64,000 nt of DNA from positions 1 through 64,000 of the forward strand of contig JAJUHA010000002.1 of NCBI GenBank assembly GCA_029268145.1. The letters run 5' to 3'. The notes under the pieces were generated by a model. It saw only the letters and a program-made list of their open reading frames with translations, was not told the DNA's origin and made no database searches. Shown here in pieces: positions 1-64,000 of the stretch. The translations under genes were made by a program, and so were the position numbers. The stretch comes from Sphingomonadaceae bacterium (GTDB taxonomy: Bacteria > Pseudomonadota > Alphaproteobacteria > Sphingomonadales > Sphingomonadaceae). How positions within the stretch are numbered: the first letter of the stretch is position 1; each line of letters opens with the position of its first letter.

Positions 1-55
1 ATCATCTGGACCAAGTTAAAATACAACTATCACGTGACCCGCGTGTCGGGCCGGG

Positions 56-1267
56 CTAGGCCGCGACCAGCCGGGCGTGGCGCTTGCGGCCGAGGCTGAG
101 CCGCCCCGGCCCGGCGAGACGCGCGTCCGGGTCGGTCACCACGTCGCCGTCGAACCGGACCGCGCCTTCCGCGAGCTTCCGCCTAGCCTCCCCGCGCGAG
201 GCGGCGAGCCCGGCGGCCGTCAGCGCATCGACGACGCCGACGGGGAAGTGCACCCGCGCTTCCGGAAGCGCGTCGCCGGCCGCGCCCTCGGCGAAGGTCG
301 CGCGGGCGGTGGCCTCGGCCTGGCGCGCGGCCTCCTCGCCGCGGCACATCGCGGTCGCGGCATTGGCGAGCGCCACCTTGGCGGCATTGATCTCGGCCCC
401 CTCGAGCCGCTCGAGCCGGCGGATCTCGTCCTCCGGCAGGTCGGTGAACAGGCGCAGGAACCGGCCGACGTCGCGGTCGTCGGTGTTGCGCCAGAACTGC
501 CAATAGTCCCAGTCGGGCAGCTGGTCGCGGTTGAGCCAGACCGCCCCGCGCGCGGTCTTGCCCATCTTGGCCCCGTCCGCCGTGGTGATGAGGGGTGTCG
601 TCAGCCCCAGCAGGTCGGGGCAGCCGACCCGGCGACCGAGTTCGATCCCCTGGACGATGTTGCCCCACTGGTCCGAGCCGCCCATCTGCAGCCGGCAGCC
701 ATGGCGCCTTGCCAGCTCGACGAAGTCATAGGCCTGGAGCACCATGTAGTTGAACTCGAGGAAGGACAGCGGCTGTTCGCGCTCCAGCCGCAGCCGGACC
801 GAATCCTGCGCCAGCATCCGGTTGACCGAGAGGTGGCGGCCATAGTCGCGCAGGAAGGGGATGAGCGCGAGGCCGTCGAGCCAGTCGGCATTGTCGACCA
901 TGATGGCGTCGCCAGGCCCGTCGCCGAAGCGGAGGAAACGCTCGAAGGCCGTGCGGATCGAGGCCTTGTTGGCCGCAATGGTGGCGTCGCCCAGCAGCTG
1001 GCGCTGGCTGTCCTTGCCCGAGGGGTCGCCGATCCGGGTGGTGCCGCCGCCGAGCAGCACGATGGGCCTGCCGCCATGCTGCTGCAGCCGGCGCAGCAGC
1101 ATGATGGTGGCGAGATTGCCGACATGGAGCGATGGCGCCGTGCAGTCATAGCCGACATAGGCGGCAAGGCCCGGCGCCGCGGCCGCGGCATCGAGGGCTT
1201 CCGCGTCGGTCAGCTGGTGGATATGGCCCCGGGCTGCGAGGCTCTGCAGGAAATCCGACCGGTACAT
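56..1267 (-). CDS. tyrS: tyrosyl-tRNA synthetase
   Basis: Charges tRNA-Tyr with tyrosine in the cytoplasm (class I synthetase). The protein is 403 residues, about family length. The HIGH-type signature reads HVGN at residues 48-51 and the KMSKS-type loop reads KMGKT near residue 230. The last 65 or so residues form an S4 RNA-binding domain. The start at MYRSDFLQ is chosen because in-frame codons further upstream give Arg/Pro-rich sequence unlike the family. It is divergent from anmK across 86 bases. The 55 bases between its stop and the window edge are less GC-rich and hold nothing I recognise. Confidence 0.96.
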
Positions 1268-1353
1268 GGCACCGGGCGCCTTAGGAGGGAAAGCGGCCAT
1301 GGAAAAGCGGCCATGAGGCGGGCGCCGGTGGGGCGGCACCCATGAGGAGGCAC

Positions 1354-2418
1354 ATGGTGATCGGCCTGATGTCGGGAACCTCGGCCGACGCGGTCGATGC
1401 CGCGCTGGTCGAGACCGACGGCGAAGGCGCCGTGCGGCTGGTGGCTGCCGTCGAGCGCCCCTATGCCCCGGCCGAGCGGGCGCAGATCCGCGACGCGGCC
1501 CGGCGCGCGCTTGCGCTCGCCGCGCCTTCCGCCGAGCCCGCCATCCGCGAAGCCGAGCGGATGCTGACCCTTGCCCATGCCGAGGCGGTGCGCCTGCTGC
1601 CGGGCTGGGAACGGGCCGAGCTGATCGGCTTCCATGGCGCGACCGTCGCCCACCGGCCCGAGCGGGGCTGGACCTGGCAGATCGGCGACGCGGGCCTTCT
1701 CGCGCGCATCCTGGGGCGGCCGGTGGTGCATGACTTTCGCAGCGCCGACGTGGCCGAAGGCGGGCAGGGCGCACCGCTGGCGCCGGGCTTCCATCGCGCC
1801 GTGACCGGCCATCTGCCGCGCCCCATGGGCGTGCTCAACATCGGCGGTGTCGCCAACCTGACCTGGTTCGCCGACTCCGCATGGGGCGCGTTCGACACCG
1901 GGCCGGGCAATGCCCTGATCGACGACTGGGTCGCCGCCCATGGCGCCGGCAGCCGCGATTCGGACGGCGCGCTGGCCTCGGCCGGGCGAGTCCGCGACGA
2001 TGTGCTGGCAGCGCTCCTCGACAATCCCTGGTTCGACCAGCCGGGCCCAAAGTCGCTCGACCGCGACGATTTCTCCATCCGGCCGGCGCGCGGGCTCGAC
2101 CTTGCCGACGGCGCTGCGACGCTGACGGCGTTCACGGCCGAGGCGGTCGCACTCGCTCTGCGCGGGCTTCCCGTGCGCCTCTCGCGGCTGCTGGTGTGCG
2201 GCGGCGGCCGCCGCAACCGGGCCCTCATGCGGGCGCTGGCCGCACGCACCGGGATCGACGTGGCGCCCGTCGAGGCGGAAGGGCTCGACGGCGATTCGCT
2301 CGAGGCCCAGGCCTTCGCCTGGCTCGCCGTCCGCGCGGCCGACGGCAGGCCGACGAGCTGGCCCGAGACGACCGGCGTGTCCCGCCCCGTCAGCGGAGGG
2401 CAGCTGGCCCATCCCTGA
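1354..2418 (+). CDS. anmK: anhydro-N-acetylmuramic acid kinase
   Basis: Phosphorylates and opens 1,6-anhydro-MurNAc during peptidoglycan recycling, giving MurNAc-6-phosphate. The 354-residue protein starts with the family signature [15 protein letters not shown] at residues 4-18. It also has [10 protein letters not shown] and [13 protein letters not shown] in the middle and the sugar-kinase motif [10 protein letters not shown] near the C terminus. An ATG at 1342 is also in frame. I prefer 1354 because the protein then begins directly with the family motif, although the AGGAGG at 1345-1350 leaves only a 3-base spacer. It is the only obvious wall-recycling gene here; mtgA lies 23 kb away. Confidence 0.95.
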
Positions 2419-2557
2419 GCGCCCCGGCCGCCCCGAGCGCGCGGAGCCTGTCCGTCGGCTGGCCGATGCAGAGGATCGCGAGCAGGATGGCAAGCGCGGT
2501 GCCCGGAACCGGCGGTGCACGCCCGGTGCGCGCGCGGCAGCGCAGTGGTGACGGCAT
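2390..2557 (-). CDS. possible 55-residue membrane peptide
   Basis: A 55-codon frame with one hydrophobic stretch (ALAILLAILCIG, residues 21-32) between Arg-rich flanks. A GAGGAG Shine-Dalgarno-like sequence sits 7 bases before the ATG. Its 3' end overlaps the end of anmK by 29 bases on the other strand. It is the third and last of a row of tiny hydrophobic frames on this strand, 47 bases after the 21-codon frame. I know no family for it. In such GC-rich DNA chance frames are frequent, so confidence is low. Confidence 0.25.
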   Translation of the reverse strand: MPSPLRCRARTGRAPPVPGTALAILLAILCIGQPTDRLRALGAAGALRDGPAALR

Positions 2558-2604
2558 GGGTGCGCTCCTCGGCAGACGGCCGACCGTGCCCAGCGGATCG
2601 GGGC

Positions 2605-2670
2605 TCACAGGATCGGCAGCAGGATGACGGCGGTCGCGAACAGGATGAGGATGTTGAGCAGGTTCAGCAT
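2605..2670 (-). CDS. possible 21-residue membrane peptide
   Basis: A 21-codon frame reading MLNLLNILILFATAVILLP plus two residues: almost purely a single transmembrane helix with no charged residue. A GGAG lies 8 bases before the ATG. The start overlaps the TGA of the preceding 52-codon frame by 7 bases, so translational coupling is possible. Composition and size recall tiny regulatory membrane subunits such as KdpF, but no kdp genes are nearby and I claim no homology. Confidence 0.4.
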   Translation of the reverse strand: MLNLLNILILFATAVILLPIL

Positions 2671-2822
2671 GGCCCGCGCTCCATGACGAGCGCCGGAGCC
2701 GGGCCGGGCGCACGGGCCGTGGCGCGCGCATCTCCCGCCGCGATCAGCATCGCGACGGCGGCGAGGAGCAGGGCGCCTGTCGTGGCCCTGGAGGTGAGGA
2801 TGCGGTGGCGATGGGTCGGCAT
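2664..2822 (-). CDS. possible 52-residue membrane or exported peptide
   Basis: A 52-codon frame. A basic N terminus (MPTHRHRILTSR) is followed by a hydrophobic segment at about residues 14-29 and an Ala/Pro tail, which fits a signal anchor or signal peptide. A GGGAG lies 7 bases before the ATG. It overlaps the 21-codon frame at its 3' end. No family is recognised. The good ribosome site, the N-terminal architecture and the coupling to the next frame are the only support. Confidence 0.35.
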   Translation of the reverse strand: MPTHRHRILTSRATTGALLLAAVAMLIAAGDARATARAPGPAPALVMERGPC

Positions 2823-2927
2823 GTCGGGCTCCCGTGGCGTCTGACGTCTTTGTTGCGTCATGGCCGCCGGATGCCCGACCCGCGTGAGCGCGGCCGGGGA
2901 GGGTGCGTGAATTTTCCGTGAAAGCCG

Positions 2928-2949
2928 GGCGCTGCCTTGAGACAGCGCC
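2928..2949 (-). terminator. hairpin after the urcA-family gene
   Basis: GGCGCTG and CAGCGCC form a perfect 7-base stem around an 8-base loop, about 20 bases beyond the stop of the urcA-family gene. On the minus strand it is followed by CGGCTTTC, so the U tract is weak. It may be an inefficient terminator or attenuator ahead of the tiny-peptide frames. Confidence 0.35.
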
Positions 2950-2971
2950 GCGGCGAGGTGGTGGCCTCCGG

Positions 2972-3340
2972 TCAGTCCCGGAGGATTGCGGCGGTCGCCT
3001 GGCCGCGGGCGCGATGCTCCGCGATCGCACGGGCGCGCGCGGGCTGGCTTGCCGCGATGGTGGCCTCCACGCACTCGGCCCTCGCGGCATCGAGCGCGGT
3101 GGAGCGGGCGTTGGGCTCGGGGTCGCAGACGGCCTCGGCGGCGCGGGCGATCCGGGCGTCGAGCCGGGCACGGCCCTCGACCGTGGTGAGATCGAGCTGG
3201 CTCGTCCGGATGATGACTTCGGCGGGGTTGAAGGTGGCGGAAGCGGCACGAAAAGCGGCTCCCGTGGCGGGTTCGGTTGCGGCCAGCGGCGCTGGGCCGA
3301 TGGCCGCTGCGACAAGATAGAGGAGAAGGCTGAGCTTCAT
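2972..3340 (-). CDS. UrcA family protein, exported
   Basis: A 122-residue exported protein of the UrcA family; the family function is not established. A signal peptide covers roughly the first 20 residues (MKLSLLLYLVAAAIGPAPLA). The body carries the family pattern: a beta strand ending in a DL motif (TSQLDLTT), then LDARIARAAEAVC, and a second Cys in ARAECVEA, which could form a disulfide. The start at 3340 is preceded by GAGGGAGA. A longer in-frame start exists but would bury the signal peptide. A TTGACA-type promoter lies about 40 bases upstream. Confidence 0.8.
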   Translation of the reverse strand: MKLSLLLYLVAAAIGPAPLAATEPATGAAFRAASATFNPAEVIIRTSQLDLTTVEGRARLDARIARAAEAVCDPEPNARSTALDAARAECVEATIAASQPARARAIAEHRARGQATAAILRD

Positions 3341-3381
3341 GATGGTCTCCCTCAGGGCCGGAAGATGCCGGCATGCGGGCG

Positions 3382-3409
3382 AGCCTATCATGCGTCACGC
3401 AGATGTCAA
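3382..3409 (-). promoter_or_regulatory. sigma-70-type promoter of the urcA-family gene
   Basis: On the minus strand a perfect TTGACA (3409-3404), a 16-base spacer and TAGGCT (3387-3382) lie about 42 bases before the urcA-family start codon. The surrounding 3341-3457 intergenic sequence is AT-richer than its neighbours. The -10 is a weak match, as is usual in alphaproteobacteria. Confidence 0.5.
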
Positions 3410-3457
3410 ACGACTGTCATCATCGTGTAATGGAAATCTGCAAGCCGAGGTTGCGAA

Positions 3458-4111
3458 TCACCTGCCGGCGTCGGCCCGCAGCCGCCGGTCGAGATAGGCC
3501 TCCACCGTCCCCATCAGCTGGTCCATCTCGTGCTGGAAATGGTGGTTGGCCCCCTCGATGGTCGCATAGTCGATGGTGATGTGCTTCTGCGTCTTGAGTT
3601 TCTCGACCAGCTTGGCAACCGCCGGCTCGGCCACCACCTCGTCCCCCGTGCCCTGGACGATGAGGCCCGAGGACGGGCAGGGCGCGAGGAACCCGAAGTC
3701 ATAGAGGTTGGCCGGCGGGGCGATGGAGATGAACCCCTTCACCTCCGGCCGGCGCATCAGCAGCTGCATGCCGATGAGCGCTCCGAACGAGGCGCCGGCG
3801 ACCCAGGTGCCCGAGCTTTCCGGGTTCATCGCCTGCAGCCAGTCGAGCGCGGAGGCTGCGTCCGACAGTTCGCCGACGCCATTGTCGAACTCGCCCTCGG
3901 ACCGGCCGACGCCCCGGAAGTTGAAGCGCAGCGTCGCAAAGCCGCGCTTCACGAACATGGTGTAGAGGGCGAGCGTGATCGGATAGTTCATCGTCCCGCC
4001 GCTGTGCGGATGCGGGTGGAGGATGATCGCCAGCATCGGCCGCGGGTGGGGGGACGGCTGGTAACGGCCGTGAAGGCGGCCCTCGGGGCCGGGAAAGATG
4101 ACTTCGGGCAT
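3458..4111 (-). CDS. alpha/beta hydrolase, dienelactone-hydrolase-like
   Basis: A 217-residue serine hydrolase of unknown substrate. An oxyanion-side motif HPHPHSGGT lies at residues 32-40 and the nucleophile elbow GASFG puts the Ser at 108. Asp157 in GTGDEVV and a His at 190 or 191 in GANHHF complete the triad. Relatives of this short hydrolase are often found next to iron-sulfur or cysteine desulfurase genes in alphaproteobacteria, and here it is divergent from two of them. The start is set by GAAGGGGATCT just before ATG 4111; further upstream the frame is low-complexity. Confidence 0.85.
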   Translation of the reverse strand: MPEVIFPGPEGRLHGRYQPSPHPRPMLAIILHPHPHSGGTMNYPITLALYTMFVKRGFATLRFNFRGVGRSEGEFDNGVGELSDAASALDWLQAMNPESSGTWVAGASFGALIGMQLLMRRPEVKGFISIAPPANLYDFGFLAPCPSSGLIVQGTGDEVVAEPAVAKLVEKLKTQKHITIDYATIEGANHHFQHEMDQLMGTVEAYLDRRLRADAGR

Positions 4112-4236
4112 AGATCCCCTTCTGACTTGCGCAATCCGGGCCCGGAGCTGGCCCGACCGCGCAGGGAGGCTGTCGCCTCTCCTTCGCCTTGGCCTATAGG
4201 AAGTGGGTGAGGCAAAGGGCAATCGCAAGCCGTTCC

Positions 4237-5319
4237 ATGGCCATGACCTATCTCGACTGGGCCGCGACCGCTCCGCTCCGCCGCGAGGCCGCGGATGCCG
4301 TTGCCGCCGCCTGCGCCAGGCTGGCCTCGGGGGAATGGGCCAATCCCTCGTCCCAGCACGGCCCCGGCCGGGCCGCCCGCCGGGCGCTCGAGGAGGCAAG
4401 AGCCAGCATCGCCGCCTTCCTCGCCGTGCCCGCCGATTCGCTCGTCTTCACCAGCGGCGGAACCGAAGCCCTGGCGCTCGCGCTCGGCGGCCTCGCCGCG
4501 CCGGCGCGCGCGGTCCTTGCCACCGAGCACGCGGCGGTGCGCGAGGCGGCGCCGGGAGCCCTCGTCCTTCCGGTCGACCGCGAGGGGCGTCTCGTCGAGG
4601 CGGCGCTTGATTGCCTGCCCGAAGGCGCGCTGGTCGCCGTCCAGGCCGCCAGCAACGAGACCGGCGTGCTCCAGGATCTCGCCCGCGTGGCCGCGGCCGT
4701 CCATGCCCGCGGTGGCAGGCTGGTGGCCGATTGCGTCCAGTCCGCAGGCAAGCTGCCCCTTCCGGGCGGCGCGGACGCCGTTGCCGTCTCGGCGCACAAG
4801 CTGGGCGGGCCCCCCGGTGTCGGCGCGCTCGTCCTGCGCTGCCGCGACGGGTTCTCGCCCCTGCAGCGCGGCGGCGGCCAGGAGCAGGGCCGGCGCGGCG
4901 GCACCGAGAACCTGCCCGGCATCCTCGGCTTCGCGGCGGCCGTTGCCGCCTTCGACGCCGACGTCCCGGCCCGGGCGCGCCGGCTCCAGGCCCGGCTCGA
5001 GGCCGGCGTCCGTGCTGCCGGAGGGCGTGTGATCGGCGAGGGGGCGCCGCGGCTTCCCAACATCAGCTGCGTCCACCTCCCCGGCGTGCCGGCAGCAAAC
5101 CAGCTGATGGCCATGGATCTCGCCGGAGTGGCCGTCAGCCAGGGGCCGGCCTGCTCCTCGGGCACGCTGCGCCCCTCGGCCGTCCTCGCGGCGATGGGAG
5201 AGACGGAAGCGGCCGCGGAATCGCTCAGGGTCTCGACCGGCTGGACCACGACCGAAGCCGACATCGATCGCTTCCTCAGCGTCTGGACGGGGCTTGCCGC
5301 GCGGCGGCGGGCGGCATGA
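4237..5319 (+). CDS. cysteine desulfurase, first of a tandem pair
   Basis: A PLP-dependent class V aminotransferase of about 360 residues that should release sulfur from cysteine as an enzyme persulfide. Visible: the N-terminal YLDWAATAPL motif, a His stacking on PLP in TEHAA, Asp and Gln in ADCVQSAG, the Schiff-base Lys in SAHKLGGPPGVG, RRGGTENLPG, and the catalytic Cys in QGPACSSGTLRPS. ATG 4243 (MTYLDW) is an equally good start. Its stop overlaps the start of the second desulfurase (ATGA), so the two are surely co-transcribed and probably coupled. It could serve Fe-S assembly or sulfuration of a molybdenum cofactor. Confidence 0.88.
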   Translation: MAMTYLDWAATAPLRREAADAVAAACARLASGEWANPSSQHGPGRAARRALEEARASIAAFLAVPADSLVFTSGGTEALALALGGLAAPARAVLATEHAAVREAAPGALVLPVDREGRLVEAALDCLPEGALVAVQAASNETGVLQDLARVAAAVHARGGRLVADCVQSAGKLPLPGGADAVAVSAHKLGGPPGVGALVLRCRDGFSPLQRGGGQEQGRRGGTENLPGILGFAAAVAAFDADVPARARRLQARLEAGVRAAGGRVIGEGAPRLPNISCVHLPGVPAANQLMAMDLAGVAVSQGPACSSGTLRPSAVLAAMGETEAAAESLRVSTGWTTTEADIDRFLSVWTGLAARRRAA

Positions 5320-6467
5320 TCGACCTCGACGGGCAGGCGACGACGCCACTCGCGCCCGAGGCGCTGGCGGCGATGCTGCCCTTCCTCGAGCAGAACCACG
5401 CCAACCCGCACAGCGCCCACCGTGCCGGCCGTGCCGCGAAGGCCGCGCTCGAGGCCGCGCGGGCCGAGATCGCCGCCGTCCTCGGTGCCGCGCCCGACGC
5501 CGTCATCCTGACCTCGGGCGCAACCGAGGCCAACAATCTTGCCCTCAAGGGCTTCTTCGCCGGGGCAGGGGAGGGCCGGGGCCGCCTCCTCACCTTCGCC
5601 ACCGAGCACAGCTGCGTGCTCGAGACGGCGAACGCCCTCGCCCGCCGCGGCGTTCCCGTCACCATCCTCCCCGTGCGTTCCGATGGGATGCCCGATCTTG
5701 CCGCCTATCGCCGCGCCCTCGCTGCCGGCGACGTGGCGCTGGTGTCGGCCATGCGGGTCAACAACGAGATCGGCAGCATCTGGCCCATCGCCGACATGGC
5801 CCGCGAGGCCCGGGCCCATGGCGCGCGGCTCCACTGCGATGCCGCCCAGGCCTTCGGCAAGCTGCCCTGCGACCTTGTCTTTGACCTCGGCGACGCGGCC
5901 CTCGTCAGCATCTCGGCGCACAAGATCCACGGGCCCAAGGGCATCGGCGCGCTCGTCGCCGCCGCCGACGTCGCGCTCGAGCCGCTGCTGCATGGCGGAA
6001 GGCAGGAGCGGTTCCGCTCCGGAACGCAGAGCCCGGCGCTCGCCGCCGGCTTCGGCGCTGCCGCCCGCCTCGCGCGCACGGGCATGGCAGCGCACGCCGG
6101 CCACGCCCGCGCCCTCATGGCGATCGCGCTTGCCGCGCTCCGCGACAGCGGCGTCCGCTTCCGCATCAACGGCCCCGATCCCGAAGGGCCGGACCGGATC
6201 CCGACCAACCTCAGCGTCACCTTTCCCGGCGTTGCGGCCACGCGCCTCATCGCCCGGCTGCCGGACATCCTGATGTCGTCGGGCGCGGCCTGCTCCTCGG
6301 GGGCGGGCCGGCCGAGCCATGTGCTCGCGGCCCTTGGCCTGCCACGCGACCGGGTGGCCGAGACGCTGCGGCTGGGCTGGACACGACACACCACGGCGGC
6401 CGAGCTCGAGCAGGCCTTTTCCGCAGTTGCGAAGACGGCGCGCGAGATGCAGGGTATCGGCCAATGA
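5316..6467 (+). CDS. cysteine desulfurase, second of a tandem pair
   Basis: A 383-residue NifS/IscS-like cysteine desulfurase. The fold landmarks are all present: SGATEANNLALKG, the His in TEHSCVLE, Asp and Gln in CDAAQAFGKL, the PLP Lys in SAHKIHGPKGIGAL, FRSGTQSP, and the catalytic Cys in SGAACSSGAGRPSH. Its start shares ATGA with the stop of the preceding desulfurase and its stop shares ATGA with the ferredoxin start, giving a tight three-gene operon. It is clearly diverged from the first copy, so this is an old duplication or a functional pair, not a recent tandem repeat. Confidence 0.92.
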   Translation: MIDLDGQATTPLAPEALAAMLPFLEQNHANPHSAHRAGRAAKAALEAARAEIAAVLGAAPDAVILTSGATEANNLALKGFFAGAGEGRGRLLTFATEHSCVLETANALARRGVPVTILPVRSDGMPDLAAYRRALAAGDVALVSAMRVNNEIGSIWPIADMAREARAHGARLHCDAAQAFGKLPCDLVFDLGDAALVSISAHKIHGPKGIGALVAAADVALEPLLHGGRQERFRSGTQSPALAAGFGAAARLARTGMAAHAGHARALMAIALAALRDSGVRFRINGPDPEGPDRIPTNLSVTFPGVAATRLIARLPDILMSSGAACSSGAGRPSHVLAALGLPRDRVAETLRLGWTRHTTAAELEQAFSAVAKTAREMQGIGQ

Positions 6468-6799
6468 TCCAGGTGCGGTTCCTCGACGCCAGCGGGCGCG
6501 TCGCCGCCGAGGCGCAGGCGGAGCCCGGCGTGCGCCTGCTCGCACTTGCCCAGCAGCTCGGCCTGCCGCTCGAGGGCACCTGCGAGGGCGCGATGGCCTG
6601 CTCGACCTGCCATGTCATCGTCGCGCCAGCCGATTTTCCCCGGCTCGAGCCGCCTTCGGTGCACGAGGAGGACATGCTCGACTTCACGCCGCACGCGACC
6701 CCGACCTCGCGCCTTGCCTGCCAGATCGTGCTCGACCCGGCGCTGGCCACCCTCGAGGTCCGCCTGCCGCCGGCGCATGCCGACATGCGCGGCCTCTAG
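6464..6799 (+). CDS. 2Fe-2S ferredoxin, adrenodoxin type
   Basis: A 111-residue electron carrier. The cluster ligands are Cys40, Cys46 and Cys49 (CEGAMACSTC) and Cys86 (RLACQI), the C-x5-C-x2-C spacing of the adrenodoxin/Isc ferredoxin group. It is the last gene of the desulfurase operon, overlapping the upstream gene by 4 bases. In Isc-type systems such a ferredoxin feeds electrons to cluster assembly; no scaffold gene (iscU, sufB) is nearby. Its TAG stop interleaves with the stop of the convergent gene in a shared CTAG. Confidence 0.93.
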   Translation: MIQVRFLDASGRVAAEAQAEPGVRLLALAQQLGLPLEGTCEGAMACSTCHVIVAPADFPRLEPPSVHEEDMLDFTPHATPTSRLACQIVLDPALATLEVRLPPAHADMRGL

Positions 6800-7386
6800 G
6801 CCGGCGCCTGCCCTTCCGCCGCTGCGGCTGCGAGGTCGGCCGGCGTGTCGATGTCGCGGTGGATGCCGGGATCGCGCACCTCGACGTCCTGCACCGGCAG
6901 GAAGGGCAGCAGCGCCCCGGCCCCGCGGTCGCCCGTGAGCGCGAGCAGCCGCGGGAAGAGCGAACGGGCGAACCCGACCGGATTGCCCGGCCGGCCGGCG
7001 TGAACCGGCCGGACCGCCGCCGCCCCGGCGGCGAGCGCCCGCGCCAGCGCGCCGTGCGTTTCGGCGCGCACCAGCGGCATGTCGCCAAGGACGACCAGGG
7101 CGCCGGCCCATTCCGGTGGTGCCGCGGCCACGCCGGCGCGGAGCGAATGTGCAAGGCCGAGGGCATGGTCGGCCGCCTCCACCGCCAGCGCCGATCCCGT
7201 GAGCGGCCGCAGCCGTTCGGCGTGGGCACCGAGCACGACGAGTGCCGGAAGACCGGCCGCCGCAACCCGATCCAGCACCTCCTCGAGGACGGTCCGCCCG
7301 CTGAAGGGAAGGGCGAGCTTCGCGGCGCCCATGCGGCGCGCCTGGCCGGCGGCGAGCACGATCGCGCCGACGGGCGGGCGGTTCAC
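6796..7386 (-). CDS. nucleotidyltransferase, MocA-like (molybdenum cofactor cytidylyltransferase family)
   Basis: A 196-residue NTP transferase. The nucleotide-binding signature IVLAAGQARRMGAAKLALP sits at residues 9-27, VVLGDMPLV supplies the metal-binding Asp, and GRPGNPVGFAR follows. MocA proteins attach CMP to molybdopterin for enzymes of the xanthine oxidase and CO dehydrogenase families, and XdhC, CoxG and a MoeA-like protein lie directly upstream in the same operon, which favours this over MobA. It overlaps the upstream gene by 4 bases. GMP transfer cannot be excluded from sequence alone. Confidence 0.82.
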   Translation of the reverse strand: MNRPPVGAIVLAAGQARRMGAAKLALPFSGRTVLEEVLDRVAAAGLPALVVLGAHAERLRPLTGSALAVEAADHALGLAHSLRAGVAAAPPEWAGALVVLGDMPLVRAETHGALARALAAGAAAVRPVHAGRPGNPVGFARSLFPRLLALTGDRGAGALLPFLPVQDVEVRDPGIHRDIDTPADLAAAAAEGQAPA

Positions 7387-8387
7387 CCGCTCCAGCCCCA
7401 GGGGACGGGCCGGCCGGAGTCCTCGAGCAGCCCGCCCACGCCCATGCCGGCGACGACATCGGAGGTGACCTCGAGCCCGGCCGCCAGCCGCTCCAGCACC
7501 AGGTCCAGCCCGTTGCGCTTGGGGCTGCGCGCGCAGCCGGGAAGCCCGACCACCGGGCGCGTTCCGATGCGGCCGAGGACGAGCAGGTTCCCGGGGTCGA
7601 CCGGCATGCCGACGCGCAGGACGCTGCCGCCGGCCCGCAGGATCGCGGCCGGGATGACATCCTGGCGGTCCGACGTTGCCGTGGCCCCGGCGATGAGCAC
7701 GAGGTCCGCCGCGCAGCGGGCGAGGGCATCGGCCAGCGGGCCGACCGCGTGCGCAACCGGCCCGGCAAGCTCGAGCGTCATGCCCAGCCGCTCCACGCGT
7801 TCGCGGGTGACAGCCGCGGTCTTGGCGGCCAGCTTGTCGGGCCCCTCGCCCGGCTCTTCGGCCTCGCGCCGGGTGGCGATGAGCACTGCCCGCCCGCCGG
7901 TCATCCAGGCCTGCACCGAAAGCCTGGGCACGGTTGCTGCTGCGCTGGAAACCAGTTTCTCGCCAAGAGCATAGGGAATGATCTTGACAGATGCGATCAG
8001 GTCATCCGGGGCAACCGGCGCGAACGGGGGGCGGGTGGCGATCCCGATCGCCTCGTCGATCAGGTTGGCGGCCTGCAGCCGGGCCGGGTCGAACAGCAGC
8101 AGGCCGGCGCGCGTCGCCCGCAGGTTGACTCGCCCATGGACCGGCGCTTCGGCGACCACGCCCTTGCCGGCGAGCGCTTCGCCGATCGCCCGTGCCGCCT
8201 CTGCCTCCGGCACGTCGTCCGGGTCGGCCCGCGCCACCCACAGCGTCGCAAGGCCGGCTGCCCGCGCCGCCTCGAGCAGTACCGCATCGACGCGCTGCCC
8301 CTTGGGCACGCGACGTCCGCCGAGGAGGATGGCATGGGCCAGCACTCCGCCCTCGGCGGCCTCGAGAGGGACTTCGCCGAACTGCAC
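7383..8387 (-). CDS. molybdopterin-binding protein, MoeA C-terminal-like
   Basis: A 334-residue cytoplasmic protein with a molybdopterin-binding MoeA/MogA-like domain in the C-terminal half (DLVLIAGATATSDRQDVIP, then VVGLPGCARSPKRNG). The N-terminal part (GGRRVPKGQRVDAVLLE) resembles the short variants found in cox and xdh maturation clusters. It probably takes part in Mo insertion or cofactor handling. It sits 3 bases after xdhC and overlaps the MocA-like gene by 4 bases. It is shorter than true MoeA (about 400) and should not be called moeA. Confidence 0.78.
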   Translation of the reverse strand: MQFGEVPLEAAEGGVLAHAILLGGRRVPKGQRVDAVLLEAARAAGLATLWVARADPDDVPEAEAARAIGEALAGKGVVAEAPVHGRVNLRATRAGLLLFDPARLQAANLIDEAIGIATRPPFAPVAPDDLIASVKIIPYALGEKLVSSAAATVPRLSVQAWMTGGRAVLIATRREAEEPGEGPDKLAAKTAAVTRERVERLGMTLELAGPVAHAVGPLADALARCAADLVLIAGATATSDRQDVIPAAILRAGGSVLRVGMPVDPGNLLVLGRIGTRPVVGLPGCARSPKRNGLDLVLERLAAGLEVTSDVVAGMGVGGLLEDSGRPVPWGWSG

Positions 8388-8390
8388 GGC

Positions 8391-9311
8391 TCAGCCGCGG
8401 GCGCGGAAGGCCTGCACCATCTCGGCGGCGATCGACAGCGCGATCTCGGCCGGGTTGGCAGCGCCGATCGGCAGGCCCGCGGGTCCGTGGATGCGGTCGA
8501 GCGCAGCAGCATCGAACCCGCGCGCGGCAAACCGTTCGCGCCGGGCGGCGTGCGTCTTCCTGGAGCCGAGCGCCGCGATGTAGAAGGCGTCGCTGTTGAG
8601 CGCCGCCTCGAGGGCGGGGTCGTCGAGCTTGGGGTCGTGGGTGAGCGTGACGACGGCCGAGGCGGCATCGGGCTTCCAGTCTGCCATCGCCTCGTCGGGC
8701 CAGCGGCTGTCCACCGCAATTCCGGCGAAGCGCGGGCCGGCCGCGAACGCCCCGCGCGGATCGACGAGGGACACGGCATAGCCGAGCGACGCCGCCATGG
8801 GCACCAGCGCCTGGGCGATGTGGACCGCGCCGGTCAGCAGCAGCCGGAGCGGCGGGTCGTAGCGCCGCACGAAGTCGCCCTCCGCGGCCTCGTGCGTGCG
8901 CCCGGTCGCGAGGTCGGTTGCAAGCGCAAGCGCGCGGCCACCGGCCCGGGCCTCGGCAATCCGGTCGAGGAGGGCGGGGGGGAAGGCGCTGTCGTCGAGC
9001 GCCTGCACCAGCACCTCGATCTCGCCGCCGCAGGCCAGTCCGACCTGCCAGGCCGTTTCGTTGGCGACTCCGAAGCGCAGGAGGCGGAAGCCGCCCGAAC
9101 GGGCCAGCTGCTGGGCCGTCGCAAGGACTTCGCCCTCGACGCATCCGCCCGAGACCGAGCCCTCGAACAGCCCGTCGGCCCGCACCAGCATGTGGCTTCC
9201 GACCCGGCGCGGCGCCGACCCCCAGGTCCGCGTCACCGTCGCAAGCGCTGCCTGCTCCCCCGCCCCAAGCCACGCCCGGGCGGTGGCGAGGAGATGGCCG
9301 AGCTCGTCCAT
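8391..9311 (-). CDS. XdhC/CoxF family molybdenum-enzyme maturation protein
   Basis: A 306-residue XdhC-family chaperone; members bind molybdenum cofactor, promote its sulfuration and load it into xanthine dehydrogenase or CO dehydrogenase type enzymes. The N-terminal XdhC domain shows TWGSAPRRVGSHMLV and GSVSGGCVEGEV. The C-terminal Rossmann-like domain has LTGAVHIAQ, VVTLTHDPKLDD, LGSRKTHAARRERF and GLPIGAANPAEIALSI. It lies between coxG (3-base gap) and the MoeA-like gene (3-base gap). No molybdoenzyme structural gene is in the window. Confidence 0.9.
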   Translation of the reverse strand: MDELGHLLATARAWLGAGEQAALATVTRTWGSAPRRVGSHMLVRADGLFEGSVSGGCVEGEVLATAQQLARSGGFRLLRFGVANETAWQVGLACGGEIEVLVQALDDSAFPPALLDRIAEARAGGRALALATDLATGRTHEAAEGDFVRRYDPPLRLLLTGAVHIAQALVPMAASLGYAVSLVDPRGAFAAGPRFAGIAVDSRWPDEAMADWKPDAASAVVTLTHDPKLDDPALEAALNSDAFYIAALGSRKTHAARRERFAARGFDAAALDRIHGPAGLPIGAANPAEIALSIAAEMVQAFRARG

Positions 9312-9314
9312 CGC

Positions 9315-9947
9315 TCAGCCGAGCAGGACGAGGAGCAGCAGGATGACCGCCGCCACCAGCATCAGCGACCAGGCGAGCGGGGGAATTCCGCTGCCGATCG
9401 GCGCCGGGGGCGCAGCCTCGGGCCCGGTGTCGGCCGGAGCCGCCGTTCCGCCCTCGGCCGGCCCGCCCTCGGCCAGCGCGTCCTCGACCTGCGATACCGT
9501 GTCGGGCGCTTCGACGAGTGCCTTGAAGTTGCGGAAGAAGCCATCGGCATAGCCCCGCGCTGCGCCTTCCACCAGCCGCGCCCCGAGCTGGGCTAGCTTG
9601 CCGCCGACCTGCGAGCGCGCGGTGTAGCTGAGGATGGTGGTGCCATCCTCGGCTTCGGCGAGGCGGACTTCCGCCGAACCCTTGGCGAAGCCGGCCACGC
9701 CGCCCTTGCCCTCGCCGAGCAGCACGTAGCGGCTGGGCGGGTCGATCTCGGTCAGCTCGACCGTTCCGCTGAACCTCGCGCGCACCGGGCCGACCTTGGC
9801 GTCGAGCCGGCCCTTGAACCGGTTCTCGCCATCGGGCTCGAGGGCCTCGACACCTTCGATGCACTGCGCCAGCACGGCGGGGTCGTTCAGTGCCTGCCAC
9901 ACCCGCTCCCGCGGGGCGGCAATCCGTGCCTCGCCCTGCAATTCCAT
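9315..9947 (-). CDS. CoxG-like SRPBCC protein with C-terminal membrane anchor
   Basis: A 210-residue CO dehydrogenase subunit G family protein. The SRPBCC fold covers about residues 1-150 (IAAPRERVWQALNDPAVLAQCIEG, then FKGRLDAKVGPVRARFSG). A Pro/Ala/Glu-rich linker follows, and a single C-terminal membrane helix (SLMLVAAVILLLLVLLG) ends the protein. Members recruit the molybdoenzyme or its chaperones to the membrane. It is the first gene of the four-gene maturation operon; the DUF192 gene starts on the other strand 40 bases away. Confidence 0.88.
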   Translation of the reverse strand: MELQGEARIAAPRERVWQALNDPAVLAQCIEGVEALEPDGENRFKGRLDAKVGPVRARFSGTVELTEIDPPSRYVLLGEGKGGVAGFAKGSAEVRLAEAEDGTTILSYTARSQVGGKLAQLGARLVEGAARGYADGFFRNFKALVEAPDTVSQVEDALAEGGPAEGGTAAPADTGPEAAPPAPIGSGIPPLAWSLMLVAAVILLLLVLLG

Positions 9948-9987
9948 GCGCCTGTTCCTGCCCGTGCGGTTCGGCTAATGCCGGGGC

Positions 9988-10590
9988 ATGCTATTCCCCG
10001 CCAGGCACCGCATTGCAAGCGCCGGCCAGACTGCACGCGCCGGCCGGATTGCACGCGCCGGCCGGATTGCACGCGCCGGCCGGCTGCTGCTCGCCGGCAT
10101 GCTCCTCCTCGCGCTGGCCGCGCCCACCCCGTCGCGGGAGCCGGAGCCCGACCCGCTGGGCAGGCCAAATTCCGGCCTTCCGCAGATCACCGTCACGGTC
10201 GAAACGGCGCGCGCCCGCTATGGCTACCGCGTCGAGGTCGCGGCAACGCCCGCCGCGCAGCAGACCGGAATGATGTTCCGCCGGTCGGTGCCGCCCGGCA
10301 CCGGCATGCTGTTCCCGATGGATCCGCCGCGTCCGGCCGCCTTCTGGATGCACAACACCTATGTCGCGCTCGACATCATCTTCATCGGTGCCGACGGGCG
10401 GGTGCGCAACATCGCCGCCAATGCCACGCCGCTGTCGCTCGACCTCCGCCAGTCCGAAGGTCCGGTTGCGGCCGTCCTCGAGCTGGCCGGGGGAGAGGCC
10501 GCGCGCATCGGGCTGAAGCCGGGCGACCGGGTGACGTGGGATGCCAGGGCCATGGCGGCCGCGCTTGGCGTCCGCCGCGCGCGGAGCTAG
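9988..10590 (+). CDS. DUF192 family exported protein
   Basis: A 200-residue protein. A hydrophobic export segment (LLLAGMLLLALAAP, residues 33-46) is followed by a DUF192 domain (TPAAQQTGMMFRRSVPPGTG, FWMHNTYVALDIIFI, then LELAGGEA). The DUF192 function is unknown; it is a small extracytoplasmic domain. The N-terminal region before the helix is encoded by four 18-base tandem repeats that give RIARAG-type hexapeptides, an unusually long, Arg-rich n-region. A start at Met37 (ATG 10096) would skip the repeats but leave a short signal. Confidence 0.82.
   Translation: MLFPARHRIASAGQTARAGRIARAGRIARAGRLLLAGMLLLALAAPTPSREPEPDPLGRPNSGLPQITVTVETARARYGYRVEVAATPAAQQTGMMFRRSVPPGTGMLFPMDPPRPAAFWMHNTYVALDIIFIGADGRVRNIAANATPLSLDLRQSEGPVAAVLELAGGEAARIGLKPGDRVTWDARAMAAALGVRRARS
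10012..10083 (+). repeat. four tandem copies of an 18-base unit
   Basis: Copies at 10012-10029, 10030-10047, 10048-10065 and 10066-10083. The last two are identical (ATTGCACGCGCCGGCCGG); the second has one difference and the first two. Being 18 bases long, gain or loss of a unit keeps the DUF192 reading frame and changes the number of RIARAG units before its export helix. The unit contains the self-complementary CCGGCCGG-type core, so slippage or hairpin formation is plausible. Confidence 0.95.
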
Positions 10591-10599
10591 GGAAGCGGC

Positions 10600-10983
10600 G
10601 TGTCCATCCTGTCCAAGCTTCTCACCTGGTGGAACGGCCCGACGCTCGCCACCGCCATGTTCACCCGGTCGAAGGGCCGCGAGGTCGGCCGCGACGCGCT
10701 CGGCAACATCTACTACGAGACGGCCGACGGCAGCCGGCGGTGGGTGATCTATCCGGGGGAGAATGATTCGAGCCGCGTGCCGCCCGAATGGCACCTCTGG
10801 CTCCACCACAGCCGCACGTCGCCCCCGACGGAGGCGCCGCTGCCCGCAAGACCCTGGGAGCGGCCGTGGCGGCCCAACCCGACCGGCACGCCGCTTGCCG
10901 AACGCCCGGCCGGCGCGCTCGAGGCGGGCGGGCGACGGGCCCGGGCGACGGCCGACTACCGGCCCTGGACTCCGGAGGCCTGA
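10600..10983 (+). CDS. NDUFA12-family NADH:ubiquinone oxidoreductase subunit
   Basis: A 127-residue accessory subunit of respiratory complex I (B17.2/NDUFA12), shared by alphaproteobacteria and mitochondria. The family core is clear: TRSKGREVGRDALGNIYYE, RRWVIYPG, and SRVPPEWHLWLHH. The C terminus is Pro/Arg-rich. The start is GTG; an ATG at 10658 would remove the conserved N terminus. It follows DUF192 by 9 bases and precedes mlaD almost without a gap. Synteny with DUF2155 and aat is usual in this group. Confidence 0.93.
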   Translation: MSILSKLLTWWNGPTLATAMFTRSKGREVGRDALGNIYYETADGSRRWVIYPGENDSSRVPPEWHLWLHHSRTSPPTEAPLPARPWERPWRPNPTGTPLAERPAGALEAGGRRARATADYRPWTPEA

Positions 10984-10984
10984 C

Positions 10985-11470
10985 CTGCCGGTCATCCGGG
11001 AGCATCTGGCCGAAGCGCTGGCCGGGCTGGTCGTCCTGCTCGTCGCCGGCTGGTTCCTGCTGTTCGCCTGGAACCGCAGCGGCAGCGCAGTGGGGGAGAG
11101 CTACGAGCTGGTCGCCCGCTTCCCCAATGTGACCGGCGTGAGCGTCGGCACCGACGTGCGCGTGTCGGGCATGAAGGTCGGCCGGGTGATCGCCCAGGAG
11201 CTCGACCCGGCGACCTGGCAGGCCGTGCTGCGCCTTGCGATCGACCGGAAGGTCTCGCTGCCCGCCGACAGCTCGGCCGCGATCACCAGCGAGGGGCTGC
11301 TCGGCGGCAGCTTCATCGCGCTCATTCCCGGCGGGGAGGAGGAGCGCCTCGGCCCCGGCGACGAGATCATCGACACCCAGGGGGCGACCGACCTGATGGG
11401 CCTGGTGGGTGCCGTCATCAACCGGACCGGCGCAGCGCCGCCTCCCGCGCCGGCGCCGGCCGCCGAGTGA
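10985..11470 (+). CDS. mlaD: MlaD-type lipid transport protein, apparently with a CTG start
   Basis: A 161-residue periplasmic MCE-domain protein of the Mla phospholipid transport system. An N-terminal anchor helix (ALAGLVVLLVAGWFLLFAW) precedes the MCE domain (YELVARFPNVTGVSVGTDVRVSGMKVG) and ITSEGLLGGSFIAL. The family starts close to REHLAEAL, but no ATG, GTG or TTG exists there in frame. CTG 10985 sits 5 bases after a GGAGG and next to the NDUFA12 stop. The next upstream ATG (10763) would add 74 residues read out of frame through NDUFA12. No mlaE, mlaF or mlaC is nearby. Confidence 0.8.
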   Translation: MPVIREHLAEALAGLVVLLVAGWFLLFAWNRSGSAVGESYELVARFPNVTGVSVGTDVRVSGMKVGRVIAQELDPATWQAVLRLAIDRKVSLPADSSAAITSEGLLGGSFIALIPGGEEERLGPGDEIIDTQGATDLMGLVGAVINRTGAAPPPAPAPAAE

Positions 11471-12051
11471 TGCGCGCGGCGGCAACCGCGCTCCTGCTCG
11501 TGCTTGCCGGGCCGGCTGCTGCCCAGGCGCCCCCCGCTCCGGCCAAGGCGCCGCCCCGGGAGGCACAGCCCGCCCCCGCGAAGGGGCAGGCGGCCCCTGC
11601 TCCGGCGAAGCCCGCGGCCGCCCGGGCCAGCCCGGCGCCCGCTGCCGGCCGCACCGCGACCCTTGCCATCCTCGACAAGCGCAGCGGGGCCGTCACCGAT
11701 GTGACGCTGAAGCCTGGGGAACGCTTCACCGTCGGCCGGATCACCGGCGTGCTGCGCAGCTGCGACCAGACCCCGCCGCACGAACGGCGCGAGACCGCGG
11801 CCTATGTCGAGATCGCCTCGGTGCCGCGCCCCGGTGCGATCGGGGCGGAGGCCCGGCCCCGCCGGCTGTTCGCCGGCTGGATGTTCGCCGAGTCGCCCTC
11901 CCTCAACCCCTTCGTGCACCCCGGCTACGATGTCTGGCTTAGGGCCTGCACGATCCCCGCCCCGGTCACCGCGTCGCAGCGGGCGCCGACCGGGCCGAAG
12001 GCGGTCCAGTCCGCCTCGCGCGCCAGCGCATCCGCGAGAAGGGAGAGATAG
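11467..12051 (+). CDS. DUF2155 domain exported protein
   Basis: A 194-residue protein. A signal peptide (ATALLLVLAGPAAAQA) is followed by an Ala/Pro-rich linker to about residue 58, then the DUF2155 domain (LDKRSGAVTDVTLKPGE, VLRSCDQTPP, LFAGWMFAESPSLNPFVHP, and YDVWLRACT). Function is unknown; the gene is often beside NDUFA12 and aat. The domain ends near residue 160, but no stop follows. The frame runs on for about 30 low-complexity residues antisense to aat, overlapping that gene by 127 bases. It overlaps mlaD by 4 bases. Confidence 0.85.
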   Translation: MMRAAATALLLVLAGPAAAQAPPAPAKAPPREAQPAPAKGQAAPAPAKPAAARASPAPAAGRTATLAILDKRSGAVTDVTLKPGERFTVGRITGVLRSCDQTPPHERRETAAYVEIASVPRPGAIGAEARPRRLFAGWMFAESPSLNPFVHPGYDVWLRACTIPAPVTASQRAPTGPKAVQSASRASASARRER

Positions 12052-12608
12052 CGCGAGCGCTTCACCTCGATCGCGCCGAACCGGGCGAGATGCGGCGTCC
12101 AGAACTGGGTGTCGAGCAGCACGAAGCCGCCCGCCCGCAGCCGGGCGACCAGGTGGGAGAGGGCGACCTTGCTGGCGTCGGTCTGGCGGCTGAACATGCT
12201 CTCGCCGAAGAAGGCGGCCCCGATGCGGACCCCGTAGAGGCCGCCGACCAGCTCGCCATTCGCGTCCCAGGTCTCGATCGAATGGGCATGGCCCTCGTGG
12301 TGCAGCCGGACATAGGCATCCTCGATCGAATGGTTGATCCAGCTCTGCTCGCGCCCCTCGGCCGGCTCGGCGCAGGCCATGATGACCCGTTCGAACGCGA
12401 GGTCGGCGCTGTGCCGGAAGGTCTCGCGCCGCAGCGTCCGGGCAAGCGAGCGCGAGAGATGGAAGCGCTCGATCGGGATGAGGCCGCGCCGGCGGGGCTC
12501 GACCCAGAAGATGTCGGGCGAATCCCGCGTGTCCGCCATGGGGAAGAGCCCGGCGGCATAGGCCTTGAGAAGCAGGCTCGTCTCGAGCCGGCGGATGGGC
12601 CGGGTCAT
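11925..12608 (-). CDS. aat: leucyl/phenylalanyl-tRNA--protein transferase
   Basis: Adds Leu or Phe from aminoacyl-tRNA to N-terminal Arg or Lys of proteins, marking them for ClpS/ClpAP (N-degron pathway). 227 residues. Motifs: LLLKAYAAGLFPMAD, FWVEPRRRGLIP, WINHSIEDAYVRLHHEGHAHSIE split around the active site, GGLYGVRIGAAFFGESMFS, and LLDTQFWTPHLARFGA. The start at MTRPIRRLETS is the family start; the upstream frame is Arg-rich noise. The pathway partner clpS lies 4.6 kb downstream in the window. Its last 127 bases are antisense to the DUF2155 gene. Confidence 0.95.
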   Translation of the reverse strand: MTRPIRRLETSLLLKAYAAGLFPMADTRDSPDIFWVEPRRRGLIPIERFHLSRSLARTLRRETFRHSADLAFERVIMACAEPAEGREQSWINHSIEDAYVRLHHEGHAHSIETWDANGELVGGLYGVRIGAAFFGESMFSRQTDASKVALSHLVARLRAGGFVLLDTQFWTPHLARFGAIEVKRSRYLSLLADALAREADWTAFGPVGARCDAVTGAGIVQALSQTS

Positions 12609-12848
12609 GGCCGGGTTGCCGGGAGCCGGCCGAGAACGCCCGCGACGGCCGCGCCGTCCCGCCTGCACCCGCCATCGCCCTCCCGCCCGGACATCTGCGG
12701 TCTCCTTGCGAAGGGCAGGATGCTGCGCCGGCTGGCCCCTGATGTAAAGCGCCCTGCCGCCGTTCACGTCGCCTTCACGGGCCGTTGGTAGCCGGCGCGC
12801 GGCATGACAAAGGGGAGAGGACAGGATCCTTCGGTGTGGAGCCCGGTC

Positions 12849-14333
12849 ATGACCAGCCTGCGAACCCTCGGCATCGCGCTTGCGGCGCTCGGCGCCGGAG
12901 TGGCACTTGCCTATGTGGCGCTGCCGGGCGGGCAGGGCGGGTCACGGCTGCCCGAGGCCCTGACCGCCCAGCCCCCGCCGGCCGAGGGGCCCGCGGAGGC
13001 GCGCGCGCCGCGCTCGGCGGGCGAAGTCGCGCTCTCCTTCGCGCCCGTCGCGAAGGCGGCCCAGCCGGCGGTCGTCAACATCTTCACGGCCAAGGTGGTA
13101 CGCGACCGGGCGCGCATGGGCCCCTTCTTCACCCTCTACGAGAGCCAGCCGAGGGTCGAGAATTCGCTCGGGTCGGGCGTCATCATCGACGCCAGCGGGT
13201 TCGTCATCACCAACAACCATGTCATTTCCGGCGCCGACCAGATCGTCGTCGCGCTGGCCGACCGCCGCGAATATCCGGCGCGGCTCGTCTTCGCCGATCC
13301 GAGGCTCGATCTCGCGCTGCTCAAGGTCGACCCCGGCGCGACGCCGCTTCCGACCCTCAGGCTCGGCGACAGCGACCGCGCCGAGGTCGGCGACCTGGTG
13401 CTCGCGATCGGCAACCCCTTCGGCGTCGGCCAGACGGTGACGCAGGGGATCGTCTCGGCGGTGGCGCGCTCTGGGCTCGGCATTTCCGACACCCAGTTCT
13501 TCCTGCAGACCGATGCCGCCATCAACCAGGGCAACAGCGGCGGCGCTCTTGTCAATCTCCGGGGGGAGCTGATCGGGGTCAACACCGCCATCCTGACCGC
13601 GGGCCGCGAGGGTGGCTCGATCGGCCTCGGCTTCGCGATCCCGGCCAACATGGTGCGGGTCTTCCTGCGCGCCGCCGAAACCGGCCGGGTGACGACTGCC
13701 TGGCTGGGCGTCGAAGGCGAGGCCCTGACGCTGGAGACCGCCCGCGCCGCCGGCCTCGACCGGCCGCAGGGCGTGCTCGTCACGGGCGTCACGCCGGGTT
13801 CGCCCGCGGCGCGCGCCGGGCTTCGCCCCGGCGACATCATCGCAACGGTCGATGGCAAGGACGTCGCCGACCCGGCAGCGCTGCGCTACCGGATCGCGAC
13901 GCTCGGGGTGGACCAGACGGTTGGAGTCGGCATCCTTCGCGACGGCCGGCCGGCGACCATCCGGCTCCAGCTCGTCGCTCCGCCCGAAGTGCCGCCGCGC
14001 CAGCTCACGCGCCTCGGCGCGGGGTCGATCCTCGCTGGTGTCGCCATTGCCAATCTCTCGCCGGCGCTGGCCCAGGAGCTGGGCGCGGGCCTGCCGGAGC
14101 GCGGCGTGGTCGTGGTCGAGGTGCCACCGAATGCGCCCGCCCGCGTCACGGGCTTTCCCCGGCCAGGCGACGTGGTCGAGGCCATCAACGGCGAGCGCGT
14201 GGCGAGCGTCGACGACGTGGCGAGGCTGCTGCGCGCATCGCCAGGCGAGACGCTGCTTCGGCTCAACCGTGGGGGTCAGCGGGCCGACTGCCTGTTCCAG
14301 GCGCCGGCCCGCTGGGGATGCCGCACGGCCTGA
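12849..14333 (+). CDS. Deg/HtrA-type periplasmic serine protease
   Basis: A 494-residue trypsin-like protease with two PDZ domains, acting in periplasmic protein quality control. An N-terminal hydrophobic segment (residues 5-24) serves as signal or anchor. The catalytic triad is His124 (NNHVISGA), Asp154 (RLDLALL) and Ser230 (GNSGGAL). PDZ1 covers about residues 275-370 and PDZ2 about 395-480. An in-frame ATG at 12804 would prepend 15 hydrophilic residues; 12849 has GGAG upstream and puts the signal segment at the terminus. It is convergent with the next gene, with 16 bases between the stops. Confidence 0.92.
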   Translation: MTSLRTLGIALAALGAGVALAYVALPGGQGGSRLPEALTAQPPPAEGPAEARAPRSAGEVALSFAPVAKAAQPAVVNIFTAKVVRDRARMGPFFTLYESQPRVENSLGSGVIIDASGFVITNNHVISGADQIVVALADRREYPARLVFADPRLDLALLKVDPGATPLPTLRLGDSDRAEVGDLVLAIGNPFGVGQTVTQGIVSAVARSGLGISDTQFFLQTDAAINQGNSGGALVNLRGELIGVNTAILTAGREGGSIGLGFAIPANMVRVFLRAAETGRVTTAWLGVEGEALTLETARAAGLDRPQGVLVTGVTPGSPAARAGLRPGDIIATVDGKDVADPAALRYRIATLGVDQTVGVGILRDGRPATIRLQLVAPPEVPPRQLTRLGAGSILAGVAIANLSPALAQELGAGLPERGVVVVEVPPNAPARVTGFPRPGDVVEAINGERVASVDDVARLLRASPGETLLRLNRGGQRADCLFQAPARWGCRTA

Positions 14334-14349
14334 GGCCGCCGCGCGCTCC

Positions 14350-14982
14350 TCAGGCGAGGGCAGTGCGCCGGCGCTGCCGCAGCGCGAAACCGACCATGCC
14401 GAAGCCGGCGATCAGCATCGCCCAGGTGGCCGGCTCGGGGATCGCTGAGGTGATCACCCGGATATTGTCCCCGGGAGACGAGGCCTGCCAGTCGTCGATG
14501 AAGAGCGTGCTTCCAGAGAAGCTGGTGCCCGGAATGTCGCGGGTCTCGAGACCGCGCGCGCTCGGGCTGTTGTAGGTGATGGTGGGTAGGCCGAGCAGGC
14601 CGTCGGTCGCGATGAGGCCGCTGCGCGTCCAGATGATCCCGAGGATCGGCCGATCGAAGGTGACCGAGCCGATGACGGTGCGGGTGCCGCTCGGGTCGAA
14701 GACCACCCCGTGGCTCGCCACCCGGGTTCCCGCGGCAATGACGCCGCCGAGGTCGGTCGCGAGCGGTGCCGCGAGCACGACATTCTGCTTCTCGTCCCAG
14801 GCGAACAGCTCGTTGTTCGACTGCTGGTCGTTGTTGCCCACGGCGAACGGCGGGGTGAGGATGGTGAAGCTGCCGGGGCTCGCTGTGCCGCCGGTGATGG
14901 CGCCGCCAGTGACCGCGGCCGACGCGGTTCCGGCAACCATGAGACCCGCGAGGGCGGCGAGGATTGCAGAGGACTTGGTCAT
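14350..14982 (-). CDS. PEPxxWA-CTERM sorted extracellular protein
   Basis: A 210-residue exported protein. A signal peptide (ILAALAGLMVAGTASA) starts it and a C-terminal sorting signal (IPEPATWAMLIAGFGMVGFA, then RQRRR) ends it. This tripartite motif of PEP, hydrophobic helix and Arg cluster is recognised by an exosortase, which is not in the window. The body resembles beta-rich domains of other sorted proteins and gives no enzyme signature. The start is supported by AGGAG. A textbook sigma-54 promoter ends 37 or so bases upstream, with a 17-base palindrome further up, so expression is probably activator-dependent. Confidence 0.9.
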   Translation of the reverse strand: MTKSSAILAALAGLMVAGTASAAVTGGAITGGTASPGSFTILTPPFAVGNNDQQSNNELFAWDEKQNVVLAAPLATDLGGVIAAGTRVASHGVVFDPSGTRTVIGSVTFDRPILGIIWTRSGLIATDGLLGLPTITYNSPSARGLETRDIPGTSFSGSTLFIDDWQASSPGDNIRVITSAIPEPATWAMLIAGFGMVGFALRQRRRTALA

Positions 14983-15028
14983 GGGTTCCGACTCCTGATC
15001 GTGGACTGCCGTCCGCTGCCATTGTAAG

Positions 15029-15045
15029 TGCAAGATCCGTGCCAA
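15029..15045 (-). promoter_or_regulatory. sigma-54 (RpoN) -24/-12 promoter
   Basis: On the minus strand the sequence TTGGCACGGATCTTGCA matches the RpoN consensus YTGGCACG-N4-TTGCW at every fixed position. The -24 GG and -12 GC are correctly spaced. The expected start of transcription is near 15019, about 37 bases before the ATG of the PEPxxWA-CTERM gene, which has an AGGAG ribosome site. No competing sigma-70 promoter is evident. Confidence 0.8.
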
Positions 15046-15107
15046 CCCCGACGCGAGGAAGAACGCAAGACATCACAGATTGTTCACGCTTCAGCGCATG
15101 ACAGACG

Positions 15108-15124
15108 TGTAAAGAATCTTGACA
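15108..15124. promoter_or_regulatory. 17-base palindrome, probable activator (enhancer) site
   Basis: TGTAAAGAATCTTGACA is a palindrome with 7 of 8 base pairs matching around a central A. It lies 62 bases upstream of the -24 element, near -89 to -105 from the predicted start. That is the usual distance for the binding site of a sigma-54 activator. In organisms with PEP-CTERM systems a PrsR-type response regulator is the natural candidate; this is inference. Confidence 0.5.
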
Positions 15125-15148
15125 GGTTTGGGTTACGACCAGGTTAAT

Positions 15149-15161
15149 GGGGCTTGGCCCC
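15149..15161 (-). terminator. short hairpin after the carboxylase gene
   Basis: GGGGC and GCCCC form a 5-base stem around a 3-base loop, 10 bases beyond the stop of the carboxylase gene, followed on the minus strand by ATTAACC. It is weak as an intrinsic terminator. Confidence 0.3.
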
Positions 15162-15170
15162 GCACGCTGC

Positions 15171-17183
<2,013 letters not shown>

Positions 17184-17254
17184 CCGTGACTCCCCTCGGC
17201 GCCCGCCTGTGGGAGGGGGCGGGCGGGTCCGTCAAGACTCCGGGGATTGCGAGG

Positions 17255-17587
17255 TCAGGCCTTCTCCAGCGTGCATTGCAGCGGGTGCTGGTGCTGCTTG
17301 GCGAAGTCCATCACCTGCGTCACCTTGGTCTCGGCCACTTCGTAGGTGAAGATGCCGCACACCCCGACGCCCTTCTGGTGGACATGCAGCATCACCCGCG
17401 TCGCATCCTCGAGGCTCATCCGGAAGAAGCGCTGCAGGACATGGACGACGAATTCCATGGGCGTGTAATCGTCGTTCAGCATCAAGACCTTGTAGAGCGA
17501 AGGCTTTTTCGTCTGGGGGCGCGTGCGGGTGACGACACCGGTTCCGGTGCCCGGGCCATCATCGTCCTGGTTCGGCTCGTTCGCCAT
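17255..17587 (-). CDS. clpS: ATP-dependent Clp protease adaptor
   Basis: A 110-residue adaptor that hands N-degron substrates to ClpAP. The disordered Gly/Asp/Thr-rich N terminus (about 25 residues) precedes the ClpS core with the hallmark [19 protein letters not shown], then [14 protein letters not shown] and the C-terminal substrate-pocket strand. aat, which makes N-degrons, is in the same window; clpA is not adjacent. The start at [10 protein letters not shown] is chosen because residues upstream are Pro/Arg-rich and not conserved in the family. Confidence 0.95.
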
Positions 17588-17830
17588 GGCAGGCTCCAAA
17601 TTTACCGGATTCGGCCGACGCTCTGCAACCCCGGTGCGGGACGGTGCCGGACCCGGGGCCCGGGGGTGCAGCGTCGCCGCACGGGAGACGCGTGTGCCGC
17701 TTGGGGCTTGCACCGCTCATCCTGCCGCTCCATGTGGCACATGTTCGCGGCTGGGACAGCGGGACAATCGGCGGCACAGGTCCTCGTTCCGGATGGCTGT
17801 GCTGCAAGTCACGACCATGGAGAGACGAGC

Positions 17831-18991
17831 TTGACCTGCCTTGTGCCCTCTCGCCTGCGTCGACCGGGCCTGCGCGCGCTTCGCACGAGCCTTGCAGTCG
17901 CAGCGTCGCTTGCGCTTGCGGCCTGCTCGCTGGTCGGCGACACGGCAGCGCCCGGCACGTCGAAGTCCGCCGGTGCCGGTGGCGGCGGGGGCGCGGGCAA
18001 GGCCGGGCGGAATCCTTCGGTGGTCGTCGGCGAGGTCGAGACCATGGCGCTCGTCGACCGGATCGAGGCAGTGGGAACGGCGTTCGCGAACGAGCAGGCC
18101 GATCTCAACTCGACCGTCACCGAGCGGATTGCCCGGGTCAACTTCACCGACGGGGCGTTCGTGCCCAAGGGCGCCGTCATCGCCGAGCTGGTGCGCTCCG
18201 AACAGGGCGCCCAGCTGGCCCAGTTCCAGGCCCGCCTGCGCGAGGCCGAATCGCAGCTGCAGAGGCTGCAGGCCCTGCAGAAGCAGGGCTTCGCGACGCG
18301 CGCCCAGATTGATGCCGCGCAGGCTGCAGTCGATGTCGCGCGCGGGCAGGTGGCAGCCGCCGGGTCGCAGATCGGCGACCGGGTGATCCGCGCGCCCTTT
18401 GCCGGCTGGCTGTCGCTGCGCCGGGTCTCGCCGGGGGCGGTGGTGAGCGCGGGAACCACGATCGCCACCATCGTCGACTATTCCCGGATCAAGCTCGACT
18501 TCCCGGTGCCGGAGACGTTCCTCTCGACCATCCGGCCGGGGAACCCGATCGTCGCCGAGGCGGCGGCCTTTCCGGGCGAGGCCTTCTCGGGCACCGTCAA
18601 CTCGATCGATCCCCTGGTCGATCCGGTGACGCGCGCGGCGACGGTGCGCGCCATCATTCCCAACCCTGACCTGCGCCTGCGCCCGGGCATGCTGATGACG
18701 GTCGCAGTGGAAGCCGCGCCGCGCACCGCCGCCGTCGTCCCCGATCTCGCCCTCGTCGGCCAGGGCGACCGGAGCTTCGTCTATCTCCTCGAGGACGACA
18801 ACCGCGTCCGCCGCACCGAAGTCCGCACCGGGGTGCGCCGCGACGGCAAGGTCGAGATCCGCGAGGGGCTCGCCGCCGGGCAGCGGATCGTCGTCGAAGG
18901 CACGGTCAAGGTCCGCGACGGCATGGTGGTGCGCCCGGTCGAACGGAGCCTTCCCGGAACGCCGGCTCCGGCGGCGGAGCAGGCGGCGTGA
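17831..18991 (+). CDS. RND efflux periplasmic adaptor (membrane fusion protein), lipoprotein
   Basis: A 386-residue adaptor linking the inner-membrane pump to an outer-membrane channel. A lipobox (LALAAC) makes it a lipoprotein with Cys near residue 33, followed by a Gly-rich linker. Then come the biotinyl-lipoyl halves and a short alpha-helical hairpin (about residues 125-190: LREAESQLQRLQALQKQGF), a beta barrel and a membrane-proximal domain. No ATG fits. TTG 17831 has GGAGAG 6 bases upstream and is taken as the start, with GTG 17843 as the alternative. It is coupled to the pump gene by a GTGA overlap; no TolC-like gene is adjacent. Confidence 0.88.
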   Translation: MTCLVPSRLRRPGLRALRTSLAVAASLALAACSLVGDTAAPGTSKSAGAGGGGGAGKAGRNPSVVVGEVETMALVDRIEAVGTAFANEQADLNSTVTERIARVNFTDGAFVPKGAVIAELVRSEQGAQLAQFQARLREAESQLQRLQALQKQGFATRAQIDAAQAAVDVARGQVAAAGSQIGDRVIRAPFAGWLSLRRVSPGAVVSAGTTIATIVDYSRIKLDFPVPETFLSTIRPGNPIVAEAAAFPGEAFSGTVNSIDPLVDPVTRAATVRAIIPNPDLRLRPGMLMTVAVEAAPRTAAVVPDLALVGQGDRSFVYLLEDDNRVRRTEVRTGVRRDGKVEIREGLAAGQRIVVEGTVKVRDGMVVRPVERSLPGTPAPAAEQAA

Positions 18992-21900
18992 TCCTCTCCG
19001 ACGTCTCGGTCAAGCGGCCGGTCTTTGCCGCGGTGCTGAGCCTCGTCCTCGTCCTCGCCGGAGCCATTTCCTATTTCCGCCTTCCGGTCCGCGACCTGCC
19101 GGCGATCGAGCCGCCGATCATCTCGATCGACACCAGCTACCGCGGCGCCAACGCCGAGGTGGTGGAGAACCGGATCACCCAGATCATCGAGGACCGCATC
19201 TCGGGGATCGAGGGCGTCGAATCGATCACCTCGCGTTCGCGCGACGGCCGTTCCGAGATCACCATCGAGTTCTCCACCAGCCGGGATCTCGATGCGGCAG
19301 CCAACGACGTGCGCGACCGTGTCGCGGGCATCCTCGACAGCCTGCCGGTCGAGGCCGACCCGCCCGAGGTGAACAAGGTCGACGTCGATGCCCAGCCGAT
19401 CCTGTGGCTGAACCTCATCCACCCCGGCTGGACCATGATGCAGATCGCCGACTATGCCGACCGGGTCGTCGCCGACCGCTTCGCCTCGATCGACGGAGTC
19501 TCGCGGGTGCAGATCGGCGGTGACGCCCGTCCGGCCATGCGGGTCTGGCTGTCCCGCCAGCGCCTTGCCGCCTTCGGCCTCACCACCCAGGACATCGAGC
19601 AGGCGCTCCGCCAGCAGAATGTCGAGCTTCCCGCCGGCCGGATCGAGGGCAAGGCGAGCAACCTCACGGTCCGCGTCACGCGGCAGTTCTCGACTCCCGA
19701 GGAATTCCAGCGGCTGATCGTCACCCGCGGCAGCGATGGCTATCTGGTCCGCCTTGGCGATGTCGCCCGGGTCAGCCTCGAGCCCGAGAACCGCTATTCG
19801 CTGTTCCGCTCCAACGGCGAGGTCGGCATCGGCCTCGGGATCGTCCGCCAGTCGGGCGCGAACACGCTTGCCGTGGCCAATGCCGTCAAGGCCGAGATGG
19901 CCGAGGTCCAGAAGATGCTGCCGCCGGGCATGGAGATGGCGGTCAGCTTCGACAGTTCGCTGTTCATCGACCGGGCCATCCGCAACGTCTGGGTGACGCT
20001 CGCCGAGGCGGCTGCGCTCGTCGTCCTCGTCATCTTCCTGTTCCTCGGCAGCGCCCGCGCGACGCTCATCCCGGCCATCACGGTCCCCATTTGCCTGGTG
20101 GCCACCTTCGCCGTCCTCTACGCCCTCGGCTACTCGCTCAACCTGTTGACGCTGCTTGCCTTCGTGCTCGCGATCGGCCTCGTCGTCGACGATGCGATCG
20201 TGGTGCTCGAGAACATCTACCACCGCATCGAGCAGGGCGAACCGCCGCTGGTCGCGGCCTATCTCGGCGCCCGCCAGGTCGGCTTCGCGGTGGTGGCGAC
20301 CACCATCGTCGTCTGCGCCGTGTTCGTGCCGCTCTACTTCATCTCGGGCAACATCGGCGCGCTCTTCCGGGAGCTGGCCGGCGCGATGATCGGCGCCGTC
20401 GCCTTCTCCGGCTTCGTCGCCCTGTCGCTCACCCCGATGCTCTGCTCGAAGCTGCTGCGGTCCGAGGCCGAGGGCGGCGAGCACAATGCCTTCAACCGCT
20501 GGTTCGACCGCCAGTTCGCCCGCGCCTCGGCTGCCTACCGCCGCGCGCTCGAGGCCATCGTCGACTGGCCGGTCCTCGTCGGCGCGGTTGCGGTCCTGTT
20601 CGTCGGCGGCTGTCTCGCGCTGGCCTCGCGGCTCGACAGCGAGCTTGCGCCCGAGGAGGACATCGGCAGCTTCATGGTCTCCCTCTCCGCCGCGGAGGGC
20701 ACCGGGTTCGACACCATGGCGGCCTACATGCTCGACCTGCAGGAACGGATCCTGCCGCTCGTCGAGGAAGGAAAGATCCGCCGCCTCCTGATGCGCGCCC
20801 CCGGCGGCTGGGGGCAGACCGAGGATTTCGCCAATGGCGGCATGACCGGGTTCCTCCACCCCTGGGAGGAGCGGGACTTCACCACGCGCGATGTCGTCAA
20901 CGAGGTGCAGGCCATCATCGCCAGCGACCCGCGGCTGCGCGGCAATGTCACCACCGGCAACAGCCTCTCGCGCGGCCGCGGCCGGCCGATCCAGTTCGTG
21001 ATCGCGGGCTCCAGCTTCGAGGAGCTCGCCCGCGCCCGCGACGCGATCTTCGAGGCGGCAGCGCGGAACCCGGCGATCGTCGATCTCGACTCCGACTACA
21101 AGGAGACCAAGCCGCAGCTCCTGGTGGACATCGACACGACGCGCGCCGGCGACCTCGGCATCTCGGTTGCCGACATCGGGACCACGCTCGAGACCATGAT
21201 GGGCTCGCGCCGGGTCACCACCTTCATCGACCGGGGCGAGGAATATTATGTCGTCCTCCAGGCGGAGGACAGCGACCGCGCCACCCCCGACACGCTCTCG
21301 ACCATCTATGTCCGCTCCGGAACCTCGGGCCAGCTGGTTCCGCTCTCCAGCCTCGTCACCCTGCGCGAGGAGGCCCGGGCCGGCGAGCTCGGCCGGTTCA
21401 ACAAGTTGCGCGCCATCACCCTCCAGGGCAATCTCGCGCCGGGGGCGACGCTCGGCGAGGCGCTCGACTTCCTCGAGGCGGAGGCGCGCAACCACCCGCA
21501 GATCGCTGCCATCGGCTACAAGGGCGAGAGCCTGGCGCTGCGCCAGACCGGATCGAGCCTCGCCCTCATCCTCGGCTTCACCATCATCCTCGTCTTCCTG
21601 GTGCTCGCCGCCCAGTTCGAGAGCTGGATTCACCCGGCGGTCATCATCCTCACCGTTCCGCTGGCCGTCGGCGGCGGCCTTCTCGGCCTCGCGCTGATGG
21701 GGGGGACGCTCAATCTCTATTCCCAGGTGGGCGTGGTGATGCTGGTTGGGCTCGCCGCCAAGAACGGCATCCTGATCGTCGAGTTCGCCAACCAGCTGCG
21801 CGATGCGGGCGCGACCGTGCGCGACGCCATCCTCGACGCTGCCGAACGCCGGCTGCGGCCCGTGCTGATGACCTCGATCGCAACCGTTGCCGGGGCCGTG

Positions 21901-22107
21901 CCGCTGATGCTGGCCGACGGCGCCGGCGCCGGTTCGCGCAAGGCGATCGGGATCGTCATCGTCTGGGGCGTGAGCCTCGCGACCCTCCTCACGCTGTTCG
22001 TCGTGCCGGTGTTCTATGCGCTGCTCGCCCGGCGGACGAAGGCCGCCTCGACGGTGGAGCGCGAGCTCGATGCCGGCCTCGCCGGGGTCCGGCAACCGGC
22101 GGAATAG
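18988..22107 (+). CDS. RND efflux pump, HAE1/AcrB-like permease
   Basis: A 1039-residue proton-driven exporter with the 12-helix RND layout: one helix at the N terminus, a large periplasmic loop, six helices, a second loop and five helices. The proton-relay Asp pair is in GLVVDDAIVVLENIYH (near residue 400) and the conserved Lys is in LAAKNGILIVEFANQL (near residue 925). GTG start overlaps the adaptor stop (GTGA). Substrate is unknown; the sequence is of the multidrug (HAE1) rather than the metal type. No TetR- or MarR-type regulator lies beside it. Confidence 0.93.
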   Translation: MILSDVSVKRPVFAAVLSLVLVLAGAISYFRLPVRDLPAIEPPIISIDTSYRGANAEVVENRITQIIEDRISGIEGVESITSRSRDGRSEITIEFSTSRDLDAAANDVRDRVAGILDSLPVEADPPEVNKVDVDAQPILWLNLIHPGWTMMQIADYADRVVADRFASIDGVSRVQIGGDARPAMRVWLSRQRLAAFGLTTQDIEQALRQQNVELPAGRIEGKASNLTVRVTRQFSTPEEFQRLIVTRGSDGYLVRLGDVARVSLEPENRYSLFRSNGEVGIGLGIVRQSGANTLAVANAVKAEMAEVQKMLPPGMEMAVSFDSSLFIDRAIRNVWVTLAEAAALVVLVIFLFLGSARATLIPAITVPICLVATFAVLYALGYSLNLLTLLAFVLAIGLVVDDAIVVLENIYHRIEQGEPPLVAAYLGARQVGFAVVATTIVVCAVFVPLYFISGNIGALFRELAGAMIGAVAFSGFVALSLTPMLCSKLLRSEAEGGEHNAFNRWFDRQFARASAAYRRALEAIVDWPVLVGAVAVLFVGGCLALASRLDSELAPEEDIGSFMVSLSAAEGTGFDTMAAYMLDLQERILPLVEEGKIRRLLMRAPGGWGQTEDFANGGMTGFLHPWEERDFTTRDVVNEVQAIIASDPRLRGNVTTGNSLSRGRGRPIQFVIAGSSFEELARARDAIFEAAARNPAIVDLDSDYKETKPQLLVDIDTTRAGDLGISVADIGTTLETMMGSRRVTTFIDRGEEYYVVLQAEDSDRATPDTLSTIYVRSGTSGQLVPLSSLVTLREEARAGELGRFNKLRAITLQGNLAPGATLGEALDFLEAEARNHPQIAAIGYKGESLALRQTGSSLALILGFTIILVFLVLAAQFESWIHPAVIILTVPLAVGGGLLGLALMGGTLNLYSQVGVVMLVGLAAKNGILIVEFANQLRDAGATVRDAILDAAERRLRPVLMTSIATVAGAVPLMLADGAGAGSRKAIGIVIVWGVSLATLLTLFVVPVFYALLARRTKAASTVERELDAGLAGVRQPAE

Positions 22108-22171
22108 GGAAGAGGGTGAACCTGTCCCGCTGCTGATTTCCTTTCCAGCGCTTTGCCGCTATGCTTGGGCC

Positions 22172-22441
22172 ATGCAGAAGGAAAACCAGCTGTTCGAGGA
22201 TTTCGCGCGGCTGCTCTCGTCGCTTGCGGGGACGATGGCGGGCGCCGGCCGCGAGGCCGAGGAGCGGATGCGCGAGCGGCTGCGCGCCTTCGTCGGCGGC
22301 GCGGATGCCGTGAGCCGCGAGGAACATGACGCGCTGCGGGAACTCGCGGCCGAAACCCGGTCCGAGCTCGAGCGGCTGAAGCAGGAGGTCGCCGATCTGC
22401 GCGCGGCCATGGAATCGAGGACACGCAAGACGGCTGGCTGA
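22172..22441 (+). CDS. ubiK: UbiK-type accessory factor (BMFP domain)
   Basis: An 89-residue protein of the membrane-fusogenic BMFP/DUF526 family. UbiK is an accessory factor of the ubiquinone biosynthesis complex in proteobacteria. The N-terminal amphipathic helix (LFEDFARLLSSLAGTM) is followed by a charged segment and a coiled coil (residues 55-83, EEHDALRELAAETRSELERL). It stands alone between the RND pump and a YbjN-like gene. The name rests on family similarity only. Confidence 0.8.
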   Translation: MQKENQLFEDFARLLSSLAGTMAGAGREAEERMRERLRAFVGGADAVSREEHDALRELAAETRSELERLKQEVADLRAAMESRTRKTAG

Positions 22442-22557
22442 CGACCGCGATGTCCACAGCTTTGTGCTGCGGCGGCCCTGCGGATGGATTGCATGGGCCT
22501 CGCGCATGACGCAGGATGTTGAGGCTCGCAGTCAGGTGGGGGTACAAGAGGTTGATC

Positions 22558-23070
22558 GTGAACCCTGTCGAGGAGCCGCATGGCGCGGCACCGCCGATCG
22601 AGATGCTCGAGCAGTATTTCGAGAGCCACAACTGGTCGTTCGAGCGGGACGGCGACGAGGAGATCGTCGCTGCCGTCAAGGGCAGCTGGTCCGACTATGA
22701 GCTGCGCGCGCTGTGGCGCGAGGATGACCGCGTGCTCCAGTTCATCGCCCAGACCGGAATCAGCATTCCCCGGGACAAGGCGGACCCGGCCGTCAGGAGC
22801 GCCCTGTTCGAGGTGCTCGCGCTCATCAACGAGCAGCTGTGGATCGGCCATTTCGAGTGGTGGTCGGTCGACGGCGCGGTCCTCTTCCGCCACGCCGTGC
22901 TGCTCGATTCGGACGAGTCGCTCTCGATGGAGCAGGCGCGCAGCCTGGTCGATGCTGCGATCGACGAGTGCGAGCGCCACTACCCGGTGCTCCAGTTCGC
23001 GATCTGGGGGGGCAAGTCGCCCGAGGAGGCGCTCCGCGCCGCGCTGATCGAGACCGCCGGGGAAGCCTGA
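22558..23070 (+). CDS. YbjN domain protein
   Basis: A 170-residue cytoplasmic protein of the YbjN family (a tertiary fold related to type III secretion chaperones; role unknown, in E. coli linked to motility and stress). Motifs: IEMLEQYFESHNWSFERDG, LQFIAQTGISIP, INEQLWIGHFEWW, and CERHYPVLQFAIWGG. Start GTG 22558 has AAGAGG 6 bases before it; ATG 22516 is an in-frame alternative that adds 14 basic residues. In many relatives proC follows ybjN, but here a 347-base non-coding stretch follows instead. Confidence 0.85.
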   Translation: MNPVEEPHGAAPPIEMLEQYFESHNWSFERDGDEEIVAAVKGSWSDYELRALWREDDRVLQFIAQTGISIPRDKADPAVRSALFEVLALINEQLWIGHFEWWSVDGAVLFRHAVLLDSDESLSMEQARSLVDAAIDECERHYPVLQFAIWGGKSPEEALRAALIETAGEA

Positions 23071-23417
23071 CGGCGCGCTGCGCCGGCGCGCCGCACTGCA
23101 TCGGACCCCCTCGCGGATGCATGGCTGATCCGTCGGATTGTGCATTGCAAAAATGCTAGGGTGCGAGGGAACCCACTTGAAAGAAAGGGGAATCTCCCCA
23201 TTCTGGAGGCCTTCCACGCTGCATTGCGTCATGCGCTCGGCGGGTCTTTTGCGTGGCACTCAGATTTCCGCTTGACGCCATCTGAGCGCGACTTTAAAGC
23301 GCCACTCAGTAGTTTTGAGTGCGACTCGACCAGCCGCACTCGGGACACCCGGGATTTCCGCCCGGCCAACCGGACACCGCGACCCCGCCAGGGATCGTGC
23401 CACTGAGGAGAGATGAC
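23071..23417. other. 347-base intergenic region with several inverted repeats
   Basis: No recognised gene. The sequence is AT-richer than the surroundings. CTCAGA at 23260-23265 and TCTGAG at 23280-23285 form an inverted pair spanning a 14-base gap, CTTTAAAG is a palindrome near 23291, and ACTCA/TGAGT flank AGTTT near 23305-23320. A TTGACG hexamer lies near 23272. An 88-codon frame (23140-23406) runs through it but has no family, signal or composition support. The repeats probably regulate the small secreted protein that follows. Confidence 0.45.
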
Positions 23418-23726
23418 ATGCGCATCACCGATCTCGCCATCGCCGCCGCCGCTGTCGCCGTCAGCCTGACCGCCGCCCCGGCGCTCGCCAGCCCGAGCCC
23501 GAGCGAAGTCTGCGCCGTTGCCCCGGGTGCGCTGCGCACGCTCGCCGCCACCGCGGACGCTTCGGTCCAGCGCAAGGCCCTGCGCGACATCGCGCTCGGC
23601 GAGCAGCTCTGCGAAGCCCGCAACCGGCCGGAAGCCGCGCGCAAGTTCCGCGCTGCCGCCACCCTGCTCGGCACCGACCTGCAGACGGCCATGGCCGGCG
23701 TCGCGAAGACCGCCGCGGTCCAGTAA
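23418..23726 (+). CDS. small exported protein of unknown function
   Basis: A 102-residue protein with a clear signal peptide (LAIAAAAVAVSLTAAPALA, cleavage after residue 24 or so). The mature part of about 78 residues is helical and alanine-rich, with two Cys (VCAVAPG and QLCEARN) that could pair. It ends in a helix-turn-helix-like run (RKFRAAATLLGTDLQTAMAG). GAGGAGAG precedes the ATG. I recognise no family. The gene has its own long upstream region and a strong terminator, so it is a monocistronic unit and probably well expressed. Confidence 0.75.
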   Translation: MRITDLAIAAAAVAVSLTAAPALASPSPSEVCAVAPGALRTLAATADASVQRKALRDIALGEQLCEARNRPEAARKFRAAATLLGTDLQTAMAGVAKTAAVQ

Positions 23727-23779
23727 CCCTTCTCCCCGGACAGGCCCTCCTCCCCTCCCCAAGGCCTGTCCAAGACCCG

Positions 23780-23817
23780 CGGGCCGGTGGCACCCCGCCA
23801 CCGGCCCGTTTTCTTTT
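23780..23817 (+). terminator. strong intrinsic terminator
   Basis: A perfect 12-base GC-rich stem (CGGGCCGGTGGC with GCCACCGGCCCG) around a 5-base loop, followed by TTTTCTTTT. It lies 54 bases after the stop of the small exported protein and 28 bases before the crotonase start. It is the clearest intrinsic terminator in the window. Confidence 0.92.
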
Positions 23818-23844
23818 GCGTCGGCCAGTGCCAAGGGCGGTGCC

Positions 23845-24618
23845 ATGGACCCCCGTCTCCGTCTCGAGGTCGCCGACGGTCTGGCGACGCTGGCCATCGA
23901 CCGGGCCGACAAGCGGAACGCCATCGACCAGGCCATGTGGGAGGCCTTTCCCGACACGGTGGCGGCTGCGGTCGCCGCACCGGGCGTGCGCGTGCTGCTC
24001 CTCGCTTCGGCGACTCCCGGAATCTTCTGCGCCGGGGCCGACATCGGCGAATTCGCGGCACGCGCGGCCGATGACGCCTGGTGGGCCGCCAACCGCCGGG
24101 CCATCCGCGCCGCACAGCAGGCACTGGTCCATGCGCCGCTCCCCACCATCGCCGTCGTCGATGGCGACTGCGTGGGCGGCGGCTGCGGCCTCGCGCTTGC
24201 CTGCGACATGCGGATTGCGAGCCCGCGCAGCCGGTTCGGCATCACGCCGGCGCGCCTCGGCCTCGTCTATCCGCTCCACGACACGCGCCTCCTGGTCGAT
24301 CTCGTCGGGCCGGCCCAGGCCAAGCGCATGCTCTACTCGGCCCGTCTCCTGCCGGCGGCGGAGGCCGCGGCGATCGGCCTGGTGACGGAGCTGGCCGAGG
24401 ATCCCGGCGCGTCGGCCCGCGCCCTCGCCGAGGAGCTGTGCCGGGTCTCCGGCGACAGCCAGCGCTGGACCAAGGCCACGATCGCCCGGATCCTTGCCGG
24501 CGTGCGCGACGATGACGACCAGTCGGAGGCGCTGTTCGATGCCGCCCGCCACGGCCCCGACTTCGCCGAGGGCGTGGCGGCCTTCCTCGAGAAGCGGCCG
24601 GCGCGCTTCCGCCGATGA
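23845..24618 (+). CDS. crotonase-family protein lacking the canonical catalytic glutamates
   Basis: A 257-residue enoyl-CoA hydratase/isomerase-fold protein. The CoA oxyanion-hole segments are present (ADKRNAID, GIFCAGADIGEF, VGGGCGLALACDMRIAS). At the two positions that carry catalytic Glu in classical hydratases it has Gly (GGCGLAL instead of GGCELA) and a Thr-Pro (FGITPARLGLVYP instead of FGxPExxLG). It therefore probably catalyses another crotonase reaction, such as isomerisation, thioester hydrolysis or racemisation. Its stop overlaps the next start (ATGA). Confidence 0.85.
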   Translation: MDPRLRLEVADGLATLAIDRADKRNAIDQAMWEAFPDTVAAAVAAPGVRVLLLASATPGIFCAGADIGEFAARAADDAWWAANRRAIRAAQQALVHAPLPTIAVVDGDCVGGGCGLALACDMRIASPRSRFGITPARLGLVYPLHDTRLLVDLVGPAQAKRMLYSARLLPAAEAAAIGLVTELAEDPGASARALAEELCRVSGDSQRWTKATIARILAGVRDDDDQSEALFDAARHGPDFAEGVAAFLEKRPARFRR

Positions 24619-25337
24619 CGCAGGCCCACCGGCTCCTGCCCGGCGCGCGGCGGGACCTCCTCCTCGTCTGCGACCATGCGAGCAATGCCGTGCCCGAGGG
24701 CATCGACCTCGGAGTTCCGGCCCCGCTGCTCGGCGCGCATGTCGCCTGGGACATCGGCGCCGGCGCGCTTGCCGAGGCGCTGGCCGCCCGGCTCGGCGCT
24801 CCGGCCTGGCTCGGCGCCTGGAGCCGCCTGGTCGTCGACTGCAACCGGCCGCCAGATGCCGCCATCCCCGAGGCGAGCGACGGCCATGCGATCCCCGGCA
24901 ACCGGAATCTGACGCCGGCAGCCCGCGCCGCCCGGCTGGCGCTCCACGCGGCCTTCCACGACGGGCTGGCGGCACGTGTCGGGAGCGGCCGGCCGGCGCT
25001 CCTCGTCTCGGTCCACAGCTTCACGCCCGCGCTCGCCAGCGATCCCGCGCCGAGGCCGTGGCCCGTTGCCGTGCTCTGGAACCGCGACGCGCGCGCCGCC
25101 GAGCCCGCGCTCGAGGCGCTGCGCCGCGAGCCGGACCTTCCCGGCCCGGTCGGAGCGAACGAGCCCTATTCGGGACGCATCCTCAACTACACCATGGACC
25201 GCCACGCCGAGGCGAACGGCATCCCCTACATCGGCTTCGAGGTCCGCCAGGACCTGCTGGCGTGCCGCGCGGGGGTGGAGCAATGGGCCGATCGCCTCGA
25301 GCGGGCGGTCAGGCACGCTCTGGCGCGGCTCGGCTGA
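24615..25337 (+). CDS. N-formylglutamate amidohydrolase family protein
   Basis: A 240-residue zinc hydrolase of the HutG-like family, a fold related to carboxypeptidases. Motifs: LLLVCDHASNAVPEG (metal-binding His region), VDCNRPPDAA, VSVHSFTP, and GANEPYSGR. A histidine-degradation role is unlikely since no hut gene is near; relatives of this length act on unknown acylated amino acids. It is coupled to the crotonase by a 4-base overlap and to mtgA by a 1-base overlap, so the three are one transcript. Confidence 0.85.
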   Translation: MTQAHRLLPGARRDLLLVCDHASNAVPEGIDLGVPAPLLGAHVAWDIGAGALAEALAARLGAPAWLGAWSRLVVDCNRPPDAAIPEASDGHAIPGNRNLTPAARAARLALHAAFHDGLAARVGSGRPALLVSVHSFTPALASDPAPRPWPVAVLWNRDARAAEPALEALRREPDLPGPVGANEPYSGRILNYTMDRHAEANGIPYIGFEVRQDLLACRAGVEQWADRLERAVRHALARLG

Positions 25338-26014
25338 TGGCCGGCTGCCTCTGGCGCCTCGTCCAGCTCGTCTTCGGCCTTGCCCTGCTCTCGATCGCCT
25401 GGGTCGCGGCCTACAGGGTGGTCGATCCTCCGCTCACCTTCCTGCTCGCCCGCGACCGGCTCCAGGGCATTCCCGTCCGCCGCGAGGTGGTGCCGCTTTC
25501 GGCCATCGCCCCGTCGCTCCCGCGCGCCGTGATCGCCGCGGAGGACAGCCGCTTCTGTTCCCACCGCGGCTTCGACGTCGAGGCCATCGAGGCGGCGATG
25601 GAAGCCAACCGCGAGGGCAGGCGGCTGCGGGGCGCCTCCACCATCTCCCAGCAGGTCGCCAAGAATGCGTTCCTCTGGCCGGGCCGGACCTGGGTGCGCA
25701 AGGGGCTCGAGGCCTGGTTCACCTTCTGGCTCGAACTGCTCTGGCCGAAGGCGCGGGTGATGGAAGTCTATCTGAACCTCGCCGAATGGGGCCGGGGGGT
25801 CCATGGCGCCGAAGCCGCCGCGCAGCGCTATTTCGGGACGTCCGCAGCGCGCCTCTCGCCCCGCCAGTCGGCGCGGCTGGCCGCCATCCTCCCCTCGCCG
25901 ATCCGCCGCGACGCGGCGAGCCCGGGCCGATACACCGCCCGCTACGCCCGCACGATCGAGCGGCGGATGCGGGTGGTGCAATCGGATGGGCTCGATTCCT
26001 GCCTCTCCCGCTGA
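25337..26014 (+). CDS. mtgA: monofunctional biosynthetic peptidoglycan transglycosylase
   Basis: A 225-residue membrane-anchored GT51 enzyme that polymerises lipid II into glycan strands. One N-terminal helix (LVFGLALLSIAWVAAY). The catalytic Glu69 lies in AAEDSRFCSHRGFD; RLRGASTISQQVAKNAFLW and the second Glu region LELLWPKARVMEVYLNLAEWG follow, then YFGTSAARLSPRQSARLAAILP. It overlaps the upstream gene at TGATG. Length and motifs are those of MtgA. Confidence 0.95.
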   Translation: MAGCLWRLVQLVFGLALLSIAWVAAYRVVDPPLTFLLARDRLQGIPVRREVVPLSAIAPSLPRAVIAAEDSRFCSHRGFDVEAIEAAMEANREGRRLRGASTISQQVAKNAFLWPGRTWVRKGLEAWFTFWLELLWPKARVMEVYLNLAEWGRGVHGAEAAAQRYFGTSAARLSPRQSARLAAILPSPIRRDAASPGRYTARYARTIERRMRVVQSDGLDSCLSR

Positions 26015-26021
26015 GGGGCCG

Positions 26022-26831
26022 TCAGGCGGTCCAGCCGCCGTCGATGACCAGCTCCGAGCCCGTCATGTAGCGGCTGTCGTCGCTGGCGAGGAACAGGATG
26101 CCGCGGGCAATGTCCTCGGGCTGGCCTGCGTAGCCGAGCGGCGCGCCCGCTGCCGCGATGAGGTCGGGCGCGAGCGCGTTGGCGCCCTCGCGGGCCTCGA
26201 AGGTCTCGGCCAGCGCGTCGAGCCCGCCCTGGTCGATCTTGGTCCAGATCGGCGTGTCGATGATGCCGGGATGCACGCTGTTCACCCGGATGCCGTCCTT
26301 CGCCATGGCGCACTCCTTGGCGAGCGCCTTGGTGAAGAGCCGCACCCCGCCCTTGGTGGCGCAGTAGCCGGCAAGGCCCGCCGCCCCCTCGAGGCCGGCG
26401 ACGCTCGAGACATTGATGATGGAGCCGCCCCGGCCGCCGGCGCGCATCGCCGGGACGGCATGCTTGCAGCCGAGGAAGGTGCCGGTGAGGTTGACCGCGA
26501 TCTGCCGGTTCCACGCCGCAAGCGGCATTTCGGTCACCAGCATGCCGGTGCCGATTCCGGCGTTGTTGACCAGGATGTCGAGCCGGCCGTGGCTTGCCAG
26601 GGTGTCGGCCACCACGTCGCTCCAGCGGTCCTCGTCGGCCACGTCATGGGCGAGGAAGCGGGCGTGGCCTCCGGCCGCGATGATCCGGCCGTGGGTCTCC
26701 TCGCCGCCGCCGACGTCGATGTCGGTCAGGACGAGGATGGCGCCCTCGGCTGCCAGCAGTTCCGCCGTCGCCCGGCCGATGCCGCTTGCCGCACCGGTCA
26801 CGATGGCGACGCGCCCGTCGAGTCGCTTCAT
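26022..26831 (-). CDS. short-chain dehydrogenase/reductase
   Basis: A 269-residue classical SDR. The cofactor loop TGAASGIG is at residues 12-19. Asp37 after the second strand (VLTDID) points to NAD rather than NADP. NNAG is at 89-92 and the catalytic Ser142/143, Tyr156 and Lys160 are in place (VSSVAG, YCATK). The tail ends in GSELVIDGGWTA. As last gene of the minus-strand acyl-CoA operon it may oxidise a 3-hydroxyacyl-CoA or a ring hydroxyl. The gap to mtgA is only 7 bases, convergent. Confidence 0.88.
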   Translation of the reverse strand: MKRLDGRVAIVTGAASGIGRATAELLAAEGAILVLTDIDVGGGEETHGRIIAAGGHARFLAHDVADEDRWSDVVADTLASHGRLDILVNNAGIGTGMLVTEMPLAAWNRQIAVNLTGTFLGCKHAVPAMRAGGRGGSIINVSSVAGLEGAAGLAGYCATKGGVRLFTKALAKECAMAKDGIRVNSVHPGIIDTPIWTKIDQGGLDALAETFEAREGANALAPDLIAAAGAPLGYAGQPEDIARGILFLASDDSRYMTGSELVIDGGWTA

Positions 26832-26896
26832 GGCTCTCCTTCCGCTCCTGTATGCCGGCTGCCGTCCTGCCGCCGAACGCGCGGGGAGGAAAGCTC

Positions 26897-27394
26897 TCAG
26901 CTGCGCCCGGCGGCCAGGCGCTTCACCGTGTAGGAGAGGACGAGCGCGCCCTCCTGGTTCATCACCTTCACCTCCTGGGTGACGATGGCGCGGTTCAGCT
27001 TCGAGGTCGGGCGGATGTCGGCGATCTCGACCGTCGCCCAGATGCTGTCACCCACCCGGACCGGGGCGTGCGCCCGGGTGTGGATCTCGAGCAGGGCGAG
27101 CCCCACGCCCTGGATGAGCGTCTGGAACAGCATGCCCTCGATGAGGCACTGGGTGAGCGCGGCCGGGACCAGCCGGCCGGGAATGGCGGCGCCCGGGTAA
27201 TCGGCGTCGATGAAGATGGCCTCGGTCATGCCGGTCACGCCGATGAACCCGACGAGATCGGCCTCGGTCACGGTGCGGCGCAGCGTCCGCCCGACGAGGC
27301 CGCGGGGGAGATCCTGCCAGTAGGGCCCCTTGCCGAGCACGGGCAGCGTCTCGAACTGGGCCAGCGCCGCGGCCGGATCGTGGGTGTCGGTCAT
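26897..27394 (-). CDS. MaoC-fold hydratase-like protein with altered catalytic motif
   Basis: A 165-residue single hot-dog domain protein related to MaoC and R-specific enoyl-CoA hydratases. Where hydratases carry the Asp/His catalytic motif (SGDxNPxH), this one reads TGMTEAIFID, so neither residue is kept. It may be a non-catalytic partner, as in two-subunit MaoC hydratases, or act on a different acyl group. It overlaps the short acyl-CoA dehydrogenase gene by 4 bases, so the two are probably made together. Confidence 0.78.
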   Translation of the reverse strand: MTDTHDPAAALAQFETLPVLGKGPYWQDLPRGLVGRTLRRTVTEADLVGFIGVTGMTEAIFIDADYPGAAIPGRLVPAALTQCLIEGMLFQTLIQGVGLALLEIHTRAHAPVRVGDSIWATVEIADIRPTSKLNRAIVTQEVKVMNQEGALVLSYTVKRLAAGRS

Positions 27395-28335
27395 GTCGTC
27401 TCCATTGCCCGCTGCAGGAAGTCGGCGGCCGTTCCGTCGCGGTCGGCGAGGCGCGCGGCGCCGAGCCGCGCGTGCCAGTGCCCCTCGCTGCCATGGGCGA
27501 CGCGCGCCTCCTGCAGCCGCCGGGTGAAGAGGCCGAGATCATATTCGGCCGTCATGCCGATCGCGCCATGGGCCTGGTGGGCGATCGCCTGCACGGCGCG
27601 CGCGGCTTCCGAGGCGCGCGCCTTGGCGACGGCGGCCGGGAGGAGGGCGAAGTCGGCGCCGGCGAAGGCGAGGCTCGCGGCCGTGCGCGCGGCGATCACC
27701 TCCTCGGCAAGCTGCGCCATCGCCTGCTGGATCGCCTGGAAGCCGGAGAGCGGACGGCCGAACTGCTGCCGGGTCGCGACATGGGAAAGGGTGAGGCCGG
27801 CCGCTGCCTCGGCGAGGCCGGCGATTCGCGCCGCGGCGAGCGCCGCGGCCACGGCTGCAAGATCGACCGGTCCGATGCGGGCGAGCCGGGGCCCGGTCGC
27901 AAGCCGGGTCGCGGCACCCGTTCCCCACGGGTCGTCGCCCTCCGGCCGGGCCTCGACCAGCGCGACTCCGTCACCCTCGGGCACCAGCGCGTGCGTGGCG
28001 TGGCGCGCCAGGGGATGGAGCGGGGAGGGCGGAGCGATCAGGATCCAGCCCTCCGCCGGAGGCTCCAGACCGGCCCGGGCCAGAAGCGAGCGGGCCACCG
28101 CGGTCTCGGCGAAGGGGAGGGGGGCGGCCGCGCGCCCGGCGGCAAGGGCGAGCGGGAAGAGGTCGGCAGGCGCGAGGCCGGCGCCGCCCGCCGCCTCCGG
28201 CACGAGGAGGTCGAGGAAGCCCGAGGACAGGAGCTCCGCCGCCAGCGCCGCCGGTGCCTCGCCGGCCTCGGCGCGCCGCACCAGGGCGGGCGGGCAGTGC
28301 GCCAGAAGCAGCCGTTCGAATGCATCGGCCAGCAT
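27391..28335 (-). CDS. short acyl-CoA dehydrogenase-family subunit
   Basis: A 314-residue acyl-CoA dehydrogenase-fold protein, about 70 residues shorter than usual. The N-terminal helical domain and C-terminal domain are clear (RQQFGRPLSGFQAIQQAMAQ, HQAHGAIGMTAEYDLGLFTRR), while the central beta domain is compressed. Short members of this type pair with a full-length partner in heterotetramers, as described for steroid side-chain dehydrogenases of actinobacteria. The full-length gene lies directly upstream (29-base gap). The start MLADAFERLL is the only plausible one. Confidence 0.85.
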   Translation of the reverse strand: MLADAFERLLLAHCPPALVRRAEAGEAPAALAAELLSSGFLDLLVPEAAGGAGLAPADLFPLALAAGRAAAPLPFAETAVARSLLARAGLEPPAEGWILIAPPSPLHPLARHATHALVPEGDGVALVEARPEGDDPWGTGAATRLATGPRLARIGPVDLAAVAAALAAARIAGLAEAAAGLTLSHVATRQQFGRPLSGFQAIQQAMAQLAEEVIAARTAASLAFAGADFALLPAAVAKARASEAARAVQAIAHQAHGAIGMTAEYDLGLFTRRLQEARVAHGSEGHWHARLGAARLADRDGTAADFLQRAMETT

Positions 28336-28364
28336 CGGCGAGCCCCTCCCTTGCCCTTCCGCCG

Positions 28365-29516
28365 TCAGCGCAGGCCGAGGCCGCGGGCGATCATGCCGCG
28401 CAGGATCTCGCGCGTGCCGCCGCGGATCGAGAAGACGGCCGAGAGCTGGTGGAGGAAGGCGAGCGTGGCCATCAGCTCGGCATCCGCCGTATCGGGCCCG
28501 ATGAGGTCGGCGATGTCGGCCGGAATGGCCTGCTCTGTCGCCGTGCCGAGATCCTTGAGGAGGGCGGCGCCGACGACAGGGGACAGGCCCTCGTGCAGGC
28601 GCGCGGTGAGCGCGATCGACATGGAGCGGAGGGTCGCGAGGCTTGCGAGATGCCGCCCGAGCGCCGCGACGGCGCGCGGATCGGGCGAGGCGGCGAGATG
28701 GCGGGTCCACAGGTCGAGGAGCGCAAGCGCGGAATAGATGCGCTCCGGCCCAGACCGCTCGAAGGCGAGTTCGGCATTCACCTGCGCCCAGCCCTGGCCC
28801 TCCTCGCCGACGAGCGAATCGGCGGGCAGGAACACATCGTCGAAGCGCGTCTCGGAAAACTCGCTTTCGCCGTAGGAGAGGCGGATCGGCTTCGTCGTCA
28901 CCCCCGGCGCACGGAGATCGACGAGGAGCTGGGACAGGCCCTTCTGCCGGTCCTCGGGCCCGCCCGACGTGCGCACGAGCGCGATCATCATGTCCGACCG
29001 GTGGCCCCAAGTGGTCCAAACCTTGCCGCCGTTGAGGCGCCAGCCATTGCCGTCGCGCACGGCCCGGGTGCGGACCGAGGCGAGATCCGAGCCCGAGCCG
29101 GGCTCGGACATGCCGATGCAGAAGAAGGCCTCCGAGCGGCAGATGGCCGGAATCCAGCGCTGGCGCTGCTCTTCCGATCCGAACTTGAGGAGCAGCGGCG
29201 CCGACTGGCGATCCCCGATCCAGTGAGCCGCGCAGGGGGCGCCGCTGGCGAGCAGCTCCTCGACCAGGACGAAGCGGTGGAAATGGTCCCGGCCGGCCCC
29301 GCCGTAGCGCTCGGGCAGCGTGAGCCCCACCCAGCCGCGCGCGGCGAGCGCCCGGCTGAAGTCGGCGTCCCAGCCGGTCCAGGTCTTCGCCCGGTCGCGC
29401 GGGCGGCGGCCGGAGAGAGCCGAATCGAGGAAGTCGCGCACCTCGCGGCGGAAGCCGCGCGTCTCGGGCGGAAGCGCGGCGGGCGCGAAATCGGCGGCAA
29501 GCGCGGCGAGCGACAT
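28365..29516 (-). CDS. acyl-CoA dehydrogenase, full-length partner
   Basis: A 383-residue FAD-dependent acyl-CoA dehydrogenase. Visible: FREVRDFL-type N-terminal helix, GMSEPGSGSDLASVRTRA (FAD/substrate loop), WTTWGHRSD, and ELAFERSGPER, which holds the likely catalytic Glu in this subgroup. The end reads FSIRGGTREILRGMIARGLGL. It forms the first gene of the minus-strand arm and probably makes an alpha-beta heteromer with the short subunit downstream. It is divergent from the crotonase at 29604 across 87 bases that must hold both promoters. Confidence 0.9.
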   Translation of the reverse strand: MSLAALAADFAPAALPPETRGFRREVRDFLDSALSGRRPRDRAKTWTGWDADFSRALAARGWVGLTLPERYGGAGRDHFHRFVLVEELLASGAPCAAHWIGDRQSAPLLLKFGSEEQRQRWIPAICRSEAFFCIGMSEPGSGSDLASVRTRAVRDGNGWRLNGGKVWTTWGHRSDMMIALVRTSGGPEDRQKGLSQLLVDLRAPGVTTKPIRLSYGESEFSETRFDDVFLPADSLVGEEGQGWAQVNAELAFERSGPERIYSALALLDLWTRHLAASPDPRAVAALGRHLASLATLRSMSIALTARLHEGLSPVVGAALLKDLGTATEQAIPADIADLIGPDTADAELMATLAFLHQLSAVFSIRGGTREILRGMIARGLGLR

Positions 29517-29603
29517 GGCGCCCCTCTCGCTTGCGCTCCGGCGCGCTTCAAGGCTTTTCGTGCGCGCCGCGATGCGGCAGGGGCACGCACGGGGAGGATG
29601 CCG

Positions 29604-30398
29604 ATGGACATGGAGGCCTATGCGCGGTTCCGCTTCCGGCGCGACGGGCGGGTGCTGACCGCCGCCATTGCCGCACCAGGGCCGGTCAATGCCATCGACG
29701 GCCTCCTCCACGCCGAGCTTGCGCGGCTGTTCACCGACCTGCAGCACGACCCCGATTCCGATCTCGTCGTGCTCACGGGCGAAGGCCGGGCCTTCTCGGC
29801 CGGCGGGGACTTCGCCTGGTTCGAGGAGCAGGTCCGCGATCCGCGGCGCTTCCGGGCGATCGCCTACGAGGCGCGGCGGATCGTGACGTCGCTGCTCGAT
29901 CTCGAGAAGCCCCTCATCTGCCGGCTCAACGGCAGCGCCGCCGGGCTTGGCGCCACGATTGCCCTGCTGTGCGACGTGATCATCGCCGACGAGCGCGCCC
30001 TCATCGGCGATCCGCACGTCAAGGTCGGGCTGGTGGCGGGCGACGGCGGCGCCCTCATCTGGCCCCAGCTCATCGGCTTCGCCCGGGCGAAGGAGCTGCT
30101 GCTGACCGGAGACCTGCTGACCGCCACCGAGGCCGCGCGGATCGGTCTCATCAACCACGCCGTCCCCGCCGGGGAGCTGGATGCCAAGGTGGCCGAGGTG
30201 GCCGCGAAGATCCTCGCCAATCCGCGCTGGGCGGTGCGCTGGACCAAGACGGTCGCCAACCAGCCGCTCAAGGCCCTTGCCGCCCAGATGATGGACTCGA
30301 GCCTTGCCCATGAGCTGCTCTCGAACATGACCGCCGATCGCGCCGAGGCGGTCTCCGCCCTGCGCGAGAAGCGCAGCGCCAGGTTCACCGGCGAATGA
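29604..30398 (+). CDS. crotonase-family enoyl-CoA hydratase/isomerase
   Basis: A 264-residue crotonase. Motifs: GEGRAFSAGGDFAWF (oxyanion hole), LNGSAAGLGATIALLCDVIIAD, and GDPHVKVGLVAGDGGALIWP. The DPHVKVGLVAGDGG form marks a subgroup distinct from short-chain enoyl-CoA hydratase, and the first catalytic Glu position is not a Glu. Start MDMEAYARF at 29604 has GGGGAGG 6 bases upstream; ATG 29598 is an alternative. First gene of the plus-strand arm, coupled to the next by ATGA. Confidence 0.88.
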   Translation: MDMEAYARFRFRRDGRVLTAAIAAPGPVNAIDGLLHAELARLFTDLQHDPDSDLVVLTGEGRAFSAGGDFAWFEEQVRDPRRFRAIAYEARRIVTSLLDLEKPLICRLNGSAAGLGATIALLCDVIIADERALIGDPHVKVGLVAGDGGALIWPQLIGFARAKELLLTGDLLTATEAARIGLINHAVPAGELDAKVAEVAAKILANPRWAVRWTKTVANQPLKALAAQMMDSSLAHELLSNMTADRAEAVSALREKRSARFTGE

Positions 30399-31582
30399 AC
30401 GCGCCGCAGTCCCCGGACGCGCCGGCGAGCTGGTTCGACGAGCCCGCGCATGTCGTCGCCATCCGCGACCAGGTGCGCCGGTTCGTTGCCGCCCACGCCC
30501 CGCCCGCGGCGCGCCAGGCGTGGGACCAGGAGCGGCGCTGGCCGCGCGACGTCTATGCCCGGTTCAACCGGCTCGGCTTCACCGCGCTGACCGTGCCGGA
30601 ATCCCATGGCGGCGCCGGGCAGGACCTTGTGGCCGCCATCGCGGTCATCGACGAGCTGGCGCGCGCCGGGCCCTTCCTCGCCGGGCCCTACATCCACACC
30701 GCCTTCTATGGCGGCATGAACCTGGCCGAGAATGGCTCGCCGGAGCAGAAGGCCGAATGGCTGCCGAGGCTGGCGCGTGGCGAGGCCTTCTTCGCCTACG
30801 GGCTGTCCGAGCCCAATGTCGGCGGCGATCTCGCCAGCGTCGAGACCCGCGCCTGGCGGGATGGCGACGAACTGGTGGTGCGCGGTGCCAAGCGCTGGTG
30901 CACCGGGGCCGACTGGGCCGACATCCTCTACTGCCTCGTCCGCTCGGGCCCGGCCGACGCGCGCTATCGCAACCTCACCTTCCTTCTCATCCCGCCGGGG
31001 ACAGCCGGGATCACCATGCGCCCGATCGGCCATGTGAACCTGCGCTACACCGAAAGCCAGGATGTGTTCTTCGACGGCGTGCGGCTGCCGCTCTCGGCCA
31101 TCGTTGGCGGCGAGGCGATGTGGAACCGCGGCTGGGAACAGCTTGCCGGCCGCGCGCTCGATGTCGAGAAGCTCGAGATTTCGGCGGTTGCCTACGGCAT
31201 CGCCATGGCCGCCCTCGACGAGGCCTGGGCCTATGCCAAGGGCCGGGTGCAGTTCGGCCGGCCGATCAGCCAGCACCAGGCCATCCGCCACCGGCTGGTG
31301 ACGGCCCGCACCCGCCTCCAGGCCTGCCGGCACATGCTCTACCATGCCGCCCATCTCGCCAATGCCGGGCGGCCGTGCGCCGTCGAGACCTCGATGGCCA
31401 AGCTCTTCATCGCCGACAGCTGCGTCGAGGTGGCGCTTGCCTGCCAGCAGGTGATGGGGGCCTATGCGCTGGCCGAGGGGAGCGAGATGGAGCGCAACGT
31501 GCGCGACCTTCTCGGCATGCCGATTGTGGGAGGATCGTCCGACATGCAGCGGAACAACCTCGCAGGGCTGCTCAGGCTGTGA
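30395..31582 (+). CDS. acyl-CoA dehydrogenase
   Basis: A 395-residue flavoprotein of the acyl-CoA dehydrogenase family. Motifs: YGLSEPNVGGDLASVETRAW, KRWCTGADWADI, and the C-terminal RVQFGRPISQHQAIRHRLV followed by MGAYALAEGSEMERNVRDL. The protein retains all three domains. Substrate is unknown. It is in an operon with the crotonase upstream and a second family member downstream, both by 4-base overlaps. Confidence 0.88.
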   Translation: MNAPQSPDAPASWFDEPAHVVAIRDQVRRFVAAHAPPAARQAWDQERRWPRDVYARFNRLGFTALTVPESHGGAGQDLVAAIAVIDELARAGPFLAGPYIHTAFYGGMNLAENGSPEQKAEWLPRLARGEAFFAYGLSEPNVGGDLASVETRAWRDGDELVVRGAKRWCTGADWADILYCLVRSGPADARYRNLTFLLIPPGTAGITMRPIGHVNLRYTESQDVFFDGVRLPLSAIVGGEAMWNRGWEQLAGRALDVEKLEISAVAYGIAMAALDEAWAYAKGRVQFGRPISQHQAIRHRLVTARTRLQACRHMLYHAAHLANAGRPCAVETSMAKLFIADSCVEVALACQQVMGAYALAEGSEMERNVRDLLGMPIVGGSSDMQRNNLAGLLRL

Positions 31583-32721
31583 CGAGGCTGCTCGCCGTCG
31601 CCCGCGAGCTCGTGCCCGGGCTTGCCGCACGCGCCGCCGAGATCGAGGAGGCGCGCCGGCTGCCTGCCGATCTTGCCGCCACCCTGGCGGCAGCCGGGCT
31701 GTTCCGCCTCGCCATCCCGCGGAGCCTCGAAGGCCACGAGCTTGCGCCCGATTCCATGTTCGGCGTGCTCGAGGCCGTGGCCGAGGGAGACGCCTCGGCC
31801 GCCTGGTGTCTCATGATCGGCGTCACGACGGCGCTTGCCGCTGCCTATCTCCCCCGCCCGCACGCCGAGGCGATCTTCGGCCCGCCCGAGGTCATCACCG
31901 CGGGCGTGTTCGCTCCCCTGGGCAAGGCTGTGCGGGAAAACGGCCGGTTTCGCGTCTCCGGCCGCTGGTCCTGGGCGTCGGGCTCTGCCAACTGCCACTG
32001 GCTCGTCGGCGGCGCCGTGCTGGAGGAGGGCGGTGCACCTGTCATGGGAGCGGATGGCCGGCCCCGCCACCGCATGATGCTGATGCCGCGGGCAGCAGTC
32101 GAACTCGTGGACACGTGGCACGCCGCCGGGCTCAGGGGCACCGGCTCGGGCGACATGGTGGCGAAGGACGTCGAGGTGCCGGCCGACCGCGCCGTCTCGC
32201 TCATCGACGATGCCCCGCTCGAGACGGGTCCGCTCTACCGGTTCCCCGCCTTCGGCCTTCTCGCGCTCGGGATTGCCGCAGTGGCGAGCGGCAATGCCCG
32301 CGCCGCGCTCGACGACCTGGCCGCGGCGCTCGGGACGAGACGGTCGGGCAACCGGACCGCGGCCGAACGGTCCACCGTCCAGGCCGAGCTCGGCCGATCC
32401 GAGGCGGCGTGGATGGCAGCGCGGGCTGGCGTGATGGCCGCGATTGCCCAGGCGTGGGACGAGGCGCTCGGCGGCGGCATCCGCCTCGTCACCCGGGCCC
32501 GGCTGCGGCTGGCCGCGACCCACATGACGCGCACCGCCGCCGACGTCACCCGGGCCTGCTATGATCTCGGCGGTGGCGCGGCCCTCTATCTCGAAAGCCC
32601 GCTGCAGCGCCGCTTCCGCGACGCCCACGCCATGACCCAGCACGTCATGGTCCAGGCGGCGACCTACGAACTTGGCGGCCGGGTGCTGCTGGGCCAGCCG
32701 GCCGACACGGCGATGCTCTGA
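31579..32721 (+). CDS. acyl-CoA dehydrogenase-fold protein, flavin monooxygenase-like
   Basis: A 380-residue member of the acyl-CoA dehydrogenase superfamily closest in layout to the two-component monooxygenase group (HsaA/DszC type). It lacks the FGR motif of true dehydrogenases. It shows RVSGRWSWASGSANCHWLVG, LRGTGSGDMVAKDVEVPADRA, and a helical C-terminal domain ending FRDAHAMTQHVMVQAATYE, whose AHAMTQH fits the type-2 C-terminal domain. Such enzymes hydroxylate with reduced flavin supplied by a reductase, none of which is adjacent. GTG start inside the preceding stop (GTGA). Confidence 0.8.
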   Translation: MTRLLAVARELVPGLAARAAEIEEARRLPADLAATLAAAGLFRLAIPRSLEGHELAPDSMFGVLEAVAEGDASAAWCLMIGVTTALAAAYLPRPHAEAIFGPPEVITAGVFAPLGKAVRENGRFRVSGRWSWASGSANCHWLVGGAVLEEGGAPVMGADGRPRHRMMLMPRAAVELVDTWHAAGLRGTGSGDMVAKDVEVPADRAVSLIDDAPLETGPLYRFPAFGLLALGIAAVASGNARAALDDLAAALGTRRSGNRTAAERSTVQAELGRSEAAWMAARAGVMAAIAQAWDEALGGGIRLVTRARLRLAATHMTRTAADVTRACYDLGGGAALYLESPLQRRFRDAHAMTQHVMVQAATYELGGRVLLGQPADTAML

Positions 32722-32804
32722 CCGGGCGCGGCCCGGCAGGGCGCGTCCGAAGCGGGGCCGGCCGCGGTTGCACCGTCATGCACCCCCGGCCATAGGCCGC
32801 CGCA

Positions 32805-33917
32805 ATGGCCGACCTGTCCCCGCTGCCGACACGCCTGCCGCCTGCCGGGCCGGTCGCACCGCGACCCCTGCTCGCCCGGCGCGACCTGCGCGACCCCGGC
32901 CGGCTCGGGATCGTCGTCGTCAACTACCGCCAGCCGCGCTTCACCATCGAGTGCCTCGAATCGCTCCTGCGCCTGCCGCCCGACGTGCGGATCGTGGTGG
33001 TCGACAATGGCTCGGGCGACGACTCGCTCGCCCTGCTCCGCGCCTGGGCGAGCGGCGCCGAGCCCTGGGTGGCGCCGGACGGGCCGCTCGCCCGGCTGAC
33101 GACGCCGCCGGTTGCCAAGCCCGTCGCGCTCGTGCCTGCCGGCCCTTCGACCCGGGTGCCGCGCGGCGCTTCGGCGCCACGTCTCACCCTCCTCGAATCG
33201 CCCGACAATCTCGGCTTCGCCGGAGGCAACAACCTCGGCACGCGCTACCTCCTGTCGGACCCGGCCATCGACATCATCTGGTATGTCAACAACGACGCGA
33301 TCGTCGCTCCGGGCGCCGTGCAGGCCCTCATCGGGACCTTCGCAGCCGATCCGAAGATCGGCATGGCCGGCACCACGGTCTGCTACTATGACCAGCCGGG
33401 GATCATCCAGGCGCGCAATGGCGCCCGCTTCTCGGTCCTCACCGGAAACGGCAGGCTCATCGACAATGGCCGTCCGGCCATGGGGCCGGTCGATTCGAAG
33501 CGGGTGGCGGACGAGACGGGCTTCGTGACCGGCGCGTCGCTCGCCATCTCGCGCGCGCTGTGGGAGGCCATTGGCGAGATGTCGGAGCGCTATTTCCTCT
33601 ACTACGAGGAGATCGACTGGGCGACCCGCGCGAGGGACCGGTTCCGCTTCGGCTACGCGCGCGCGGCGAGGGTCTATCACCGCCACGGCGGGACGATCGG
33701 CTCGGCGCCCTCGCGGGCGAAGCGCTCGCCGCGGGCCGAATACTGGATGCTCCGCTCCCGGCTGCGCTTCTACGCGGCGCACCATCCGCTGCTGTGGCCG
33801 CTGCAATGGCTCTACGGGCTCGGCCAGATCGCCTGGCAAGCGGCGCAGGGCCGGACCGCCAAGGTCGGCCCCATGCTCCGCGCCCTGTTCGGCCGTCCGC
33901 TCGAGAGCGATCGCTGA
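32805..33917 (+). CDS. glycosyltransferase family 2
   Basis: A 370-residue GT-A-fold glycosyltransferase of the rhamnosyltransferase/WbbL type. The nucleotide-sugar site starts at IVVVNYRQP (about residue 36), with VVVDNGSGDDS, NLGFAGGNNLG and YVNNDAIV, the last being the metal-site motif. DETGFVTGASLAISR and YFLYYEEIDWATRARD are typical of this family. A 30-residue insertion lies after the first Asp motif. It probably builds cell-surface polysaccharide; the flippase at 35754 may be functionally related. Confidence 0.85.
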   Translation: MADLSPLPTRLPPAGPVAPRPLLARRDLRDPGRLGIVVVNYRQPRFTIECLESLLRLPPDVRIVVVDNGSGDDSLALLRAWASGAEPWVAPDGPLARLTTPPVAKPVALVPAGPSTRVPRGASAPRLTLLESPDNLGFAGGNNLGTRYLLSDPAIDIIWYVNNDAIVAPGAVQALIGTFAADPKIGMAGTTVCYYDQPGIIQARNGARFSVLTGNGRLIDNGRPAMGPVDSKRVADETGFVTGASLAISRALWEAIGEMSERYFLYYEEIDWATRARDRFRFGYARAARVYHRHGGTIGSAPSRAKRSPRAEYWMLRSRLRFYAAHHPLLWPLQWLYGLGQIAWQAAQGRTAKVGPMLRALFGRPLESDR

Positions 33918-33980
33918 GCATCTTCCTGCGCCTGGCCGCTGCCGTTGCCGGTGGGCGGAGGCGCTGCTAGGCGCACGGCC

Positions 33981-34268
33981 ATGGCAGTCGATGCAGAAAC
34001 CGTCGCGCGGGTGGCGCGGCTGGCCCGGCTTCGCGTCGGTGACGAGGATGTCGCGCGCCTTGCCGCTGAGCTCAACCGCATCCTCGGCTGGATCGACCAG
34101 CTACAGGCCGTCGACACCGAGGGCGTTGCGCCGCTCGACCAGGTCATCCCCTTCGCCCGCGGCTGGCGGGAGGATGAGGTGACCGATGGTGGCATCGCCG
34201 CCGACATCCTCGTCAATGCGCCGGCGTCGGCGCATGGTTTCTTCGCGGTTCCCAGGGTCATCGAGTGA
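33981..34268 (+). CDS. gatC: aspartyl/glutamyl-tRNA amidotransferase subunit C
   Basis: A 95-residue subunit of GatCAB, which amidates Glu-tRNA-Gln or Asp-tRNA-Asn. The N-terminal [24 protein letters not shown] and the PLDQVIPF segment are characteristic. The start MAVDAETV gives the family length; the ATG at 33945 adds 12 low-complexity residues. It overlaps gatA by 4 bases (GTGA). Confidence 0.94.
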
Positions 34269-35746
34269 GCGACCTGACGGGCATGTCCGTGGCCGCCATG
34301 CAGGCCGGCCTTCGCTCCGGCGCATTCTCCGCAGCCGAGCTGGTTGGCGCCCATGTCGCAGCGGCCGAGGCGGCGCGCCCGCTCAATCTCTTCATCACCG
34401 AGACCTTCGAGGCGGCGATGGAGGCCGCCCGCGCTGCCGACCAGGCGCTGGCCGCCGGCACGGCCGGGCCCCTCGCCGGGATTCCGATCGGCATCAAGGA
34501 CCTGTTCGCCACCCGGGGGGTCCGGACCACGGCGGCGAGCCGCATCCTCGACGGGTTCACGCCCACCTACGAAAGCCATGTCACGGCGCGCCTTCAGGCT
34601 GCCGGCGCGATCTCGCTCGGCAAGCTCAACCTCGACGAGTTTGCCATGGGCTCGTCCAACGAGACATCGGCCTTCGGCCCCGTCGTCTCCCCGATCCGCG
34701 CGGCCGGCTCCGATGCCGCGCTGGTGCCGGGCGGCTCCTCGGGCGGGTCGTCGGCTGCTGTCGCGGCCCGGGTGGTCGCCGCCGCGACGGGAACCGACAC
34801 GGGCGGCTCCATCCGCCAGCCGGCCGCCTTCTGCGGCATTGCCGGCATCAAGCCGACCTACGGCCGCTGCTCGCGCTGGGGCATCATTGCCTTTGCGTCC
34901 TCGCTCGACCAGGCCGGGGTGCTGGCCCGCAGCGTGACCGACTGCGCCCTCCTCCTCGAGGCGATGGCCGGGTTCGACCCGCGCGATTCGACCTCGCTCG
35001 ATGCGCCCGTCCCGGCGTGGAGCGCGGCGCTCACCGGGGACCTGCGCGGGAGGCGGGTCGGCATTCCGCGCGAGTATCGCGTGGACGGCATGGACGCCGG
35101 CCTCGACCGGCTGTGGCAGCAGGGCGCGGAATGGCTGCGCGACGCTGGCGCCGAGATCGTCGAGGTCAGCCTGCCCCACACGGCGCAGGCGCTTCCCACC
35201 TACTATATCGTCGCCCCGGCCGAGGCCTCCTCCAATCTCGCCCGCTATGACGGGGTGCGCTACGGCCTGCGGGTCGTCCCGGACGGCGGCAGCCTTGCCG
35301 ACATGTACGAGGCGACGCGCGCGGCCGGCTTCGGCCCCGAGGTGCGGCGGCGGATCATGATCGGCACCTACGTGCTCTCCGCCGGCTACTATGACGCCTA
35401 CTATCTCAAGGCGCAGAAGGTGCGCGCGCTCATCGCCCGCGACTTCGCCGAGGCGTTTGCCCGCTGCGACCTCCTTCTCACGCCGACTGCACCCACCGGC
35501 GCCTTCCCGCTCGGCGCCCGCAACGCCGACCCGATCGCCATGTATCTGAACGACGTGTTCACCGTGCCCTCGTCGCTCGCCGGCCTTCCCGCCATGTCGG
35601 TGCCGGCCGGGACCGATTCGGCGGGCCTGCCCCTCGGGCTCCAGCTCATCGGCCGGCCGCTCGACGAGGCCGGCGTGCTCGACGCCGCACGCGCGATCGA
35701 GCAGCGCGCGCCGGCCCCGGCCACCCCCGAGCCCTGGTGGCGCTGA
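34265..35746 (+). CDS. gatA: aspartyl/glutamyl-tRNA amidotransferase subunit A
   Basis: The 493-residue amidase subunit that frees ammonia from glutamine. The amidase signature [15 protein letters not shown] and the Ser-cisSer-Lys triad are visible: Lys in IPIGIKDLF, cis-Ser in the Gly/Ser loop, and the nucleophile Ser in [17 protein letters not shown] start within the gatC stop. gatB does not follow directly; an antisense flippase gene intervenes and begins its 3' end only 7 bases after the gatA stop. Confidence 0.96.
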
Positions 35747-35753
35747 CGGGCGA

Positions 35754-37034
35754 TCAGCGGATCGCCCGGCGGGCGGCGATTGCCATCAGCAGCTTCCGCA
35801 GGACGATGGCGCCGGTGTAGGCGGCTGCCGCGCCCTCGAGACCGAGGCGGGGGATCAGCACGAGGGCAAGGAGGACCAGCATCACCGTGCTAGCGGTGGT
35901 GATGAGCAGCACCTGCGTGCCGTTGCCGTTCATGGTCAGCATCGTGCCGTTCGGCCCGAAGGCCACGTTCGCCAGCTGGCCGAACGACATGATGGCGAGC
36001 GCCGTGGCAGCGACCGTGAACTCCGGACCGAAGAAGGTGCCGAGGATCCATTCCGGCGCGAGGACTGTCGCGGCGAGCAGCGGGCTTGCGAGCAGCGTCG
36101 TCGTCCAGGCCGCACGGCGGTGCCGCCGCCAGGCTGCGCGCACGTCGCGGATGCGGATGTCGCTTGCGACATTGGCGGCAATCCAGCCTTCCGCAACGGC
36201 GACCAGCATGCCGAACAGCAGCGTGATCTGGACCACCACGCGGAATGCACCCGCCTCTGCCGCCCCGACTTCGCGGCCGACGGCTGCAAGCGCGAACCAG
36301 TCGACGAAGGCCTGCAGCAGCCCGGCGGCCAGCAGGGGCAGCCCGGCACGCTGGAGGGGGCGGAGATCGACCGGCACGGGCGCCGCCCATTGCCGCCGCT
36401 CCCGCGACACCAGCGCGAAGGCCGCGAGCGCAGCCACCATCCAGGTGCCGTAGAACAGCAGCACGGCAAGCGTGGCAGTGGGTGGCGACCGCGCCGCCCA
36501 CAGCCCGGCGAGGATGGCCAGCAGGAGGACGCTCGGCAGGGCTTCGACAAGCTGGGCCGAGAGCGGCCGGCCGGCAGCGCGCAGGGCACCCAGCCCGAGC
36601 CGGAAATGGGCCGCTGCGGCAACGCCCGGCACGGCTGCCAGGAAGGCGATGCGCTCGCCGCCCAGCGGCTCGGCGACCAGCCCGGCGAGGATCAGGCCCA
36701 GGAACAGCAGCCCGAAGACCAGGCTGTTGCGGGCGACTGCCGCGACGATCCGGTTGAAGGTGGCGCGGGCCCGGCCCGAGAGCCCCACCCGGAGATCGCC
36801 GGCGACGGCCCGCACCAGGACCTGGTCCAGCCCGCCCACGGCGCCGATGCCGACGAGGGTCGCGGTCGCCGTCGCCAGCGCGTAGCTGCCCACCACTTCG
36901 GCGCCGGCAAGGCGGGCCAGCAGCACGGCGGAGAAGAAGGCGCTTGCGGCATTGCCGCCCTTGACCGCGAAGGCCGAGAGGGCCGGCGAGGCAAGCAGGC
37001 GCCGCACGCGGCCGAAGGGGGACAGGTCACTCAT
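35754..37034 (-). CDS. oligosaccharide flippase family membrane protein
   Basis: A 426-residue integral membrane protein with about 12 predicted helices, of the Wzx/MATE-like polysaccharide transporter superfamily. Landmarks: an N-terminal basic segment, GGNAASAFFSAVLLARLAGAE (first helix pair), VGGLDQVLVRAVAGD, and FGPEFTVAATALAIMSFGQLAN in the C-terminal half. It would translocate lipid-linked saccharide units. Neighbouring gat genes are on the opposite strand; the glycosyltransferase at 32805 is the nearest possible partner. Confidence 0.83.
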   Translation of the reverse strand: MSDLSPFGRVRRLLASPALSAFAVKGGNAASAFFSAVLLARLAGAEVVGSYALATATATLVGIGAVGGLDQVLVRAVAGDLRVGLSGRARATFNRIVAAVARNSLVFGLLFLGLILAGLVAEPLGGERIAFLAAVPGVAAAAHFRLGLGALRAAGRPLSAQLVEALPSVLLLAILAGLWAARSPPTATLAVLLFYGTWMVAALAAFALVSRERRQWAAPVPVDLRPLQRAGLPLLAAGLLQAFVDWFALAAVGREVGAAEAGAFRVVVQITLLFGMLVAVAEGWIAANVASDIRIRDVRAAWRRHRRAAWTTTLLASPLLAATVLAPEWILGTFFGPEFTVAATALAIMSFGQLANVAFGPNGTMLTMNGNGTQVLLITTASTVMLVLLALVLIPRLGLEGAAAAYTGAIVLRKLLMAIAARRAIR

Positions 37035-37125
37035 GGGCGGGACTGCCCGCCGCCCCTAGCCGCCGTGCCGCGCGGGCGCCACCCATCGGCTTGAAATGGC
37101 CCGCACCGGTCGCCACAAGCAGCCC

Positions 37126-38613
37126 ATGTCGGCTCCCTATCTCGTCAATGGCGCAACCGGACCCTTCGAGATCGTGGTCGGGCTCGAAGTCCATGCCCAG
37201 GTCATCTCGAAGTCGAAGCTCTTCTCGGGTGCGCCCACGGCCTTCGGCGGCGAGCCCAACAGCCAGGTCAGCCTCGTCGATGCCGCCATGCCGGGGATGC
37301 TGCCGGTGCTCAACGGCGAATGCGTCCGCCAGGCGGTCCGCACCGGGCTCGCGCTGGGCTGCACCATCAACCGCCGCTCGCGGTTCGACCGGAAGAATTA
37401 TTTCTACGCCGATCTGCCGGCCGGCTACCAGATCAGCCAGTACAAGGAGCCGGTGGTGGGCGAGGGCGCCATCGAGATCAGCCTCGACGACGGCACCCGC
37501 CGGACCATCGGGATCGAGCGGATCCACCTCGAGCAGGATGCCGGCAAGTCCATCCACGATCTCCACCCGTCGATGAGCTATGTCGACCTCAACCGGGCCG
37601 GTGTCGCGCTGATGGAGATCGTCTCCAGGCCCGACATGCGCTCGCCGGCCGAGGCCGGCGCCTATGTGGCCACGCTGCGCGCCATCCTGCGCGCCATCGG
37701 CAGCTGCGACGGGAACATGCAGGAAGGCTCGCTCAGGGCCGACGTCAATGTCTCGGTCCGCCGGCCGGGCGAGCCCTTCGGCACGCGCTGCGAGATCAAG
37801 AACGTCAACTCGATCCGCTTCATCCAGCAGGCAATCGCCCACGAGGCGCGGCGCCAGGTCGATCTCATCGAGTCCGGCGGGACGGTCATCCAGGAGACCC
37901 GCCTGTTCGACCCGGAGCGGGGTGAGACCCGTGCGCTGCGGTCCAAGGAGGACGCCCACGACTATCGCTACTTCCCCGAGCCCGACCTGCCACCGCTCCT
38001 CATCGACGAGGCGTTCATCGCGGCATGCCGGGAAAGCCTGCCCGAACTGCCGGATGCCCGCCGCCGCCGCTACGAGGCCGAGCTTGGCCTTTCCCCCTAT
38101 CTCGCCGGCGTGCTCACTGCCGACATCGAGGAGTCGCTGTGGTTCGAGCATCTGCTCGCCGAGACCGCGCGCCGGCAGGGCAGGGCACAGCGCGAGGTCG
38201 CCGAGAAGGCCGCCAACTGGATGACGGGGGACCTGTTCGCCGCGCTGAAGCGCCTCGACCGGGGCATTGCGGACTCGCCCGTCTCGCCGGAGCAGGGGGC
38301 GGAGCTTCTGGCGCTCCTGGCCGATGGCACGCTTTCGGGTCCGCTGGCGAAGCAGGTCTTCGAGATCATGCTCGAGACCGGCGAGGATCCGGCCGCAATC
38401 GCCGAGGCGCGCGGCCTGAGGCAGGTAACCGACACCGGCGCCCTCGAAGCCGCGGTCGCCTCCGTGCTTGCCGCCAATGCGGACAAGGTGGCCGAGTATC
38501 GCGCCGGCAAGGACAAGCTGTTCGGCTTTTTCGTCGGCCAGGTGATGAAGGCGAGTGGCGGCAAGGCGAGCCCGGCCATGGTCAACGATCTGCTGAAGAA
38601 GGCCCTTGGCTGA
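37126..38613 (+). CDS. gatB: aspartyl/glutamyl-tRNA amidotransferase subunit B
   Basis: The 495-residue kinase/tRNA-binding subunit of GatCAB. The N-terminal signature [17 protein letters not shown], then [17 protein letters not shown], the [11 protein letters not shown] motif and [20 protein letters not shown]. The C-terminal YqeY-like domain is complete (ending [10 protein letters not shown]). ATG 37096 adds 10 residues; ATG 37126 fits the family. It is separated from gatA by 1.4 kb holding an antisense flippase, so it must have its own promoter in 37035-37125. Confidence 0.95.
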
Positions 38614-40387
38614 CAGAGCCTTGCGGGCGCCTGCCAGCCGCTGGCCGGCGCTTGCCGGCTTCTCGCTCGGGTTCCGGCTTGCCGAGGGCCTGCTGTTCCT
38701 GCCGGTTGCCGGGATTGTCGGGGCGTGGCTCGCCGGCGGTGCCGTCGTCGATGCGAAGGCGCTCCTGCCCCTCCTGCTTTCGCCGCGTGGGGCCCTTCTC
38801 GTCCTGCTCGGGGGCACCCTCTTCTTCCTGCTGCGCTGGTTCGAGCATGCCGGGCTTTCGGCCATCGCCTTCGCGGCGGCAGACGGCCAGCGCCTGTCGG
38901 CGGCCGACGCCGCGCGCCTCGTTCTCGCCCGCCTGCCGCTCCTCGCCCGGCTCGCGCTTGCCGTCACGCTGCGGGTCCTGCTCGCGCTTGCGCCGTTCCT
39001 CCTCGTCCTCGGCGCAGCCGGTTTCTGGCTGCTTTCGCGCCACGACATCAACTTCTACCTCGACACGCGGCCGCCGGAGGCCCTGCGCGTCGCGGCGGGT
39101 CTCGCGGTGGGCGCGCTGGTCTCGCTCGCGCTCCTCGCCCGTCTCGTCGGCCGCGTCCGGCTTGCCGTGCAGGTGGCGCTGTTCGAGCGCCTGGGGCCGG
39201 CGGCCACCCTCGCGCGCAGCGCCCGGCTGACCGAGGGTCACCGGCTCCGCGTCGTCCTGCTCGCAGGCGCGTTCGCGCTGCTCACCCTTCTTCTCGGTGC
39301 TGGCGCCGCCCTTGCCGGAAGCGCACTCGCCCGGCCCCTGCTCGACGGCCTCGCCGGCAGCGGGCGCTCGCTGCTTCTCGCCTTCGGCCTGCTCGTCCTC
39401 GTCCGCTCCGGGCTCGGCCTCGCCGCAACCTGGATCGCGAGCCTGCTCGACGCCCTGGCCTTCACCCATGTCTATCGCCGCCGGCGGGCAGCGCTCGGGG
39501 AACCGGTCGCACCAGGCCAGCCGCCCGCTGCCCCGCATCGGCTCCATCCCCTCCTTCTCGCCGCCGCAGCCCTCGCTGCGGCGGGGGTCGCAGCGAGCGG
39601 CGTGCGGGTCGCGTTCGACGCGCTCGGCAAGCCCGAGGACATCCGCATCTACGCCCATCGCGGCCTTTCGGGAGATGCGGCGGAGAACACGCTCCTGGCC
39701 TTCGAGGCTGCCTTCAGGGCCGGTGCCGATGCCGTCGAGACCGATGTCCAGCTCACCCGCGATGGGGTGCTCGTCCTCGTCCACGATGCCGATTTCGCCC
39801 GGGTGGCCGGCGTGCCCCGGCGCGTGGCGGCGATGACCCTGGCCGAAGTCCAGGCCATCCGGCTTCCGGGCAGCGATCCGCGCGTGGCGACGCTGCGCGA
39901 TCTCCTCCGCCTTGCCAGGGGCCGCGGCCAGATCCTGCTCGAGCCCAAGACCTATCGCGACACGCCGCCAGACCTCGTGCCGAAGCTCGTCGCCCTGGTG
40001 CAGGCCGAGGGCGCGGCGGATCGGGTCATGATCCAGTCCTTCCGCCTCGCCGACCTGCGCGCGGCAGAGCGGCTCGCCCCGGACATTCCGGTCGGCTATC
40101 TGGTCGCAGCACCGGCTGGGCCGCTGCGCGGGCTTCGCGTCGATTTCCTGTCGGTCGAGCGGATGCGGGTCCGCCCGCGGCTGCTCGCCGAGGCCCGCCG
40201 CTCCGGCACCCGGCTGCTGGTTTGGAACGTGCGCAGCCGGGAGCAGATGCGCCGGCTCGCCGACCTGGGCGTCGACGGCGTCATCGTCGACGATGTCCGG
40301 TCGGCGGTTGCCGTGCGCGAGGAGGCAGCATCGGAGGAGCCGCTCGCCCGCGCCGTTCGCCAGATGGTCCTGCTGCTCGGCGGCTGA
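38606..40387 (+). CDS. membrane-anchored glycerophosphodiester phosphodiesterase
   Basis: A 593-residue protein. The N-terminal half (about residues 15-330) has around seven or eight membrane helices of the GPDPase membrane domain. The C-terminal half is a GDPD TIM barrel with catalytic [12 protein letters not shown], the acidic pair in [20 protein letters not shown] and LLEPKTYRD. It probably hydrolyses glycerophosphodiesters at the membrane. TTG start lies within gatB (8-base overlap), with GAAGAAGG upstream; no in-frame ATG lies near. The start is therefore less sure than the function. Confidence 0.85.
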
Positions 40388-40391
40388 GGCC

Positions 40392-41279
40392 TCAGCAGGA
40401 GACCCAGCGGCTGCGGGGAATGCCCTGGGCCAGCAGCACCGCCGTCAGATCCCCGCAGCGGACATGGCCGTCCGCGGCTGCCGCGGCCTTCGGCTTGGCT
40501 TGGTAGGCAATGCCCAGCCCGGCCGCCTCCAGCATCGGGATGTCGTTCGCGCCGTCACCGATTGCCAGCGCGTCCTCCGGGCCGATTCCAAGCCCCTGGC
40601 ATTCGGCCAGCAGCGTCGCCCGCTTGGTCCCCGAGTCGACGATCGGCCGCTGCACGGTGCCAGCGAGCCGGCCATCGGCGAGGTCGAGCCGGTTCGCCAC
40701 CTGCCGGTCGAACCCGGCCATCGCCGCAACCGGCCCGGTGAAGACGGTGAAGCCGCCCGAGATCAGCACGCAGCGCGCCCCTTCGGCCTTCATGGTGGAG
40801 ACCAGCGTCCGCGCGCCGGGGTTCAGCCGGACGCGCTCGGCAAGCGTCCGGGCGATCGCTTCCTCCTCCAGCCCGGCAAGCGCTGCCACCCGCGCCTCGA
40901 GCGCGGCGGCGAAATCCAGTTCGCCGCGCATGGCGGCCTCGGTGATGGCCGCGATCTCGGCCTTGCGTCCGGCGAAGTCGGCCAGCTCGTCGATGCATTC
41001 CTGGCCGATGATGGTCGAGTCCATGTCGGCAACGAGCAGCCGCTTGCGCCGCGGCCGGTCCGCGGGCTGGACCACCACGTCGATCCCTGGAAGGGCCGTC
41101 TCGAGAAGCGACCGGACGTTCCGGGCGCCCATGCCGCCGACCAGCAGGTCGATCGCGATGTCGGCGTCCACCGGGCTTTCGCCGGCGACATGCCCGCCCG
41201 CCGCCGCGAGGGCGGCGCGGGCGGCCTCGCGCTCGGCGCTTGACACACCGGCAGCGGACATGAGGGTTGCGACCAGCAT
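40392..41279 (-). CDS. serB: phosphoserine phosphatase
   Basis: A 295-residue HAD-family enzyme that makes serine from phosphoserine. An ACT-like N-terminal region (about residues 1-75) precedes the catalytic domain with Asp85 and Asp87 in VADMDSTIIGQ. Motif II is LISGGFT, motif III GTKRATLL and motif IV GDGANDIPML. The start MLVATLMSA matches relatives. Its ATG overlaps that of miaA by two bases on the other strand (shared CATG at 41277-41280), so each promoter must lie inside the other gene. Confidence 0.95.
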   Translation of the reverse strand: MLVATLMSAAGVSSAEREAARAALAAAGGHVAGESPVDADIAIDLLVGGMGARNVRSLLETALPGIDVVVQPADRPRRKRLLVADMDSTIIGQECIDELADFAGRKAEIAAITEAAMRGELDFAAALEARVAALAGLEEEAIARTLAERVRLNPGARTLVSTMKAEGARCVLISGGFTVFTGPVAAMAGFDRQVANRLDLADGRLAGTVQRPIVDSGTKRATLLAECQGLGIGPEDALAIGDGANDIPMLEAAGLGIAYQAKPKAAAAADGHVRCGDLTAVLLAQGIPRSRWVSC

Positions 41280-42153
41280 GCAGCGACCGCTCCGGGTCAT
41301 CGCAGGACCGACCGCGTCGGGCAAGTCCGCGCGTGCGCTGGCCGAGGCGCGGGAGGCCGGTGGCGTCATCATCAACGCCGACGCCTCCCAGCTCTACCGC
41401 GATCTGCCCGTGCTGACGGCCCAGCCCGACGACCGCGCCCGTGGCGAGGTGCCGCATCGGCTCTACGGCATCCTCGCTGCGGAGGATGAAGCGTCCGCCG
41501 CCCGCTGGGCGGCGCTGGCGCGGGCCGAGATCGCGGCGGCGTGGGAGGAGGGGAGGCTGCCCATCCTCGTCGGTGGCACCGGCCTCTACCTCAAGACCCT
41601 GCTCGAAGGGATCGCGCCGGTGCCCGCCATTCCCGCCGAAGTCCGCTCGGCAGTTCGCGCGCTTTCCCCCGGGGCCGTGCGCGAGGCCCTGGCGCGCGAG
41701 GACCCGGCGATGGCCGCCCGGCTGCACCCCGGCGATCCGCAGCGCAACGCCCGCGCGCTCGAGGTGATTCGCGCAACCGGCCGCTCGCTCGAGGCGTGGC
41801 AGCGGGCGCCGCGGTGCGGCGGCCTCGGGCGCGACGCCGACGTCTCCGCGCTGGTCCTCGCGCCGCCCCGGCCCGAGCTCCACGCCCGGATTGCAGCGCG
41901 CATTGCCCTGATGCGCGCGCACGGAGCGGTCGAGGAAGTGCGCCTCCTCGCCGCGCGCGACCTTCCCGCCGGCCTGCCCATCCTGCGGGCGATCGGCGTT
42001 CCGCCGCTCCTCGCCTTCCTCCGCGGCGAGACGGACGAAGCCGAGGCCATCGCCCGCTGGGAGCTCGACACCCGCCGCTACGCCAAGCGCCAGATGACCT
42101 GGTTTCGCACCCAGGCCCCGGGCTGGCCGCGCGCGAATGGCGCAGGGCCCTGA
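41278..42153 (+). CDS. miaA: tRNA dimethylallyltransferase
   Basis: A 291-residue enzyme that adds a dimethylallyl group to A37 of tRNAs reading UNN codons. P-loop GPTASGKS at residues 10-17, then INADASQLYRDLPVLTAQP and the HRLYGIL segment. The C-terminal RRYAKRQMTWFRTQ binds tRNA. Start codon overlaps that of serB. The next gene begins 64 bases downstream. Confidence 0.95.
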   Translation: MQRPLRVIAGPTASGKSARALAEAREAGGVIINADASQLYRDLPVLTAQPDDRARGEVPHRLYGILAAEDEASAARWAALARAEIAAAWEEGRLPILVGGTGLYLKTLLEGIAPVPAIPAEVRSAVRALSPGAVREALAREDPAMAARLHPGDPQRNARALEVIRATGRSLEAWQRAPRCGGLGRDADVSALVLAPPRPELHARIAARIALMRAHGAVEEVRLLAARDLPAGLPILRAIGVPPLLAFLRGETDEAEAIARWELDTRRYAKRQMTWFRTQAPGWPRANGAGP

Positions 42154-42217
42154 GAGCGTCTTGCGCGCGCCGCCAACCGGTGCGAGGTTCATGCGCGTCA
42201 CGGGGGAGTCGAAGACG

Positions 42218-43288
42218 ATGCGGAAGATGATCATCGCCGCGGCCGCGCTTGCGCTGGCGGCACCGGTCGCGGCATTCGCGCCCACCCAGTTCATCCTCTT
42301 CGGGGACAGTTTCATCGATGCCGGCGTGGTTGCCCAGTTCACCGGCGGCATCACGCCCGATGCCAGCCTCGGCTACTGGTACGGCCGGTTCTCGGAAGGG
42401 CCCACCTGGGCCGATCAGCTCGGCTATGCCAATTTCGGCCGGCCGACCGACCCGTTCAATGTCGCCAACCCGGCCTTCACGCTGCCGCCGCCCTTCACGC
42501 CCGGCGCCACCAGCTTCGCGGTCGGCGGTGCGCGCGCCTCGTTCGACGATGTGCAGCCGCTCGGCACCATTCCGTCGCTGCCCAGCCAGCTCGGCCTCTA
42601 TGGCCAGTATCTCGCCTTCACCGGGCAGACGGTCGATCCCGGCGCGCTCTACGTCATCAACTTCGGCAACAATGACGTGAACCTCCTCATGGCGACGCCC
42701 GACCCGGCGGACCAGCTGCTGATCGCCAATGCCTATGTCGCCAACATGGCAGGCGCGGTGACCGGCCTTGCCGCGGCCGGTGCCCGCCACATCCTGATCC
42801 TCGGCGTGCCCAACCCGACCAACCCGGTCGGGGTCGCGCTGCAGGCCGCGCTCGATGCCCAGCTCGACCTCGTCGCGGCCGGCCTGCCGCCGGCCGTCAG
42901 CCTCTACCGCTTCGACTATTTCGCCTTCTTCAACACGCTGGCGGCCGATCCCACCGTCTTCGGCCTGCCCGCCGATCTCGACCTCGTCACGCCCTGCCTC
43001 GCAGCCGTGCCGCCCGGGCCCGGCATCGACTGCACCGGCTATCTCTCCTTCGATGGAATCCATGTGACCCGCGCGGTCCAGACCGCCCTTTCGGTGGAGA
43101 TCGGCCGGCTGGTCGGGATCGCGGTCGTGCCGGAGCCCGCGAGCTGGGCAACCATGATTGCCGGCTTCGGCCTGGTGGGCGGTGCGCTCCGGCGCCGCAG
43201 GCAAGCCGCAGGCGCCGCCCGAGCCCTGGCCGCGGGGCTTCGGCCAGCGAGATCTTCGCGCGGAGTTGAGGAATCTTGTTGCGCATAG
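42218..43288 (+). CDS. SGNH/GDSL hydrolase with PEPxxWA-CTERM sorting signal
   Basis: A 356-residue secreted esterase/lipase-like protein. A signal peptide covers about residues 1-20. The GDSL block is FILFGDSFIDAG (Ser31); NFGNNDVN supplies the Asn block and FDGIHVT the Asp/His block. The end carries VPEPASWATMIAGFG and RRRR, the exosortase signal, but 28 further residues follow before the stop, whereas sorting signals normally end within a few residues of the Arg cluster. GGGGGAG precedes ATG 42218. No sigma-54 site is visible in the 64 bases after miaA. Confidence 0.88.
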   Translation: MRKMIIAAAALALAAPVAAFAPTQFILFGDSFIDAGVVAQFTGGITPDASLGYWYGRFSEGPTWADQLGYANFGRPTDPFNVANPAFTLPPPFTPGATSFAVGGARASFDDVQPLGTIPSLPSQLGLYGQYLAFTGQTVDPGALYVINFGNNDVNLLMATPDPADQLLIANAYVANMAGAVTGLAAAGARHILILGVPNPTNPVGVALQAALDAQLDLVAAGLPPAVSLYRFDYFAFFNTLAADPTVFGLPADLDLVTPCLAAVPPGPGIDCTGYLSFDGIHVTRAVQTALSVEIGRLVGIAVVPEPASWATMIAGFGLVGGALRRRRQAAGAARALAAGLRPARSSRGVEESCCA

Positions 43289-43323
43289 GCGCAACACGCT
43301 GTCATGATGCGATTCCTGCGCCG

Positions 43324-43352
43324 TTGACAGGCCGCGATTCGCTCCCTAGCCA
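43324..43352 (+). promoter_or_regulatory. sigma-70-type promoter of ilvBNC
   Basis: A perfect TTGACA (43324-43329), a 17-base spacer and TAGCCA (43347-43352) lie about 43 bases before the ilvB start codon in a 106-base intergenic region. I see no leader peptide rich in branched-chain codons and no attenuator hairpin. Confidence 0.55.
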
Positions 43353-43394
43353 CCGCCCTTCCGCGGCGCTGCCGCATGTGCGAAGGAGTGTTCC

Positions 43395-45145
43395 ATGTCA
43401 GGCCGCGACCTGTCGGGTGCCGAAATCCTGCTCGAGGCCCTCTCCGACCTCGGGGTGGAGGTCATCTTCGGCTATCCGGGCGGTGCGGTCCTTCCCATCT
43501 ACGATGCGCTCCACCGGCAGAAGCGCATTCGCCACATCCTGGTGCGTCACGAGCAGGGCGCAGTCCACGCCGCCGAGGGCTATGCCCGGGCGTCGGGGAA
43601 GCCGGGGGTGGTGCTCGTCACGTCCGGGCCGGGTGCCACCAATGCCGTCACCGGCATCACCGACGCGCTCATGGATTCGATCCCGGTCGTGGTCATCACC
43701 GGCCAGGTCGCGACCCACTTGATCGGCACCGATGCCTTCCAGGAGTGCGACACCGTCGGGATCACCCGCCACTGCTCCAAGCACAACTATCTGGTGAAGG
43801 AGACGGCGCGCCTCGCCGAGGTCGTGCACGAGGCGTTCCACATCGCGACCACCGGCCGCCCCGGCCCCGTCGTCATCGATCTGCCGAAGGACGTGCAGGT
43901 GGCGCGCGCCCGCTACCAGCGGCCGGGGGCGATCGCCCACAAGAGCTATCGGCCGCGTCTCAAGGGCGATCTCCAAGCGATTGCCGCTGCAGCGGAAATG
44001 CTCGCCTCGGCGGAGCGGCCGATCCTCTACACCGGGGGCGGCCTCATCAACTCCGGGCCGATGGCGTCGCAGAAGCTTCGCGAGCTGGCGGGGCTCACCG
44101 GCGCGCCCGTCACGTCGACGCTGATGGGCCTTGGCGCCTTCCCGGCCTCCTCGCCGCAATGGCTCGGCATGCTCGGCATGCACGGCACCTACGAGGCCAA
44201 CATGGCGATGAACCAGTGCGATCTCATGGTCTGCCTCGGGGCCCGCTTCGACGACCGCGTGACCGGCCGGCTCGACGGCTTCTCGCCGCGCTCTGCCAAG
44301 ATCCACGTCGACATCGATCCGTCGAGCTTCAACAAGACCGTCCGCGTCGATCTCGCGATCGAGGGCGATGTCGGCCATGTCCTCGACGACCTGGTCAAGA
44401 TCTGGAAGAGCCGCGGCCTCCGGCCCTCGATCACGGAGGAATGGTGGAACCGGATCCGCGGCTGGCGCGCGGTCGACTGCCTTGCCTTCACCCAGGCCGG
44501 GCCGGAGATCGAGCCGCAGCATGCCATCGCGCGCCTGCGCGAGGCGGTGGCGGGGCGCGATCCCATCATCACGACCGAAGTCGGCCAGCACCAGATGTGG
44601 GCGGCCCAGCATTTCCCGTTCGAGAAGCCCAACCGCTGGCTGACGAGCGGCGGGCTCGGCACCATGGGCTATGGCCTGCCGGCGGCGATCGGCGCCCAGG
44701 TCGCCTTTCCCAGCAGGCTCGTGATCGACATTGCCGGCGAGGCCTCGATCCTCATGAACATCCAGGAAATGTCGACCGCGGTGCAGTATCGCCTGCCGAT
44801 CAAGCTGTTCGTGCTGAACAACGAGTACATGGGCATGGTCCGCCAGTGGCAGGATCTGACCTACGAGGGCCGCCACGCCGAGAGCTACACGGCCGCACTC
44901 CCCGACTTCGTGAAGCTCGCCGAGGCCTTCGGCTGGAAGGGCATCCGGATCGACACGGAAGACCAGCTCGATGCCGGAATTGCCGCGATGCTGGCGCACG
45001 ATGGCCCCGTCTTCGTCGACTGCCGGGTGAAGAAGCACGCCAACTGCTTCCCGATGATCCCGTCCGGCGCTGCCCATACCGAGATGCTGCTCTCCGACGC
45101 CGACGTCTCGGGCGAGCTCGACACGGCGGCGGAGGCGCTGGTCTG

Positions 45146-45146
<1 letters not shown>
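43395..45146 (+). CDS. ilvB: acetolactate synthase large subunit
   Basis: The 583-residue catalytic subunit of ThDP-dependent acetohydroxyacid synthase, first common step of Val, Leu and Ile synthesis. The catalytic Glu is in HILVRHEQGAVHAAEGYARA; VLVTSGPGATNAVTG and the FAD region GLGAFPASSPQWLGMLGMHG follow. The ThDP motif GEASILMNIQEMSTAVQY has Glu where most family members have Asp (GDxS), and the Asn pair NNEYMGMVRQWQ completes it. AAGGAG lies 6 bases before ATG. It shares TGATG with ilvN. Confidence 0.96.
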
Positions 45147-46763
<1,617 letters not shown>

Positions 46764-46820
46764 GCGCGCAAGCCATGCGACCGCTCTCGCTCGCCGCCGC
46801 ATTCGGGCGCGGGCGGCGTC

Positions 46821-47381
46821 GTGCTTGACCGGCAGCCCACGCTCCTTGGCCCCACGCTCCGCCTGCGGCCCCTCGCGCCAGCGGACTGGGATGCGCTGTT
46901 CGCGGTCGCGTCCGATCCGAAGCTCTGGGAACAGCACCCGGCGCACGACCGCTGGCAGGAGCCCGTGTTCCGAGCCTTCTTCGCCGACGCCCTGGCAAGT
47001 GCCGGCGCGCTCGTCGTCGAGGAGCGCGGGTCGGGCCGGGTCATCGGCTCCTCGCGCTACGACCATGCGCGCGCTCTCGCCGGCGAGGTCGAGATCGGCT
47101 GGACATTCCTCGCCCGCGATCATTGGGGCGGGGCGACCAACGGCGAGCTGAAGCGCCTCATGCTCGACCATGCCTTCGGCCAGGGCATCGGGCGGGTCAT
47201 CTTCCTCGTCGGGGAGGCCAATGTCCGCTCGCGCCGGGCACTCGCGAAGATCGGCGCGCGCCTCACGTCGCGCGTGGACGAGACGGAATTGGGAGGCGCG
47301 ATCGTCCGCCATCTGGTCTATGCGATCGACCCGGCGGACTGGCTGGCCGCGAGCCGGGATGAGGGGAGGACCGCATGCTGA
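46821..47381 (+). CDS. GNAT family N-acetyltransferase
   Basis: A 186-residue GNAT protein of the RimJ/RimL-like type (LRLRPLAPADWDALFAVASDP). The acetyl-CoA region is degenerate around GEVEIGWTFLARDHWGGATN, and RVIFLVGEANVRSRRALAKIGARL supplies the family end. Substrate is unknown. GTG start; it overlaps the RidA-like gene by 7 bases, and a functional link is possible. Confidence 0.83.
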   Translation: MLDRQPTLLGPTLRLRPLAPADWDALFAVASDPKLWEQHPAHDRWQEPVFRAFFADALASAGALVVEERGSGRVIGSSRYDHARALAGEVEIGWTFLARDHWGGATNGELKRLMLDHAFGQGIGRVIFLVGEANVRSRRALAKIGARLTSRVDETELGGAIVRHLVYAIDPADWLAASRDEGRTAC

Positions 47382-47770
47382 GACGCACGATCAACCCGAC
47401 CCCCTGGCTCCGGCACTTCCACCTCAACCATGGAGTCGAGGTGTCCGGGGCGATCCGAACCCTCTATCTGTCCGGGCAGACCGCGAGCGACGCCGAGGGC
47501 AGGGTGATGCACGAGGGCGACCTCGTGGCCCAGTTCCGCCTCGCCTGGGCCAATCTCCAGGAGGCGATGGGTGAGGCCGGCATGACGGCGGCCAACATCG
47601 TCCGCCTCATCATCTGCACGACCGATGTCGAGGGCTTCATGGCATCGGCGGACCGGATGGTCTCGGCCTTCGCGCCCGATGGCATCGAGATGTGCTGCAC
47701 CCTCGTCGGGGTGACCCGCCTCTACGATCCGGCCGCCATGATCGAGCTCGAGGCCACCGCCTGCGCCTGA
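47375..47770 (+). CDS. RidA family protein
   Basis: A 131-residue YjgF/RidA fold protein. Canonical RidA hydrolyses reactive enamine/imine intermediates released by PLP enzymes such as IlvA, which suits its place behind ilvBNC. RTLYLSGQTASDAEG, LVAQFRLAWANLQEAM and ANIVRLIICTTDVEGF are typical. The catalytic Arg of RidA (RxxVEV near the C terminus) is not present; the end reads RLYDPAAMIELEATACA, so this is likely another RidA subgroup. Confidence 0.85.
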   Translation: MLRRTINPTPWLRHFHLNHGVEVSGAIRTLYLSGQTASDAEGRVMHEGDLVAQFRLAWANLQEAMGEAGMTAANIVRLIICTTDVEGFMASADRMVSAFAPDGIEMCCTLVGVTRLYDPAAMIELEATACA

Positions 47771-47836
47771 CGGGTGTGCCCACCCCTTTGCCGGCGCCCG
47801 GGTGCGGCGCTAGGGCGGGGGAAGGTCCGATCGTCG

Positions 47837-48934
47837 ATGCGCGTTCTCACCATCCTCCACGATCTCTCCGCCGGCGGGAGCGAGCGGGTCGCGCTTCGGC
47901 TTGCCGCCGAATGGCGCCGGCTCGGGCTCGAGTCGGAGCTGCTCCTGGTCTCGTCCGATGGCGTGGCGGAAGTCCCTGCCGGTCTTCCCGTCAACCGCCT
48001 GGACCCCGAGGTGCCGCGCTCGCTGACCTCGAGGTTCCGCATCGGCGGCGCGCTGCGCAGCGCCGTCTCCGCAGCGCGGCCGGACATCGTCTTCCTGCCG
48101 GGCAACTGGCATTTCGCCCTGGCCCGGGGGCTCGCCCGGACACGGCCGCGGCCGGTCATTGTGGCCAAGCTCTCCAATCCGCCGCTTCCGGCGCTTCTGC
48201 CCGGCGCCGGGCCCTTCGCCGTGCGGACCCTGCGCGCGCTCCTCGGCCCGGTCGATGCCCTCGCCTTCTGGCCCGAGGAGCTTTCCGGCGAGCTTGCCCG
48301 GCTGCTTCCGGGCATGCGGCTGGAGCCGGTGCCCAATCCGCCGGTCAGTGTCACGATCCGGGCGCGCGCGCCGCGGCCTGCCGAGCTGGCGCGCCATGTC
48401 CTCGTCGCCGGCCGGCTGGTGCCGCAGAAGCATGTCGCGCGCGCCGTGGAGGCCTTTGCGCTCGCTGCCGCCTCCCGCGACCTCCGCCTCACCATTGCCG
48501 GGGACGGGCCCGAACGGGCGGACCTCGAGCGGCAGGTCGCCCGCCTCGGCCTCGCTGACCGGGTCGCCTTCCTCGGCCATGTCGCCGATCTCGCGCCCGT
48601 CCTCGATTCGGCCGACATCCTCCTGGTCTCCTCCCGGTTCGAGGGCACGCCCTCGGTCGTGTTCGAGGCGCTGGCAGCCGGCGTGCCGGTGGTCTCGACG
48701 GCCTGCTCGCCCGTCCTGCCCCGGCTTCTCGATCACCCCGGCCGCGGCCGGATCGTCGATGGAAGCGATGCGGCGGGGCTTGCCAGGGCCCTTCTGGCCC
48801 AGCTGGACGAGCCCGAGCCGCTGGGCGACGTGACCGCGCTGCTCGCGCCCCATGCCCCGGAGGCGATCGCGGCCCGCTACGGCGCGCTGTTTGCCGACCT
48901 CCTCTCCGCTCCCCTCCGCCGCGCCGCCGAGTAG
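47837..48934 (+). CDS. glycosyltransferase family 4
   Basis: A 365-residue GT-B-fold glycosyltransferase. The N-terminal LTILHDLSAGGSERVALRL is typical of GT4. The donor site shows HVLVAGRLVPQKHVARAVEAF, LTIAGDGPERADLE, VAFLGHVADLAPVLDSADILL and the E-x7-E-like SRFEGTPSVVFEALAAGVPVV. It probably adds a sugar to a cell-surface glycan; no polysaccharide locus surrounds it. The start MRVLTILHD is preferred to an in-frame ATG 63 bases upstream. Confidence 0.87.
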   Translation: MRVLTILHDLSAGGSERVALRLAAEWRRLGLESELLLVSSDGVAEVPAGLPVNRLDPEVPRSLTSRFRIGGALRSAVSAARPDIVFLPGNWHFALARGLARTRPRPVIVAKLSNPPLPALLPGAGPFAVRTLRALLGPVDALAFWPEELSGELARLLPGMRLEPVPNPPVSVTIRARAPRPAELARHVLVAGRLVPQKHVARAVEAFALAAASRDLRLTIAGDGPERADLERQVARLGLADRVAFLGHVADLAPVLDSADILLVSSRFEGTPSVVFEALAAGVPVVSTACSPVLPRLLDHPGRGRIVDGSDAAGLARALLAQLDEPEPLGDVTALLAPHAPEAIAARYGALFADLLSAPLRRAAE

Positions 48935-49005
48935 CAGGGCCATCCCGCCGAGGCGCTTCCCCCTGTTGCGGGCAAGGCGCGGCCCGCGCCGTGCCGGAGG
49001 GCGTG

Positions 49006-49512
49006 CTAGAGCCGCTCCGAAATCCGGATGGCCGCGCGGCAGCCGGCGCGGATGGCCGCCGACAGGAGCGGATAGAGGGGCGCCTCCTCGGCGCCATGCG
49101 CCACTGCCTCGTCGCGATGCGCCACCTCGTCGGCCTGGAAGTCGGCGATGAGCGCCTCAAGCTCCGGGTCGGATCCGGCGAGCGCGTCGCGCTGCTCCTG
49201 GTAGTGGCGGTCGATCTCGGTCTCGACCGCCGCCGTCACCGCCATCGCCGTCTTCGGTCCGGCAAGGGCCGAGGCCACGCCCAGCGCGTAGCCGGCGACA
49301 TGCCAGAGCGGATGGAGGAGGGTCGGCCGGACCCGGCGGCGCACCAGCAGCGCATCGAAGGCGGCAAGGTGCCGCTCCTCCTGGCTCGCCATCCGGGCAA
49401 TTTCGCCCGAGACCGGCGCGCGGTCGCCCATCACGGCCAGCTGGCCGGCGTAGATCCGCGCTGCGCCATATTCCCCGGCGTGGTCCACCCGGATCATCCG
49501 TGTCACGTCCAT
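49006..49512 (-). CDS. coq7: demethoxyubiquinone hydroxylase (Coq7 type)
   Basis: A 168-residue carboxylate-bridged di-iron enzyme that hydroxylates demethoxyubiquinone. The iron ligands are in RVDHAGEYGA (Glu14), SQEERHLAAFD (E-x2-H), ETEIDRHYQEQ and DEVAHRDEAV. The start MDVTRMIRVDHAGEYG is the family start and lies within the dsbB gene (10-base overlap). Together with ubiK it covers part of ubiquinone synthesis in this window. Confidence 0.94.
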   Translation of the reverse strand: MDVTRMIRVDHAGEYGAARIYAGQLAVMGDRAPVSGEIARMASQEERHLAAFDALLVRRRVRPTLLHPLWHVAGYALGVASALAGPKTAMAVTAAVETEIDRHYQEQRDALAGSDPELEALIADFQADEVAHRDEAVAHGAEEAPLYPLLSAAIRAGCRAAIRISERL

Positions 49513-49970
49513 CCCCGCCTCCAGAGCAGCCCCGCGGCAGCCAGCGCCGCGAGCGAGATCGCCATGTTCCATCCTGCCATGGACAGGCCGAGGAAGGACC
49601 AGGGGATCTGGTCGCACCTGGTCACGGGGGCCGCGATCAGGCTGCCCAGCAGGTCGTCACCCGGCCGCAGCGGGGCCGCGCAGCCCGGGCCGTCCCACCA
49701 GCGCTGCTCCACTCCGGCGTGGAACAGGCCGAGTCCGGCCGAGACGGCCATGGCGGCGAGCGCTGCCGGAAGCAGCAGGGGCCGCAGGCGCGGCCAGAGC
49801 AGCACGGGCGCGGCCAGGCCGAGCACGGCCAGATGCGCCCAGCGCTGCCAGTGGCACATGCGGCAGGGCGCGAGCCCGCCGAGGTGCTGGAAGGCCAGCG
49901 CGCCGAGCAGCAGCCCGCCCGAGACGGCGAACAGAAGCCAGGCAGGGCGGCGCGCCGGTGCCGCTGCCAT
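49503..49970 (-). CDS. dsbB: disulfide bond formation protein B
   Basis: A 155-residue, four-helix membrane protein that re-oxidises DsbA with ubiquinone. The first redox pair Cys36/Cys39 (PCRMC) is followed by WQRWAH, a quinone-site motif. The second periplasmic pair is Cys97 and Cys119. Helices lie at about residues 12-30, 43-60, 66-85 and 129-150. It lies between ctpA (9-base gap) and coq7 (10-base overlap). Confidence 0.93.
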   Translation of the reverse strand: MAAAPARRPAWLLFAVSGGLLLGALAFQHLGGLAPCRMCHWQRWAHLAVLGLAAPVLLWPRLRPLLLPAALAAMAVSAGLGLFHAGVEQRWWDGPGCAAPLRPGDDLLGSLIAAPVTRCDQIPWSFLGLSMAGWNMAISLAALAAAGLLWRRGWT

Positions 49971-49979
49971 CGCCGGATC

Positions 49980-51317
49980 TCAGCGGTCGCCGGGCTCGAG
50001 CGCGGCGTACTGGATCCCGCCGCCCAGCCGGCCCAGGATGCGCACGGCATAGTCCAGCTGGAAGTCGGTGATCCCCCTTGCCTTCAGATCCTCGGCCGTG
50101 AAGGCGAAGCGCGGGTCGACCTTGCCGTCCTCCTCGACCAGCTTGTCGTCCGCGGCGCGCTCGGCGACGAGGTGGTTGCGCAGGTCCGCTTCCCGCACGC
50201 GCGGCCGCTCGAGCCGCTCCGGATCGGTCAGCTGCGGCACCACGATGTCGGGGTCGATCCCCTGTTCCTGCACCGAGCGGCCCGAGGGCGTGTAGTAGCG
50301 TGCCGTCGTGAGCCTGAGCCCGGTGTCGGCCGAAAGCGGGATGAGCGTCTGCACCGAGCCCTTGCCGAAGGTGCGCTGCCCCACCACAAGCGCGCGGCGG
50401 CTGTCCTGCAGCGCGCCGGCCACGATCTCCGCCGCCGATGCGGAGCCTTCGTCCACCAGGACGACGAGTGGCCGCCCCGCCGTCAGATCGGGTGTGCGCG
50501 CATAGTAGCGCTCGATCGAATCCCTGGTCCGGCCGCGCTGGGAGACGATCTCGCCCCGCTCCAGGAAGGCGTCGGTCACTTCGATGGCCTGGTCGAGAAG
50601 GCCGCCGGGGTTGGAGCGGAGGTCGATCACGTATCCCTTGAGCGACGGGCCCAGCTGCCGCTCGAGCGAGGTGATGGCGAGGCGCACGGCGTCGCCGGTC
50701 TGCCGGTTGAAGGAGGAGATGCGGATCACGCCGACATTGCCGCGCGCTTCCCAGCGCACGGGCTGCAGCTTGATGATCTCGCGCTTCAGGGTGAACTCGA
50801 GCGGCTTGGTGACGCCCGGCCGCACCACGGTCAGCTTGATCGACGTGCCCGGCCGGCCCCGCATCCGGTCCACTGCCTCGTCGATGGTCGAGCCGAAGAT
50901 GAGCTCGCCATCGAGGTGGGTGATGAAGTCGCCGGCGCGGATCCCGGCGCGCGCGGCCGGCGTGTCGTCGGTCGGCGCCACCACCTTGACCGCCCCGTCC
51001 TCGGTCGTGACCGTGAGGCCGAGCCCGCCATATTCCCCATCGGTCTGCGAGCGCATCTGGGCGCTGTCACGCGCCGTCAGATAGGAGGAATGCGGGTCGA
51101 GGCTGGCCAGCATGCCGTCGATCGCGCCCTTGAGAAGGGTCTGGTCGTCGACCTGCTCGACATAATTCTCCCGCACCCTCAGGAACACCTCGATGAAGGC
51201 GTCGAGCTGGCGGTAGGTCTCGTTCTGCCGGGCCGCCGAGACGGCCGAGCCGATGGGCATGCCGATGGCAATCGCGGCAGTCGCAGCGAGAAGGGCAGTC
51301 GGCAGGCGGCTCGTCAT
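49980..51317 (-). CDS. ctpA: C-terminal processing peptidase, S41 family
   Basis: A 445-residue periplasmic serine protease with an N-terminal signal or anchor (ALLAATAAIAIGMPIGSAVSA). The PDZ domain covers about residues 95-180 (GLGLTVTTEDGAVKVV). The S41 core has VIDLRSNPGGLLDQA, the catalytic Ser in VDEGSASAAEIVAG and the Lys in FGKGSVQT. The tail has charged C-terminal helices. It is separated from rlmH by 88 bases; in many sphingomonads an EnvC/M23 peptidase gene sits there, but not here. Confidence 0.93.
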   Translation of the reverse strand: MTSRLPTALLAATAAIAIGMPIGSAVSAARQNETYRQLDAFIEVFLRVRENYVEQVDDQTLLKGAIDGMLASLDPHSSYLTARDSAQMRSQTDGEYGGLGLTVTTEDGAVKVVAPTDDTPAARAGIRAGDFITHLDGELIFGSTIDEAVDRMRGRPGTSIKLTVVRPGVTKPLEFTLKREIIKLQPVRWEARGNVGVIRISSFNRQTGDAVRLAITSLERQLGPSLKGYVIDLRSNPGGLLDQAIEVTDAFLERGEIVSQRGRTRDSIERYYARTPDLTAGRPLVVLVDEGSASAAEIVAGALQDSRRALVVGQRTFGKGSVQTLIPLSADTGLRLTTARYYTPSGRSVQEQGIDPDIVVPQLTDPERLERPRVREADLRNHLVAERAADDKLVEEDGKVDPRFAFTAEDLKARGITDFQLDYAVRILGRLGGGIQYAALEPGDR

Positions 51318-51405
51318 CCGGTCTCACGCTCCCCGGCTGGAAAGCGCAAGTCTAGCACAGCCCTTCGGCCATGGAAGGGGGAGGTGGCCCGCGCCGGTGT
51401 CGCGG

Positions 51406-51831
51406 TCATCCTCCGTTCGCCTCGCCGCGGTGATAGGGATGGCCCGAGAGGATGGCGAAGGCGCGATACAGCTGTTCGGCCAGCATCGCCCGCGCCAGGA
51501 GATGCGGCCAGGTGGCCGGGCCGAAGGCGAGGAGGAGGTCGGCGCCCGCCCGCGTCGCCTCGGGATGCCCCTCGGCATCCCCGATCACGAAGCACAGCTC
51601 CCTCGCCCCCCGCGCGCGCCAGGCGGAAATCTGCCGGGCGAGCGCCTCGGACGAGAGGCTCTCGCCCCGCGCGTCGAGCACCACCGTCACGTCGGCCTGC
51701 TGCGGAGCCTGCCGGCCGCGGCCGGTCTCGACCAGCCGGGCGGGCACCGGAAGCCGGGCCAGGTAGCGTTCGGCGATCGCCTGTTCCTCCGTGCCGGCGC
51801 CCTTTCCGCCGGCGCGAATCGTGATCCGCAA
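51406..51831 (-). CDS. rlmH: 23S rRNA pseudouridine-1915 N3-methyltransferase
   Basis: A 141-residue SPOUT methyltransferase. Signature segments: LDARGESLSSEALARQIS, FVIGDAEGHP (the SAM-binding knot) and LLAFGPATWPHLLARAMLAEQLYRAFAILSGHPYHR. It lies 3 bases after rsfS. Order rsfS-rlmH is conserved in many bacteria. Confidence 0.95.
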   Translation of the reverse strand: MRITIRAGGKGAGTEEQAIAERYLARLPVPARLVETGRGRQAPQQADVTVVLDARGESLSSEALARQISAWRARGARELCFVIGDAEGHPEATRAGADLLLAFGPATWPHLLARAMLAEQLYRAFAILSGHPYHRGEANGG

Positions 51832-51834
51832 GCG

Positions 51835-52209
51835 TCAGCCGCCGCCGGCGATCGCGCGCACCGGGGCGCCCGCCGCATCGAAGGCCCACATCTTCTCGAT
51901 CGCGTAGAACTGCCGCACCTCGGGCCGGAACAGGTGGACGATGACGTCGCCGGCGTCGAGCAGCACCCAGTCGGCGGCTGGAAGCCCCTCCACGCGGACC
52001 GGCAGGCCGAAGCTTTCGCGGATCTTCTGGGCCAGCTTCTCGGCCATCGAGGCGACCTGCCGGGTCGAGCGGCCGCTGGCGATCACCATGTGATCGGCGA
52101 TGGTCGACTTCCCCGCGAGCGGGATGGAGACGATGTCGACGGCCTGGTCGTCGTCGAGCGAGCGCAGCACCAGCGCGTGCAGCGCGTCCGCGCGGTCGGG
52201 TTGGCTCAA
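51835..52209 (-). CDS. rsfS: ribosome silencing factor
   Basis: A 124-residue RsfS/Iojap protein that binds ribosomal L14 and blocks subunit joining in starvation. Motifs: DDDQAVDIVSIPLAGKSTIADHMVIASGRS split across the core, and ADWVLLDAGDVIVHLFRPEVRQFYAIEKMW. No ATG fits. TTG 52209 lies 7 bases after AAGGA and overlaps the nadD stop (TTGA), and gives the family length. Confidence 0.92.
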   Translation of the reverse strand: MSQPDRADALHALVLRSLDDDQAVDIVSIPLAGKSTIADHMVIASGRSTRQVASMAEKLAQKIRESFGLPVRVEGLPAADWVLLDAGDVIVHLFRPEVRQFYAIEKMWAFDAAGAPVRAIAGGG

Positions 52210-52820
52210 GCGTGGTCCTTTGCAGCAGGGTGGGAGAGGAGGGCGGCGGCCCATTCGGGATTGGCCTGCCGGATCTCGGTCGCGGACCGGGGATCGAGCG
52301 CCTGGTCGAGGACGTAGAGGGCAGGCAGCGTCGCGTGTCTCCAGCCGGCCGGTGAGGTGCGGCGCCAGCGCCGCAGCCAGCCCATCGCCGGGGCGAACTG
52401 GCTGCGCCCCGTATAGCCGGCACGCGCCACGACGACAATCGGAACGGCCCGGGCGATCTCCCGCCAGGCGGTCCAGCGGTGGAACTGGAGGAGATTGTCC
52501 GCCCCCATGATCCACAGGAAGCGGACATGGGGATGGAGCGCCTTCAGCGCCGCGATGGTGTCGACCGTCAGCTGGGTGCCGAGCCGCGCCTCGATGTCGG
52601 TCACGCGGATGCGCGGGTGCCGGGCCACCGCGCGGGCCGAGGCCATCCGGGCGGCAAGCGGCGCCATGCCGGCGGCCGGCTTCAGCGGGTTCTGCGGCGA
52701 GACCAGCCACCAGACCGCGTCGAGCCGGAAGCGGCGCATCACCTCGAGGCTGACCGCCCGGTGGCCGCCGTGCGCCGGATTGAACGACCCGCCGAGCAGG
52801 CCGATGGCGCGTCTCCTCAA
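52206..52820 (-). CDS. nadD: nicotinate-nucleotide adenylyltransferase
   Basis: A 204-residue enzyme making deamido-NAD in NAD synthesis. The nucleotidyltransferase motif is [15 protein letters not shown], with [12 protein letters not shown] and [16 protein letters not shown]. The start is TTG 52820, which overlaps the proA stop in TTGA; the next residues [11 protein letters not shown] match relatives and no ATG precedes the motif. The gene is coupled to rsfS downstream in the same way. Confidence 0.92.
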
Positions 52821-54081
52821 CCGGGCCGCACCTGGCCGTTGCCCCGCACCTTGTACTTGTAGGTGGTGAGCCCCTCGAGCGCGACGGGTCCGCGCGCGTG
52901 CAGCCGTCCGGTCGAGATGCCGATCTCGGCGCCGAAGCCGAACTCGCCGCCGTCGGCGAACTGGGTCGAGGCGTTCCACAGCACGATGGCCGAATCGACG
53001 GCATCGAGGAAGCGCTCGGCCGTGGCCGCGTCCGCGGTCACGATCGAGTCGGTGTGGCTGGAGCCGTGCGCCGCGATGTGGGCGATCGCACCCTCGACGC
53101 CATCGACGGTTGCCACCGAGAGGATGGCCTCCAGATACTCGGTGTCCCAGTCCTCGGCGGTGGCGGGACGCAGGCGGGGGTCGAGGCCGCGCAGGTCCTC
53201 CGTCACCCTAACCTCGCAGCCCGCATCGAGCAGGCGCGCGAGGAGGGGGGCAGACTGGCCGGCGATCGCCCGGTCGAGGAGCAGCGTCTCCATGGCCCCG
53301 CAGATTCCGGTGCGGCGCATCTTGGCGTTGAAGGCAATGTCGGCGGCCATGGCGAGATCGGCGGCGCGGTCGACATAGACATGGCAGATGCCGTCGAGGT
53401 GGGCGAGCACTGGCACCCGCGCCTCCTGCTGCACCCGGGCGACGAGACCCTTGCCGCCGCGCGGCACGACGAGGTCGACGAGCCCCTCGGCCCGGAGCAG
53501 CGCGCCGACGAAGGCGCGGTCGGTTGTGGGGACGAGCTGGACGGCCTCGGCCGGCAGGCCTTCCGCCGCCAGCCCCGCGACCAGCGCGGCGTGGATGGCC
53601 GCGGCCGACCGCGCGGCTTCCGAGCCCGGCCTGAGGATCGCGGAATTCCCAGCCATCAGGCAGAGCGCGCCTGCGTCAGCGGTCACGTTGGGCCGGCTCT
53701 CGAAGATGATCCCGATGACGCCGATGGGCACGCGCACCCGGGCGATGCGCAGGCCATTGGGCCGGGTCCATTCGGCGATCGTCTCGCCCACCGGGTCGGG
53801 CAGCGCCGCCACGGCCTCGAGCCCCGCCGCCACGCCCTCGATCCGCCGGTCGTCGAGCATCAGCCGGTCGAGCATGGCCGAAGAGAGGCCGGCGGCGCGG
53901 CCGGCCGCCATGTCCTCGGCATTGGCGGCGCGGATCGCCGGGGCGGACTGCCGGATGGCGGCGGCAGCCGCCCGCAGCGCCGCCGCCTTGCGGGGCGTGG
54001 GGGTTGCGGCGAGCAGGCGCGCGGCCGCGCGGGCACGCGCGCCCATCTCGGCCATCAGGGCATCGGGCGAAAGCGCAAGGT

Positions 54082-54085
<4 letters not shown>
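52817..54085 (-). CDS. proA: gamma-glutamyl phosphate reductase
   Basis: A 422-residue NADPH-dependent reductase, second step of proline synthesis from glutamate. Motifs: [34 protein letters not shown]-type loop, and the catalytic Cys in [14 protein letters not shown]. The end reads [22 protein letters not shown]. It overlaps proB by 4 bases and nadD by 4. Confidence 0.96.
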
Positions 54086-56369
<2,284 letters not shown>

Positions 56370-56642
56370 CTACTCGGCGGCAACCGCCTCGGCGACGACG
56401 ACCGAGACATATTTCCGGCCGAGCTTGCCATCATGGAAGCGCACGGCGCCATCGGCGGTCGCGAACAGCGTGTGGTCGCGGCCGATGCCCACATTGGCGC
56501 CGGGGTAGAATTTCGTCCCGCGCTGGCGGACGATGACGTTGCCGGCAAGCACCGCCTCGCCGCCGAACTTCTTGACGCCAAGCCGCCGCCCGGCCGAATC
56601 TCGGCCATTGCGCGAGGAGCCGCCTGCCTTCTTGTGTGCCAT
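56370..56642 (-). CDS. rpmA: 50S ribosomal protein L27
   Basis: A 90-residue ribosomal protein near the peptidyl transferase centre. [21 protein letters not shown] at the N terminus is nearly invariant in the family, as is the IIRQRG-like [12 protein letters not shown]. It lies 25 bases after rplU. Confidence 0.98.
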
Positions 56643-56667
56643 GGTATCGCCTCCGTGCCGGGCCTGC

Positions 56668-56961
56668 TCAGGCGATCGAGACGATGCGCAGCACCGTCTG
56701 AAGCTGCCTGTGGCCGTTCTTGCGGCGATAGTTGTGGCGCCGCCGCTTCTTGAAGATGATGACCTTCTCGCCCTTGTTCTGGGCGACGATCTCGGCGGTC
56801 GCCTTGACCCCCTCTGCGGCCTTCAGTGCGCCGTCCTCGGCGACGAGGAGCACGTCGAGCGTCACCGTGTCGCCCGCCTCGCCTGGCAGGCGCTCCACCG
56901 TGATCCTGTCCTCGGGCGCGACCCGATACTGCTTCCCGCCCGTGCGAACCACCGCGAACAT
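56668..56961 (-). CDS. rplU: 50S ribosomal protein L21
   Basis: A 97-residue ribosomal protein. [14 protein letters not shown] at the N terminus and [17 protein letters not shown] near the C terminus are typical. GAGG lies 7 bases before the ATG. The roughly 100-base untranslated leader contains two nested stems and is a candidate for autoregulation. Confidence 0.98.
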
Positions 56962-56981
56962 CGTCAACCTCGAAAACCAGG

Positions 56982-57042
56982 GGCCTTGCGCACGCCTGGC
57001 CGGCACGCATCGCGACCCGAAAGGGAAAGGTCGCGCAAGGCC
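56982..57042 (-). promoter_or_regulatory. structured 5' leader of rplU
   Basis: Between the probable promoter and the L21 start, two nested inverted repeats occur: an outer 8-base stem (56982-56989 with 57035-57042, GGCCTTGC/GCAAGGCC) and an inner 6-base stem (57012-57017 with 57029-57034, GCGACC/GGTCGC). The outer arm could extend to 10 bases by opening the inner stem, so two alternative folds compete. The structure ends 20 bases before the ATG. Leaders bound by L21 are known in other bacteria; this one does not look like a described class to me. Confidence 0.5.
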
Positions 57043-57063
57043 GGGCCTCGCGCGGGATGGCGG

Positions 57064-57093
57064 GCGATACGCCAGCCCCCGCGCCCTTGTCAA
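57064..57093 (-). promoter_or_regulatory. probable promoter of rplU-rpmA-obgE
   Basis: A perfect TTGACA (57093-57088), an 18-base spacer and TATCGC (57069-57064) lie about 105 bases upstream of the L21 start. The leader hairpins lie between the promoter and the gene. Confidence 0.5.
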
Positions 57094-57145
57094 CCGCGCC
57101 GCATCCCGGCAGGGGCGGGGCCGGAGACCAGTGGGGAGAGAGGAA

Positions 57146-58420
57146 GTGCGCAGACGACTGATGGCCGTGCTGGCGCTCGCGATGGCCACGCCGACCCTGG
57201 CCGAGACGGTGGCCATCCGCACCACAAGGCTTCTCGCCGACCCGCGGGCGGGCCAGCCGGTGCCGGCCACCCTCATCGTCGAGGGCCAGCGCATCACCGC
57301 CATCCTCGCCGTCGATGCAGCACTGCCGGCCGGTGCGCGGCTCGTCGATCTCGGCAGCGCGACCGTGGTGCCGGGCCTCATCGATTCCCACGTGCACATC
57401 ACCAGCGATCCCGGGCGCGGGCCCATCTACGCCGTGACCGTGCCGCCCGAGCGCCATGTCGCCATCGGCGCCAAGAATGCGCTGCTGACGGTGCGGGCGG
57501 GCTTCACCACCGTCCGCGATCTCGGCTCGGCGCCCCTGACCGCCATGGCGCTCAGGGATTCGATCCGCGAAGGCGAGCTGCCAGGGCCCCGCATCCTGGC
57601 CTCCGGGCCGGCCATCTCGATCATCGGCGGGCATGGCGACGTCTCGGGCTTCCGCCCGGAAGTGGTGGAAGCGCTGTCGGGCGGGAACACCTGCACCGGG
57701 CCCGAGCAGTGCATGGCCCGGGTGCGCGAGGCGGCGCGGCGGGGGGTGGACACCATCAAGATCACCGCGACCGGCGGCGTGCTGTCGCAGCAGGCGCGCG
57801 GGCTGGAAAAGCATTTCACCGATGCCGAGATGCGCGCCATCGTCGAGACCGCGATCAGCCTCGGCCTGAAGGTGGCCGCCCACGCCCATGGCGACAGCGG
57901 CATCGCCGGCGCGGCAGCGGCCGGGGCCGTCTCGATCGAGCACGGCACCTTCATGCGCGCCGAGACCATGAAGCTGATGCGGGCGCGCGGCACCTGGTTC
58001 GTGCCCACCCTCATGGCGACCCAGGGGCTCGTCGACCGGGTGGGCAAGTCGATCTACACGCCGGTCGTCGAAGTGAAGGCCCGCCAGGCGATCGACGCCT
58101 GGGGCAAGGCGCTCGCCGAGGCGGTGCGCGCGGGCGTTCCCATCGCCTTCGGCACCGATGCCGGCGTGTTCGAGCATGGCAGGAACGGCGAGGAGTTCGC
58201 GCTCATGGTCGAGAAGGGCGGGATGACCCCGCGCGCTGCCCTCGTCTCGGCGACGGTCGGGGCGGCGACCATGCTCGGCCTCGACGCCGAGATCGGCACG
58301 CTGGCGCCGGGCAAGATCGCCGACATCGCCGCCTTTGCCGGCGATCCGCTGGCCGACCCGCGCGCGCTCACGAAGCCCGTCTTCGTGATGGCCGCCGGCC
58401 GCATCATCCCGATGAACTGA
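57146..58420 (+). CDS. secreted metal-dependent amidohydrolase
   Basis: A 424-residue amidohydrolase-superfamily TIM barrel of the imidazolonepropionase/prolidase-like type. A signal peptide ([19 protein letters not shown] when started at GTG 57146) directs export. Metal ligands: HVH in GLIDSHVHI, the likely carbamylated Lys in [11 protein letters not shown], His in [15 protein letters not shown] and Asp in FGTDAGV. Relatives cleave dipeptides such as Xaa-Pro or Xaa-Arg/Lys. GGGGAGAG precedes the GTG; ATG 57161 is an alternative that loses the basic n-region. 7 bases before the DUF885 gene. Confidence 0.87.
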
Positions 58421-58427
58421 GGTTCCC

Positions 58428-60260
58428 ATGCGCCCATCCCTGCTTGCGGCCACTGCGCTTGCCCTTGCTGCCCCGGCCCAGTCCGCCCCTGCCCAGATCC
58501 GCGACACGCCTGCCGCCGTCATCGCAGTCGAGACGCCGTCCGCGCAGCTCGCCCGGCTGTTCCTCGAGAGCGACGAGGCCAATCTGCGCCGCAACCCCCT
58601 GTTCGCCCTGCTCAGGGGCGACACGCGCTACGCCGACCAGTTCGGAGACTATGTGAGCGACGCCTGGCATGCCGCGGAAAAGGCTGCTGCCGAGGACGAC
58701 CTGCGCCGGCTGGCGATGATCGACCGCGCCCTTCTTTCGCCCGACGAGCAGGTCAGCTACGACGTGTTCCGCTGGCAGCGGCAGTCGGTGCTCGACGGCT
58801 ATGCACCAGAGGTGATCGGCGCCTCGAAGCTGCTCGCCATCGACCATTTCAACGGCCTGCACCAGCTCGTTCCCGAGCTCTTCTCCGGCCAGTCGATCGC
58901 GCCGTTCCGGACCGTTGCCGACCATGAGGCCAATCTCGCCCGGCTCGACGGCTTCGCCGTCGCGCTCGACCGGATCCTTGCCCGGCTGAAGGAGGGCGTT
59001 GCGGCCGGAATCGTCCAGCCGCGGCTCGTCTCGGTCCGCGTGCTCGACCAGCTCGACCGCATGGTCGCCGGCGGCGTCGAGGCGATGCCGCTGATGATGC
59101 CGGTGCAGACCTTTCCGGAGGCCGTGCCCGCGGCGGACCAGGAGCGGCTGCGCGCCGCCTATCGCGCGAAGGTCGAGCGCGAGATCCTGCCGCGCTACGC
59201 CGCGCTCAGGGATTTCGTGAGAGACGTCTATCTCCCCGCCTCGCGGTCCGACGATCGCCCCGGCCTCGTCTCCATGCCCGGCGGCCCGGCGCTCTACGCC
59301 CATCTGGTGCGCACCCAGACCACCACGGCGCTCACCCCCGAGGAGATCCACGCCCTTGGCCTCGCCGAGGTCGCGCGCATCCACAAGGAGATGGATGCGG
59401 TCATCGCCCGCGTCGGGTTCCGGGGCGATCGCAAGGCCTTCTTCGACCATCTTCGCACCGATCCGAAGTTCAAGGTGGCAAGCCGCGAGGCGCTCACCGA
59501 AGGCTATGTCGCCATCGGCAGGCGGGTCGATGCTGCGCTCCCGAAGCTGTTCCGCACCCTGCCGAAGACCCGGCTCGAGATCCGGCCCTATCCCGCCTTC
59601 CTCGAGAAGGATTCCGCCGGCGGCTCCTACATGCCCGGCACGCCGGACGGCAGCCGCCCGGGCATCTTCTACTTCAACGCCTACGACCTTCCCTCGCGCA
59701 CCACGCCGGGCATGGAGACGCTCTATCTCCACGAGGGTGCGCCGGGGCACCATTTCCAGATCGCGCTTGCCCAGGAGAATGCCGCGCTTCCGGCCTTCCA
59801 GCGCTTCGGCGGCAACACCGCCTTCGTCGAGGGCTGGGCGCTCTACGCCGAGAGCCTCGGGCTGGAGCTCGGCATGTTCACCGATCCTTACCAGTGGTTC
59901 GGCCGGCTCGATGACGAGATGCTGCGGGCCATGCGCCTTGTCGTCGACACCGGGCTTCACGCCAAGGGCTGGAGCCGGGCGCAGGCCATCGCCTACATGC
60001 TCGAGAATTCGTCGCAGGGCGAGACGGACGTGGTCAACGAGGTCGACCGCTATGTCGCCATGCCTGCCCAGGCGCTTGCCTACAAGGTGGGCGACATCCG
60101 CATCCAGCAGGCGCGGCGGCGGGCCGAGAGGGCGCTGGGGCCCAAGTTCGACATTCGCGCCTTCCACGAGCAGGTGCTGATGTCGGGCGCGCTGCCGCTC
60201 GAAGTGCTCGACGCCAAGATCGACCGCTGGATCGCCGCAGGCGGCGGGCCCCGGCGCTGA
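58428..60260 (+). CDS. DUF885 family secreted metallopeptidase-like protein
   Basis: A 610-residue exported protein with a signal peptide ([15 protein letters not shown]). The DUF885 body is mostly helical, and the zinc site is HEGAPGHH (His435, Glu436, His441/442), with the third ligand expected in [10 protein letters not shown]. Members are thought to be carboxypeptidase-like metallopeptidases. It follows the amidohydrolase by 7 bases and probably forms a peptide-scavenging pair. Its last 25 bases are part of the first copy of a 63-base repeat. Confidence 0.87.
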
Positions 60261-60298
60261 GCGCTGGCGGCCCGACTCGCCGGAGGCGCGGCCGGCAG
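60236..60298. repeat. REP-like repeat, copy 1
   Basis: First of two 63-base direct repeats, 113 bases apart and about 94% identical (4 differences). It starts inside the end of the DUF885 gene and includes its stop. The core 60246-60273 folds into a hairpin of the form GGGCC-CCGGCGCT with AGCGCTGG-C-GGCCC, with one mismatch compared with copy 2. Confidence 0.85.
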
Positions 60299-60348
60299 GC
60301 CCGCTTTGCGGGCTTTGCCCGCGAACGCGGCCTGTCCGACGTCACGGT

Positions 60349-60411
60349 CGCAGGCGGCGGGCCCCAGCGCTGAGCGCTGGCGGCCCGACTCGCCAAAGAC
60401 GCGGCCGGCAG
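60349..60411. repeat. REP-like repeat, copy 2
   Basis: Second copy of the 63-base repeat. It contains the perfect 17-base palindrome CCAGCGCTGAGCGCTGG at 60364-60380, extended by GGGCC/GGCCC to a 13-base-pair stem (60359-60386). It ends 12 bases before the stop of the convergent TPR gene, so it may serve as a bidirectional terminator. Between the copies lies a further small inverted repeat (GCCCGC/GCGGGC). Confidence 0.85.
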
Positions 60412-60423
60412 CGCCGAGACCGG

Positions 60424-61185
60424 TCAGCCGGCGGCGATCTGCCCGAGCGGCGAGAGCCGCCGCGCCAGGGCCATGGCGCGCGCCTCGTCCCGCGCGCGCA
60501 GGGCTGCCAGCACCGCGCGGCCATTGGCCTGGACCAGCCGCTCATAGGCATCCGCGGCGCGGTTGCGGTCGGCGCGGGCCAGCAGCGACTCGGCCTTCGG
60601 TGCGTTGCGCCGATCGAGCGCCAGGAGGGTGAAGGCGTAGAAGACCGGGTAGAGCACCGAGCCGCCGTCGAGCGCGATGGCGCGGTCGAAGTGGCGGCTG
60701 CTCTCCTCCTTGCGCGCGCCGATCGCCGTGCGGGCGATGAAGGCGCCCACCGTCGCCACCGCCTCGCCATGCCAGCCACCCAGGACGGCGTGGGCCAGGG
60801 CGTTGTCGGGCTCGCGGGCGAGCACCGTCTCGACATCGCGGCGCGACGCCTTCGCATTGCCGGCCGAGCCCTTCAGCTTGCCGAGATAGCCGGTGACGAT
60901 CGCGCGCGCGAGCAGGGCCCGGCTGCTCCGCGGCGCAAGGGCGACCGCCGCGTCCGCATCCGCCACGGCCTGCTCGAGCAGCCGCCGGGCCTCCGCCTTG
61001 TCGCGCACCTCGTAGGTCGCGATCACGGAGGCCGCGCGCGCCGCCGCGATCCGGTCCTCGGCGGTTGCCCCCCTGCGCCCCAGCGCCACGGCCTCGGCGA
61101 ACCTCCCGGCGGCGAAGGCATCGGCTGCCGGGGTCGCGACGGCGGGGCCGGCAACGAGCAGGGCAAGCAGGAGGAGGCGCATCAT
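60424..61185 (-). CDS. exported TPR-repeat protein
   Basis: A 253-residue protein with a signal peptide (MMRLLLLALLVAGPAVA). Several degenerate tetratricopeptide helices follow, for example DAFAAGRFAEAVALGRRG, ALAPRSSRALLARAIVTGYLG and LAREPDNALAHAVLGGWHGEAV. It is a helical solenoid scaffold, probably periplasmic; no partner is evident. It overlaps the lysK stop by one base (TGATG), so it is likely co-transcribed with lysK. Confidence 0.82.
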   Translation of the reverse strand: MMRLLLLALLVAGPAVATPAADAFAAGRFAEAVALGRRGATAEDRIAAARAASVIATYEVRDKAEARRLLEQAVADADAAVALAPRSSRALLARAIVTGYLGKLKGSAGNAKASRRDVETVLAREPDNALAHAVLGGWHGEAVATVGAFIARTAIGARKEESSRHFDRAIALDGGSVLYPVFYAFTLLALDRRNAPKAESLLARADRNRAADAYERLVQANGRAVLAALRARDEARAMALARRLSPLGQIAAG

Positions 61186-62792
61186 CAGGCGGGCTCGGCA
61201 AGCGATTCGGCAATGAGGCGCCGTGTATTCGCGGGACCATACAGGGCGATGAAGGTGCCCATGCGCGGACCTTCGGAGCGGCCGAGGAGCACTTCGTAGA
61301 GCGCCTGGAACCAGGCCCTGAGCGGCTGGAAACCATGCCGCTTGCCGATCTCGTAGACCTCGTCCTGGATCGCCTCGGCCGGGGCGTCGGGATGATCGGC
61401 CAGCCAGCGGTCGAGCTCGGCAAGGGCGGCGGCCTCGCGCGGATCCGGAGCGCGGCGGGCGAGCGTTCGGGCCACATGGTCGCGGTGGAAGGCCAGCGCA
61501 TGCTCGATCATGGCGGCAAGCCGCAGGTCGCCGACGGGGTCGCAGGCGGGTGCGTAGCGCTGGAGATACTCGCCGATGAGGTGCGGATTGGCCTGGCCGG
61601 CAGCGGCCACGAGGTTGAGGAGCAGCGAGAAGCTGACTGGCGGCAGCGGCGGCGGCGGACCGTTGTGGACATGGAACACCGGGTTGCCGAGCCGCTCCTT
61701 CGCCGGCTGGCTGGCAAAGGCAGTGGCAAACTGGAAATAGTCGTCCATCGCCTTCGGGATCACGCCGGCATGCAGCTTCTTCGCGACACGCGGCTGCTGG
61801 TACATGTAGAGCGCGAGGCTCTCCGGCGGGGCATAGGCGAGCCACTCCTCGATGGTGAGGCCATTGCCCCTGGTCTTGGAGATCTTGGCGCCCTCGGCAT
61901 CGAGAAAGAGCTCGTAGGTGAACCCCTCGGGCGGCCTGGCACCGAGGATCCGGGCGATGCGCGAGGAGAGGGTGACCGAGTCGATGAGGTCCTTGCCCGC
62001 CATCTCGTAATCGACGCCGAGCGCCACCCAGCGCATCGCCCAGTCGACCTTCCACTGGCACTTCACATGCCCTCCCGTCACCGGCACGGTCACGCGCTCG
62101 CCGGTCTCGGGATCGTCATAGCCGATCGTGCCGGCCGCGAGGTCGCGCTCGACGATGGGCACCTGCAGCACGCGCCCGGTGCGCGGGCACAGCGGCAGGA
62201 AGGGGGAATAGGTCGCCCGCCGTTCCGGCCCGAGGGTGGGGAGCACCACGTCGCGGACCTCCTCGTAGCGCTCGAGGATCAGCAGCAGCACGCGGTCGAA
62301 CCGGCCCGAGCGGTAGCAGTCGGTCGCCGAGAGGAACTGGTAGTCGAAGCCGAACCGGTCGAGAAAGGCGCGCAGCCGGGCATTGTTGTGCGCGCCGAAG
62401 CTGTCGTGGGTTCCAAACGGGTCGGGAACGGCGGTTAGCGGCCGGTCGAGGTGGGCGGCGAGCAGCTCCTCGCTGGGAAGGCCGGGCGGAACCTTGCGCA
62501 TGCCATCCATGTCATCGGAAAAGGCGACGAGGCGGGTGGGGACACCCGGGCACATCAGCTCGAAGGCGCGCCGCACCATGGTGGTGCGCGCCACTTCGCC
62601 GAAGGTGCCGATGTGGGGCAGGCCCGAGGGGCCATAGCCGGTCTCGAACAGCACGCCGCCTGCCGGAAACCCCTCCGGGTAGCGGGCGACGAGCTTGCGC
62701 GCCTCCTCGAACGGCCAGGCCCTGTTCTCCCGGGCCTCGGCACGCAGCGCGGCTAGCTCTTCCAGGCTGAATGCGGCAAGTCCGGTCTCCAT
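61185..62792 (-). CDS. lysK: lysyl-tRNA synthetase, class I
   Basis: A 535-residue class I LysRS, the archaeal-type form also found in alphaproteobacteria. The HIGH-type motif is in GYGPSGLPHIGTFGE, a VAFSDDMDGMRKVP segment follows, and the KMSKS-type motif is KISKTRG near residue 295. An anticodon-binding helical domain makes up the last 170 residues. The start METGLAAFSLEEL gives family length. Its ATG overlaps the ATG of the divergent helicase by two bases (CATG at 62790-62793). Confidence 0.95.
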   Translation of the reverse strand: METGLAAFSLEELAALRAEARENRAWPFEEARKLVARYPEGFPAGGVLFETGYGPSGLPHIGTFGEVARTTMVRRAFELMCPGVPTRLVAFSDDMDGMRKVPPGLPSEELLAAHLDRPLTAVPDPFGTHDSFGAHNNARLRAFLDRFGFDYQFLSATDCYRSGRFDRVLLLILERYEEVRDVVLPTLGPERRATYSPFLPLCPRTGRVLQVPIVERDLAAGTIGYDDPETGERVTVPVTGGHVKCQWKVDWAMRWVALGVDYEMAGKDLIDSVTLSSRIARILGARPPEGFTYELFLDAEGAKISKTRGNGLTIEEWLAYAPPESLALYMYQQPRVAKKLHAGVIPKAMDDYFQFATAFASQPAKERLGNPVFHVHNGPPPPLPPVSFSLLLNLVAAAGQANPHLIGEYLQRYAPACDPVGDLRLAAMIEHALAFHRDHVARTLARRAPDPREAAALAELDRWLADHPDAPAEAIQDEVYEIGKRHGFQPLRAWFQALYEVLLGRSEGPRMGTFIALYGPANTRRLIAESLAEPA

Positions 62793-64000
62793 GGCCGCCC
62801 CCTTGCCATATCCCGCGTGCGTCGCAACCCACGGCACCGCGTGGATCGCCGCCCCGGGCGCTCCGGCCCGGCCGGTCGACCCGCGCGCGGCGGCCCGGCA
62901 TCTGGCCGAGACGCCACATCTCCTCCTCAACGCGCCTTTTGCCGCCGCGCGCCTGGGTCTGCCCGAGTGCCCGGGCCTCGACCTTCTCGAGCTGTTCGCT
63001 TTCGTCCACCCGGCGCGCTTCGTGGTGCCCTCCGCGGCAGGCCTCGCCGCCTTCCTCGAGGAGCCGGCACCCGAGGGCCCGGCGGCCGAGGCCGCCTTCC
63101 TCGCCCGCGCCGCGGGGGCGCTTCTCGCCTCCGTCGAGAGGCCGGACTGGCCGGCCCGCGCCGGCGCCTTCGAGAGCGTGCTTCGCCTCGCGCGGAGGGG
63201 CTGGGGCTGGGCGGCCGAGGTCCAGCGCAGGCTGGCGCCGCCGGCGCGTGCCGAGCGCTCCCTGTTCGACGCGCTCCCGAGGTTCGAGGAGACCCCGCCG
63301 CGTCCGCCGGCGGCTGTCGTCCGCCTTGGCCAGGACGAGGTGGACGCGGTGCTGGAGGGCCTGCGCGGACACCGCCGCGAGCCCAGGCCCAAGCAGCGGG
63401 ACTATGCCCGCGCCATGCTCCACGCGCTGCAGCCGAAGGAGCGGCGGGAGGGCCCCAACCTCGTCATCGCCGAGGCCGGAACCGGCATCGGCAAGACGAT
63501 CGGCTATCTCGCACCGGCCGCGCTCCACGCCGAGCGCACCGGCGGCGCCGTGTGGATCTCGACCTTCACCCGCGCGCTCCAGCGCCAGCTTCGCGCCGAA
63601 ACCCGGGCCAGCCTCCCGGCCCGCATCGGCGGCCGTGCCATCGCGGTGCGCAAGGGGCGCGAGAACTATCTCTGCCTCCTCAACCTCGAGGATGCCCTCC
63701 AGTCGGGCCTCGGTGGCCGCAGCGCCATCCTCGTCGAGCTCGTCGCCCGCTGGGCCCGTTTCACCGCCGATGGGGACATGGTGGGCGGCGACCTGCCCGG
63801 CTGGCTTCCCGCCCTGTTCCGCGCCCGGGCGGCCCTTCCCACCCTCTCCGACCGGCGCGGCGAATGCGTCCGCGCGGCCTGCCCCCATTTCCGGGCCTGC
63901 TTCATCGAGCGGAGCGTCCGCGCCGCCCAGCAGGCCGCACTCGTCATCGCCAACCATGCGCTCACCCTTTCGGCCGCCGCGCGCGGCGGGGCGGATGTGC
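62791..64000 (+). CDS. DinG-type ATP-dependent DNA helicase, 3' end outside the window
   Basis: The first 403 codons of an XPD/DinG-family superfamily 2 helicase. An N-terminal region of about 200 residues is typical of the alphaproteobacterial form. Walker A is AEAGTGIGKT at residues 227-236, followed by VWISTFTRALQRQL (motif Ia). Four Cys (295, 359, 364, 370) have the spacing of the Fe-S cluster of this family, ending in ALVIANHALTL. ATG 62791 is in frame and shares CATG with the lysK start. The frame is open to the window end. Confidence 0.9.
   Translation, partial: MAAPLPYPACVATHGTAWIAAPGAPARPVDPRAAARHLAETPHLLLNAPFAAARLGLPECPGLDLLELFAFVHPARFVVPSAAGLAAFLEEPAPEGPAAEAAFLARAAGALLASVERPDWPARAGAFESVLRLARRGWGWAAEVQRRLAPPARAERSLFDALPRFEETPPRPPAAVVRLGQDEVDAVLEGLRGHRREPRPKQRDYARAMLHALQPKERREGPNLVIAEAGTGIGKTIGYLAPAALHAERTGGAVWISTFTRALQRQLRAETRASLPARIGGRAIAVRKGRENYLCLLNLEDALQSGLGGRSAILVELVARWARFTADGDMVGGDLPGWLPALFRARAALPTLSDRRGECVRAACPHFRACFIERSVRAAQQAALVIANHALTLSAAARGGADV

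Follow-up and report, generated by a model that had tools for sequence, protein, structure and literature searches.

The promoter region of a PEPxxWA-CTERM gene

The window, by which we mean the whole 64,000-nucleotide stretch of DNA that was analysed, belongs to contig C2 of a draft genome (G000; 2.66 Mb in 82 contigs, 99.8% complete) of the genus Thermaurantiacus, which NCBI places in the Sphingosinicellaceae of the Sphingomonadales. It carries two genes for PEPxxWA-CTERM proteins, and a set of putative regulatory elements lies ahead of one of them:

15108..15124, minus strand: PrsR box (motif 1) TGTCAAGATTCTTTACA, a 17-nt imperfect palindrome and predicted PrsR binding site
15046..15107, minus strand: spacer between box and sigma-54 site, 62 nt
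15029..15045, minus strand: predicted sigma-54 −24/−12 promoter TTGGCACG-GATC-TTGCA, whole site TTGGCACGGATCTTGCA
14992..14996, minus strand: ribosome-binding site AGGAG, 9 nt 5′ of the ATG
14350..14982, minus strand: PEPxxWA-CTERM gene, 210 aa, ATG at 14982, matching NF035944 and PF07589
42218..43198, plus strand: second PEPxxWA-CTERM gene (locus L004), from its ATG to the end of the sorting-tail match

The preliminary description of this region, made from the letters alone, proposed a sigma-54 site matching the consensus at every fixed position, a palindrome 62 bases upstream of it and a well-placed ribosome site, and each of these features was recovered. All 12 scored consensus positions of the sigma-54 site are matched, with the GG at 15043-15042 and the GC at 15031-15030; if, following established sigma-54 geometry, the C of this GC is taken as −12, transcription would presumably start at 15018 on the minus strand. 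When two mismatches are allowed, the sigma-54 pattern occurs seven times in the window against 5.1 expected, which is chance level, and the copy at 15045-15029 is the only one with no mismatch. The palindrome (15124-15108) has six complementary arm pairs of seven, and its pattern, again with up to two mismatches, has one match in the window against 0.02 expected from shuffles. No terminator was found between 14900 and 15250. Upstream, a gene on the same strand (biotin-carboxylase-like by eye) has its 3′ end 188 nt away, and read-through from it is therefore possible. An alternative TTG start at 15045, which would put the promoter within the reading frame, was rejected because the AGGAG and the signal-peptide-like start both stand at the ATG at 14982.

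The target had been described as a PEPxxWA-CTERM gene, and this assignment is borne out by the sorting-tail models NF035944 (50.4 bits, cut-off 35) and PF07589 (33.6 bits, over its cut-off), and in the profile comparison that gave the NF035944 score only two models, both for sorting-tail domains, are passed; in Pfam, nothing besides the sorting tail was matched. The 210-aa product begins with a signal-peptide-like N-terminus (by eye), followed by a body and the sorting tail PEPATWAMLIAGFGMVGFALRQRRR, which lies a few residues from the C-terminus. An AlphaFold2 model built from five sequences consists of strands and a C-terminal helix, with a mean pLDDT of 54.3, too poor for a fold search.

Regulatory and sorting machinery

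Genes for RpoN, PrsR, PrsK and an exosortase, for which the preliminary description had proposed a search, are all present in the genome. PrsR (TIGR02915) is encoded at C61:186-1508 and scores 656 bits against a cut-off of 502.6; 13 proteins of the genome match this model and one is over the cut-off. PrsK (TIGR02916; 518.8 bits, cut-off 300) is encoded in tandem with PrsR on contig C61, kinase first, and RpoN reaches 395.8 bits against a cut-off of 277. The TPR lipoprotein PrsT (TIGR02917) was not detected over cut-off in the 82-contig draft (best match 54.7 bits against 312.2); PrsT is a companion in the profile of 2006 and no part of the promoter.

A single exosortase was matched in the draft genome, namely XrtV (383.3 bits, cut-off 313), and XrtA falls short of its own cut-off there (156.1 bits against 208). 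XrtV is adjoined by an EpsI of type V (257.8 bits, cut-off 228); genes resembling polysaccharide-export proteins, below their cut-offs, lie upstream, a sugar transferase over cut-off lies downstream, and two of the genes driven from a PrsR box (see below) are found about 3 kb downstream. One genome encodes XrtV together with 45 PEPxxWA tails over cut-off, the combination expected of XrtV/PEPxxWA-CTERM sorting. A literature search that covered few subscription journals returned nothing related on XrtV or PEPxxWA. Components labelled for another exosortase persist in this genome even though XrtV is the sole exosortase found (loci concerned: C4:33117-33884 and C25): the XrtA-associated decarboxylase TIGR03099 (523.4 bits, cut-off 478), the ligase TIGR03098 (579.5 bits, just under its cut-off of 592) and the XrtA-labelled PrsK.

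Distribution of box and promoter across the genome

NF035944 has 46 matches in the genome; the one below cut-off (16.4 bits) was dropped, leaving a set of 45 PEPxxWA-CTERM genes. A gene was counted as carrying the pair when its sigma-54 site matches 11 or 12 of the 12 consensus positions and a TGT-N11-ACA box stands 52-75 nt further upstream. The search for both motifs before other sorted-protein genes, again suggested in the preliminary description, located the pair at 14 of the 45 (L001, L002, L003, L005, L011, L012, L013, L015, L016, L023, L029, L033, L035 and L042), the box of L033 ending in ACG instead of ACA. Only part of the sortome would therefore be under this control, as had been predicted, and the second sorted protein of the window is an example of the remainder: upstream of the gene at 42218 there is neither a PrsR box nor a sigma-54 site, the best match being 9/12 and inside the gene, in agreement with the original statement.

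At the other 31 genes the sigma-54 score does not exceed 10/12, and the single 10/12 case has no GG. For four of them (L022, L025, L027 and L030) the upstream scan was incomplete, and the genome-wide list of strict sites, from which an 11/12 site would escape, has no site near them. The score of the box alone overlaps between the two groups, ranging from 10 to 14 of 14 at the 14 genes (taking the nearer box of L035) and from 8 to 11 at the others; it is box, site and distance together that separate them. The strict sigma-54 pattern TGGCAYG-N4-TTGC occurs 24 times in the genome against once for a reversed control, and the box-plus-site pair 12 times against none. Thirteen of the 24 strict sites precede PEPxxWA genes, two are boxed with another target and nine are boxless, some of the latter preceding flagellar-looking or P-II-looking genes (by eye).

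Conservation and co-occurrence with PrsR

Relatives of the gene, complete with box and site, occur in all five genomes of the genus that were compared, its own included, with protein identities of 78, 78, 60 and 48%; Thermaurantiacus tibetensis is a named relative in which box and site are kept (L147). An alignment of six promoters from these five genomes (the second gene copy in G004 being incomplete at the end of its sequence stretch) has 24 invariant columns, of which 10 fall in the box (TGTC, T and TTACA), 11 in the −24/−12 site (TTGGCA and CTTGC) and three elsewhere. In the four sister genomes (G001-G004) there are 31 box-plus-site pairs. A complete PEP-CTERM reading frame lies behind 20 of these, and the remaining 11 comprise two before a small membrane protein, five at a sequence end and four that are interrupted or unclear. 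One PrsR-driven PEP-CTERM gene has a relative at a sister locus (L131, contig C23 of G001) that carries an in-frame stop after 46 codons, beyond which the frame continues; the stop is either a recent inactivation or a sequencing error.

The comparison was extended to 30 genomes, that is, the host genome and 29 relatives, in which exact pairs were sought at distances of 45-75 nt. PrsR is over cut-off in 22 of the 30, and one further genome (G019) has a fragment just under it at 497.6 bits. If this fragment is counted, 15 of the 23 genomes with PrsR contain pairs, as against none of the seven without it (Fisher p 0.006); with the cut-off applied strictly, the counts are 14 of 22 against one of eight (p 0.035). 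Eight of the 23 PrsR genomes have no exact pair in this range of distances.

Spacing between box and promoter

For NifA and NtrC, it is established that the activator has to be placed on the correct side of the DNA helix. Among the 30 genomes, the search between 45 and 75 nt returned 72 matches (double boxes at one site being counted apart) against none in controls, and their gaps fall at 52-54 (19), 61-65 (39) and 72-75 nt (14), with none in between. Here and in the order-wide counts the gap runs to TGGCA and equals the spacer plus one. When expressed as spacers, 45 sites of the genus are distributed over 41 (one), 51-52 (13), 60-64 (25) and 72-75 nt (six); they comprise the 14 of the host genome before PEP genes and 31 sister sites, the latter mostly from the 45-75 nt search, and a few contigs may carry one promoter twice.

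Across the order, three pattern searches of 296 genomes over 15-107 nt gave at least 150, 74 and 69 matches, against 1, 1 and 2 for reversed controls; 149, 73 and 69 were used, two second boxes being left out. Sites were taken by sequence pattern, whatever gene follows. Among the matches listed, gaps cluster near 43, 53, 63, 74, 84, 95 and 105 nt. At a period of 10.5 the resultant over 46-107 nt is 0.70 (n=218 among the matches listed), compared with 0.28 at most in 1000 uniform simulations, figures that describe a pattern and not exact probabilities because related genomes are non-independent and the downstream genes were unsorted. The best-fitting periods, again among the matches listed, are 10.6-10.8 in subsets with several classes and 10.45 in all rows. 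Some far boxes share a site with a nearer one: of 26 such cases, 18 lie 20-21 or 30-31 nt from the nearer box, and the 43 far boxes that stand alone at their site still give a resultant of 0.64.

Within the order, then, box-to-promoter distances step by one turn of DNA, which goes beyond the published description of these promoters. No statement of a helical-face rule for PrsR was found in a literature search that covered few subscription journals and included passages of Haft et al. 2006 (PMC1569441). In a wider survey of the phylum, 24 of 299 genomes had a match (reversed control, two). Among the 23 matches from beyond the order, gaps of 46, 49 and 70 nt are off phase, and some matches look like chance occurrences within genes. 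The phasing of these 23 does not reach significance (R 0.34, p about 0.07), which speaks against a general spacing rule.

Comparison with published PrsR and PEP-CTERM promoters

The arrangement of a motif 1, a spacer of about 63 nt and a motif 2 was reported for 99 out of 167 PEP-CTERM genes of proteobacteria by Haft et al. (2006, PMC1569441), in whose published account PrsR is named as the likely binder of motif 1, the spacer has a mean of 62.8 and a range of 32-92, and the distance from motif 2 to the start codon is 23-221. Compared with that description as far as it was available, the locus in the window agrees in its 17-nt motif 1 with the 3′ end TTTACA, in a spacer of 62 within the range of 32-92, in a −24/−12 motif 2 with GG and GC that stands 46 nt from the start, and in the tandem prsK-prsR genes with a PEP-CTERM target. 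The proposal that the palindrome is the PrsR-type box of this lineage accordingly fits the published motif 1 and was already in print (PMC1569441). Two differences from the same source are that PrsT, part of its profile, is absent over cut-off here, and that the 8.8-kb contig bearing prsK-prsR has no exopolysaccharide genes by eye (compare PMC1569441, as far as its account extends). A double box in the host genome (L096, C5:38357), in which one site has two boxes upstream of it at 60 and 175 nt, resembles the repeated motif 1 mentioned there (PMC1569441). A further difference is that the present system pairs XrtV with PEPxxWA tails, whereas NCBIfam labels PrsK as belonging to an ‘XrtA/PEP-CTERM system’.

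Aquincola tertiaricarbonis is a betaproteobacterium. Its pepA gene has a mapped −24/−12 start that needs RpoN1, and as reported in the accessible part of that study it shares with our locus a PEP-CTERM gene, a −24/−12 promoter and a predicted upstream enhancer (PMC9850573). PepA is nevertheless another protein, its NCBIfam model scoring far below cut-off here, and start and RpoN dependence are experimental in Aquincola (PMC9850573), while those of our locus are predicted from sequence. In Desulfovibrio vulgaris, the response regulator DVUA0057 enriched five predicted PEP-CTERM targets by DAP-chip; like PrsR it is a response regulator predicted for PEP-CTERM genes, but it is plasmid-borne within a ten-gene operon related to exopolysaccharide, and its binding motif was not validated there, according to the portion of the paper that concerns it (PMC3333781). 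Mutants of prsK and prsR in Zoogloea are reported at second hand to lose their flocs (PMC9012009).

A probable PrsK-PrsR/sigma-54 promoter

Taken together, the site is very probably a PrsK-PrsR/sigma-54 promoter of a PEP-CTERM gene. The sequences show the DNA elements and how they are conserved, identify prsK, prsR, rpoN and xrtV in the genome, and tell which genes have the pair; from this we infer binding, phosphorylation, activation and sorting in the following form. PrsK, a membrane histidine kinase, would phosphorylate PrsR, a response regulator of the NtrC type with an AAA+ domain. PrsR would then bind the palindrome, some 90 to 106 bp ahead of the predicted start, and, acting across about six turns of DNA, would drive open-complex formation by RpoN-RNA polymerase at −24/−12. 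The product would be exported by its signal peptide and its PEPxxWA tail processed by XrtV, the sole exosortase found.

The same DNA could be read in other ways. A sigma-54 promoter might respond to a different NtrC-type activator (NtrC, NtrX or a flagellar one) on the palindrome, and the genome offers candidates, 13 of its proteins matching the PrsR model with one over cut-off; the nine boxless strict sites, some of them before flagellar or P-II-like genes (by eye), indicate that other activators are at work. Against this substitution, the box tracks PEP-CTERM genes and PrsR and fits the published PrsR motif, and nine of the 11 strict sites not preceding PEPxxWA genes are boxless; we judge it highly improbable. 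A slightly smaller likelihood still attaches to expression mainly by read-through, for which the same-strand gene beyond the 188-nt gap would be the source, or from a promoter of the housekeeping or ECF type that escaped detection, with the sigma-54 site in a minor role. The scan of 14900-15250, which covered promoters of the sigma-70-like type, found none, and box and −24/−12 site hold 21 of the 24 invariant upstream columns. Mere chance resemblance, with box and promoter functionless, might be suggested by the chance-level frequency of the two-mismatch sigma-54 pattern in the window; set against 12 genome-wide pairs versus none in the control, invariance in five genomes and phased spacing in the order, its probability is minute.

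The PrsK-PrsR/sigma-54 promoter is of a type ordinary for PEP-CTERM sorting, with a layout known since 2006, and what goes beyond earlier knowledge is the stepped spacing in the order, together with the apparent additional targets. The analysis places the published circuit in a genome with XrtV as the sole exosortase found, and since the predicted regulon can be counted, at 14 of 45 sorted proteins, one can ask what distinguishes the switched third. With helical quantization, ‘about 63 nt’ becomes a precise rule that can be tested for the contact of PrsR with RpoN polymerase, and the prediction of sites would be tightened.

Boxes before targets other than sorted-protein genes

Two boxes of the host genome, C25:22666-22750 and C8:8275-8349, precede no sorted-protein gene, and similar arrangements recur in other genomes:

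L121:8767-8967 (G000, contig C25), L132 and L150: gene for a 56-66 aa protein behind a PrsR box
C8:8275-8349 (L120:4276-4350) in G000, and L124 in G003: gene-less PrsR box with its sigma-54 site
L156, L157, L159-L164 and L168: gene for a conserved 72-112 aa protein, preceded by a TGTCG-N9-ACA box whose distance to the sigma-54 site is 41-43 nt

The box at C25:22666-22750 precedes the 56-66 aa protein, which has one hydrophobic stretch (by eye); protein and box were found in three of the five genomes of the genus by pattern search, at 57-73% identity, and one copy gave no Pfam or NCBIfam match. In the host genome this gene is convergent with that of the XrtA-associated decarboxylase.

The gene-less promoter at C8:8275-8349 consists of a perfect palindrome, 41 nt and the site, and a GC hairpin follows; no reading frame of at least 60 aa lies on the same strand within 200 nt. 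G003 has the same gene-less arrangement with a spacer likewise of 41 nt, and at the same place in a third species, G002 (L155), there is a complete PEPxxWA gene, which has a box of its own, also at 41 nt, an acyl-CoA-dehydrogenase-like gene being the neighbour in all three. The end codons and terminator region of the G002 gene match the sequence after the promoter in G000 and G003, and the promoter of these two species seems to have been joined to the terminator by a deletion. Between them, 24 of 27 bases of the full consensus are kept (p 0.006), or 24 of 24 if only box positions 1-6 and 12-17 and TTGGCAC/TTGCA are counted (3.7e-5 if neutral); for the background, identity is 65% at four-fold sites of the adjacent gene, and 19 of 41 positions agree in the 41-nt spacer. 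Selection on the gene-less promoter would follow only from a single, ancient deletion common to both. The promoter may have an RNA of about 85 nt as its product. This stretch folds no better than shuffles (z −0.69), and a terminator scan after the promoter found none, probably for want of a T-run.

Short spacers also occur before a second small protein. Thirteen loci with spacers of 40-43 nt were inspected in other genomes of the order: nine precede the 72-112 aa protein, three a PEP-CTERM protein and one neither. The protein has a membrane-bound look and an LF.IKT..E motif, and the four copies tested have no Pfam or NCBIfam match. It is conceivable, though we consider it rather unlikely, that the PrsR regulon extends beyond sorted proteins to a selected gene-less promoter making an RNA of about 85 nt and to small membrane proteins, with its sites quantized in turns on one face of the DNA; the odds of this wider reading are slightly lowered by the dependence of the conservation figure on which bases are counted as fixed. 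The non-sorted targets are candidates for feedback or for accessory parts of the system. In the order-wide short-gap search, 70 of the 71 genomes matched have one short-gap pair each.
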